In this document: positions 1 through 44,651 of the stretch, one piece after another | How the letters are laid out: every line of letters begins with the position of its first letter | Numbering within the stretch: the stretch's first letter is position 1 | Translations under genes and position numbers: made by a program | Notes under the pieces: generated by a model | The model's input: the letters and a program-made list of their open reading frames with translations, nothing else | Told to the model about the DNA's origin: nothing | Database searches by the model: none | Assembly: GCA_015232555.1 (NCBI GenBank) | Contig: JADFZJ010000034.1 | Coordinates: 1-44,651, forward strand | From: Desulfamplus sp. | Lineage (GTDB): Bacteria; Desulfobacterota; Desulfobacteria; Desulfobacterales; Desulfobacteraceae | Direction: 5' to 3' | DNA length: 44,651 nucleotides

Positions 1-1610
1 TAGAACCTCAAGAGTTTTACGTAATGCTGCGTCAAATCTATCTATTAATGGGGCTAAATTTGTGTCATCTGCATAACCATCTGATTTGAGTGTTGCCTCA
101 AGCTCTGCTCCTATTGTCTGCAAATCAATTGCCCCAATTGTGCCAGCCACACCCTTTACTGTGTGGGCAAGCCTGACAGCAAGTTCTTGATCTTGCTGTT
201 TAATGGCATCTTGAATCTTAATTGTGGTATCTTGATTATCTCGATGAAATTTGGTCAGAAGACTCAGATAAAGTTTTTTATTACCGCTAACTCTTGAGAG
301 TCCAAGTTCGGTGTTTATACCTTCAATTGAAGACAGATTTAATTCAATCTCAGAAGAGGCTGAACCCACACCGTTGTTTGCCTTTGAATCTATCTTGCTT
401 AGATATTCATCAGGCAAAGATCGTTTAGCAGGTTTTATCCATTTGACTAACGCTTTGAAAATCTCTGACGGCTCTATGGGTTTGGTTACGTAGTCGTTCA
501 TGCCGATATTTAAGACATCTTCACGAACTCCGCTCATTGCATCTGCTGTCATGGCAATAATTGGAATCTCATCGCTTATCCCCACCTCTTTTTCATAACT
601 CCGTATCTCTTTGGTTGATGTTCGTCCGTCCATCACAGGCATCTGCAAATCCATTAAAATAACATCATAATATTTAGCTGGTGAAACCTTAATCATATCC
701 AATCCAATTTGACCGTTACCTGCAATATCAATATAAAATCCTTCATCGCCTAAGACTTCTACTGCTAACTGCTGATTAATTTCGTTATCTTCAACTAAAA
801 GCAGACGGGAACCTCGAATATAGTCAAATCCATTGGGAAGCTCGTCTTTGACTATATTTTTTATCTTATCAGCACTGAAATTCTCATCTTTTGCAATGTT
901 TTGACCCATTCCAAACTCAGCAGTAAACCAGAATGTACTGCCTTTACTCTCTTCACTCTCAATCCCAATTTCACCGCCCATCATCTCACAAAGTTTTTTG
1001 CTGATTGTAAGACCTAAACCTGTCCCTCCATATTTACGGGTAGTTGATGTATCTGCCTGCTGAAACGATTGAAAAAGTTTTCCCTGCTGCTCTTTGGTCA
1101 AACCAATTCCTGTATCTGTAACTGCAAAACGTATAAATGCTGAATGTTTGTTGTGCTCAATAAGGTTGATAGATAGTGTGATTTCACCCTTTTCAGTAAA
1201 TTTAACAGCATTATTGACAAGATTGAGAAGAATTTGACCCAATCTCAATGGATCTCCCTTTAACGCTGTTGGCACATCAGAATCTATTGCAAAGAGCAAC
1301 TCAAGACCCTTTTCATGTGCTTTTAGAATAACTAAGCTGCCAAGATTATTCAACACATCGTTTAGATCAAAATCAACTGACTCCATGTTTAGTTTACCAG
1401 CCTCAATCTTGGAAAAATCGAGAATATCGTTGATGATTCCTAAAAGATTTTGAGCAGAGAGATAGACCTTGTTTATGTAGTCCCTCTGCTTTGGATTAAG
1501 CTCAGTTTTTAGGGCTAAGTTGCTAAGTCCAATAATGGCATTCATCGGGGTTCTTATTTCGTGGCTCATGTTAGACAAAAAATCGCTTTTTGCTCGATTA
1601 GCAGTTTCAG
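1..1610 (-). repeat. Duplicated kinase segment, copy A
   Basis: This stretch, covering HisKA to HPT of the partial hybrid kinase, matches 6380-8415 at the nucleotide level. Aligning the first 100 bases by eye gives 6 mismatches. Copy B has an additional receiver domain of roughly 0.4 kb (about 7240-7690) that is absent here. Identity falls away upstream of the HisKA box, where the sensor domains differ completely. Confidence 0.85.
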
Positions 1611-2847
1611 CTAACTCTTTAGCTTTTATTATCTCCTGCTCTGCCTTTTTACGCATTGTAATATCGGCGACTACTCCCTGCAAACCAGCAATAACTCCTT
1701 TTTTGAAATAGCGACTGCTTGAAGTCCTTATCCAAATAAGAGATCCTGATTTATGGAATGAACGGATTTCAGAGGGTTCGGTTTTCTGTCCCAAAAGCAT
1801 TTTTTGAAATTTATCTAAAATCATGGGCAAATCTTCATGATAAATAAATTCAGACAGATGTTTTCCGATAATCTCATCAGGCTTAAATCCTATAATATTT
1901 TCAATTATAGGAGAGATATAAATAATAAATCCATTGGTATCTGTCAGAAACAGAGCTTCACTTAGGTTTTCGACAAGACTTCTGAATTTTTCCTCGTTTT
2001 CTTTTAAAGCATTTTGAGCATGTTCTCGCTCAGTAATATCATGAATAATTGAAAAAAGAAGGCTTTGCCCGTGAAATGCAATCGGTGTTGAATGGACTTC
2101 CACACTTCTTATCTCTCCGTTAGCCAAGCGGTGCTTGAAGTTAAAATAATTTCGTTCCTCTACTCTGGCTTTTAACATCTCATTTTTTATCTCTTCCTTG
2201 CTTAACTCATTGAGTTCAAATACTGTAAGTCTATTGAACTCTTCAGATGTGTAACCGTAATATTTTTGAGCAGCCCGATTCGCCCTGACGATTACTCCGT
2301 TTTCAGAATTAACCAGAAACATTACCGCACTATGGTATTCAAACATGCTGCGAAAAAGCTCTTCTTTCTCCTCTAATGCTTCTGCTGTTTTTCTGTGTTC
2401 GGTGATTTCCTGCTCTAACTTCTCGTTTCGGGCTGTAACCATCTGTTGCAGATACGATATCGAAAGATGAGTCTCTACTCTTGCCAGAACCTCTTCAGCG
2501 TGAAATGGTTTACTTATATAATCAACACCTCCAACGGAAAAGGCTTTTATTTTCATTGTCATATCGTTAAGAGCACTGAGAAATATGACAGGTATTTTAG
2601 ATGTTTTCTCATCTGCCTTCAACTGTCTGCACACTTCGTATCCGTCCATTTCAGGCATCATTATATCCAAAAGGATTAAATCAGGCTGAGAATATAGCAC
2701 AGTTGGCATTACCATGTTACCTTTACGGAGCATACGAACTACATGACCCTGCTCTTTCAATATTCCAGCAATCAGACGCAAATTCTCTGGTTTGTCATCT
2801 ACAATTAAAATATTTGATGTTAATTTTTCGTTACTATGGTCAATCAT
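1..2847 (-). CDS. Hybrid sensor histidine kinase, REC-PAS-PAS-HisKA-HATPase-REC-HPT (C-terminus cut by window edge)
   Basis: The frame is open from an ATG at 2847 to base 1, giving 949 residues with no stop, so the gene continues beyond the left edge. The start has a good AAGGA ribosome site and overlaps the end of the upstream kinase gene by 8 bases, which suggests translational coupling. Visible parts are a receiver (phospho-Asp about D61 in [11 protein letters not shown]), two PAS domains (about 160-275 and 285-400), a HisKA box [10 protein letters not shown] with His about 429, a HATPase with DTGIGL and GTGLGL boxes, a second receiver (VEDNEINQQ), and an HPT domain with the AHTVKG histidine. 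There are no membrane segments, so it is probably cytoplasmic. It likely takes phosphoryl groups from a partner kinase through the first receiver and relays them onward. The C-terminal half nearly duplicates the gene at 6092-9031. Confidence 0.9.
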
Positions 2848-4921
2848 TGTTTGAATCCTTTTCTACCAAAAGCTCTAAAATTTTTTCATAATTAAAATTT
2901 TCAGCCATTGGCATCAAAGCCTCTGCAAGTAAGGCATCAAAAGATCGGATATGTTCAATTATCATCTCTAAGGTTGTCATATCACATATTAAACTTGCCT
3001 GTTTAAGTTCAGATTTCAACTGTTTGGGCAAAAATGAGATAGATTTTTCAATCCGTTTTGAATCAACTTTTTGTAAAATAGTTTGTGTTTCCTCTGGAGT
3101 AATATTTAGGGTTAAATCAGGAATTGTTACCTGAACTTCAAATTTAAAAATAGAGCCTTTTTTAATTTCACTTTTAACTGTAATATCTCCGCCCATCAGT
3201 TGAACGAATTTACGACTAATAGATAACCCAAGACCTGTACCTTGTTGAGATCGCCTTCCACTTTCTGTCTGAACAAATGCCTCAAATAGAATATTTAGCT
3301 CATCAGGGGAAATTCCTACCCCAGTGTCTTCCACTTCACAAATAATTAATTGATCTTGTGCTTTTTGATTTTTCATACTGTTTCGCCTTTTGGCTTTAAC
3401 TCTTACAAAAATTTCGCCTTTTTCTGTAAATTTTAGTGCATTTCCAATAAGATTTATAAAAATCTGCCGCAGCTTTGTCTCATCTGCAATTACATAACGT
3501 GGAATATCTTCTGCCACTTCAAAAATGAGATTAAGGTTATTCTGTTGAGCTTTAAGCCCAAACATATCATGCAGATCATTGAAAAATATGTATAGATCAA
3601 ACTCTTTATTATTAAGCACTGTTTGCCCTGACTCGATCTTGGACATATCTAAAATGTCGTTGATTAACGTGAGTAAATGTTCACCACTTTGGTTTATGAT
3701 ACGCAGGTTTTCTTGCTGTTCTGGTGTAAGATTATCTCCTCTTCTCAAAAAGTGTGAAAATCCTATGACAGCATTTAGAGGAGTTCGCAGTTCATGACTC
3801 ATTGTGGAGAGAAAATTTGATTTGGCACGATTTGCAGCTTCTGAAGCCTCTTTGGCAATAATCAACTCCATTGTACGCTCTTTGACTAAATCTTCAAGAT
3901 GATCTTGATACTCTTTTAATTTATCCCTCTCTTTATTTACAGCATCAACCAGCAACAGAATGGAATTGATAAATTCTTGAACCAACAGATAATATTGGTT
4001 GTTATCCTCAAACTGAAACGGTGTATTTCCAGTATCTTCTAAGGATTTATTTAATGCAGGTGCAAGATGCTCCAATCTATAAGATAGGTTCGCTCCGGGC
4101 TGTAAGGTAAGAAAAGATAAGTTTTGAATCAGCATGGTCAGGTTGTTGTGTTCTTTTTGCAAAATTGTAAACTCTTTTTGTATTCTGCTTGTATGAAGGT
4201 TGAAAATCCAAAATATAATCAATAAAATAGAGGCTGTTCCCAACACAATTTTTACTTCATCTGTGATGTCTTGCGTGATCAACATACTTGCTTGAGACAT
4301 ATCAGCAATCTTATCGGTAAAAGAGAGGTATATATTCCCAGAGCTTATCGATATAGGTGAATATCTAAATACATTGCCGATCTGTCGAGGATCATGGGAA
4401 AACCATATTATTCCATCTTCTGCTATAAATAGCTGAGTCTTGCCTACAATAGGAAAAGGGAAAAAATCTTTTGGAACAAATGAATTTACAGCAAAATAAT
4501 CTATATAACGTTTAACAAAATGAACACGCTGAACTCCATCAACCATATCTGGAAAAAAGACAACTGCAATCTCTTTTGGCTGCATAAGATAAATTTTGCC
4601 AAAAAAACCGCTGGGACTCAAAGTCATGCCTTGAAGAGTAGAGGTAGGGGCTTTTTTGATTGTGCCATCAATGCCAATAATTAGATTGTGAACAACAGGA
4701 ATTGAGAGGCTGCTGTTTTTAGAATCAATCATAGTTTCAGTCTGTTTTAGACGATTCAAAAAAAGCGTTTTCCACAACTGTGCAGAGTCTCTTAGATGTA
4801 GAAAGTTTATCAATATAAACAGAACTAAAAAGACGATATTTGCTAATAAAAATATGCCCCAGTTCCATTTCAAGACCAAGCTGATCTTTGTATGTAACAA
4901 TCGAATACTTTTATTGTCCAT
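2840..4921 (-). CDS. Membrane sensor histidine kinase with periplasmic sensor domain
   Basis: The product has 693 residues. Transmembrane segments at about 20-42 and 224-243 flank a periplasmic region of about 180 residues that I cannot assign to a named fold with certainty (Cache-like by length). A cytoplasmic linker with coiled coil (about 325-365) precedes the HisKA box [14 protein letters not shown] with His376. The N-box has N490/N494, with G-boxes DTGVGI (532-537) and GTGLGL (561-566). There is no receiver domain, so it must pass phosphate to a separate receiver. The obvious candidate is the N-terminal receiver of the overlapping downstream hybrid kinase. The gene follows a periplasmic binding protein by 38 bases, so ligand-loaded binding protein could be the signal; that is inference. 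Confidence 0.88.
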
Positions 4922-4959
4922 TGATTAGAACCTATTTTGAGTTTTATATAAGGCGACAC

Positions 4960-6048
4960 TCATTTAAATTCTACTGTCTCCTTTTTGTCCATTTTACCGT
5001 TCATTGTTTCAAGAATTGTAATTCTTTTGCCAGTAGAATCTCCATATTGATCCATAGCTATACTCCCATAAATCGTGTCATAGATTCGAGGAGTTTCAAA
5101 ATAGGCTTTTATGGCTTCACGGGAGTAACCTACCTCTCTTATTGCGTCATACAGGATATGTGATACAGATACAGCATAATGAGAGCCATTTGTCGCTTTC
5201 ATTTTATATTTTTGCTCAAAATCAGCAATTTCAGCTTTGTAGTCTTCTCCGTATAAATCAGAACCTAATGAGAAGAATAATACGCCGTCTAATAAAGGAC
5301 CAGAATAGAGCGAAAGAATTTCAACAGTTCCCCATGAAGATGAGCCAATTAAAATATTTGGCTTCTTTTCCCTGACAGCTTTAATTACTTGAATCACATC
5401 TTTAGCCGCAAGAATGGTAAATATTCCATCAGGATCAGCATTAAATATACTCTGATAGGTATCCTCATTTGGAGCAAATGGTATCTGAACCAACTCCCCT
5501 GTAAAATTTTCTGAAATAACTTTGATATATGGATCAACGTATGCTCTATTTTCTATGGAGGTTACCAGAACAAGTCTTTTGATCCCAATATTTTGATAAT
5601 ACATTCCAACAGCTTTTGCCTGTGAAGAGTTGGTTGCACATAGTCTAAAAAAAGCATCTTTTTTGTTACTTAAAACAGCAGAGGACGGTGTAAGTCCTAA
5701 AGTGGGAATCCCAGTTCTGAAAGATTCCTCAGCAAGCCAAACTCCATCTTTACTCAAAACTCCGCCAATAATAGCTGACACACCCATCTCGTCCAATTTT
5801 TTGTAGGTTTGTTTAAACTCCTCCTCTTTTGAAGGTGGATTTTCAATTATAAATTTAACGGGTTTTATTCCGATTTTAGAGTGTGTGTCTTGATAGTAAC
5901 GCATAAAAAGATTCTCTTCATTGCCAAGAGACATCTCAATCGGCAAAATCACACCAATAAGTATTGGTTTTAAAAAATATTTTAAACATCCAAAAGCTAT
6001 TAACATAACAAGTAATATAACACTAAAAACAACCATACGTTTATTCAT
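4960..6048 (-). CDS. Periplasmic branched-chain amino acid-type substrate-binding protein (Peripla_BP_6-like), probable sensor partner
   Basis: The product has 362 residues, with an N-terminal hydrophobic segment at about 5-22 acting as a signal peptide or anchor. A poor lipobox-like AFGC ends near residue 21, so lipidation is uncertain. The body reads as a type I periplasmic binding fold: GVILPIEMSLG at the start, GVSAIIGGVLS, IPTLGLTPSSA and the usual second-lobe strands. LivK/AmiC-type proteins normally sit beside ABC permease genes. None is present here; the neighbours are a hybrid kinase 43 bases upstream and a membrane kinase 38 bases downstream. The context suggests a dedicated ligand sensor feeding the adjacent kinase, in the manner of TorT/TorS, rather than a transport component. 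The ligand cannot be read from sequence. Confidence 0.8.
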   Translation of the reverse strand: MNKRMVVFSVILLVMLIAFGCLKYFLKPILIGVILPIEMSLGNEENLFMRYYQDTHSKIGIKPVKFIIENPPSKEEEFKQTYKKLDEMGVSAIIGGVLSKDGVWLAEESFRTGIPTLGLTPSSAVLSNKKDAFFRLCATNSSQAKAVGMYYQNIGIKRLVLVTSIENRAYVDPYIKVISENFTGELVQIPFAPNEDTYQSIFNADPDGIFTILAAKDVIQVIKAVREKKPNILIGSSSWGTVEILSLYSGPLLDGVLFFSLGSDLYGEDYKAEIADFEQKYKMKATNGSHYAVSVSHILYDAIREVGYSREAIKAYFETPRIYDTIYGSIAMDQYGDSTGKRITILETMNGKMDKKETVEFK

Positions 6049-6091
6049 AAATATTACCTAAATTTTATACAATTAATTATCATAATTTTTT

Positions 6092-9031
6092 TCATAGAGT
6101 AATTACTATAGACTCCACAATCTCCAAAGCCTCTTTAAACTTATATTTTCCAATCAATCGATCAAGCTCTTGCAATTTTGACTTAATCTCATCAGACCAA
6201 TTTAATAAGTTTATCTCCTCCATAATCTCCTTGCATGGCTTTGGTTTTTTCTTCTGTAAAGCAGGTTCAAGTTTTTTCATAAATTCAGCAAATTGAGCAG
6301 CGTCTCCCTGTTTTGCCACATCTTTAGACTGTCCAGCCCCTTGAGTTGAATTTGCAGATATAGCAGATATAACAGGAGCTAAAACCTCAAGAGTTTTGTG
6401 TAATGCTGCGTCAAATCTCTCTATTAATGGGGCTAAATTTGAGTCATCTGCATAACCATCTGATTTGAGTGCTGCCTCAAGCTCTGCTCCGATTGACTGT
6501 AAATCAGATGCCCCAATTGTGCCAGATACCCCCTTTACTGTGTGGGCAAGCCTGACAGCCAGCTCCTGCTCCTGTTTTTCAACCGCATCTTTAATCTTTT
6601 GGACAGTATCATGATTATCACGATAGAATTTTGTCAGCAGGTTCAGATAAAGTTTTTTATTGCCGCTGACTCTTGAGAGTCCAAGTTCTGTGTTTATCCC
6701 TTCAAGTGAAGAGAGATTTAATTCAGGCTCAGAAGAGGATAAACCTAAGCCATTATTTATTTTTCCATTTATCCTGCTTAGATATTCATCAGGCAGAGGA
6801 CGTTTAGCTGGTTTTATCCATTTGACTAACGCCTTGAATACATCTGACGGCTCTATGGGCTTGGTTACATAGTCGTTCATACCAATACTCAAGACCTCTT
6901 CCTTAACCCCCGCCATTGCATCTGCTGTCATGGCTATAATTGGAGTCTCATCAACTATGCCAAACTCTTTTTCATAACTCCGTATCTCTTTGGTTGATGT
7001 TCGCCCGTCCATCACTGGCATCATCAAATCCATCAGCACAACATCATATTTATTTTGTTCAATTTGGGTATTTTCAACAGAAGCTCTATATTTTTCAAAA
7101 CCAATTTTGCCGTTATCTGCAACATCAATATAAAAGCCTTCGTCACCTAACAGTTCAATTGCTAACTGCTGATTAATCTCATTATCTTCCACAAGAAGCA
7201 GACGTGCACCTCTAATATTGTTAAATCCACTTGGCATTTCCGATTTATTAATACTTCTATCAACTTTTTTATCTACTGCCTTGCCAAATGCGTTCATTAT
7301 AGAATCAAATAAAAGAGACTGCGTTACTGGTTTGATCAAAAATCCATCAAGACTTATCTGTTTCGCCTGACTTATTAGGTCTTCATTGCCATGTCCTGTA
7401 ACCATAACAATCTTGGGAATTTTTGTAAGGTCTGCATCTTGCTGTATCTGTCTTGCAGTCTCAATTCCGTTAATACCCTGGGGCATCTCCCAATCCATAA
7501 ATACAAGACCGTAAGGCTGCCAAGTGTGCTCTTTGATCATCTCAATAGCTATTTTACCTGATGAAGCTGTATCAGCATAAAAACCCAATTGTTGTAAATA
7601 ACTTTTCATAACTTGGCGTGAAACTGCGTTATCATCAACCACAAGCATTCTCATCTCTTTAATATCTTCTGGAAGAACAAGAAGACGTTTTTCAGCTTTA
7701 TCATGTCGTCCAAACTTGGCAGTAAACCAGAATGTGCTTCCCTGACCCGCTATACTGTCAATTCCAATTTCTCCGCCCATCATCTCGGAAAGTTTCTTAC
7801 TGATTGTAAGCCCTAAACCTGTTCCGCCATATTTGCGGGTAGTTGAGGCGTCTGCCTGCTGGAATGACTGAAATAATTTCCCCCGCTGCTCTTGAGTTAA
7901 ACCAATTCCTGTATCCTGAACCGCAAAACGGATAAAAGCTGACTCTTTATCGCAATGGATTGCTTTAATAGATACCGTGATTTCCCCTTTTTCAGTGAAT
8001 TTAACAGCATTATTGGCAAGGTTTATTAATATTTGACCAAGACGTAGAGGGTCGCCTTTTAATGCTGTTGGCACATCAGGGTCTATTTGAAATATTAACT
8101 CTAACCCTTTTTCTTGTGCTTTAAGAATTACTAAGCTGCCAAGGTTGTTCAAAATATCGCTTAAATCAAACTCAACAGACTCCATGTTGAGCTTGCCAGC
8201 CTCAATTTTCGAGAAATCAAGAATGTCGTTAATTATTCCCAAAAGGTTTTGAGCTGATATATAAACTTTATTTATGTAATCTCTTTGTTTTGGGTTAAGC
8301 TCTGTTTTAAGGGCAAGATTGCTAAGTCCAATAATTGCGTTCATTGGAGTTCGTATTTCGTGGCTCATGTTGGCAAGAAAATCGCTTTTTGCACGAGTTG
8401 CAGCTTCTGCATCTTTTTTGGACTCTTCAAGATCGTCCATGATATTTAACATTGCCCGCCGTGCTTTGGAGAGTTCTTCAACCTGTGTTTTAAGAGCTTC
8501 TGTTGCATATTCTGCTTTCTCTTTTGCAATGCGTGCCTCTTCTGTAAATATCTTTAACTCCTCATTTTTTTTAAGAAGATCACTTACAAGCTCCTCTCTG
8601 GAAGGCTTGAATATTATCTGTTTATGTTGTTCTATAACATTAGAAGCTACAAAGGTGTTTGGATCTGAAAAAGTAATAAATCCATAGGCTTTTGTAGAGC
8701 TTTCAATATCATTTTTGATTTGATATATATCAAAAAAACGGGATACAGCTGGATTTAATTCAACCTTTTGACCATACTCAAATATAAATTCAAGACCATT
8801 GCCATCACTCTTGGAATAACTCTTTACATCATTGTGATTCTTCATGCTAATAGTAACATTAACGCCAGAGGCAATATGACAGCCGACCCGTGCAAGTTCT
8901 GAAAAAACTGTTGTTAATCTTGCTGAATGAATATTGTCGTATCCTAATGCTTCGGATAAACTGTAAACTCTTGATAATGTTTTCTTTAACGTATCAGTGT
9001 TGTTTATCGTTAATCTGCCAAGTTCAATCAT
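6092..9031 (-). CDS. Hybrid histidine kinase with N-terminal degenerate RsbT-like domain, HisKA-HATPase-REC-REC-HPT
   Basis: I chose the ATG at 9031 (979 residues) because GAGGTG lies six bases before it. An in-frame ATG at 9061 has AGGT almost touching it and would add 10 residues. Residues about 1-140 resemble an anti-sigma or RsbT-type ATPase fold: TTVFSELAR at about 41-48 matches the N-box region of RsbT, but the asparagine after SELAR is replaced and no G1/G2 boxes follow. A coiled coil (about 145-215) leads to HisKA ([10 protein letters not shown], His224), HATPase (DTGIGL, GTGLGL), receiver 1 (Asp513), receiver 2 (Asp668) and HPT (His830 in AHTVKG). There is no transmembrane segment. 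It starts 42 bases after the rsbX-like gene, so it is a good candidate for the output or target of the partner-switching module. Confidence 0.85.
6380..8415 (-). repeat. Duplicated kinase segment, copy B
   Basis: Nucleotide-level counterpart of 1-1610. Both copies share the same blocks from the HisKA box to HPT, with scattered and mostly third-position differences. This copy carries an extra internal receiver (about 7240-7690). The arrangement fits a gene duplication followed by insertion or loss of one receiver, or ongoing gene conversion of the shared halves. Confidence 0.85.
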
Positions 9032-9073
9032 ATTAGACACCTCAAAACGATCATATTCCATACCTTAAAAAAA

Positions 9074-9691
9074 TCATACCCCATACCTCAAAACAATACA
9101 TGATGAATCATCATTGCCTTTGCCAAAAAGATTTATCATTTCGTTTGCAATCTTTTTAGCTGGTCTCTTTAAAAGCTCAGGATAATCTTCAAAATTTATA
9201 TGCTCACGCACACCATCAGAGGTCAAAATAAGGGTATCTCCATAGCAAAGCTTAAATTGTCTCTCTTTTGGAGAGCGGATCATATAGCCTACAATTCCCT
9301 CTTGCGGCATTAGCAGAAAATTTTTGTAACCCATAACTCTTGTGTTGATATTGCCTATACCCGCATAACATAGCCCGCCATCATTAAGATTAATGAGGCA
9401 TAACGCTGCAACCGCCCCTCTTGTCCCTTTAAGATGCTCATGCAAACCATTCATCATTTCAATTAGCCCCATGCGATAATGTTCTGATAGATATTTTTCT
9501 GCAACAAGAGCAACATTGTATGCCTCTTTGCCATGCCCAAGAACATCTAAAAGCACTAAGAAACATTGATTATCATACACCACAACAAAGCCAGTATCTC
9601 CGCACTCATCTTCCCAACCTGTAAGAGAGCGTTTTGCAATATGGTAGTCAATGTTTGCAGTTTCAAACCCTTTATTAATCTGATCAATCAA
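9074..9691 (-). CDS. rsbX: RsbX-like PP2C (SpoIIE-type) serine/threonine phosphatase
   Basis: The product has 205 residues, close to the length of RsbX in Bacillus. The start codon is TTG at 9691, with GGGGA nine bases upstream and only 3 bases after the rsbT stop; no ATG fits the domain start. Metal-binding signatures are GDTG near residues 31-34, LLDVLGHG (Asp49, Gly52), TSDG (Asp159) and DDSS (194-197). In stressosome systems this enzyme dephosphorylates RsbS and RsbR and so resets the module after RsbT kinase activity. Its position directly behind rsbS and rsbT supports that role. It has no sensor domain of its own, unlike RsbU or RsbP, which argues for the feedback-phosphatase role. Confidence 0.85.
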   Translation of the reverse strand: MIDQINKGFETANIDYHIAKRSLTGWEDECGDTGFVVVYDNQCFLVLLDVLGHGKEAYNVALVAEKYLSEHYRMGLIEMMNGLHEHLKGTRGAVAALCLINLNDGGLCYAGIGNINTRVMGYKNFLLMPQEGIVGYMIRSPKERQFKLCYGDTLILTSDGVREHINFEDYPELLKRPAKKIANEMINLFGKGNDDSSCIVLRYGV

Positions 9692-9694
9692 TTT

Positions 9695-10120
9695 TTATTG
9701 TCCCCATCTCTTTGCAATGACAACAGTTCCTTTTTCAGGGGAAGATTGAATAAAGAACTCGTCCATTATTCTTTTAACGCTTGGCAATCCAAGCCCAAGA
9801 CTGTTGCCAGTGCTAAAATGCTCCTGCATTGCTTTATCTATATCTGAAATACCAGCACCATTATCTTTGGCAGTAACTTCAATGCCTTGTATATCGCCTG
9901 TATTACTCATTTTGCTAACAAGCCTTAATATAACAATACCTTTTGAGGCATAACGAATTATGTTTGTTGCAAGTTCAGAGACAGCGGTTGCTATTAAAAA
10001 CTGCTGGGTCTCATCAAAACCTATATCGGCTGCCATCTGCCTTGCTGTGTAGATAACTTGGGCATTATCTGAAGGTTCACAAACATCAATAAAAATTTCT
10101 TCGATAACTCTATTTATCAT
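9695..10120 (-). CDS. rsbT: RsbT-like serine kinase / switch protein
   Basis: The product has 141 residues from the ATG at 10120. A longer frame runs to 10225, but its first 35 residues are encoded by a repeated palindrome (10182-10209) and lack family similarity. RsbT is normally about 133 residues, so the shorter start is preferred. ATPase motifs are intact: AVSELATNIIRYA (N-box Asn53), KDNGAGISD (G1 at 85-93) and GNSLGLGLPSVKR (G2 at 105-117). In known modules RsbT phosphorylates RsbS and RsbR in the stressosome and, once released, activates a downstream partner. No RsbU gene is present, so the partner is unknown; the kinase at 6092-9031 is the nearest candidate. It follows rsbS by about 136 bases and precedes rsbX by 3. 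Confidence 0.87.
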   Translation of the reverse strand: MINRVIEEIFIDVCEPSDNAQVIYTARQMAADIGFDETQQFLIATAVSELATNIIRYASKGIVILRLVSKMSNTGDIQGIEVTAKDNGAGISDIDKAMQEHFSTGNSLGLGLPSVKRIMDEFFIQSSPEKGTVVIAKRWGQ

Positions 10121-10181
10121 CACTATGTCTTCTTTAGGTTTATACGTAATCGGGCATAAAATGAGCTTTTTATATTTTAGA

Positions 10182-10209
10182 GTAGAGATGCACGGTCGTG
10201 CGTCTCTAC
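10182..10209. repeat. Dispersed 28-bp palindrome, copy 1
   Basis: The arms GTAGAGATGCACG and CGTGCGTCTCTAC form an almost perfect hairpin (one G-T type mismatch). It lies between rsbS and the preferred rsbT start. A related copy sits at 43191-43218. It resembles the small REP-like palindromes that recur in intergenic DNA of many bacteria. In the mRNA it would form a stable hairpin, which could separate expression of rsbS from rsbT; that is inference. Confidence 0.75.
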
Positions 10210-10256
10210 AATTTATAAACCTCAATTAATGACCTTTCAGAGTATAGTAGGTAGGT

Positions 10257-10727
10257 CTAATCTGTTAAACTACTTTTAATGTTTGGCGGGTCTTGCTCAT
10301 CAACCTCTTTTGTCAATGTATTATCAAAAATAGTATCAGCATCATCTATATTAATGGATTTTTGATACTCCAATAGCTCAAATCCATCTTCCATAGTTAC
10401 AGCGGTGAATATATCGTCAAATTTAACATCAAGATCGATAAGGGCAGAGGCAACTCCGGGTTGAAAACCAACAAACACAACATAAGCCCCAAGCATTGAA
10501 ACCATCTGTGCAGACTCTTTGAGCATCGCAAAGGTGAAAGAGTCAAGAAACTTTACAGCAGAGACATCAATAAGAACCTCTTTTGAATGAGTTGCTTTGA
10601 CCTTTTCCAAGATAGCTTTTTGAAGAAGCGTTATGTAATCATCATGCACTTCACTGGTTACAGGAACAATAAGGCAACCGTTTATACTCTGAATATTAAT
10701 CATTGATAGAATAGAACGTTTACTCAT
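10257..10727 (-). CDS. rsbS: RsbS-like STAS-domain stressosome scaffold protein
   Basis: The product has 156 residues. The STAS core resembles RsbS: LIDVSAVKFLDSF carries the phosphorylatable serine (Ser63, in the same DSF context as Ser59 of Bacillus RsbS), followed by MLGAYVVFVGFQPGVASALIDL. The C-terminus is about 35 residues longer than usual, acidic and low in hydrophobics. The start at 10727 has GGAG about ten bases upstream; an internal ATG eight codons later has none. RsbS forms the stressosome core and holds RsbT until phosphorylated. The gene lies 66 bases behind the RsbR-like gene, the classic R-S-T order. Confidence 0.87.
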   Translation of the reverse strand: MSKRSILSMINIQSINGCLIVPVTSEVHDDYITLLQKAILEKVKATHSKEVLIDVSAVKFLDSFTFAMLKESAQMVSMLGAYVVFVGFQPGVASALIDLDVKFDDIFTAVTMEDGFELLEYQKSINIDDADTIFDNTLTKEVDEQDPPNIKSSLTD

Positions 10728-10793
10728 TTTTCTCAGCTCCAGAAAACTCTTTGAAAAATGAGCATATTAACCAGAAAATGTCTATTTTGCATC

Positions 10794-11615
10794 TTATTTT
10801 TTCCTGACTACTTCAAATTTTAATAGTGCAAATGCGTCAGAAAGAGCATCTTCAAGTGTGGAATTGGTATTTATCTCCCCAAGATCAATACCTAACTGAA
10901 CAATAGCTTGAGCCACTGCTGGTGATATACCTGAGATTATGCAGCGGCAGCCCATGAGCTTTGTTGCCTTAGCAATTTTAATCAAATGGTTTGCAACAGC
11001 AGTGTCAACAGCAGCTACACCCTGTATATCAAGGATAATCACCTTAGATGAATTTTTTGTAATCTGTTTTAACATTGTATCCATCATCTGCTGGGCACGC
11101 ATTGAATCAATCACACCAACAACTGGAAGAACAACTATTCTGTCCCAAAGTTTTATTGCAGGGGTTGATATTTCCATAATGATACGGCTCTGTTCTTTCA
11201 GTTTCTGCTCTTGCCTGACTCTATCTGTAATATCAAGAATATACTCTAAACCCCCAATAATATTGTCATTATCGTCTTTGAGCGGGGCGGCTGTATATTC
11301 TATATATACGGTTCTATCGTTTATCCTTATCTCATTACGCACTGCTTTTGATGCGTCTTCCCCTTCTATAACTTTTTTCATTCTGCATTCAGGCGTCTGG
11401 CAATGTGCTGAATTGAAGATAGAGTAACAGTAACTGCCCTTTATCTCCTCAAAGTTTTTTCCAATAAAACTACACCCAGCTTGATTCATAAAAATAATTT
11501 TCAAATCACGGTCAACTGCCATAACAGGAGTTGGAATCTGTCGTAATATCTGCAAAGCCAAATTGTCATCAATTTGATTATTTATCTGATTATTTATTCT
11601 GTCTTTTTCATTCAT
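10794..11615 (-). CDS. RsbR-like PAS-STAS stressosome sensor
   Basis: The product has 273 residues with a PAS domain at about 20-133 and STAS at about 150-265. ILDIQGVAAVDTAVANH holds Thr205, in the place of RsbRA Thr171. The second regulatory threonine position, in the AVAQAIV segment, appears to be alanine. RsbR paralogues in Bacillus carry a non-haem globin fold; here a PAS fold takes that place. The PAS core has a cysteine cluster (Cys48, Cys63, Cys72, Cys77) in a CYxIFN...CxxPECRM pattern, which could bind metal or sense redox or ligand state. It follows the large PAS membrane protein by 56 bases and precedes rsbS by 66. Confidence 0.85.
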   Translation of the reverse strand: MNEKDRINNQINNQIDDNLALQILRQIPTPVMAVDRDLKIIFMNQAGCSFIGKNFEEIKGSYCYSIFNSAHCQTPECRMKKVIEGEDASKAVRNEIRINDRTVYIEYTAAPLKDDNDNIIGGLEYILDITDRVRQEQKLKEQSRIIMEISTPAIKLWDRIVVLPVVGVIDSMRAQQMMDTMLKQITKNSSKVIILDIQGVAAVDTAVANHLIKIAKATKLMGCRCIISGISPAVAQAIVQLGIDLGEINTNSTLEDALSDAFALLKFEVVRKK

Positions 11616-11671
11616 TCAGTAAATTCCTTATTTTTTTATTATGGAAGTAAAAACACGGTGGCTGTGCATAT

Positions 11672-14662
11672 TTACTCAACAATCTTATATTTTTTCCCTT
11701 TTCCCAACTCTTCTCTTAACTGATTGATCTCCTCTTTTAGATTAATCATACGCTCTTCTCGGTTTATGGTTAGGCGGCTAAACTTTTCTAAATCTTCCAT
11801 CTGAGACCTCATTTTTTGCTCATATTCTCTTCGCTCAGTTATATCTTCTAAGGTTACAATAACTTCAGTTGGAGTCTTTCCAGCATTTACAGGGTTGAAT
11901 TTCATGTGCAGAGGCACAGTTTTCCCTCCTGTTGCAGAAGTATAATCAGCCTCATATTCTGCTGTTTCACCTCCAATTGCCCTTCTTAGAGCCTCTTTCA
12001 TTCCCTCATCTCTCCCCTGTGTCAATGAGTTAAATCCAATTAGTTTTTCGCGAGTTGATCCCATCAAATCGACAAATTTTTCATTGCAATTGATAATTGT
12101 TCCTTCACCGTTTATGCGAATCATGCCAAGAGGTGAACTTTCAAAAATTGTTTGGTGCTGTTTTGCACTCTCCAATATCTCATCTTGAGTCTTTTTTCGC
12201 TCTGTTATGTCTAAATATGAAGAGAGAACAAGATTAACTGAATTATCTTGATTTCTCAAACATGAGATTGAGATATTTGTATAGACAATAGTGCCATCTT
12301 TACGGATAAACCGTTTATCCATGCTATAATTATCAATCTCCCCTGCAAGCATAAGATCAAAATTTTTTATATCTTCTTCAAGGTCGTCAGGATGTGTAAG
12401 ATCAGCCCATGTCGTTTGACGCAGCTCTTCAAGTGTGTAGCCTAACATATCTTGAAGACGTTTATTTGCCTCAATCCACCCTTTTTGCGGGTGAGTAACA
12501 GCCATTCCAATCTGTCCATACTCAAAATATCCACGAAAACGCTTTTCGCTCTCTTTTATAGCTTCTTCAGCTTTCTTCCGCTCTGTTATATCTCGCACAG
12601 AGCCTACTGCAAACCACTCTCCTTGAATCTGAAAAGGGGAGAGAGATACTTCAACAGGAAAACTCTTCCGAGCACGGTTCACTGCTGTTATTTGAGTTGT
12701 TACCCCCAAAACAGCCCCTTCTCCAGTCTCAGCAAATTTTTTGAGTCCTGCTCTAATACGCTCTATAAATTCAGAGGGTGCTGCCATATCGTGAAAATCT
12801 TTGTCCATTGCCTCTTCTTCTGTATAACCAAAGAGCTTTTCTGCTGCTTGATTCCAGAACTTGACAGAGCCTTGACTGTCAAGCATCACAAGAGCATCAG
12901 CCATAGCCTGCCCCATAGCCTTTATTTTACGTTCAACATGTTCTCTCTCTTTTATTGCTTTTCCAAGACGGCGATTCCAAAGCAGAACAAAGATTATTAT
13001 TCCTAAAAGAACAGCACAAATTGGTCCAACAATCCACCAGTTGATTCCTTTCTGATATTTAATAGCCAACCATCTGGTTTTTATTGCTGTTTTTTCTTGA
13101 TCGCCCATGCTTGCCAATGCTTTATCTAAGGCAGATGCAAGCAAATCCCAATCTTTTCTGATACCAAATGCCAAATCGTGGTTATATGGGGTGGAAGCTG
13201 CTATCCGCAAGTTTACAAGCCCAAGATTCTCAATAGCATAAGCAACAGCCCCAAGGTTATCAATAAAGACATCAAACTTTCCATCAGAGAGTTCAACAAG
13301 GGCGGTGCCAATATCAGGAGAAGCGACTAAATATAAAGAAGGATACTCACGTTTTAGATTTGATTCAATTATCTGACCTTTAATTACACCAATCTTTAAT
13401 CCGTGAAGGTCTTCTAATCCGCCAGCAAGTTGATCTTTTCGAGAAACTATAACTGATGGAAAAGTTATGTATGGCTTGGTGAAAGTCATAAATTTTTCTC
13501 GTGCTGATGATAGTGTTACTTTAGGAATAAGGTCTATTTCACCGACTTTCACCTTTTCCATAGCCTCTGTCCATTTAATATTTTTTTGTGGAATAACATC
13601 AAGACCAATTCTCTTTGTAGCCTCAATTATAAAATCAGCACTAATACCTGAATAGACACCATTTTTATCAATATACTCAAAAGGCGGGTGGGCGATGTCA
13701 ACTCCTAAACGTATTTTTTTATCAGGAATATTATCAATAAAATTTTGCTCCTCTTTTGTTAAAACAACATGAGCAGATTTATCATCAATGGCTTGGGAGA
13801 GCATTTTTTTTCCATCTTTATCGTCTCTTTTATTATCTCCTGCCAGCCATTTTTCATGAAGTTTTCGTATCTCATCTTCAGAGATGGCTGCCATTGCTTT
13901 TTCAAGAATAGATGCTAAAATTTTTATCTCTTTTCTAACTGCAATATGAAGTGGAATGGGCTTGCTCTCTTCCAATCCAAGTTCTCCGCCAACTTTAAGG
14001 TTTGTTATCTGGATTTGTCTTGTTATGTAGTCAACAACAGGCATCAAATCAAATAAAGCATCTGCTTTACCCACAGAGACAGCACGAATAGAGGCAGAGG
14101 TATCAGGAACTTCTATTATCTCTATTTGCGGGTGCTTTTTAAGAACTTCTTGAAGAAAAAAACCTTTTGGAACAGCAAATTTTTTACCATAAAGGTCTTT
14201 TATTGAAGCGACAGTAGGAAAATCTGTCCGAGTGTATAACATCTGGATCATTGAGAGATAGGAAGAGGTATAAGCAAGAAATAGCTCTCGTTCAGGGGAT
14301 TTTGCAATATTGAGCATTATATCAAGCTCCCCTTTTTTAGTCATTTCAAGAAACTTATCCCATGAGGGTCCGTTGATAAATTTGATCTCAAGACCTGTTG
14401 TTTGTGCAAGAAGGGTCATGTAATCAATGGAAAAACCTTTTGGAATACCTTTTTCATTGAAATTAAACGGTGCCCAATCAGTTTCATTGTGAACTCTAAC
14501 AACTTCACAGCTTACTAAAAACGCCTTCTCCTCTTCAGTAAGCTGTGAAATAAAATCAGTAGTAGAAACTGCGGTAACAACCAAAGGCAGAGATAAAATA
14601 GCTACAATAACGATTAAGATAATATTTTTGTATCCAATAGTTGCTATATTTTTTAAGTTCAT
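11672..14662 (-). CDS. Membrane ligand sensor: two SBP_bac_3 domains, transmembrane helix, three PAS domains, coiled coil, no kinase
   Basis: The product has 996 residues, with a signal peptide or anchor at about 12-32. Two tandem periplasmic amino-acid-binding folds follow: about 45-275 (DWAPFNF, GFSIDY) and 300-543 (HPPFEYID, GISADF). A transmembrane helix lies at about 545-567. Three PAS domains follow (about 580-695, 700-820, 825-945), each ending in the typical DITERKK-type linker. A charged coiled coil (about 946-985) closes the protein. There is no HisKA, HATPase, GGDEF, EAL or receiver. The product therefore resembles BvgS-type sensors without the catalytic half. It probably acts through protein contact, and the adjacent PAS-STAS protein is a candidate partner. 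GGAGTGAAG precedes the ATG. Confidence 0.85.
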   Translation of the reverse strand: MNLKNIATIGYKNIILIVIVAILSLPLVVTAVSTTDFISQLTEEEKAFLVSCEVVRVHNETDWAPFNFNEKGIPKGFSIDYMTLLAQTTGLEIKFINGPSWDKFLEMTKKGELDIMLNIAKSPERELFLAYTSSYLSMIQMLYTRTDFPTVASIKDLYGKKFAVPKGFFLQEVLKKHPQIEIIEVPDTSASIRAVSVGKADALFDLMPVVDYITRQIQITNLKVGGELGLEESKPIPLHIAVRKEIKILASILEKAMAAISEDEIRKLHEKWLAGDNKRDDKDGKKMLSQAIDDKSAHVVLTKEEQNFIDNIPDKKIRLGVDIAHPPFEYIDKNGVYSGISADFIIEATKRIGLDVIPQKNIKWTEAMEKVKVGEIDLIPKVTLSSAREKFMTFTKPYITFPSVIVSRKDQLAGGLEDLHGLKIGVIKGQIIESNLKREYPSLYLVASPDIGTALVELSDGKFDVFIDNLGAVAYAIENLGLVNLRIAASTPYNHDLAFGIRKDWDLLASALDKALASMGDQEKTAIKTRWLAIKYQKGINWWIVGPICAVLLGIIIFVLLWNRRLGKAIKEREHVERKIKAMGQAMADALVMLDSQGSVKFWNQAAEKLFGYTEEEAMDKDFHDMAAPSEFIERIRAGLKKFAETGEGAVLGVTTQITAVNRARKSFPVEVSLSPFQIQGEWFAVGSVRDITERKKAEEAIKESEKRFRGYFEYGQIGMAVTHPQKGWIEANKRLQDMLGYTLEELRQTTWADLTHPDDLEEDIKNFDLMLAGEIDNYSMDKRFIRKDGTIVYTNISISCLRNQDNSVNLVLSSYLDITERKKTQDEILESAKQHQTIFESSPLGMIRINGEGTIINCNEKFVDLMGSTREKLIGFNSLTQGRDEGMKEALRRAIGGETAEYEADYTSATGGKTVPLHMKFNPVNAGKTPTEVIVTLEDITERREYEQKMRSQMEDLEKFSRLTINREERMINLKEEINQLREELGKGKKYKIVE

Positions 14663-14754
14663 TGAAAATTCTTCACTCCTAACTAACGCTCAATTTTGAT
14701 GAATATATTCTGCTCTTTGCCTGCATGTTTGTCCGTTTCGAAGCCTCACTTACA

Positions 14755-15135
14755 TTAAATGTTTTGCAACAGCATAGATTCTATTTTTGCCAATACATCA
14801 CTAAATTTTGCTGCTTTTGATATCATGTGCTGTTTGCCAACCATTCCATTTTTCGTGTCAGAAGGCATGACAAGCGAAGAGCAAAACAAAATTGGAATAT
14901 CTTTAGTCTCTTCAGTGTCCATTAATGAACGAGCTACATCACCGCCGTCCATACCGGGCATATCAATATCACACACAATCAGGTGCGGCATCTCTGTCTT
15001 GGCAAGCTCTAAGGCAGATTTTCCTTTGTTGGTAAAAACAACAATAAATTTTCCAGTTTTATCAAGTTTTGTTTTAAGCAGAGTAGTAACTGATGGATCA
15101 TCATCAACAAGCATTATCTTCTTTAAGTTTTCCAT
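14755..15135 (-). CDS. Single-domain response regulator (CheY-like receiver)
   Basis: The product has 126 residues and consists of one receiver domain. Acidic pocket D11-D13, phospho-acceptor D56 in VCDIDMPGMDG, Ser86/Ser87 as switch position and Lys107 in the final loop are all present. There is no output domain. It lies 36 bases after the hybrid kinase and is probably a phosphate shuttle or sink between the kinases and HPT domains of this cluster; that is inference from position. Confidence 0.88.
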   Translation of the reverse strand: MENLKKIMLVDDDPSVTTLLKTKLDKTGKFIVVFTNKGKSALELAKTEMPHLIVCDIDMPGMDGGDVARSLMDTEETKDIPILFCSSLVMPSDTKNGMVGKQHMISKAAKFSDVLAKIESMLLQNI

Positions 15136-15171
15136 AATTGAAATTTCTCCTTTTTATAAACGTATAAATTT

Positions 15172-17202
15172 CTAATTCATATTAACGTATCTTATCTCTA
15201 TATCGCTTAAAGAGGATCCCAGCAGATTTAAGCTGTTTTTAATTGCTTCAAAATCGTGCTGTTTTGCTGCCTCTTCAATTACAGAGCCAATTGAACCCTG
15301 ATCTTTAAAACCATACATATTAAATCCGCCTTTAAGTTTGTGCCCCAATTTTTGAATAATTTTATAGCCCTTCTCTGTTAAAAAAGGCGATTCAGATTTA
15401 CTCATCACTTCTTTTATCTGTTCAATTTCAGATTGTTTATCGCTAATAAAAGAGGGAATCAAATCTTCAAGATCAGCATCAATCTCAACTTGGGTTTTAG
15501 TGTGCTGTTTGTCGTTTTCATAATGATAATAATTTTGATTGTCATTATGATTTCCAAAGAATTCCAAAATGGATTCGCGTAGCTGTCTGCTGTTTACTGG
15601 TTTTGACAGATACGCATCAAAACCTATATCAAGGCAGTTTTGGCAGGTATTTGGATCATCATGTCCTGACAGGGCAATGATAATCGCATTTTCCCCTCTG
15701 TTTGATTGGTCACTCTCCCATTTTCGTATTAAGCTGACCGTCTCTATGCCGTCCATTACAGGCATCTCCATATCCATAAATATAAGATCAAAATTTTTCT
15801 CTTTAAATTTATTGATAGCAGCTTGCCCATTATCAGCAAGCTCTATATAAAATTCAGGGTAATTTAGATATTTTTTTAAAATAAGCTGATTATGTTCATC
15901 ATCATCAACAACCATGATCCTAATTTGAGGAAGTTGGGATAAAGAGGAGTCAATCCTACTTTTCATAGAGTTTATGAGCTTGGCAGTTGGTGAGTCTATT
16001 GATGATGAAGTTTTTGATAAAATTGATGAATCTGAAATTTTTGTGATATCTATCTCTGCATATTTAAGAGTTACTGTAATGGTTGTTCCATTAATTTCGC
16101 TGGTTGACATTGAAATCTCTCCGCCAAGTGTTTGTGCCATAAGTTTGGCTGAATATGTACCAAGACCCGTGCCTCCTTTTTTTTCAGCAGTTGCGTATTT
16201 TTCAAAAAAATTATCTCTGATAGATGTGGGAACTACACCTTCATTGTGTATGGCTATCTTTACTTGTTCGTTTTCAGATATTTTGTGGGATAGCTCAATC
16301 GTAACTGTTGTACTGTTTGGCGATGCTTCAACAGCGTTCTTAATCAGATTGGCAAACATGGAGTAGCAGAGAAGCTCCTCACCTAATACTCCAAAAATAT
16401 CATAATCAGAAGCTGCCCTAATATTGTCAGCCAGATCATCAATGAGCAGATTAAATTTTATTGCCTTTGAATCAGTTAGACTACGAAGAGCAAAAATGAT
16501 CTTTTTTATGACACTCAAAATATTTAGAGGAACTGGATTTAATTTATAGCTGCCTTTCTCCATCTTAAACATATCAAGTGAGAGGTTTATCATGTTAAGC
16601 ATTATGTATCCTGATTGTTCAATTATCTCAAGCAGTTCAACCTGATCTGATGCAAGACGGCTGCTATCTTGGAGCAAAACTCGAGGTATGGAGATAATGC
16701 TGTTAAGCGGAGTCTTGAGATCATGGCGGCTTATGCGATCTATCTCCTCTCTTAAATGGATATTCTCTTGCAAAATATGATTCTGACGCTCTAAATTTTC
16801 ACGAGCCTGTTTTAACTCCAAATGATTTTCAACCCGTGCTTTTACAATTGGTGGGCTGATCGGTTTTGTAACATAATCGACTGCTCCAAGTTTTAGCCCC
16901 TTTGTCTCATCTTCAACTTGACTTAACGCTGTTATGAAAATAATTGGAATATCTTTGGTTTTTTCATCTGCTTTGAGTCGCCTGCAAACCTCATATCCAT
17001 CAATACCCGGCATCATTATGTCAAGCAGAATCAAATCTGGTGGGTTTTCATGGACATTTTCAATTGCACTCTCTCCGTCCATAGTGACACTAACCTCATA
17101 ATCATTACTAAGAGTATCAACTAAAATGTCTATATTTGACTCTGTATCATCAACAATCAGAATATTTTTTTCTTTACTTTTTTCGACATATCGTTTTTCC
17201 AT
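15172..17202 (-). CDS. Hybrid histidine kinase, REC-HisKA-HATPase-REC-HPT
   Basis: The ATG at 17202 (676 residues) is chosen because GGAG lies six bases before it. The open frame extends to a TTG at 17247 without a ribosome site. Domains are receiver 1 (D61 in LLDIMMPGIDG, Lys113), a coiled coil (about 128-155), HisKA box SRHDLKTPLNS with His160, HATPase (N-box NLIKNAVEAS, GTGLGT; G1 has the NEGVVP form common in this subtype), receiver 2 (D477 in FMDMEMPVMDG) and HPT (His621 in LGHKLKGG). There are no membrane helices. It is the first gene of the minus-strand signalling cluster. Its three phospho-sites suggest a complete internal relay fed through receiver 1. Confidence 0.88.
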   Translation of the reverse strand: MEKRYVEKSKEKNILIVDDTESNIDILVDTLSNDYEVSVTMDGESAIENVHENPPDLILLDIMMPGIDGYEVCRRLKADEKTKDIPIIFITALSQVEDETKGLKLGAVDYVTKPISPPIVKARVENHLELKQARENLERQNHILQENIHLREEIDRISRHDLKTPLNSIISIPRVLLQDSSRLASDQVELLEIIEQSGYIMLNMINLSLDMFKMEKGSYKLNPVPLNILSVIKKIIFALRSLTDSKAIKFNLLIDDLADNIRAASDYDIFGVLGEELLCYSMFANLIKNAVEASPNSTTVTIELSHKISENEQVKIAIHNEGVVPTSIRDNFFEKYATAEKKGGTGLGTYSAKLMAQTLGGEISMSTSEINGTTITVTLKYAEIDITKISDSSILSKTSSSIDSPTAKLINSMKSRIDSSLSQLPQIRIMVVDDDEHNQLILKKYLNYPEFYIELADNGQAAINKFKEKNFDLIFMDMEMPVMDGIETVSLIRKWESDQSNRGENAIIIALSGHDDPNTCQNCLDIGFDAYLSKPVNSRQLRESILEFFGNHNDNQNYYHYENDKQHTKTQVEIDADLEDLIPSFISDKQSEIEQIKEVMSKSESPFLTEKGYKIIQKLGHKLKGGFNMYGFKDQGSIGSVIEEAAKQHDFEAIKNSLNLLGSSLSDIEIRYVNMN

Positions 17203-17559
17203 ATTATACTCCACAAGATAATCAATAAAATGAAGGGGCAGGGGCAAATTATTTAAACTCTATCACCATTTGCAATTGCACCAGCTATATTCTGAAAGGA
17301 AAGGTTGGCATCCTTCATTTCTCGGTTGACACTTTGAGAAAGCAAGATGTTTTTTTGTGTGCAGAAGAATGTTTTTTTAAAAAAAATACTGTGAGCAGCC
17401 ACCCCAATTGGTATACTTTGGCGATTGCGAAAAAACCAGAGATACCGGAGGGGATATGCAGCTCACAGATTATAATAATTTACCAGAATATGTTTTTACA
17501 GGAAAAAAGTTTATTTATGATACAATATCAGAACTGAAGATAGTACTGTCCATTTAAAT
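17203..17559. other. Intergenic region between lysC and the signalling cluster
   Basis: There is no convincing gene in these 357 bases. The region contains the long hairpin at 17378-17466. Between it and the cluster start lies AT-rich DNA that should hold the promoter of the 17-kb signalling cluster on the minus strand, but I cannot pick out a convincing -35/-10 pair. A short minus-strand frame (17253-17345) lacks a ribosome site. Confidence 0.5.
17378..17466 (-). terminator. Long multi-stem hairpin followed by T-run: large terminator or small structured RNA
   Basis: GTGAGC (17391-17396) pairs with GCTCAC (17461-17466). Inside it, CCCC pairs with GGGG, and GGTAT-A-CTTTGG pairs with CCAGAG-ATACC with one bulge and one G-U pair. 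Read on the minus strand the structure is followed directly by AGTATTTTTTTT, as in an intrinsic terminator, and it lies downstream of lysC. The plus strand has no T-run. At 76 bases with four stacked helices and internal loops it is larger than a usual terminator, so a separate small RNA is possible. I do not recognise the family. Confidence 0.5.
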
Positions 17560-18777
17560 CTATTCTGCATCAAGCCCAAATGCCTTATGAAGTACTCTGA
17601 CAGCAAGCTCCGCATACTTTTCTTCAATTACGCAAGATATTCTAATCTCAGATGTACTGATAAGTATTATATTGATGTTTTCAGATGCCAAAGCCTTAAA
17701 CATTGTCGCTGCAACTCCTGCATTGCTCTTCATTCCAAGACCTATAACTGATACTTTGGCAATGTTTTCAGCAGTTAGAACTGCAGCAGCACCAATTTTG
17801 TTTGCAACCTGCTCAGATATTTCACATGCTTTTCTGAAATCTGTTTTAGTTACAGTAAAAGTTACATCAGTCTCTCCGTTTGCACGGGTATTTTGAATGA
17901 TCATATCAACCATTATATTAGCGTCAGCAAGGGCACCAAAAATTTTTGCTGAAACACCTGGTTGATCAGGTACCCTTTTTAGAGTGATTCTTGTCTCGTT
18001 TTTGTCGCAAGTAACTCCTGAAACTACAACACTTTCCATATCAGCACTTTCATTGATAACCATTGTACCTTCCTCCTCATTAAACGATGATCTGACATGC
18101 ACTGGCACATTATATTTTTTTGCAAACTCCACAGATCGAATTTGAAGAACTTTTGCACCTAATATTGCCATTTCAAGCATCTCTTCATATGAAATTCTGT
18201 TAATTTTGCGGGCTTTTGAGCATATTCTTGGATCAGTTGTATAGACACCATCAACATCGGTAAATATTTCACAAACATCAGCCTTGACTGCCGATGCAAT
18301 CGCAACAGCAGAAGTGTCTGACCCTCCTCGTCCAAGGGTTGTGATATTGCCGTTTACATCTCTGCCTTGAAACCCTGCCACCACAACAATATGCCCCTCA
18401 TCAAGCAGTTTTACAATGCGGTCAGCTTCAATATCAAGAATCCTCGCCTTTCCAGCACTTTCGTCTGTGATGATGCCCGCCTGAAACCCTAAAAGTGAAG
18501 TAGAACGATAACCCCTGTCTTTAAGAATCATTGCAAGAAGAGCTGCTGTAGTTTGCTCGCCTGTTGCAAGCAGAACATCAAGTTCTCTTGTGTCAGGTAC
18601 TTTGGACGCAGATTCTGCCAAAGCAATCAGCTTATCTGTCACGCCAGCCATAGCAGAGAGAACCACAACAACTTTATCTCCCTTGTCATAGCTTTTAGTT
18701 ACCCTGTCAGCAACTCGTTTAATCCGTTCAATATCGGCAACCGAAGTACCTCCGAATTTTTGCACTTTCAATGCCAT
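17560..18777 (-). CDS. lysC: Aspartate kinase
   Basis: The product has 405 residues, the usual length of monofunctional aspartokinase. It catalyses ATP-dependent phosphorylation of aspartate, the first step towards lysine, threonine, methionine and diaminopimelate. The N-terminal KFGGTSVA motif begins at residue 7. [13 protein letters not shown] marks the kinase core, and two C-terminal ACT domains (about 265-330 and 345-400) would bind feedback amino acids. AAGGAG precedes the ATG by about eight bases. It follows tsaE by 152 bases, an interval that contains a foldable leader. Confidence 0.96.
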
Positions 18778-18816
18778 TTGTGTTACTCCTTAAAATTTAA
18801 TTATACTGATCAGATG

Positions 18817-18922
18817 TCTGAATCAAAGATTACCATGGACTAAGGCGTTTTAACCGATTAACATATTGCACTAATTCTAAAAAAGTGAAATTAAGGCAAT
18901 CGGTTTAATCCTTAGATTCAGA
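18817..18922 (-). promoter_or_regulatory. Foldable leader upstream of lysC (candidate cis-regulatory RNA or small inverted-repeat element)
   Basis: TCTGAATC (18817-18824) is complementary to GATTCAGA (18915-18922). An inner pair, 18840-18859 with 18898-18915, joins CTAAGG with CCTTAG and AACCGATT with AATCGGTT. The loop contains a further CACT/AGTG hairpin. The structure ends about 40 bases before the lysC start on the minus strand. It does not show the lysine riboswitch consensus that I know. An inserted inverted-repeat element is an alternative reading. Confidence 0.4.
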
Positions 18923-18929
18923 ATAATTT

Positions 18930-19478
18930 TTAAACGAATTCCTTTAACAGATTTATTGCATCAAGTCCATAAGGAATAAAAGATATCTCTCTGTTAAACT
19001 CCTGATCTATTTGAATGTGTATCTCTAAATCAAATATAATAATGTTTCTACTGCCGCTATCGATCATATCAGGCCATTCAATTATGATGACGCTGTTATC
19101 AGATGAGGCAATGTCATCAAATCCAATATATTCAAGTTCATCAGGTGAGCCTATTCTATAAAGATCAATATGGTATAGAGTCAGTTTTTTACACAATTCC
19201 CGTAATATACCGTTGCTATTTTTAGATATGTCTATAGGATATTCATTTATGATGTTATAGGTTGGACTTGTAACATAATAGTTTTCAGGCACACCAAGTC
19301 CTCTTGCAAAACCCTGTACAAATGTTGTTTTTCCTGCACCCAAATCGCCGTAAAGGGCAATTGCAATTTTTTTAGAGTCCATGTTGCTTGAATTCAGATT
19401 GTCCACAATTAGAGCACCAAGCTTTCTACCAATCTCATTAGTGCTATGTCCGCTATCAGTTGTGAATTTGATACTCAT
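18930..19478 (-). CDS. tsaE: tRNA threonylcarbamoyladenosine biosynthesis ATPase TsaE
   Basis: The product has 182 residues, slightly longer than the usual 150 or so. The Walker A motif GDLGAGKT is at 44-51, followed by TSPTYNIINEY, YHIDLYRI and a late VIIIEWPDM strand, all typical of TsaE/YjeE. The protein works with TsaB and TsaD to complete the t6A modification of ANN-decoding tRNAs. AAGGAT precedes the ATG. Its partner genes are not in the window. Confidence 0.94.
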   Translation of the reverse strand: MSIKFTTDSGHSTNEIGRKLGALIVDNLNSSNMDSKKIAIALYGDLGAGKTTFVQGFARGLGVPENYYVTSPTYNIINEYPIDISKNSNGILRELCKKLTLYHIDLYRIGSPDELEYIGFDDIASSDNSVIIIEWPDMIDSGSRNIIIFDLEIHIQIDQEFNREISFIPYGLDAINLLKEFV

Positions 19479-19607
19479 ATTATCCTTTTTATATTTTTTA
19501 TTCTTTTGCTTAGATATTCCAATACAACAATCATGGTTATTCGGTTAAAGAGTTAGCAATACGTATTCCTTCAATAGTCTTAAAATCAGGAAAAAATGGG
19601 GAAAGGA

Positions 19608-21101
19608 TTAAAAACGTATAATAGGTCTTATAGATACTGCATGTTCTACTATTTTTCTGCCAAGCATCTGAAAAATGATGTTATGAAATGGCAGCATTGA
19701 GTACCAATAGATTCTACCAAGAAGTCCCCGAGGGTGGAAATGGGCAGTTTGCACCATAGTACCACGCTCTGATTGAATATCAAACTCAAGCCACGCTTTA
19801 CCCGGAAGCTTCATCTGTGCGGCTAACAAAAGACGTTTTCCATCTCTTATATCTGCAACTTTCCAGAAATCTACTGCATCACCTATTCTCAAATTTTTAG
19901 TTGATCTCCTGCCCCTATTTAGCCCAACACCGCCTGAGAGTTTATCAATAATGCCTCTTATCTCCCATAAAAAATTAAATGCAAACCAGCCATTTTCTCC
20001 ACCAAGAGAGCAGACTGACGCAAATAATTTATCCGTTGAAACTTTACCGATTGAAAATTTACGCACATCTCTAAGAACTGCACCTGCACTTTCGCCAACA
20101 AAAGCAGGCGAATCAAACTCTGTAAGATCGCAACTGTTATCTTCAGAGCTGTCACACCAGCGGCTCAAGACCTGACTCTGTTCTATTTCATCAATCGCAA
20201 GTTTAACAGCCTGATTAAACGGCATTGGTTTTATTGTTGGAAAGTATCTTTGAGCATGATCATTTAATAAAATGGTCTCAGATTTAAGCCCCTCAATTAG
20301 TGCTGATGCCATTTTTAACGGAACTGGTGTAAAAAGAATGAGCCAGTATGATGAGAGCTTCGGCGTTAAAACTGGTACTGGAATTAAAAATCTCTCAAGC
20401 CCCATAACCTTTGCGGTCTCTTGCATCATCTGCTTAAAATTCATAGCAGAGGTGCCGATATCAACAATTAAATTTCCGTCAATATCAGCAGTAATTGCAG
20501 ATTCAAGATAGGCAATTACATCGTTAATCGCAATTGGCTGTGTAATGGTGTTGACCCATTTAGGAGTTATCATAATCGGCAGTTTATGGATAAGATGGCG
20601 GACTATCTCAAAGCTGGCACTACCTGATCCTATAATAATTCCTGCTCTAAACCAAATTGTCTGTATCTTATCTTCACATGCACTTAAAATCTCGCCTGTT
20701 TCAATGCGGCTTAAAAGATGTTTGCTTGCACTCTCTTTTGCTCCAAGCCCGCCAAGATATATTATTCTTTTTACACCAGCGGCAATACAGGCATCTCTGA
20801 AATTTTCAGCACTTTTACGATCTTTGGCTTCAAAATCGCTGTTTTTACCTCCCATTGAGTGGATAAGATAAAAGGCAGTATCAATATTTTCAAGGGCAAT
20901 CCCAAGAGATTTAGGATTAAAAGTATCTGCTTCAACTATCTGAAGTTTGCCCTGCACCTCTTTTGCATGAATTGCGAGATCAAGTTTATTTTTATCTCTA
21001 ACCATCAGGCGGATATTAAGATCGTCTCTTTTGATCAGAAGTTGTTTTAATCTTCTACCTACATAGCCTGTTGCTCCAGTTATCAATACGTTTTTCTTCA
21101 T
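19608..21101 (-). CDS. SDR-family NAD(P)-binding protein with C-terminal DUF2867 domain
   Basis: The preferred start is the ATG at 21101 (497 residues), preceded by GGAA. The longer frame to 21146 overlaps the end of the upstream gene and adds a Lys-rich, unconserved stretch. The N-terminal half is an atypical/NmrA-like Rossmann fold: ITGATGYVGRRL (about 7-18) as nucleotide-binding loop, AFYLIHSMGG and IIYLGGLG. The C-terminal part (about 330-490) carries the DUF2867 features: W-rich FNFLWEIRGIIDKLSGG, then HFHPRGLLGRIYWYSMLPFH. Proteins of this architecture are widespread oxidoreductase-like proteins of unknown substrate. No partner gene is evident. Confidence 0.85.
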   Translation of the reverse strand: MKKNVLITGATGYVGRRLKQLLIKRDDLNIRLMVRDKNKLDLAIHAKEVQGKLQIVEADTFNPKSLGIALENIDTAFYLIHSMGGKNSDFEAKDRKSAENFRDACIAAGVKRIIYLGGLGAKESASKHLLSRIETGEILSACEDKIQTIWFRAGIIIGSGSASFEIVRHLIHKLPIMITPKWVNTITQPIAINDVIAYLESAITADIDGNLIVDIGTSAMNFKQMMQETAKVMGLERFLIPVPVLTPKLSSYWLILFTPVPLKMASALIEGLKSETILLNDHAQRYFPTIKPMPFNQAVKLAIDEIEQSQVLSRWCDSSEDNSCDLTEFDSPAFVGESAGAVLRDVRKFSIGKVSTDKLFASVCSLGGENGWFAFNFLWEIRGIIDKLSGGVGLNRGRRSTKNLRIGDAVDFWKVADIRDGKRLLLAAQMKLPGKAWLEFDIQSERGTMVQTAHFHPRGLLGRIYWYSMLPFHNIIFQMLGRKIVEHAVSIRPIIRF

Positions 21102-21129
21102 AGCCGGTTCCATTTTTATAATTTTGATT

Positions 21130-21822
21130 TTACTTGAAATTTGCAATAATTTTATCGTTAATACAAGATCGTAAAAAAATATTCATCTCTTTCATATTGT
21201 TTGAAGAATAAAAATCCAACATTAGTTTGTTGAATTCAAATTGACGTTTAACTGGAACGTTGATAATTGGATAACCTTCATTTAGCAAAATACCATTCAT
21301 CATGAATCGCCCCATACGCTTATTGACGTCCCAAAAGAATTGAGCCCTCGCCATTTTCAAAAACACAGCAATGGCTTTGTCATATACGTCAGAGATTAAA
21401 TCAACTTCAGATTCTGTTTTTAACCAAATTTCATCCAAATTTTCAGGAGAAGGTGGTTCATAATCTGAACCACTGATTGAAACGTTGCCTGAACGAAAGA
21501 CACCCCACTCAAATGATTCTTCTTTCCCTGATATCTTGTGAAGTTCAAGGGCTATCGTTTTCTTAAATTCAAATTTGTTTTCATCGATTAATTCAAAAAT
21601 ACGCTTCCAGGTATTTGCTTGATTTATCACCATATTCTGCTCACTGATCTTGTGCCCGCCAACAGTGATACCATCCAATATAGTTTGGACTTCAGGCAAT
21701 GTCATGACAACACCTTCAAGATTCACAGCTTCGTAAACTAATGAAGGAAGTTCACGAATAGCTAAATACTTTGCCAATCTTCTATTGGGAGTCATATTCC
21801 AGTGTGTATCTGAAACTGCCAT
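21130..21822 (-). CDS. Fic-fold protein with degenerate active-site motif
   Basis: The preferred start is the ATG at 21822 (230 residues), preceded by GGAAAG. The open frame reaches 21978, but its first 52 residues lie against a transposase relic and look unrelated. An inhibitory-helix-like motif, AVNLEGVVMTLPEV (Glu36), sits near the N-terminus, as in class II Fic proteins. The Fic core at 161-172 reads QFFWDVNKRMGR where active enzymes have HPFxDGNxRxxR. The catalytic His is Gln and the loop Gly is Val, while Asn167, Lys168 and Arg169 remain. Active Fic enzymes transfer AMP or other nucleotides to target proteins; this protein may be inactive or changed in chemistry. Confidence 0.75.
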   Translation of the reverse strand: MAVSDTHWNMTPNRRLAKYLAIRELPSLVYEAVNLEGVVMTLPEVQTILDGITVGGHKISEQNMVINQANTWKRIFELIDENKFEFKKTIALELHKISGKEESFEWGVFRSGNVSISGSDYEPPSPENLDEIWLKTESEVDLISDVYDKAIAVFLKMARAQFFWDVNKRMGRFMMNGILLNEGYPIINVPVKRQFEFNKLMLDFYSSNNMKEMNIFLRSCINDKIIANFK

Positions 21823-21999
21823 ATTCTTTCCATTTGATTGTTTATAAAAAATACAATTATTTAATACACCGTTATCAATAATACCTTCGCCAAAAATTTG
21901 AGAGGGGAAATGAGTTAAGAGTATAAATTTATGTAAAAATGAGGAACAGTTCTGATAGAATTGAATTGAGAGAGACAATAAAATCAGAAGGAGTTCCTC

Positions 22000-22325
22000 A
22001 TGTTGCGGATTATGCCCTATTTGGAGTGTTTAAGCCAGAATTTTCCTAAAAAAACTGTAAGGATGTTAGGAATTGTGAGCGAGGCGATGTTATGCTGTAA
22101 AGGTCGTATAACGATGTTGGGATTGAGCAGATGGAGTGGAAAAGGAGGCAGTTATCGTAGTATTCAAAGATTTTATGGAAGTAAGGTGGATTGGCTGCTG
22201 CTCAATTGGCTTTTTTAAAGAAGCACCGATTGAAACAAGAAGAAGTATATCTGCTTACGGGTGATGAGACTACGGTTACCAAATCTGGGAAGTCAACATA
22301 CGGATTAATTTCCCTGCACTATTGA
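22000..22325 (+). pseudogene. Truncated, frameshifted DDE transposase relic
   Basis: The first frame (22000-22218) gives a start preceded by GGAG, then MLGLSRWSGKGGSYRSIQRF, a typical N-terminal region of IS4-like DDE transposases. At about 22195 the reading must shift to continue as AFLKKHRLKQEEVYLLTGDE and TTVTKSGKSTYGL, which includes the first catalytic Asp. It ends at a stop at 22323-22325, so about two thirds of the usual protein is missing. A 7-bp inverted pair GAGGAAC/GTTCCTC (21941-21947, 21992-21998) flanks the leader. No functional enzyme can be made. Confidence 0.8.
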
Positions 22326-22408
22326 ATGTAACGGTGATTCAGAAAATACAGCTCAAATGCTGCATTCACCCTCATAAAAGGGCTGCTTAATTGGCGAAGG
22401 TATTGTTA

Positions 22409-23050
22409 TTACAATTCAATTATTTTATTTTGAATGGCAAATCTTGAAAGTTCGGCATTATTTCGTAAGTTCAATTTTTTCAATATTCTTGATCTATATG
22501 TATCCACAGTTTTTACACTGATATGGTAACTCTCTGCAATTTCATGGTTGGTCTGCCCTAAAGCAAGTTTACGAAGCACTTGAAGTTCTCTCATGGAGAG
22601 TGATTCAGCACCAGATTTAGTGCTGTCTCCTCTTACGACTCGCATTGCTAATGCTTCGCTTGCCTTTTCAGTAAGGTAGCGTCCCCCTAAATAAAGTTTT
22701 TTTACTGCATCCACAAGCTGTTCAGGAGCAGCCTGTTTTGTGACATAACCCATTGCTCCAGCCTCCACAGCTCTCACCACATACTGCTCTTCATCGTGCA
22801 TAGTGAGAATAAGAACGGGCATTGATGGACTCTGTAATTTAAGCTGTGATACAACCTCAAGCCCGTCCATTCCAGGAGGCATAGAGATATCCACAACCGC
22901 AACATCTGGTTTGAATTTAAGTGTCTTATGTATTGCTTCATTGCCGTCAGCAGCCTCAGCCACTACCTCCATCTCACCACTCTCTTCAATTATGCGGCGG
23001 AGACCTTCTCGGACAATCTTATGGTCATCTGCAAGTAGCACTTTAATCAT
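22409..23050 (-). CDS. NarL/FixJ-type response regulator
   Basis: The product has 213 residues. The receiver has D8/D9, phospho-acceptor D54 in VVDISMPPGMDG and KQAAPEQL at the end. A LuxR-type helix-turn-helix follows (about 148-205: LSMRELQVLRKLALGQTNHE, then ISVKTVDTYRSRI). It should bind DNA as a dimer when phosphorylated. It lies 101 bases behind the sensor kinase at 23152-25353, its evident partner. The targets cannot be read from this window. Confidence 0.93.
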   Translation of the reverse strand: MIKVLLADDHKIVREGLRRIIEESGEMEVVAEAADGNEAIHKTLKFKPDVAVVDISMPPGMDGLEVVSQLKLQSPSMPVLILTMHDEEQYVVRAVEAGAMGYVTKQAAPEQLVDAVKKLYLGGRYLTEKASEALAMRVVRGDSTKSGAESLSMRELQVLRKLALGQTNHEIAESYHISVKTVDTYRSRILKKLNLRNNAELSRFAIQNKIIEL

Positions 23051-23151
23051 TGTAATTTTTTCCCATAAAGATATCTATCCATTAATATATATAGGCTTTA
23101 CACATTCTCAACAACTATCAAAATGCTGTAGCATTAAAATGAAATCTGATA

Positions 23152-25353
23152 TCAGCAGTCACTTTTAATATCAAGTTTGCATACAATTTTTGTCCCTTTA
23201 TCAGGAGCTGAAAATATATCAAGAGAGCCGCCAGCCAAAGTTGCCCGCTCTTTCATCCCTGTCAACCCCAAACCGTGGTACTCTTTATTGCCCACAGATG
23301 AGAAGCCGCATCCATTGTCCTCAATCGTTAAGCTCAAACGAGTCTTAAAGTTTGCGGAAAGTCCAACTGAATCTGCTGACAGATCAACAGATATTTCAGT
23401 AGCTTTTGAATGTTTAAGTGCGTTTGTAAGTGCCTCTTGTGCAATTCTGTAAAGAGCCGTAGCAAATGCATCATCAATTTCAGGGATTTCAGTGTGACGG
23501 AACAGAAACCAGATATCTGAACGTTTTTCAAAATCACGGATAAGAGACTCCAAAGCATCTACAAGACCTAAATCATCAAGCAGCCCTGGTCTTAAACGAA
23601 AAGCCATAGCTCTTACGTCTGCAATAGTGTCATCAATCAGAGAGCAGATACGGCTTGCCCTCTCTGCCGCGTTTGAATCAAGAGGTTCAAGGTATTTTTC
23701 AAGCCATACTCCATCCATTTTAAGGGCTGTCAATACCTGCCCGAGATGGTCATGAAGTTCTCTTGCAACCGCACGGCGTTCATTTTCATGTGCTGCCATT
23801 ATGTTGCCTGAAAGTTTTCTCAACTGATCTTGAACCCTTCTAACTTCTTCTGTTCGCTCTTCAACCTGCTGTTCAAGATCAAGAGAGTAGCGGGAGAGCC
23901 TCTCTCTTGCAAGTTCTAAATCATGCTGTGCCTGATTTTTCTCTGTAACATCCACGCTAACAGCAAGCGATCTTACAACCTTCCCCTCTTCATCACGTAC
24001 ACCATAGCATGAGAGCAGAATCTCAATCTTTTCTCCATTTTGTTTTAGGTATGTATATGGAACATCCTTGCAAAAGCCTGTTTTAAAAAAATATGGAAAA
24101 ACAACCTCCTCAGCATATTTTTTTGAATCATCGCTGTAAAAGTCGGTCAGGGTCTTTCCTACAACTTCATCTCTTGCATAGCCCATCTTTTCAAGCCAAA
24201 AATCACTGACTCCAATAATTTTTCCATCTGTATCAATAGAGTGGAGCATCACTGGAGTGTTATGGTAAATGTGTCTGTAACGTGCTTCGCTTAACCGTAA
24301 CTCGTTTTCAGCTTTCTTTCTCTTAGATATCTCTTGAATCGCTTTTTTGTAGAGAATAAAAACGGAAATACCGATAAATATGGAGATTATGATAATAATC
24401 TGCCCAATTACCCGAAGAAATGGTTGTGCAAGCTCTTTTGAAATCTCTTGAAGGCTTCTCAGATGAACTATTTTCCACCCTGTATATCCATCAAGTGCCA
24501 TTTGAGAGTATAGATATTTTTTTCTATTGCGATCAATCACATAGCCGTAATTCAAAGGCGAAAATCCAGACCAGTTCCAGTTAATATCTCCAAACTGCCG
24601 CGTTTCGTTAATCTTTTGAATCTCTGTTTTGTCAAGTTTCCAAAGCAGCGTTAACTTAAGCTCTTGAGAGTTAGAGATAAAAATTACGCCATTTGGGTCA
24701 GTAACCAGTAAAATCCCCTCTGAATCCGCAAAGAGCTTTGATTCAATCAGCTCTACTGATGCCTTAATAACAGCAACTCCAATAATTTCTCTTTTTTGAG
24801 AGTTGTAAACATGGTGGCTGTAATAAACCCCTCTTTTGTTTGAGGTTGTTCCCAATGCAAGATAGGTAAATGGTCTGCCCTCAACTGCTTCCACAAAGTA
24901 TGGTCTAAATGAAAAATTTTTCCCCACAAAGCTGTCTGGATCATTTCTGTTGCTTGATGCTATAGTCTCACCCTTGCTGTTCAGAAGATAACAGACTTCA
25001 ATATTAAGAGCATTGGCAAAATTATCGAGAATTGAGTTTAGATTGTTAAGTGTATATAACTTTATAGTAGAATCTATAACACTATTTCCAATTGTAGTTC
25101 TAATAGCATTAAGGTTAGCCATTTGCAGTGCATATTCTAACTCCTGAAGTCCTGCAAGTGCTTTGACTGGTTTAACATGTTCAGAAAGTGAGGCTGAAAG
25201 TTGTCTGTTAAAGAGTTCAAGTCGTCTGTTTGCATGATTTTCAGCCTGTTGAAATGCAGCTTGTTTCAGGGAGTGATAGTAGAGTCCCCCTCCTGCGGAG
25301 GCAGAAAGAACTGCAAGAATCGCCAGAACTAATATGATTATTCGTAACCGCAT
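23152..25353 (-). CDS. NarX/DegS-type sensor histidine kinase with periplasmic Cache-like domain and PAS
   Basis: The product has 733 residues. Transmembrane segments lie at about 5-27 and 305-333 around a periplasmic domain of about 275 residues, with Cache-type features (SKGETIASSNRND, GKNFSFRPYF, YYSHHVYNSQKREIIG). A PAS domain (about 350-475), a coiled coil and a HisKA_3 box ARELHDHLGQ with His534 follow. The HATPase has EDNGCGF and GLGLTGMKERA, the short form of this family. It phosphorylates the NarL-type regulator encoded next. Double Cache domains of this kind usually bind small organic acids or amino acids; the ligand is unknown. Confidence 0.92.
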   Translation of the reverse strand: MRLRIIILVLAILAVLSASAGGGLYYHSLKQAAFQQAENHANRRLELFNRQLSASLSEHVKPVKALAGLQELEYALQMANLNAIRTTIGNSVIDSTIKLYTLNNLNSILDNFANALNIEVCYLLNSKGETIASSNRNDPDSFVGKNFSFRPYFVEAVEGRPFTYLALGTTSNKRGVYYSHHVYNSQKREIIGVAVIKASVELIESKLFADSEGILLVTDPNGVIFISNSQELKLTLLWKLDKTEIQKINETRQFGDINWNWSGFSPLNYGYVIDRNRKKYLYSQMALDGYTGWKIVHLRSLQEISKELAQPFLRVIGQIIIIISIFIGISVFILYKKAIQEISKRKKAENELRLSEARYRHIYHNTPVMLHSIDTDGKIIGVSDFWLEKMGYARDEVVGKTLTDFYSDDSKKYAEEVVFPYFFKTGFCKDVPYTYLKQNGEKIEILLSCYGVRDEEGKVVRSLAVSVDVTEKNQAQHDLELARERLSRYSLDLEQQVEERTEEVRRVQDQLRKLSGNIMAAHENERRAVARELHDHLGQVLTALKMDGVWLEKYLEPLDSNAAERASRICSLIDDTIADVRAMAFRLRPGLLDDLGLVDALESLIRDFEKRSDIWFLFRHTEIPEIDDAFATALYRIAQEALTNALKHSKATEISVDLSADSVGLSANFKTRLSLTIEDNGCGFSSVGNKEYHGLGLTGMKERATLAGGSLDIFSAPDKGTKIVCKLDIKSDC

Positions 25354-25545
25354 ATTTTTTATGAATTTTTTTCTATGTGACTATTTGAATTTTTATCATG
25401 TGAACAGTATAACGTATAGCTATATGGAGTTAAATGATTTTTATATCCATTCTGAAATTAAGATTTATCAACGGGTTAAAACATAAAGAGATGTGAGCAT
25501 TATTTATAATTACTGTAACATTTTGGGCTGAGGACAAAAAAATAC

Positions 25546-25574
25546 TTGATTTATTATTTGTTAAGTAATACGCT
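25546..25574 (+). promoter_or_regulatory. Candidate sigma-70 promoter for the cold-shock gene
   Basis: TTGATT (25546-25551) and TACGCT (25569-25574) are separated by exactly 17 bases. Transcription would begin near 25581, leaving a leader of about 165 bases before the cold-shock start. Confidence 0.5.
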
Positions 25575-25580
25575 CCCCGC

Positions 25581-25749
25581 CGTAAGTTAAAGCAAGGTGT
25601 TGGTCAGGTCAATTATGACTTAATTTTATCTGAAATTTACTTACAACTGTAAGGTTTCGTTCTAAAGGGAAGATCCATTTGTGAAAGTGGCAAGAACCTT
25701 GAGTTTGGAACTACATTTATCTATTTTTTAATTTAAGGAGATTGTCAGC
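25581..25749 (+). promoter_or_regulatory. Long 5' leader of the cold-shock gene
   Basis: The leader contains a CTTAC-AACT-GTAAG hairpin (about 25639-25652) and an AAGGTT/AACCTT pair enclosing about 40 bases. The AAGGAG site lies in a U- and A-rich unpaired stretch nine bases before the ATG. Long structured leaders that act as temperature-sensing elements are known for cspA in Escherichia coli. Similar control here is inferred from length and structure only. Confidence 0.4.
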
Positions 25750-25950
25750 ATGGCAGATGGTATTGTAAAATGGTTTAATGATTCAAAAGGTTTTGGTTTT
25801 ATTGAGCAGGAAAATGGACCAGATGTATTTGTTCATCACACAGGCATCAATGCAACAGGTTTTAAATCCCTGAACGAAGGTGACCGCGTTAAATTTGATA
25901 TTGAGCAGGGACAAAAAGGTCCTGCAGCAGTAAATGTTACTGTTCAATAG
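25750..25950 (+). CDS. Cold-shock domain protein (CspA family)
   Basis: The product has 66 residues, the standard length. The RNA-binding motifs are clear: [12 protein letters not shown] (RNP1) and DVFVHHTGI (RNP2), followed by [20 protein letters not shown]. It is a single OB-fold chaperone that melts secondary structure in RNA. AAGGAG lies nine bases upstream of the ATG. It appears monocistronic, between its own promoter and a strong terminator. Confidence 0.97.
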
Positions 25951-26034
25951 TAAAAAAACAGCATTCTATGATGATGTTAGAGTTTAATAAAAATATATCT
26001 CTGTAGCATCATTAAAAATAGAACTACAATTTAA

Positions 26035-26074
26035 AGCACTCCTGATTAATAAAAATCAGGAGTGCTTTTTTTTT
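26035..26074 (+). terminator. Intrinsic terminator after the cold-shock gene
   Basis: AGCACTCCTGATT pairs with AATCAGGAGTGCT across a short A-rich loop, giving a 13-bp stem. It is followed by nine T residues. It lies 85 bases after the cold-shock stop and insulates rbgA. Confidence 0.93.
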
Positions 26075-26157
26075 ATTTATACTTTATCAATGTCATGCTA
26101 CATTAACGCTTATCTATTAATCTTACGATCATATAAAACTATATAAAAAGAAACCTA

Positions 26158-27102
26158 ATGACAATTCAGTGGTTCCCGGGACATATGCAGGAGACAGAGC
26201 TTTTTTTGAAACAGGCTGTCTCAAATGTTGATGTGGTGATGGAGATACTTGACGCCAGACTACCCGCCTCCAGTTCAAATCCCCTTCTTGAGCAGATATG
26301 CAAATCTATTTTACGGATAAAAATTCTTAATAAAAAAGACCTTGCCGATCCTATTATAACTCGATTATGGCTTGATTATTTTCAGAGCACAAATGTAACT
26401 GACGAGCAATCTACAGCAGTTGCCATTACAGGTACTGACTCTGTGGATACATGGCGTGCATTAGAGGTTGCACTTTCAACACTTGAGGCATCAAAAAAGG
26501 TTAAGTCAAAAAGCCGCAGATTACGGGTCATGGTGGCAGGAATTCCAAACACTGGTAAATCAACTATTATGAATACCCTTGCAGGCAAACAAATTGCAAA
26601 AACAGGCAATGTTCCGGCAATCACTCGACACCAGCAACGAACGGGTCTTAAGAACAAAGTTGATATTTATGATACCCCTGGTATTCTGTGGCCTCTGCTT
26701 CAAAATCAGAATGGAGCGTATAGACTTGCTGCGAGCGGTGCAATATCTGATGTGGCTATTGACTACAATGAGATAGCTATTTTTATATTGAGCTATTTAA
26801 TAGAAAAATATCCTGACGCTCTGAAAGAGAGATACGACCTTTCAAATATTTATGATATAAATAATAAGAATATTAGAGAGAATCAGATAACTAATGCTGA
26901 AGAGGCAGAAAGCAGCTTTTTAAATCATAAAACTGCTGTTGATTATATAACTATGATTTTAGAAAAGATTGGAGCAGCAAGAGGATGTCTCAAAAAAGGC
27001 GGAGTAGTTAACCTGCAAAAGGCTTCTGAACTGCTTATAAGAGAGTTGAGATCAGGAAAGATCGGACGTATAAGTCTTGAATCACCTGAAGATTTCCTAT
27101 AA
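26158..27102 (+). CDS. rbgA: Ribosome biogenesis GTPase RbgA/YlqF
   Basis: The product has 314 residues, slightly longer than usual. It is circularly permuted as expected: FPGHM near the N-terminus, G4 NKKD at 58-61 first, then G1 GIPNTGKS at 128-135 and G3 DTPG at 172-175. A helical C-terminal domain (about 225-305) completes the protein. It helps assemble the large ribosomal subunit. The N-terminal QWFPGHM motif is diagnostic of the YlqF group. The gene appears to stand alone between the cold-shock terminator and prc. Confidence 0.94.
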   Translation: MTIQWFPGHMQETELFLKQAVSNVDVVMEILDARLPASSSNPLLEQICKSILRIKILNKKDLADPIITRLWLDYFQSTNVTDEQSTAVAITGTDSVDTWRALEVALSTLEASKKVKSKSRRLRVMVAGIPNTGKSTIMNTLAGKQIAKTGNVPAITRHQQRTGLKNKVDIYDTPGILWPLLQNQNGAYRLAASGAISDVAIDYNEIAIFILSYLIEKYPDALKERYDLSNIYDINNKNIRENQITNAEEAESSFLNHKTAVDYITMILEKIGAARGCLKKGGVVNLQKASELLIRELRSGKIGRISLESPEDFL

Positions 27103-27225
27103 AAAGACTCCTATATCCCCATATTTTTGATATAAAGTATTTATAACCATCTTAGAGTCTGTCTAAATATTCAGTCTCTTAACTATCAGGTAATTTTAGA
27201 AACTATACACCGTCAGAGTTGGAAT

Positions 27226-29415
27226 ATGATGACCAAATTAAAAAAATGTTCAGAAAAGATTATCTTGTCAAATGCAATAGCACTTATTTCTGCCATTATA
27301 TTTGCTATTACCCTTCCATCTTTTGCATTAGCCCAGGCAACACATTCTATTCAGGAAAAAGCCCTTGGCATTAATAATAGTCTTAAAAAAGTGACATTCA
27401 CAAAAGATGATGCCGATATGTGCGTAAATATTATTACATATCTTTCAAGATCACACTATTTAGGGCTTAAATTCAATGACAATCTCTCCTCAAAAATATT
27501 GGATCAGTATGTTAATATTCTTGATCCAGGGAAAAATCTTTTTACCCAAAATGAGATTAATGAATTTGAACAAATAAGGTACTGGCTTGATAATACCCTC
27601 AAAAAAGGTGATCTTACACCAGGATACGCTATTTTTAACAAATATCTTGAGAGATCATTAGAAAAGCTGAATTATATTAATAAACGTATAGATAACTGGC
27701 AAACCAACTTCAAGTTTGACGGCGATGACGAGATATCACTGGACAGAAAAAACGCTCCATGGCCAATTGATAAAGATGAGCTTAAAATTTTGTGGGATAA
27801 TGAGTTGAAAAATACCATAATATCGTTCCAGCTTGAGGGGGAAAATAATGAAGATATCACCAATCTTCTTTCCAAAAGGTATAGAAGCAGGCTCAGCAGG
27901 CTTATGCAGATAAACTCTGAAGACGCCTTCAAAACCTACATCAACTCTGTTGCAATGAGCTTTGACCCTCATACACAGTTTTTTCCACCCCGTATGTCAG
28001 AGGACTTTGATATTCAGATGAGCCTGTCTCTTGAAGGGATCGGAGCCGTATTGCAGACAGAATATGAATACACTAAAGTGGTAAGTCTTATACCAGCAGG
28101 ACCTGCTGACAAATCAGGGCTTCTGATGCCGGGAGACAAGATCATCGGGGTGGGACAAGGTTTGAAAGGTACAATACAAGATACAGTTGGATGGCGTATT
28201 GATGAAGTTGTGAATCTCATACGAGGACCAAAAGACTCGTTTGTATCAATAAAAATAATTCCTGCTGGACAAAAAGGTTCACATAATTTCAAGATAATCA
28301 ACATAAAACGGGATAAAGTGAAACTTGAAGAGCAGGCAGCACAAAAAAAAGTTATTCCTTTTAAACGAAATGGACATACTGTTAATATTGGAGTTATTAC
28401 CATTCCAACTTTTTATCTTGATTTCAAAGGGATGCAGGAGGGTACAAATGATTACAGAAGCACCACCCGAGATGTCTTTTTTTTAATTGAAGAGCTTAAA
28501 AAAGAAAATATACAGGGGTTAATTATTGACCTTAGAGATAATGGTGGGGGTGCTCTTCAAGAGGCTAATCAACTGACAGGGCTTTTTATAAACTCAGGTC
28601 CAACTGTCCAGATACGCTACAGAAACGGCAATATGTCTCGATTGGAAGATATGGATCCTTCAATTATATACAACGGTCCGCTTATTGTAATGGTCAACCG
28701 TATGAGTGCTTCTGCATCAGAAATATTTGCAGGGGCAATCAAAGATTATAACAGGGGTCTTATTGTAGGCAATCAGACTTTTGGCAAGGGAACAGTTCAG
28801 TCGCTTCAACCAATTGACAATGGACAACTTAAACTTACCAATGCAAAATTTTACAGAGTCTCAGGTGAAAGTACACAAAATTTAGGTATTATTCCAGACA
28901 TTGACTTTCCACCTACTTACAATAGTGAAGAAACAGGAGAAAGTTCTCTTGATGGTGCACTTCCATGGGACAAATCAGAACGTGCCTCTTACACGCCTTA
29001 CCCTGACACACTAATCAAATATGCACTTTCACAGTTAAAGGAAAGGCATCTTAAGCGGGTTGAAAATAATCCTGATTTTACATATCTGAAGGAAAAATAC
29101 GAACTGTCTAAGGAGATATACAATTTAAAATCTCTATCTCTAAACAGTGCGAAAAGAGCGGAATACAAACAACATCTTGATAAGATAGAACTGGAAATCG
29201 AAAACCGCTTCAGAACGGCAAAAGGCAAAGAACCATTTTCATCTATTGAGCAGCTTCACCAGTCAGACCCAAGAAAAAAAGGGATAGATGATGAAGAGAT
29301 TGTTATCGAAAATCCTAAGAAAAAAGAGGATAAGGAAGATATTCTGCTTACAGAGACAGGAGAAATTATGGGAGATTTTATCAACCTTGTCCAATCTCGG
29401 GGATATAAGTGGTAG
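27226..29415 (+). CDS. prc: Tail-specific C-terminal processing protease (S41A family)
   Basis: The product has 729 residues, near the length of E. coli Prc/Tsp. A signal peptide (about 10-37, ending SFALAQA) sends it to the periplasm. A helical N-terminal region, a PDZ domain (about 245-345) and the S41 core follow. The catalytic dyad is Ser496 (in MSASASEIF) and Lys521 (in FGKGTVQ), with Asp507 at the spacing seen in E. coli Prc. It degrades or trims proteins by their C-terminal tails. It is followed at once by the AsmA-like gene, so the two are probably co-transcribed. Confidence 0.95.
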   Translation: MMTKLKKCSEKIILSNAIALISAIIFAITLPSFALAQATHSIQEKALGINNSLKKVTFTKDDADMCVNIITYLSRSHYLGLKFNDNLSSKILDQYVNILDPGKNLFTQNEINEFEQIRYWLDNTLKKGDLTPGYAIFNKYLERSLEKLNYINKRIDNWQTNFKFDGDDEISLDRKNAPWPIDKDELKILWDNELKNTIISFQLEGENNEDITNLLSKRYRSRLSRLMQINSEDAFKTYINSVAMSFDPHTQFFPPRMSEDFDIQMSLSLEGIGAVLQTEYEYTKVVSLIPAGPADKSGLLMPGDKIIGVGQGLKGTIQDTVGWRIDEVVNLIRGPKDSFVSIKIIPAGQKGSHNFKIINIKRDKVKLEEQAAQKKVIPFKRNGHTVNIGVITIPTFYLDFKGMQEGTNDYRSTTRDVFFLIEELKKENIQGLIIDLRDNGGGALQEANQLTGLFINSGPTVQIRYRNGNMSRLEDMDPSIIYNGPLIVMVNRMSASASEIFAGAIKDYNRGLIVGNQTFGKGTVQSLQPIDNGQLKLTNAKFYRVSGESTQNLGIIPDIDFPPTYNSEETGESSLDGALPWDKSERASYTPYPDTLIKYALSQLKERHLKRVENNPDFTYLKEKYELSKEIYNLKSLSLNSAKRAEYKQHLDKIELEIENRFRTAKGKEPFSSIEQLHQSDPRKKGIDDEEIVIENPKKKEDKEDILLTETGEIMGDFINLVQSRGYKW

Positions 29416-29416
29416 A

Positions 29417-32400
29417 TTGCAAAAAAGGTTACTGTTTGTTGCGGTTATCATTAGTTTTCTAATATTTGTTTTTGTCTCAATACCTGTAATAATGGACAAC
29501 AAATCTGTCCAGAAGGCAATTTCCGATTTTATTCTAACTCAATTTCGACAAGGTTTGCATCTTAAACAGGATACGCCTGAGAGTATGCTCCTTCAAGGTA
29601 TTACTCTATACAGTGTTAAATTTTCTCTTTTCCCATTTCCAACAGTTGATTTGTCAGATATTAAAATTACTGCTCCGCCGCTTAAAAACATTACTATTGA
29701 CAAATTATCAATTGTTTTTTCTCCTGATTCGTTTACCAAAAAGCAATTTCTTGTAAAAAATATAACGATTCAAAATCCAGTTATTCCTTCGTCCGCTTCT
29801 TTTCTGTCATTTCCTTTTAAACAAGAACATAACTTGTTTGACTATTTGGAAGAAGAGCAGAAAGATTTTTCCATAAATATCAATAATCTGACATCTGACA
29901 TATTTAAAAAGGCAGATATACAGGTGTTGATAGCCCCTGTTAAAAAGAGCATTTCCGCAGATATAACCATCCATGATTTTACACTGCCTGATTTTAGCCC
30001 GATTAATAACACAAATAATCACCCACAAATTATATCAGAGAAAAATATTAACTCTGACAAAACGTTTACGGCAGAGCAAAATCTAAAAACTGATAAAAAT
30101 ATTACAATAAAAAAAATCATTTGCAGTGCGGATATCACAGAAAATGAATCTACAATAGAGATGAACCATATTGCAATTCCACATCTCTGCAATGATCTTT
30201 ACATACAGTTCAAGCATAAAAAACATAAAGGCGTTGATAGTGATAAGGTGGTTGAAAATACAAAACTCCTGTTTTCGGGTAAGGATGTAAATGTTGATGC
30301 TGTGCGACCCGTTGTTCTAAAATTACTGCCTGATAATCACATAGCAGATAAAATTTTTCAGATTCTTTATGGAGGTGTAGTTAAGGAGATAGAAGTTCTT
30401 TTTAAAAAAAATAGAAATCAATCAGCTATTGGTAGCAGAACAACCTCATATCTTTTCAGTAAAGAGTCAATAAGAGAGCTGTTTAATCCACTCATAATGA
30501 TAATTAACGGAGATGTTAAAAACGGCACAATCAACATCCCAGCCACCCATCTTACCGCAACAGAAACTGATGCTGTGGTTACTGTAAAAGAGGGAATTTT
30601 GCACACTGAAATTTTAAAGGGACTGATTGATAAATCACGAGTAAACAACGGAACTCTTGATGTAAATTTGGTTAATCAGCGACACCATTTTTCTGGAGAA
30701 TTTGATATATCAGCAGACCTTGCCCATCTAAACAATGTATTACAGGAACTTCTGCCAAACAGATCAGTCTCAAAAGAACTTGCCTTGCTTCGTGATATTC
30801 AAGGTGAGACAAAGGGCACTTTAAAACTTGAAGGCGAAAAACATCATAAACCCTCAATAATTGTAAACGCCAACGATATTAAGCTAAAGGGTATATACCC
30901 ACGGTTTCCACAAAAATTTTCAATTGTTGATGGTAATTTAAAATACAATAGTAAAACTAACAATATCACCATTGATAATATCAACGGGAGTTTGGGCAAA
31001 TCACGTTTTCTTAATTTTGGTGCATCTCTGACTCTTGATAAAAGTCATCTTCTTAAAATAGGCTCGGGAAAAGCAGAACTTGCAATTGAGCAGGTGCTTC
31101 TATGGTTTACATCATTAAAAACAACTTCATCATCAATACTGCCTCTTATTAAGTCTTCTAACGGCAATATATATCTGAAAGAGATAGCATTTAAAGGGGA
31201 GCTTATGAAGCCCGAAACTTGGGATTACTTTGTTGAGGGTAACTGTAATTCAATAAAGCTTGGACAGGACAGAACTTCTAATTTTGTAGAACAAGAAGGG
31301 TTGGAGAGACCTTCTAATGAGCTTGAACAACAATTGGACAGAGCATCTTACAGTGGTGAGATATCTGATATTAAAGCCGATTTTCTTATCTCTCCATCTT
31401 TGAAACGAATATCTCTTGCTAATGCAGTTGTTCAAGATACATCTCTTATATCTGCATTTATAATTGAACTTATGCGGAATGGATTTATAAACCAAAAGAT
31501 GTTTAACCGTATCAGCGTGGTAAGTGATATAAGAGCACCTTTCACAATTAAAGATGTCTATTTTGAACAAAAGATGGAAAAAAAGCTGACTCAAAAAAAT
31601 TTTGATAAGATAAAAAATGGAATACAATCTGATAAAATTATATTAAATAATACCTATAGTGATAATAATGCTTATAGCGATGATATTGAAATAAAGGGAG
31701 AATTGCTTTTTCATAATAATCTTAATATCTCTTTAAATAGAGAAAAAATCAGTAATGAGGCTTTTGAGTATCAGATAAAAATATTAAAAAATGGAGTTGA
31801 TAGTGCAACTATTTTATTTAAAGAGGGAAATTTTAATGAAAAAAATTCGTTACAAGATGGCTCATCTATAAATTTTATAGGCAGATTGAATACAAAAGAT
31901 ATTGAGGAAGTTTTCAATCCAATGTCTGCATCCTACAAATCCCTTATCTCCTTTACGGATGGGAGAGATATTACTATTGAATCGCTACAGCCTGATAATT
32001 ATACAATTACTATAGACAGACTTGATTTAGATTTTATCCTTGAAAAACAAAAACTTATAAGTGTGCCGTTAGCTTCATTGTTAAAAGAAAAATCATCAAA
32101 AAAAGACTCTTCTCCAATAGTTTTGACACTTAACAGTGAGAAATTTACTGATAAAAAAATTATAATTGTTCCGTTCTCTGCCCGAATTGTTATTAATGGG
32201 CGTAATAGAAATATTACAATCGACAATATGCAGATGTGCAATGTCAACGGTTCAATTGAGGTCAATATCACAAAAGAGTCCACAGATTTTTTTCTTACTC
32301 TGCAAGATGATAATAAGAAAATTGAACCTGTTATAGACTGTTTTTATCATGGAGATAGGCTGATGCAGGGAAATTACTCCTTAAAAGCATCTCTTTATGC

Positions 32401-33028
32401 ACGAGGAGACTCAAACAACAATCTAAATAATAGAATAGATGAGACACAGGAAAACAGCAGCCCCGCAAATATCAATATCAAGAATTTTAAATCAATCATA
32501 AAACAGAATCTTACAGGTAGAGTTGAAATGACCTCTGATGGTGGACGAATTTTCAGATTGACACTCCTGTCAAGAATTCTTTCTATGCTAAATATTTCAA
32601 AGTTGATGGAGGGGCAGTTTCCTGATATTGAGCAGAACGGTTTTGCCTTCAGCTCTATCAATATTGTTGCAGATGTGAGAAAAAGCAGACTTATTCTAAA
32701 ACATGCTGTTATTAACGGAGTAGATATGACACTTCTGTTTACTGGATGGATTGATATATTTACCCGTAAGATTGATCTCACCTGTTTAGTTGCACCACTA
32801 AAGACCGCAGACAGAATTATAGGCAAAATCCCCATTATAAATACAATGTTAAGAGGCAGGTTGATATCAGTTCCAGTAAAGGCAACAGGTACTTTAAATA
32901 ACCCTGAAGTTACGATTCTTGACCCTTCAGAAGTGGGAAAAACTATTATCAACACGATGGTTGATATTATCACAACACCATTTAAATTGCTTGATAACAT
33001 TCAGTCTGAAACGACTCAAACTCAATAA
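29417..33028 (+). CDS. Giant AsmA-like envelope protein (possible phospholipid-transport bridge)
   Basis: The preferred start is TTG at 29417 (1204 codons), one base after the prc stop. The frame is open back to an ATG at 29288, but that part overlaps prc coding sequence and lacks the hydrophobic start. An N-terminal membrane anchor (about 5-26) is followed by a long beta-rich region without enzymatic motifs. The C-terminus has the AsmA-like pattern: MLNISKLMEGQFPDIEQNGF, a DVRKSRLIL strand, MTLLFTGWIDIFTRKIDLT and VKATGTLNNPEV. AsmA/TamB/YhdP proteins span the periplasm and support phospholipid movement to the outer membrane; that role is inferred from the family. Asn and Ile richness and AAT/ATA codons reflect local AT content. 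Confidence 0.82.
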   Translation: MQKRLLFVAVIISFLIFVFVSIPVIMDNKSVQKAISDFILTQFRQGLHLKQDTPESMLLQGITLYSVKFSLFPFPTVDLSDIKITAPPLKNITIDKLSIVFSPDSFTKKQFLVKNITIQNPVIPSSASFLSFPFKQEHNLFDYLEEEQKDFSININNLTSDIFKKADIQVLIAPVKKSISADITIHDFTLPDFSPINNTNNHPQIISEKNINSDKTFTAEQNLKTDKNITIKKIICSADITENESTIEMNHIAIPHLCNDLYIQFKHKKHKGVDSDKVVENTKLLFSGKDVNVDAVRPVVLKLLPDNHIADKIFQILYGGVVKEIEVLFKKNRNQSAIGSRTTSYLFSKESIRELFNPLIMIINGDVKNGTINIPATHLTATETDAVVTVKEGILHTEILKGLIDKSRVNNGTLDVNLVNQRHHFSGEFDISADLAHLNNVLQELLPNRSVSKELALLRDIQGETKGTLKLEGEKHHKPSIIVNANDIKLKGIYPRFPQKFSIVDGNLKYNSKTNNITIDNINGSLGKSRFLNFGASLTLDKSHLLKIGSGKAELAIEQVLLWFTSLKTTSSSILPLIKSSNGNIYLKEIAFKGELMKPETWDYFVEGNCNSIKLGQDRTSNFVEQEGLERPSNELEQQLDRASYSGEISDIKADFLISPSLKRISLANAVVQDTSLISAFIIELMRNGFINQKMFNRISVVSDIRAPFTIKDVYFEQKMEKKLTQKNFDKIKNGIQSDKIILNNTYSDNNAYSDDIEIKGELLFHNNLNISLNREKISNEAFEYQIKILKNGVDSATILFKEGNFNEKNSLQDGSSINFIGRLNTKDIEEVFNPMSASYKSLISFTDGRDITIESLQPDNYTITIDRLDLDFILEKQKLISVPLASLLKEKSSKKDSSPIVLTLNSEKFTDKKIIIVPFSARIVINGRNRNITIDNMQMCNVNGSIEVNITKESTDFFLTLQDDNKKIEPVIDCFYHGDRLMQGNYSLKASLYARGDSNNNLNNRIDETQENSSPANINIKNFKSIIKQNLTGRVEMTSDGGRIFRLTLLSRILSMLNISKLMEGQFPDIEQNGFAFSSINIVADVRKSRLILKHAVINGVDMTLLFTGWIDIFTRKIDLTCLVAPLKTADRIIGKIPIINTMLRGRLISVPVKATGTLNNPEVTILDPSEVGKTIINTMVDIITTPFKLLDNIQSETTQTQ

Positions 33029-33034
33029 TATGGG

Positions 33035-33077
33035 CACTTGAGACGGGTATTTCACTTGAGTATTATTGGCAATTGAG
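33035..33077 (+). repeat. Three iterated CANTTGAG repeats upstream of the HDOD gene
   Basis: CACTTGAG at 33035-33042 and 33053-33060, then CAATTGAG at 33070-33077, spaced 18 and 17 bases apart. TTGGCAAT (about 33066-33073) also pairs with ATTGCCAA about 30 bases downstream. The position, 50-95 bases before the next gene, would suit regulator binding sites. Confidence 0.4.
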
Positions 33078-33128
33078 TATAATCATAGATACTGTTGCAT
33101 TGCCAATTGATTAATGGAGAACTCTTAA

Positions 33129-34844
33129 ATGGGTAACAATATTAAAGCGGGTTCAGGAATCGAACTTGATCGGATTGAGCTTCCTGACCTGCCAGGGCTT
33201 AATGATGACGATGATGACTCTGCTAAGCGACAAGTCATATCTTCTCAGCAGGTAAGCCAATTAATAGTGAATACAAGTCAATACTCAGGTGATCGGGAGA
33301 ACTATGAACAGGTACGTCTCTCCCACATTCTTGACGATCTGGATAAAAAGATGAAATCAGGAAAATTTCTTCACACCTTTACTGCACAGGTTGAAGAGAT
33401 CAACCGAGTTATTAAAATGAAGTATGCCTCAACAAGAGATATTGCATCAGTGATACTCAAGGATGTTGCATTAGCCTCAAGAGTTCTCTCAATTGTAAAT
33501 TCATGCTATTATGGACAGTTCAGTCAGAAGGGAATCTCAAGCATTCCAGAGGCAATGGTAATTTTAGGTACAGAAGAGGTGCAACAGGCTGCCGCAACAT
33601 TACTTCTATTCGAGTTTATGCGGGATATATCAAAAAGTGAAATGTTAAAAGAAAAATCTCTTGCAAGCCTAATGCGTGGCATGATGGCAAAAGAGCTTGC
33701 ACAAGGGGCAAAATACAAAGCACCTGATGAGTTTCAGCTTGTGGCAATGCTGTATGATATAGGCGAGCAGATTATTCTATTTTGTGATCCTGAAGCCTAC
33801 CAGAAGATTCGCAGAATATCTGAACAAAAACAAGTTGATATGGAGGCAGTCTCAAGAAAGTTTATAGGGGCATCTTTCAGCCAAATTGGAAGCGGAATCA
33901 CTGCTGGTTGGGGCTTTCCTCAAACCATAGTTGATTGCATAAAGCCATTTAAAGAGTTTAATATGAATCCATCCTCATTGACAAGCCAAAATCTTAAACG
34001 TCTTGTAGCCTCTTTTACAAATGAACTTGCTAATATTGACTGGCGTATCAGTGAAAGTATGAGAAAAAGGAAACTTGAGGATATTATAAAACGTTACGGG
34101 CATTTTTTAGATGTAGGAATGGCTGCTGCTGACGGACTTTTAAGCAATGCACTTGAGAAGGTTGAAAACCATGCAAAGGTTCTTAAAATTTCTCTCAGAA
34201 ACAGCCGATTTGACCGCAGTGCTGTAGAACCGTCAGCAGATTTGAATGTTGCATCTGCTGAAAATCTCTGGACAACTTCGCAGATTGTCCCTGAAGGTAT
34301 GGCAGAAGGGGTCAGACAGATTTCAGATAACAATATTATATGGATCGAAAATCATATCAAAAAGATTGAAAAAGTTATGGCTTCCAGTTTCAAACTGAGT
34401 GAAATTCTCCATCTTATCATTACCACAATATATAAAGGATTCTTTTTTTCTAAAATTTCAATCTGCATTATGAACAGGCAAAGCGGCATTATGGCCGTTA
34501 GATTTGTACTTGGAGATGCGTCTGAAAAATTTAGCAAGGATTTTAAATTTACAGTGTCAGACAGCGATGACACCTTTAATAAGGCTTTAAGCACAGGACT
34601 TGATATTGTGGTGGAAGATGTGAGTGATAAATATTTAAACAGCAAAATTCCTAATTGGTATATTGAAGGACATTTTGCCGAAGCCTTTGCAATTTACCCT
34701 CTTGTGGTTGAACAGAAGAAGATCGGGCTTATATATGTTGATTGGGATAAAAGTCAGACACACCTTTTTTCTGATCAGACAAAACATTTGATGCAGAGGC
34801 TCAAAAATCTGACAATTACAGCTATAAGAAAAAGTAGAACTTAA
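33129..34844 (+). CDS. HDOD-GAF domain signalling protein
   Basis: The product has 571 residues. An HDOD domain occupies about 65-290 (VILKDVALASRVLSIVNSC, YDIGEQII, GWGFPQTIVDCI); it is related to HD phosphohydrolases but lacks their metal ligands. A linker leads to a GAF domain at about 405-565 (ILHLIITTIYKGFFFSKI, VGL-like IGLIYVDW). Proteins of this type act as signalling scaffolds linked to chemotaxis, motility or cyclic-di-GMP control. The first 40 residues are acidic and unconserved. No cognate kinase lies next to it; it stands between the AsmA-like gene and an exporter. Confidence 0.88.
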   Translation: MGNNIKAGSGIELDRIELPDLPGLNDDDDDSAKRQVISSQQVSQLIVNTSQYSGDRENYEQVRLSHILDDLDKKMKSGKFLHTFTAQVEEINRVIKMKYASTRDIASVILKDVALASRVLSIVNSCYYGQFSQKGISSIPEAMVILGTEEVQQAAATLLLFEFMRDISKSEMLKEKSLASLMRGMMAKELAQGAKYKAPDEFQLVAMLYDIGEQIILFCDPEAYQKIRRISEQKQVDMEAVSRKFIGASFSQIGSGITAGWGFPQTIVDCIKPFKEFNMNPSSLTSQNLKRLVASFTNELANIDWRISESMRKRKLEDIIKRYGHFLDVGMAAADGLLSNALEKVENHAKVLKISLRNSRFDRSAVEPSADLNVASAENLWTTSQIVPEGMAEGVRQISDNNIIWIENHIKKIEKVMASSFKLSEILHLIITTIYKGFFFSKISICIMNRQSGIMAVRFVLGDASEKFSKDFKFTVSDSDDTFNKALSTGLDIVVEDVSDKYLNSKIPNWYIEGHFAEAFAIYPLVVEQKKIGLIYVDWDKSQTHLFSDQTKHLMQRLKNLTITAIRKSRT

Positions 34845-34912
34845 AAAGTGTGGGCTGCTCCAAGCATTTAGGTGATTAAAAAACTTTTTTCTTAAAACTG
34901 AAGTAAAAACAA

Positions 34913-36343
34913 ATGAACCATAATAAATATCTCCTCTCCACACTATGGGTAATTGCAGCAGTCCAATTTCTTACGCCATTCATGTTTTCGGCAGTAGGGG
35001 TTGCACTGCCTGCTATTGGGAAAGAATTTTCAGCAAAAGCTTTTCAACTTGGTTTGATTGAGATGGTATATATACTTGGACTTGCACTTTTTCTTCTCCC
35101 CTTAGGACGATTTGCCGATATTTATGGACGTAAACGAATATTTCTCAGCGGTACATTTTTTATGATACTTGCCACAATATCAATATCTCTTGCTCCTGAC
35201 ATCAAATTCATTATTATTTTTCGATTTATTCAAGGTATATGTGCAGCCATGATAACTTCAACCAGCTTTGCAATACTAACTTCCATTTTTCCACAGGAGA
35301 AGAGAGGCAGAGCTATGGGTGTTGTTGTCAGCAGCGTCTATCTTGGTATCTCAACAGGTCCCACTCTTGCTGGCTTGATGGTTCAGTATCTAAACTGGCG
35401 ATGGATTTTTTACGCAGCGGTTCCAATTGAGATTGCAGTTTTTCTTTTTGCACTAACAAGCCTGAAAGGAGAATGGTCAGACGCAAAAGGAGAAAAGTTT
35501 GACTGGTTTGGAAGCGTAGTCTATATGCTTTCACTTGCTTTAATTATTGTGGGAGTTGTGGAAGTTAACCATTTTGCGTCTGCTAAATGGTTTGCAGTTG
35601 GAGGCATTGCAGGAATGGCTCTTTTTATAATATATCAGTTGCAAATAGAATCGCCGTTACTTCCATTAAAAAAAATATTTAAAAATAGAGTTTTTATGTT
35701 CAGCAATGCTGCAACGTGGCTGAACTATGCTGCATCGTTCGGGGTAACATTTTTTTTCAGCATCTATCTTCAGGTGGTAAGGGGCATTTCTCCTAACAAT
35801 GCTGGATTTATTTTAGTTTTTCAGCCATTGCTCCAAGCAGTATGTGCCCCTTTTGCAGGCAGATTATCAGACCGTTATCAACCTGCATGGATTGCTACAG
35901 GCGGAATGTCTCTTTGCACTATCGGGCTTGTTCTATCTTCCATGATTACAGTAGATACGCCGTTTGTTATGATTTATGGCATACTTATTGTCATGGGGCT
36001 TGGTTTTGGATTTTTTTCAACACCAAACAACACTGCCATAATGGGAAGTATTACACCGCGAGATTATGGAATCGCATCAAGCATTATTGCCACAATGAGA
36101 ACCACTGGTATGCTGACCAGCATGACTATAGCTACGGTATTGATTTCACACTATCTTGGAACAGAGCCATTAACTGCTGCTACAGGTGAGCTGTTTCTAT
36201 TAACTATGCACACAGCAATGGTTTTGTTTAGTGGAATGGGTCTGGTTGCAATCTTTTTGTCAATGGGAAGAATAATACGACCCAAATATAAAAAGTCATC
36301 CGCTCCTCCATACAGTACAAACTCCACGCCTAAAAAAAATTAA
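34913..36343 (+). CDS. MFS drug/metabolite exporter, DHA2 family (14 transmembrane helices)
   Basis: The product has 476 residues, almost wholly hydrophobic, with a pattern consistent with 14 helices. Motif A GRFADIYGRKR is at 65-75, and a motif C-like GISTGPTLAG lies in helix 5. EmrB/QacA-type proteins of this group export hydrophobic compounds by proton antiport. It is a single-component system here; no adjacent membrane-fusion or outer-membrane gene is present. The substrate is unknown. Confidence 0.88.
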   Translation: MNHNKYLLSTLWVIAAVQFLTPFMFSAVGVALPAIGKEFSAKAFQLGLIEMVYILGLALFLLPLGRFADIYGRKRIFLSGTFFMILATISISLAPDIKFIIIFRFIQGICAAMITSTSFAILTSIFPQEKRGRAMGVVVSSVYLGISTGPTLAGLMVQYLNWRWIFYAAVPIEIAVFLFALTSLKGEWSDAKGEKFDWFGSVVYMLSLALIIVGVVEVNHFASAKWFAVGGIAGMALFIIYQLQIESPLLPLKKIFKNRVFMFSNAATWLNYAASFGVTFFFSIYLQVVRGISPNNAGFILVFQPLLQAVCAPFAGRLSDRYQPAWIATGGMSLCTIGLVLSSMITVDTPFVMIYGILIVMGLGFGFFSTPNNTAIMGSITPRDYGIASSIIATMRTTGMLTSMTIATVLISHYLGTEPLTAATGELFLLTMHTAMVLFSGMGLVAIFLSMGRIIRPKYKKSSAPPYSTNSTPKKN

Positions 36344-36365
36344 TCAATTTGCACTATTATCTTGA

Positions 36366-36410
36366 CTGAGCGGCTGTTCAGAAATATCCTTCAAGCTGAG
36401 CGGCTGTTCA
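36366..36410 (+). promoter_or_regulatory. 15-bp direct repeat, possible operator of the carboxyltransferase cluster
   Basis: CTGAGCGGCTGTTCA occurs at 36366-36380 and exactly 30 bases later at 36396-36410. Each unit is an imperfect dyad (TGA...TCA). The pair lies about 135-180 bases before the mmdA-like start and some 40 bases before a TTGACT hexamer (about 36449). Exact 30-base phasing (about three helical turns) suits two protein dimers on the same face. Confidence 0.45.
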
Positions 36411-36544
36411 TAAACACTACCTATCTTAAAATATAAATACCCGTTTTTTGTTGACTTATTTATTGCAGTTGTAGTTCATTAGAATCTGTTTTAAAGTTAT
36501 AAATCTGTTTTTTAAACCAGCAATTTCACAAGGAGAGAATAAGT

Positions 36545-38098
36545 ATGGGAGTTATAGCAGACAAGATAAGGGAGCTGCAAAAAAGAGAAGCAAAGATTCT
36601 TGAAATGGGAGGAGCGAAAGCTCTTGAAAAGAGGCGTGAAGATGGCAAGCTGAATGCCAGAGAGCGGTTAAATCTCCTTTTTGACAAAGGAACTTTCAGA
36701 GAGATAGATATGTTTGTAACTCATAGATGCGTAAACTTTGGAATGGAAAAGGTAGAAATTCCAGCAGACGGAGTTATAACTGGTCATGGCAAAGTTGATG
36801 GACGCACTCTATTTGCATATTCCCAAGATTTTACATCACGAGCTGGCAGTTTAGGCGAGATGCAGGCAAAAAAGATATGCAAGGTTATGGATATGGCAAT
36901 AAAAGCTGGTGCACCTATTGTTGGAATGAACGATTCAGGCGGAGCAAGGATACAAGAGGGTGTTGATGCACTTTCAGGCTATGGCGAAATATTTTTCAGA
37001 AATGCCTCAGCTTCTGGAGTGATTCCCCAAATTTCAGCAATAATGGGAACAACTGCCGGCGGTGCTGTCTATTCTCCTGCAATGACAGACTGGATATTTA
37101 TGGTCAAAGATTCAAGCTATATGTTTATCACAGGACCTCAAGTTATCAAATCTGTAACAGGTGAGGAGATAAGTTTTGAAGAGCTTGGCGGTGCTATGGC
37201 TCACAACGAAAAGAGCGGAGTTGCCCATTTTGCCTGTGAATCTGAAGAAGATACTATTACACAGATTAAGTTGCTTTTATCATATCTGCCATCTAATAAC
37301 ATGGAAGACCCTCCATACATTCCAACTCAAGACTCTCCGCACAGAATTGACGAGAGCCTTGATAAGTTGATTCCTGATAATCCAAATGCCTCTTATGACA
37401 TCAAGAGCGTTATCACCTCTATTGTTGACAATGGAATCTATTTTGAACCGCATCAATATTTTGCAAAAAATATAGTTATCTGCTTTGCAAGGATGAACGG
37501 CAGACCAATCGGCATAATCGCAAATCAGCCGGCATACCTTGCAGGCTGTCTTGATATCAATGCATCTGATAAGGCAACAAGATTTATCCGTTTTTGTGAT
37601 GCTTTTAATATTCCTATGCTTACCATTGCCGATGTTCCCGGTTACCTGCCAGGAAGCGAACAGGAGTGGGGAGGAATTATCCGTCATGGTGCAAAGCTCT
37701 TGTGGTGCTACTCTGAAGCAACTGTTCCAAAACTTCTCTTAATTACCCGCAAAGATTACGGCGGAGCATATATTGCCATGTGCTCAAGGCATCTTGGTGC
37801 AGATATGGCGTTTGCGTGGCCCAGTGCCCAAATTGCGGTTATGGGTGCAGAAGGGGCAGCAAATATCATTCATGCAAAGGAGATAAAAAACTCTGACGAC
37901 CCAAAAGAGACCAGAAAGCAGAAGATAAAGGAATATGAAGACCTTTTCTCAAATCCATACTGTGCAGCAAGCCGCGGATATGTTGATGCAGTCATAAGAC
38001 CAGCAGAGACAAGGGCACGCCTTTGTGATGCTTTAGATGCTCTCTGCACAAAAAGAGAGATACGTCCAGCCAAGAAACATGGAAATATTCCAGTGTAG
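36545..38098 (+). CDS. mmdA: Acyl-CoA carboxylase / methylmalonyl-CoA carboxyltransferase subunit (12S/MmdA-like)
   Basis: The product has 517 residues, standard for the family. The two crotonase-like halves show their oxyanion-hole glycines: GGARIQEGV (132-140) and GGAYIAM (406-412). The ISFEELGGAMAHNEKSG segment is typical of propionyl/methylmalonyl-CoA enzymes. AAGGAG precedes the ATG. With the OadA-like protein downstream it could move CO2 from methylmalonyl-CoA to a biotin carrier, giving pyruvate to oxaloacetate transfer as in propionibacteria, or work in propionyl-CoA carboxylation. Such reactions belong to the methylmalonyl-CoA route of propionate metabolism. Confidence 0.93.
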   Translation: MGVIADKIRELQKREAKILEMGGAKALEKRREDGKLNARERLNLLFDKGTFREIDMFVTHRCVNFGMEKVEIPADGVITGHGKVDGRTLFAYSQDFTSRAGSLGEMQAKKICKVMDMAIKAGAPIVGMNDSGGARIQEGVDALSGYGEIFFRNASASGVIPQISAIMGTTAGGAVYSPAMTDWIFMVKDSSYMFITGPQVIKSVTGEEISFEELGGAMAHNEKSGVAHFACESEEDTITQIKLLLSYLPSNNMEDPPYIPTQDSPHRIDESLDKLIPDNPNASYDIKSVITSIVDNGIYFEPHQYFAKNIVICFARMNGRPIGIIANQPAYLAGCLDINASDKATRFIRFCDAFNIPMLTIADVPGYLPGSEQEWGGIIRHGAKLLWCYSEATVPKLLLITRKDYGGAYIAMCSRHLGADMAFAWPSAQIAVMGAEGAANIIHAKEIKNSDDPKETRKQKIKEYEDLFSNPYCAASRGYVDAVIRPAETRARLCDALDALCTKREIRPAKKHGNIPV

Positions 38099-38147
38099 AT
38101 TGTCGCCTTGTATAAATAGGAGCATAAACCTTGAGGATATAAGATAA

Positions 38148-38366
38148 ATGAGCATAGATAAAAAACAATTAGCTGCAATTACATCAGCAGTATTTACGTA
38201 TATTAAGACTCAAGAAGAGGCGGCTTCTGCACCATCTTCTTTTGAGCAGCACTATGTTTCAAGTTTTGTAGTTAATCCACAGAATTACCCAAGTGTCTGG
38301 GGGCTTGCTGGAAGAAATGCACAGATGACTATCCGTTCAATGATGCAGATGAGAACATTTAAATAA
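38148..38366 (+). CDS. Small protein of the carboxyltransferase cluster (possible OadG/MmdD-like accessory)
   Basis: The product has 72 residues. The N-terminus (KKQLAAITSAVFTYIKTQEE) and C-terminus (WGLAGRNAQMTIRSMMQMR) look conserved in style, with a variable Ser/Ala-rich middle. It lacks the membrane helix of OadG, but resembles the soluble end of decarboxylase delta/gamma subunits, which hold the complex together. It lies 49 bases after the mmdA-like gene and 89 before the oadA-like gene, so it is probably a structural or assembly subunit; the precise family is uncertain. Confidence 0.65.
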   Translation: MSIDKKQLAAITSAVFTYIKTQEEAASAPSSFEQHYVSSFVVNPQNYPSVWGLAGRNAQMTIRSMMQMRTFK

Positions 38367-38455
38367 TAGAAATTTGGTTAGCTGAACGTCTTGAAACGTT
38401 GGCTGCTAATACTCAAAAAATAATTTAAGGATAAATTTAAGGAGAAAATATATAA

Positions 38456-40576
38456 ATGAGCGAGCATGGCAGAATAAACATGTGTGAAATTAACTGCGAA
38501 AAAGAGAGACCAGCAGCAGCAAATCCACTTAGAATAGAAGACCTCTCTTTAAGAGATGGACACCAATCTCTTTTTGCAACAAGAGGACGCACTGAAGATA
38601 TGATTCCCATTGCAGAGAGAATGGATGCAGTTGGATTCTGGGCTGTTGAGGTGTGGGGAGGTGCCACTTTTGACACCATGCACCGTTATCTAAATGAAGA
38701 CCCTTGGGAGCGTATCCGAACATTAAAACGCTATTTTAAGCGAACTCCATTCTCAATGCTTCTTCGCGGACAGAATCTTGTTGGATATAGAAATTATGGT
38801 GATGATGTTGCAAAGCTCTTTGTAAAACGGGCATCTGACAATGGTATGGATATTTTCAGAACATTTGACGCTCTTAACGATTACAGAAACTTTGAGGCAG
38901 TAGTGCCAGTTATTAAAGAGTGCGGCAGACATTTTCAGGGCTGTATGTGTTACTCTCTGACAGAGCCGAGAATGGGCGGGAGTGTTTATACTCTTGACTA
39001 TTACATAAAAAAGGCAAAAGAGCTTGAAGCTATGGGTGCTGACAGTATCTGCATAAAGGATATGGCAGGTCTTATGGCTCCTTATGACGCTTATGAGCTT
39101 ATTAAAGCGTTAAAAGAGAATGTAAAACCTCCTATACATCTGCACAGCCATTTTACTTCCGGCATGGCACCAATGACCCATCTTAAAGCAGTTGAGGCTG
39201 GAGTGGATATTTTAGATACCTGTTTGACACCTTACGCCTACAGAACTTCTCATCCCGCACTTGAGCCTCTTGTGATGTCACTTATTGGAACAGACAGAGA
39301 TACTGGATTTGATATTGAGCTTTTAGCATCAATCAACGAGACTCTTGAGCAGGAGATTCTGCCAAAATACCGTCATCTGTTGGATGACACCAAAGTATCT
39401 GTTATTGATATCAATGTTCTTCTGCACCAGACACCCGGCGGCATGCTCTCCAATCTTGTCAATCAGCTTAGAGATATGGACGCACTTGATCGAATTGGAG
39501 AGGTTTATAAAGAGCTTCCAAGAGTCAGACGAGAGCTTGGTCAAGTTCCGTTAGTAACTCCTACAAGCCAGATTGTTGGAACTCAGACTGTGAATAACGT
39601 CCTTTTTGATACTGAAGATGAGCGTTATAAAATGATAACTGCACAGGTCAAGGATTTGTGCTATGGGCTTTATGGAAAAACAGCAATTCCTATTGATCCA
39701 GAAGTGCAGAAAAAGGCTCTTAAAGGTTATGACAGAGGAACCGAACCAATCACATGCCGTCCAGCAGAGGTGTTAAAACCAGAACTTGAGGCAGCCAAAG
39801 AGGCAATAGGCGATCTTGCAGTTGATGATGACGATCTGCTCATCTACACACTTTTCCCTGTAACTGGTAAGAAGTATCTCCAGATAAAATATGGAAAAGA
39901 GCCTCTTCCAGCAGCAATGAAGCCAATTACTATTGACGATGTTGCAAAGCAAAATGAAATTATTAAAAAGGCAAAAGCTGGTGAGCTTGTAGAAAAATCT
40001 GCTCTTGATGCAGCAGTTGCAGCAGCTTCTAATAAAGCTAAACCAGCAAGTGAAGCTCCTGCAAAAACAGCCGCTTTACGCACATTTAATGTGTTTGTTG
40101 AAGGTGAATATTTTGAAGTTGGAGTTGATGAGGTTGGAGGTTCTCCTGTAATTGCATACGCACAGCAGAGTACACCAGCACCTCAGCAGGTTGCTCCTCT
40201 TCGCTCTGGAACTGTTGTGCCTCCGCCTCCGTCAGCATCAAGAGCCGTTCCACCTCCTCCAAGACCAACAGCATCCGCACCACAGCCGACAGCCTCAAAA
40301 CCTGTGACTCCAAAGCCGTCTGCACCAACTTCGGCAGCGTCAGCACTATCTGCATCAGGTTCAGCAGGTGATCTCAAGTCTCCTATGCCTGGCATGATAA
40401 TTAGATATGAAAAAGCGGTCGGGCAGAGCGTCAAAAAAGGTGATATTGTTGTAATTCTTGAAGCTATGAAGATGGAAAATGGTCTTCCTGCACCAGTTGA
40501 CGGTGTTGTAAAGGCTGTAAATTTTGGCAGCGGTGATTCTGTGCCAAAAGGTGCTGTGTTAGCCGTGATTGAGTGA
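38456..40576 (+). CDS. oadA: Biotinylated carboxyltransferase: OadA / pyruvate carboxylase B-type (5S + biotin carrier)
   Basis: The product has 706 residues. The aldolase-like domain begins with LRIEDLSLRDGHQSLFATR (metal and pyruvate site), CIKDMAGLMAP supplies the carbamylated lysine and LHSHF the metal histidines. The PYC_OADA conserved region follows. A Pro/Ala-rich linker (about 575-640) then leads to a biotinyl domain with EAMKMENG, the biotin lysine being Lys672. It transfers carboxyl groups between biotin and pyruvate/oxaloacetate. Together with the MmdA-like subunit it forms a complete transcarboxylase-type pair. No beta membrane subunit (OadB/MmdB) gene is in the window. Confidence 0.93.
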   Translation: MSEHGRINMCEINCEKERPAAANPLRIEDLSLRDGHQSLFATRGRTEDMIPIAERMDAVGFWAVEVWGGATFDTMHRYLNEDPWERIRTLKRYFKRTPFSMLLRGQNLVGYRNYGDDVAKLFVKRASDNGMDIFRTFDALNDYRNFEAVVPVIKECGRHFQGCMCYSLTEPRMGGSVYTLDYYIKKAKELEAMGADSICIKDMAGLMAPYDAYELIKALKENVKPPIHLHSHFTSGMAPMTHLKAVEAGVDILDTCLTPYAYRTSHPALEPLVMSLIGTDRDTGFDIELLASINETLEQEILPKYRHLLDDTKVSVIDINVLLHQTPGGMLSNLVNQLRDMDALDRIGEVYKELPRVRRELGQVPLVTPTSQIVGTQTVNNVLFDTEDERYKMITAQVKDLCYGLYGKTAIPIDPEVQKKALKGYDRGTEPITCRPAEVLKPELEAAKEAIGDLAVDDDDLLIYTLFPVTGKKYLQIKYGKEPLPAAMKPITIDDVAKQNEIIKKAKAGELVEKSALDAAVAAASNKAKPASEAPAKTAALRTFNVFVEGEYFEVGVDEVGGSPVIAYAQQSTPAPQQVAPLRSGTVVPPPPSASRAVPPPPRPTASAPQPTASKPVTPKPSAPTSAASALSASGSAGDLKSPMPGMIIRYEKAVGQSVKKGDIVVILEAMKMENGLPAPVDGVVKAVNFGSGDSVPKGAVLAVIE

Positions 40577-40603
40577 TTTAATTCTATTTTTTAAATTAAG
40601 TCA

Positions 40604-40698
40604 ATATAGCTTTCCAGATAATTAAATTGGAAGAATCGCTGTATAACCCTATGAATAAAGGGTATGTTGAACCAAAAGATTTATCTGGAAAACTATAT
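40604..40698. repeat. 95-bp element with 18-bp near-perfect terminal inverted repeats
   Basis: ATATAGCTTTCCAGATAA (40604-40621) is repeated inverted at 40681-40698 with one mismatch. A second stem, ACCCT...AGGGT, lies in the middle. The ends carry TA dinucleotides, as left by some transposons. It sits between two convergent genes and could act as a two-way terminator. No coding capacity. Confidence 0.6.
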
Positions 40699-40725
40699 AA
40701 ACGAATAAAAATTTATAGCTGGCAT

Positions 40726-43101
40726 TTAGCTTTTTACATGACTATCATCTTTTAAAATAGGCAATATAATAGTAAAAACACTCCCCTTATCCTTAACACT
40801 ATCTACACAAATAGCACCATCAAATGAGTTTACAATTCCTAAAATCACAGGCAGACCCAAACCTCTGCCTGCAAATTTGGTTGTAAAAAAAGGATCAAAA
40901 ATTTTTGTAACATCTTGAATTGTCATTCCACACCCTGTATCACTAACCTCTATACAGGCATAATTATCAGCACAAGACTTCCAATTTCTCGGAACAGCAC
41001 AGCTTAAATTGAGATCAGATGCAGGAATTGTTTTTAATGATAGATTGACTCTGCCCTTATTATTGCCAATCGACTCTATCGCATTAACTACTAAATGTTG
41101 CAAGATTATATGTATCTGATTTGCATCTGCAACAACCTCTATACCTGAAGCTATACTATCAGCTTCAAACGCAATCCATTTTGGAATAGATGCTTTAAGC
41201 AGCATCAAAGATTGCTGGCAAACTTGAGAAATATCTAATAACTTATTATGGGAGATGCCCTGACTAAGATAAGTCAGCATAAGCCCGCTTATATCTGCTG
41301 ATTTTTGAGCAGCCTGCATAGCTGAGAGAAGATTTTCACGGCTTACTGAATTCTTAGCTAAGTCATCTAAAGCAATCTCTAAATTTCCTATTACTATAAA
41401 AAGCTGGTTGTTGAAGATGTGGGCAACAGCCCCAGCCATACGTTTGAGGCTTTCAGCTTTTTTAAGTTGATGTGATTGCTCTTCAGACCGCTTCCGCTCA
41501 GTTATATCACGACATATACTCATAATTGCTGGTTTGCCATCCCAAGTTATAACTTTTACGTTCAATTCCATTGGAATGTTAGAACCATCTTTATGTTTAT
41601 AGACAGTTTCCAATGTCAAACAGCGATCCTTCATCAACTGAGCTAATCTTTCAGGCATCTTCTGAATCTCTTCAGTTGTACTGAGCTGTTCAATGGTCAT
41701 TAAACTCAACTCTTCATAAGTATATCCAAGCACTTTTGCAGCCGTAGTATTTATTCTTAAGATATTCCATTCTGTATCATGGATAAATATGGCATCACCA
41801 GCACTCTCAAACAGCAGTTTATATTTTTCCTCGCTCTCCTTAAGTGCTTTTTCTGCCCTTTTTATATCATTGATATCTATGAGAAACCCCTCTAACCCTA
41901 TAACCTGACCTCTATGTATTACAGGATGTGCAGAGTATGTATGGTATCCGATAGATCCATCTTTGCTGACTCGTCCAAACTCTCCACTTGGGATATTTTG
42001 ACCATTCAGCAAAGTATTGACATTGTTCTCTGCTGTTTCCATATAGCTATCAGGCTGAACCAGTGAAAAATGTTGTCCAACCACCTCGTCTGCTGATTCA
42101 TACCCATGAATTCTCAACCAGGCATTATTTACCTGTTGAAATTTTCCACTTCTATCTATTAGAAAATAGCCAGCATTTGTGTTGTCAATAATAGCTTTTA
42201 AACGCTCTCTGGACTCTAACAAGATTCTATTTAGCCTCATAATTGAGATATATCTCCATGTCATCATACTGGCAACTGTCAATATAAACATTATGCTCAT
42301 GGCAATTATAATTATTTTAGCATTAAAAAGCGTTTTAGGCTCTCCGTACCATTTGGCATAAATATCTTTATATTCATCAGTTTTGATAAATTGGGTAATT
42401 GTGCTATTAATGAGTTCAAATAATTGAGGACTACCTTTTCTGATTGCAATAGCACGTTTTATCTCTTGAAGCGGTTTACCAACTGTTTTAATTTTCTTCT
42501 CAAGTCCTGATTTTATGATAATCTTTTTAATTATCTGTTCAGGATAGACAATTGCATCAACATTTCCTGATAGTAAAGCCATAAAACACTCATCTACAGT
42601 ATCATAAATCTGAAGTTTAGCACTGCTCACTCTCTTCTGAACAAGAAGCATACCTTGATTTTTATTCACAACACCTATCTTTTTTCCAACAAGATCGCTC
42701 TCACTATTAATATCAACACTATCGCTGCGGACAAAAATGCTGATTCTAAAAGTCTCATAAGGGATTGTAAAATCGTATAATTTAAGCCTATCGTCTGTTA
42801 TACCCAAATTAGGAGCTATAAGAGCCTCTCCACTTTCAAGAGATTTAAAAACATCAGGCCAATCGTTGTAAATAAGATAATTAATTTTAATACCGCTCAA
42901 CTGAGCAACTTTATTCATAATATCAATGGCAAAACCATCAGGTTCTCCAGTGTTCTCGTCTATAAAATATAAGGGTTTCCAGTTGTTTAAACAAACAGCG
43001 TTAATTTCCTTAGAGCGTTCATCGGCAGTAGAAAAATTGGACGGAGATAAAAAGATTGAGATAAAAATCAGATATATATAGAGATTAAACAGAAATCTCA
43101 T
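40726..43101 (-). CDS. Ligand-binding sensor histidine kinase, SBP_bac_3-TM-PAS-PAS-HisKA-HATPase
   Basis: The product has 791 residues. A signal peptide or anchor (about 3-20), a periplasmic amino-acid-binding fold (about 32-262: NWKPLYFIDENTGEPDGF, GKKIGVVNKNQG) and a transmembrane helix (about 270-290) come first. PAS domains lie at about 300-425 and 430-545. The kinase box is of the AHxFNN type (AVAHIFNNQL, His561), with a HATPase containing VSDTGCGM and GRGLGL. It has no receiver and no regulator beside it, so it is an orphan. AAGGAG precedes the ATG. Its sensor half resembles the double-SBP protein at 11672-14662. Confidence 0.9.
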   Translation of the reverse strand: MRFLFNLYIYLIFISIFLSPSNFSTADERSKEINAVCLNNWKPLYFIDENTGEPDGFAIDIMNKVAQLSGIKINYLIYNDWPDVFKSLESGEALIAPNLGITDDRLKLYDFTIPYETFRISIFVRSDSVDINSESDLVGKKIGVVNKNQGMLLVQKRVSSAKLQIYDTVDECFMALLSGNVDAIVYPEQIIKKIIIKSGLEKKIKTVGKPLQEIKRAIAIRKGSPQLFELINSTITQFIKTDEYKDIYAKWYGEPKTLFNAKIIIIAMSIMFILTVASMMTWRYISIMRLNRILLESRERLKAIIDNTNAGYFLIDRSGKFQQVNNAWLRIHGYESADEVVGQHFSLVQPDSYMETAENNVNTLLNGQNIPSGEFGRVSKDGSIGYHTYSAHPVIHRGQVIGLEGFLIDINDIKRAEKALKESEEKYKLLFESAGDAIFIHDTEWNILRINTTAAKVLGYTYEELSLMTIEQLSTTEEIQKMPERLAQLMKDRCLTLETVYKHKDGSNIPMELNVKVITWDGKPAIMSICRDITERKRSEEQSHQLKKAESLKRMAGAVAHIFNNQLFIVIGNLEIALDDLAKNSVSRENLLSAMQAAQKSADISGLMLTYLSQGISHNKLLDISQVCQQSLMLLKASIPKWIAFEADSIASGIEVVADANQIHIILQHLVVNAIESIGNNKGRVNLSLKTIPASDLNLSCAVPRNWKSCADNYACIEVSDTGCGMTIQDVTKIFDPFFTTKFAGRGLGLPVILGIVNSFDGAICVDSVKDKGSVFTIILPILKDDSHVKS

Positions 43102-43190
43102 AATATTCTCCTTGCAATTGATAAGTTGATTTTATGATTAATATCAGATAAATAATGATAAAGATTAACAATTTGAGATAGATTCTATTA

Positions 43191-43218
43191 GTAGAGACTC
43201 AGGGCTGTGCGTCTCTAC
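43191..43218. repeat. Dispersed 28-bp palindrome, copy 2
   Basis: Arms GTAGAGAC and GTCTCTAC close a hairpin whose centre (TCAGGGCTGTGC) has drifted from copy 1 at 10182-10209. It lies in the divergent spacer between the orphan kinase and lgt. Same length and right arm as copy 1. Confidence 0.7.
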
Positions 43219-43310
43219 TTAAAAATGCCGTAATCAAATTAGATTTTTAATAAATATAACAATTATTATACATTATTTCTTTAAAATATGTCAACAAAGG
43301 ATTAAATAAG

Positions 43311-44084
43311 TTGCATCCAATATTATTTCAATTCGGCAATATAACGCTCTATAATTACGGGCTTTTTGTTGGTTTAGGATTTCTTGCAGCAGTTGCGTTT
43401 GCTGGAAGTCAGGCAAAACGGTATGGAATTATTAAAGATGAGATAAGCGATCTCTTCTTTGTTATTCTAATATCCTCTATTTTAGGGGCGAGAATCTTAT
43501 ATGTTATTGTGAATTTCAATGAATTTGCATCTGATCCAATCTCTGTTTTTAAAATATGGAACGGTGGTCTTGTATTTTATGGTGGTTTTATTGTGGCAGT
43601 TATAGCTGCATTTCTATTTATACAAAAAAAGAGGCTTCCTCTTGGTAAAACTGCTGACATAACAGCCCCTGCAATTGCACTTGGACATGCAATTGGTCGT
43701 CTTGGCTGCTTCTTTGCAGGCTGCTGCTATGGAGATCAGTGTGATCTTCCTTGGGCAGTTATATTTAGTGATCCTGCATCTCTTGCTCCTCTACATATAA
43801 AGCTCCATCCAACACAGATTTATGAATCAATTGCAAACTTTCTTCTTTTTGTTGTTCTGATTATACTTGATAGAAGAAAACGAACTGATGGCATCATATT
43901 TTGGTTTTATATTTTCTTTTACGGGCTTTTACGTGCTTTTATCGAAACTTTCAGAGGCGATCCAAGAGGAGATTTTATCTCAAGTTCTCTCTCTGTATCT
44001 CAAGGAATAGGTATAACAATGTCAATTGTAGGCTGCTGCATGATTTTATATCTTCTTCAGTTTTCGAAAAAAATTTTTAATTGA
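43311..44084 (+). CDS. lgt: Prolipoprotein diacylglyceryl transferase
   Basis: The product has 257 residues. The start is TTG at 43311, preceded by AAAGGA; no ATG fits the conserved N-terminus HPILFQFG. Signatures are YGLFVGLGF, GGLVFYGGF, HAIGRLGCFFAGCCYG (with the essential Arg) and HPTQIYES. Seven membrane helices are expected. It adds diacylglycerol from phosphatidylglycerol to the lipobox cysteine of prelipoproteins, in the inner membrane. It appears to be monocistronic. Confidence 0.95.
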   Translation: MHPILFQFGNITLYNYGLFVGLGFLAAVAFAGSQAKRYGIIKDEISDLFFVILISSILGARILYVIVNFNEFASDPISVFKIWNGGLVFYGGFIVAVIAAFLFIQKKRLPLGKTADITAPAIALGHAIGRLGCFFAGCCYGDQCDLPWAVIFSDPASLAPLHIKLHPTQIYESIANFLLFVVLIILDRRKRTDGIIFWFYIFFYGLLRAFIETFRGDPRGDFISSSLSVSQGIGITMSIVGCCMILYLLQFSKKIFN

Positions 44085-44116
44085 GGCATTTTTTTGCTTT
44101 GGTTGTAAAAAAATCT

Positions 44117-44651
44117 CAGTGATGTCCGGTTAGGTTCTTGCATATGATTTTTTAATGCTCTTTGAAATTTTTTTCATCAGGTGTTGTATGATGGTCTCCA
44201 TACAATTCGTTGAGAATGGTTGTTCTGAGATTTCTAACTCTTTTGATTGAAACATTTTCATCGAATTGTTGACGGCAATATATAGCCATCAGCAGGTAGG
44301 TTATCAGTCCACCAAGTATTTGTACCATCAGTCCGTGTTCGCTTCTGGCAATCAGGTGATATACTTTCAGATGTTGCTTCCACCATTGGAAAAATGTTTC
44401 AATTTTCCACCTGAGTTTGTATATGGTTGCAACTTGTTCAGCTGTAAGATCATGTCTGTCTGTCGCAACAAAATATTCTACTCCGCCAATTTTGTATCCT
44501 ACAACACGAACAGGAAGTTTAGTCTGATTTATGCCTTGGGTTCCAAGAATCACTTTTGCATCATAAAAGATAAAACTATTTGAATTAACAATATTTTGTT
44601 CAATTATAGTTTTGGTTGTTGAAACTTTTATTCTGCAGACAAAATGTTTGC
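44117..44651 (-). mobile_element. 3' part of an IS4-type insertion sequence
   Basis: The element starts near 44117 with CAGTGATGTCCGGTTAGGTT, which looks like an IS4-group terminal repeat. It runs past the right edge, so the other end and any target-site duplication cannot be seen. It begins only about 30 bases after lgt. Confidence 0.65.
44152..44651 (-). CDS. IS4-family DDE transposase (N-terminus cut by window edge)
   Basis: The frame is open from the stop at 44152 to the right edge (166 residues visible), so the gene is incomplete rather than starting at the internal GTG at 44553. The C-terminal catalytic signature of IS4 enzymes is intact: YKLRWKIETFFQWWKQHL has the Y-(2)-R-(3)-E-(6)-K pattern, including the catalytic glutamate. 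A hydrophobic helix follows (GLITYLLMAIYC). It belongs to the element described above and shows no frameshift in the visible part. Confidence 0.88.
   Translation of the reverse strand, partial: KHFVCRIKVSTTKTIIEQNIVNSNSFIFYDAKVILGTQGINQTKLPVRVVGYKIGGVEYFVATDRHDLTAEQVATIYKLRWKIETFFQWWKQHLKVYHLIARSEHGLMVQILGGLITYLLMAIYCRQQFDENVSIKRVRNLRTTILNELYGDHHTTPDEKNFKEH

Follow-up and report, generated by a model that had tools for sequence, protein, structure and literature searches.

How does a stressosome pass its signal to a histidine kinase when the output protein lacks RsbU_N, the known receiver of RsbT? The coupling of stressosomes without RsbU_N effectors to their output is stated as an open point in the accessible part of PMC9237108, according to which most proteins downstream of globin-type RSTX modules (rsbR, rsbS, rsbT and rsbX), VvD1 included, do not carry this domain. 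RSTX modules adjoining a histidine kinase or two-component output are already on record for Vibrio, as far as the available portions of PMC9237108 and PMC10014275 go. Here, we describe a module of this type in Desulfamplus sp., located in a window—the whole stretch of DNA analysed, 44,651 nucleotides—that constitutes contig C34 of a 3.8-Mb draft genome.

On the minus strand of the window, a co-directional series of eleven signalling genes extends from 17247 to the contig end at 1 (Table 1). The first eight encode, in order, a REC-HK-REC kinase, a REC protein, a ligand sensor, RsbR, RsbS, RsbT, RsbX and a hybrid kinase, and these are followed by genes for a periplasmic-binding protein, a histidine kinase and, truncated where the contig stops, a REC-PAS-PAS hybrid kinase. 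The original prediction, made from the sequence alone, had placed co-directional rsbR, rsbS, rsbT and rsbX genes between hybrid kinases and a ligand sensor in an operon with no sigma factor. Open reading frames and Pfam matches recovered all the genes it named, and none of the Pfam matches obtained for the 11 operon products was to a sigma-factor family. The operon extent it gave holds for the genes within 6092-17202, but the run is longer, with three more co-directional genes (4960-6048, 2840-4921 and 1-2847). Similarly, the intergenic gaps of 3-92 bases stand for the other genes in 6092-17202 but not for rsbS-rsbT, where the gap is 136 bases instead of 31 if RsbT begins at the start kept in relatives, approximately 10120. 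The start of the hybrid kinase P0001 at 9031 was correctly placed, with MIELG kept in relatives and GAGG lying 8 bases upstream.

Table 1. Features of the signalling gene run in the window.
Feature	Position	Strand	Basis
P0008, REC-HisKA-HATPase-REC-(HPT-like) hybrid kinase, head of the run	15172..17205, ORF to 17247	-	Pfam
P0007, stand-alone receiver (REC)	14755..15135	-	Pfam
P0006, ligand sensor with 2x SBP_bac_3 and 3x PAS, without kinase domain	11672..14662	-	Pfam
P0005, RsbR-like, PAS_4-STAS, 'VDT' (T205)	10794..11615	-	Pfam and motif
P0004, RsbS-like STAS, 'LDSF' (S63)	10257..10727	-	Pfam and motif
P0003, RsbT switch kinase, HATPase_c_2, N-box and G1 motifs intact	9695..10120, ORF to 10225	-	
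P0002, RsbX-like SpoIIE/PP2C phosphatase, TTG start uncertain	9074..9691	-	Pfam
P0001, hybrid kinase HKN-helix-HisKA-HATPase-REC-REC-HPT	6092..9031	-	Pfam and conserved start
HKN, RsbT-derived pseudokinase domain apparently without ATP lid, proposed stressosome receiver	8555..9031	-	
Long predicted helix linking HKN to the kinase core	8399..8599	-	
HisKA and HATPase_c core of P0001	7712..8392	-	
REC-REC-HPT relay of P0001	6416..7645	-	
P0009, Peripla_BP_6 binding protein, co-directional	4960..6048	-	
P0010, histidine kinase without receiver, co-directional	2840..4921	-	
REC-PAS-PAS-HK-REC-HPT kinase, cut by contig end, without HKN	1..2847	-	

Promoter-like and terminator-like sites were not commoner than in shuffled sequences, scans of the window for tRNA and Rfam families returned no match, and a PADLOC scan of six proteins gave one weak SduA match only, inside the receiver region of P0001. 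We also observed that positions 1-669 are 92.6% identical to G000:C8:2660-3331, on another contig of the same genome, the two segments belonging to paralogous hybrid kinases, and that an exact 51-base match to G000:C8 lies at the contig end of the window. The contig break probably falls within this shared paralogous-kinase repeat.

Within the RSTX module, Pfam assigned STAS domains to P0005 and P0004, which contain the motifs VDT and LDSF, respectively, with T205 of RsbR and S63 of RsbS being what we take to be the phospho-acceptor sites. The RsbT protein P0003 has intact GHKL motifs (SELATN and DNGAGI), and the N-box Glu and Asn, the G1 Asp and both G1 Gly residues are kept in 79/79 RsbT rows. 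An RsbX-like single-domain PP2C (P0002, by its SpoIIE match) follows rsbT, a position kept in relatives. RsbU, RsbV, RsbW and sigma-B are absent from the run's 11 products—i.e., this is not a Bacillus sigB-type operon. Other STAS and HATPase_c_2 proteins encoded in the same genome (G000:C9, C18, C42, C32 and C55) are candidate further members of partner-switching systems.

What, then, lies at the N-terminus of the kinase behind rsbX? Pfam detected no RsbU_N on P0001, and its first ~160 residues from the Met at 9031—a domain for which we coin the name HKN—matched no Pfam family even at E 10 (residues 1-160), ruling out RsbU_N as the identity of HKN. A profile of ten HKN sequences matched RsbT in profile-profile comparison at 88% (E 3e-6), and with 34 HKN rows against 79 RsbT rows the match rose to 98.0% (E 2.1e-13), aligning HKN columns 6-112 to RsbT columns 9-134. 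The control profiles scored 0.1% (RsbX), 0.3% (RsbS) and 1.1% (histidine-kinase ATPase domains) against HKN, the last value leading us to reject HKN as a duplicate of the ATPase domain that the histidine kinases themselves possess. Nineteen RsbT columns between the G1 motif and an 'MDEF'-like segment have no partner in HKN, and we read them as the ATP lid, which HKN would have lost. The N-box Glu is kept in 27/34 HKN rows and the N-box Asn, four residues after it, in at most two of the 34 (L025 keeps it). In the reverse search, the RsbT profile matched only seven of the 31 HKN N-termini retrieved below at E <0.01; the similarity of HKN to RsbT is therefore weak at the level of single sequences.

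An AlphaFold2 model of HKN, built from a 40-row alignment, had a pLDDT of 89.2 and a pTM of 0.67, with the predicted order b-a-a-b-b-(a)-b-b followed by a 66-residue helix. The 15 best Foldseek matches of this model in the PDB were SpoIIAB, RsbW, UsfX and the RsbW part of Rv1364c; just one of them fell below E 0.001, and the query-normalised TM-scores were 0.35-0.42, with the long helix unmatched. By sequence, HKN plus the helix matched PDB entries below E 0.05 within the helix only. HKN thus resembles the SpoIIAB/RsbW/UsfX anti-sigma kinases in its predicted fold, and differs from them in lacking the lid and the N-box Asn and in being fused to a signalling output. Taken together, the homology to RsbT, the GHKL-like predicted fold and the lost catalytic elements identify HKN as an RsbT-like GHKL pseudokinase domain. 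A literature search, largely of open-access papers, found no description of an RsbT-like domain on a protein downstream of a stressosome, and such an adaptor domain on a stressosome output protein is apparently undescribed.

The original prediction had proposed a search of other genomes for conservation of the gene order, with absent linkage in relatives speaking against it; instead, the linkage turned out to be present in all class-level relatives with HKN and to recur in many phyla. The first 169 residues of P0001 matched 11 of 291 class-level genomes, its own included, where HKN has one match. RsbR, RsbS, RsbT and RsbX lie directly upstream of the HKN kinase in 10/10 class-level relatives, and the linkage is therefore more than chance. 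In 394 genomes of the Psychromonas order, six matched HKN; besides L061, RsbT and RsbX are directly upstream in 5/5 loci, in two of them within one ORF. The HKN profile further matched 13 of 395 phylum-level genomes, several via RsbT-sized genes that we read as RsbT. A plasmid search with the Psychromonas N-terminus returned 760 records, 18 from Vibrio, none covering 80% of the query.

Two loci call for comment. L020, listed at first as an exception without RsbS, RsbT and RsbX, reflects an ORF-picking artefact: the genes are there, with overlapping ends, masked by an opposite-strand ORF without a Pfam family. The HKN kinase of L019 (= L028) is broken by an inversion, with ~70 kinase residues forward and the rest inverted in this same-genus MAG (L019/L028:6318-9863)—either a true inversion or an assembly fault.

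For the distribution of HKN, we searched the contigs of named genomes with an RsbT alignment, which gave at least 570 loci, and analysed the best 80; the distribution counts describe those 80 only. In 71/80 loci, we could read a next gene of >150 aa behind rsbX or, if no RsbX was recognised, behind rsbT, and nine loci were left out; at L091, an 87-aa automatic next gene was replaced by a 1035-aa HKN ORF. Two loci are duplicates (L028 repeats L019, and L038 repeats L021). In these 71 readable RSTX loci, drawn from the best 80 of at least 570, the next gene carried HKN in 31 cases and no HKN in 40. At E<1e-3, the ten-sequence HKN profile picked out 81/1725 plus-strand ORFs—the 31 next genes plus 50/82 RsbT genes, and no others—and 29/31 HKN next genes lie outside the training genus and the duplicates. 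Pfam found RsbU_N on 37/40 non-HKN next genes and on at most one of 32 HKN proteins (the 31 plus P0001; RsbU_N is absent among the 25 families listed of 31). With this near-exclusive distribution, HKN and RsbU_N look like alternative receivers. The outputs of the 32 HKN proteins are varied: HATPase_c on 22, HisKA on 21, SpoIIE-type PP2C on ten and guanylate-cyclase on one. The HKN rows carry 12 NCBI phylum labels, many of them from MAGs, the Myxococcota label of some 'Deltaproteobacteria' being doubtful. The cyclase case, L041:8992-10044, comes from an alphaproteobacterial MAG; here, the protein encoded behind RSTX joins HKN to the catalytic domain of a guanylate/adenylate cyclase.

The RsbT proteins divide along the same line. 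When 71 RsbT rows are arranged in a tree, two changes suffice for the adaptor label, as compared with a mean of 23.3 in 500 shuffles, none of which was as low, and 39/40 non-HKN rows lie behind one branch (support 100/98). The sole non-HKN exception, L090, is a very long branch, and was excluded from the column ranking. In this ranking, RsbT column 23 discriminated most by adaptor, and four of the top eight columns fell at 20-26, in the first helix according to the alignment. Column 23 corresponds to R19 in the 133-residue Bacilli-type RsbT of L083, and the accessible part of PMC12143880 implicates R19, R23 and N24 of RsbT in RsbU binding. Arg occupies the R19 column in 38/40 non-HKN RsbTs versus 0/32 HKN-type RsbTs; it is also absent in 11 further HKN-type RsbTs and kept in three from intermediate loci. 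The R23 column has Arg in 37/40 non-HKN and still in 18/32 HKN-type RsbTs, and at the N24 column residues vary in either group. The tree has the adaptor label switching just twice, so that the R19 association represents one or two independent events; we rejected it as proof of contact because these changes are too few, and regard the pattern as consistent with an altered RsbT interface.

Several loci appear to hold intermediates between RsbT and HKN. Among further genomes from the same phylum, the kinase after RsbX has a longer RsbT-like N-terminus. That of L145 keeps an apparently intact N-box, G1 and G2, with Pfam HATPase_c_2 over residues 17-125; the L144 kinase has decayed motifs and is hit by the RsbT profile over 9-130 (E 3e-17), and the L146 kinase matches this profile at 5e-9. 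For L143, L148 and L149, the HKN profile alone picks out the N-terminus, the best match of the RsbT profile being the kinase's own ATPase domain. These graded intermediates fit an origin of HKN by RsbT duplication, fusion and decay, the direction of which we infer from sequence comparison. Related arrangements were also seen. RsbX is fused behind an RsbT-like domain, beside a separate RsbT gene, at L144:2355-3368, L141:8693-9847 and L150:1147-2148 (Pfam), and our own profiles indicated RsbX-RsbT-like fusions in further loci, some fusion loci having three RsbT-like copies. Two tandem RsbT genes, possibly an early duplication stage, occur in L142:7624-8429 and L079.

A globin-type locus allows a comparison with the Vibrio systems. 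In L133, RSTX includes a Protoglobin-STAS RsbR and is accompanied by a kinase of PAS-HK-REC-REC-HPT architecture and a regulator of the REC-HD-GYP type. Two published primers, when sought in L133, did not occur there, and we therefore treat the locus as globin-type and not as that of V. vulnificus. The HKN profile matched this kinase at residues 113-150 only, and the remainder is in register at 11-21% identity. For its AlphaFold2 model (pLDDT 88.8), Foldseek listed 14 matches at E <= 0.001, each of them an RsbW, SpoIIAB or UsfX chain; the model is not independent evidence because its alignment included other HKN sequences. By alignment and model, the L133 kinase appears to have a divergent HKN. 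The V. vulnificus rsbRSTX-VvD1-VvD2 locus (PMC9237108 and PMC10014275) shares with the Desulfamplus run a hybrid kinase directly after RSTX, a phosphorelay and the absence of sigB, and may share a c-di-GMP output. However, the available portions of these papers describe a Vibrio RsbR that senses by globin instead of PAS and report no RsbT receiver on VvD1, whereas P0001 carries HKN; the run described here also adds a kinase-less ligand sensor and further kinases. In the B. subtilis sigB operon, the RsbR/S/T core likewise faces an effector with an N-terminal RsbT receiver and a helical linker, but that receiver, RsbU_N, is a four-helix bundle according to the part of PMC12143880 available, in contrast to the RsbT-like predicted fold of HKN, and the present run contains no RsbU, RsbV, RsbW or sigB. 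The RsbU_N histidine kinases and the Moorella GGDEF protein MtG, covered in that same part of PMC12143880, offer a further parallel, with a modular receiver on varied outputs behind a stressosome; the receiver is a different one, and RsbU_N does not figure among the families listed for the HKN proteins.

The original prediction also held that ligand binding, partner switching and phosphotransfer form one circuit. This idea is supported in part. A specific tie between the module and the kinase at 6092-9031 is borne out by the recurring linkage and the RsbT-derived N-terminus; the ligand-sensor leg is weaker. P0006 has no kinase domain. Its C-terminal tail (11675-11812) has one match in its own genome, and six other loci (L018, L019, L021, L022, L031 and L035) have a tail of this type on the gene that immediately precedes rsbR; that P0006 feeds RsbR is our guess. 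As to the output, P0001 is identical to the kinase at 1-2847 at 60% over 394 residues and 77% over 293 residues. As these cores are alike and HKN has a single match in the genome, HKN resembles a front end attached to a relay core that the two kinases have in common. In relatives, 9/9 regulators encoded with HKN modules are REC-HD-GYP proteins, the regulators having been chosen for size; elsewhere, the HKN kinase has a small REC or a REC-HK as its neighbour, or lacks a regulator beside it. The run in the window has no REC-HD-GYP gene, and G000:C8:8629-9711, beside further kinases, is an 87% identical orthologue of the REC-HD-GYP gene of a sister species. A V4R protein is encoded at G000:C8:125-709 beside paralogous kinases, and V4R-like ends were seen, by eye only, on sensors in the HKN loci L030, L138 and L139.

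The explanation we put forward, with an even chance of being right in our estimation, is that the RSTX stressosome controls the adjacent hybrid kinase via HKN, a dead, lid-less RsbT descendant, through RsbT-HKN pairing. At rest, the RsbR/RsbS core would retain RsbT until a signal, which might reach the RsbR PAS domain from P0006, makes RsbT phosphorylate the core and leave. Free RsbT would then pair with HKN, standing in for RsbU_N, and the long helix would switch the kinase and its REC-REC-HPT relay—with REC-HD-GYP the presumed end point in the relatives examined—while RsbX would reset the RsbR/RsbS core. Speaking for this explanation are features computed here, i.e., the genes and their conserved linkage, the HKN-RsbT profile match, the SpoIIAB/RsbW/UsfX-like predicted fold and the near-exclusive distribution of HKN and RsbU_N, together with the intermediates, the split of the RsbT tree by adaptor and the R19 pattern. 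We count against it that the tree shows two changes only, the R23 and N24 pattern, and the two-hybrid assay of VvRsbT with VvD1 in the accessible part of Heinz et al. (PMC9237108), which gave no positive interaction; the same assay likewise failed to detect RsbT with either RsbS or RsbR when these were taken singly.

The main rival is direct docking, whereby HKN would bind the RsbR/RsbS core in RsbT's place and the kinase would be released or reoriented once RsbT phosphorylates the core. We consider this unlikely on balance, even though the core is the partner of RsbT, from which HKN derives, and the negative RsbT-VvD1 result agrees with it. The RsbT-like domain of L145 is what a first docking of this kind would lead one to expect; this RsbT-kinase fusion fits direct docking equally well, and hence counts against the RsbT-HKN explanation. 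Docking is harder to reconcile with the loss in HKN of the N-box Asn and of the ATP lid region, which contacts STAS partners in SpoIIAB-type kinases, or with the finding that the RsbT column changing most with adaptor type is an RsbU-contact residue. Heinz et al. suggested, in the part of PMC9237108 available, that RsbT transiently phosphorylates downstream proteins without RsbU_N; HKN would then be a mere recognition surface or serve another role. The catalytic motifs preserved throughout the RsbT rows agree with this idea, which leaves unexplained both the RsbT-derived N-terminus and the presence of the same domain on PP2C and cyclase outputs, and which we deem improbable. Finally, HKN might sense a nucleotide, a ligand or the dimer state, with the stressosome being an operon neighbour directed at another cellular target, for which the other STAS and HATPase_c_2 proteins in the genome could be partners. 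This reading is very improbable given RsbT and RsbX beside HKN in every class-level and order-level locus counted above and HKN on the next gene in 31 RsbT-retrieved loci with three kinds of output domain.

Generalizing the RsbT-HKN pairing, HKN may constitute a second receiver class—a dead RsbT copy that would partner live RsbT and sits on kinases, PP2C phosphatases or cyclases across roughly a dozen phyla, globin-type systems included—a proposal that we hold tentatively, at slightly less than even chances. The novelty lies in the adaptor domain, RSTX with two-component output being already known from the accessible parts of PMC9237108 and PMC10014275. An RsbT-derived adaptor is a concrete, testable answer to coupling without RsbU_N, and would explain why kinases, phosphatases and a cyclase all sit behind RSTX. 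If the proposal is true, HKN is the point at which Ser/Thr partner switching is turned into an output by phosphorelay or second messenger, and the coupling of globin-type (Vibrio-like) stressosomes would be explained. It would also show how a Ser/Thr switch kinase, through duplication and loss of its activity, may become a connector to His-Asp phosphotransfer.
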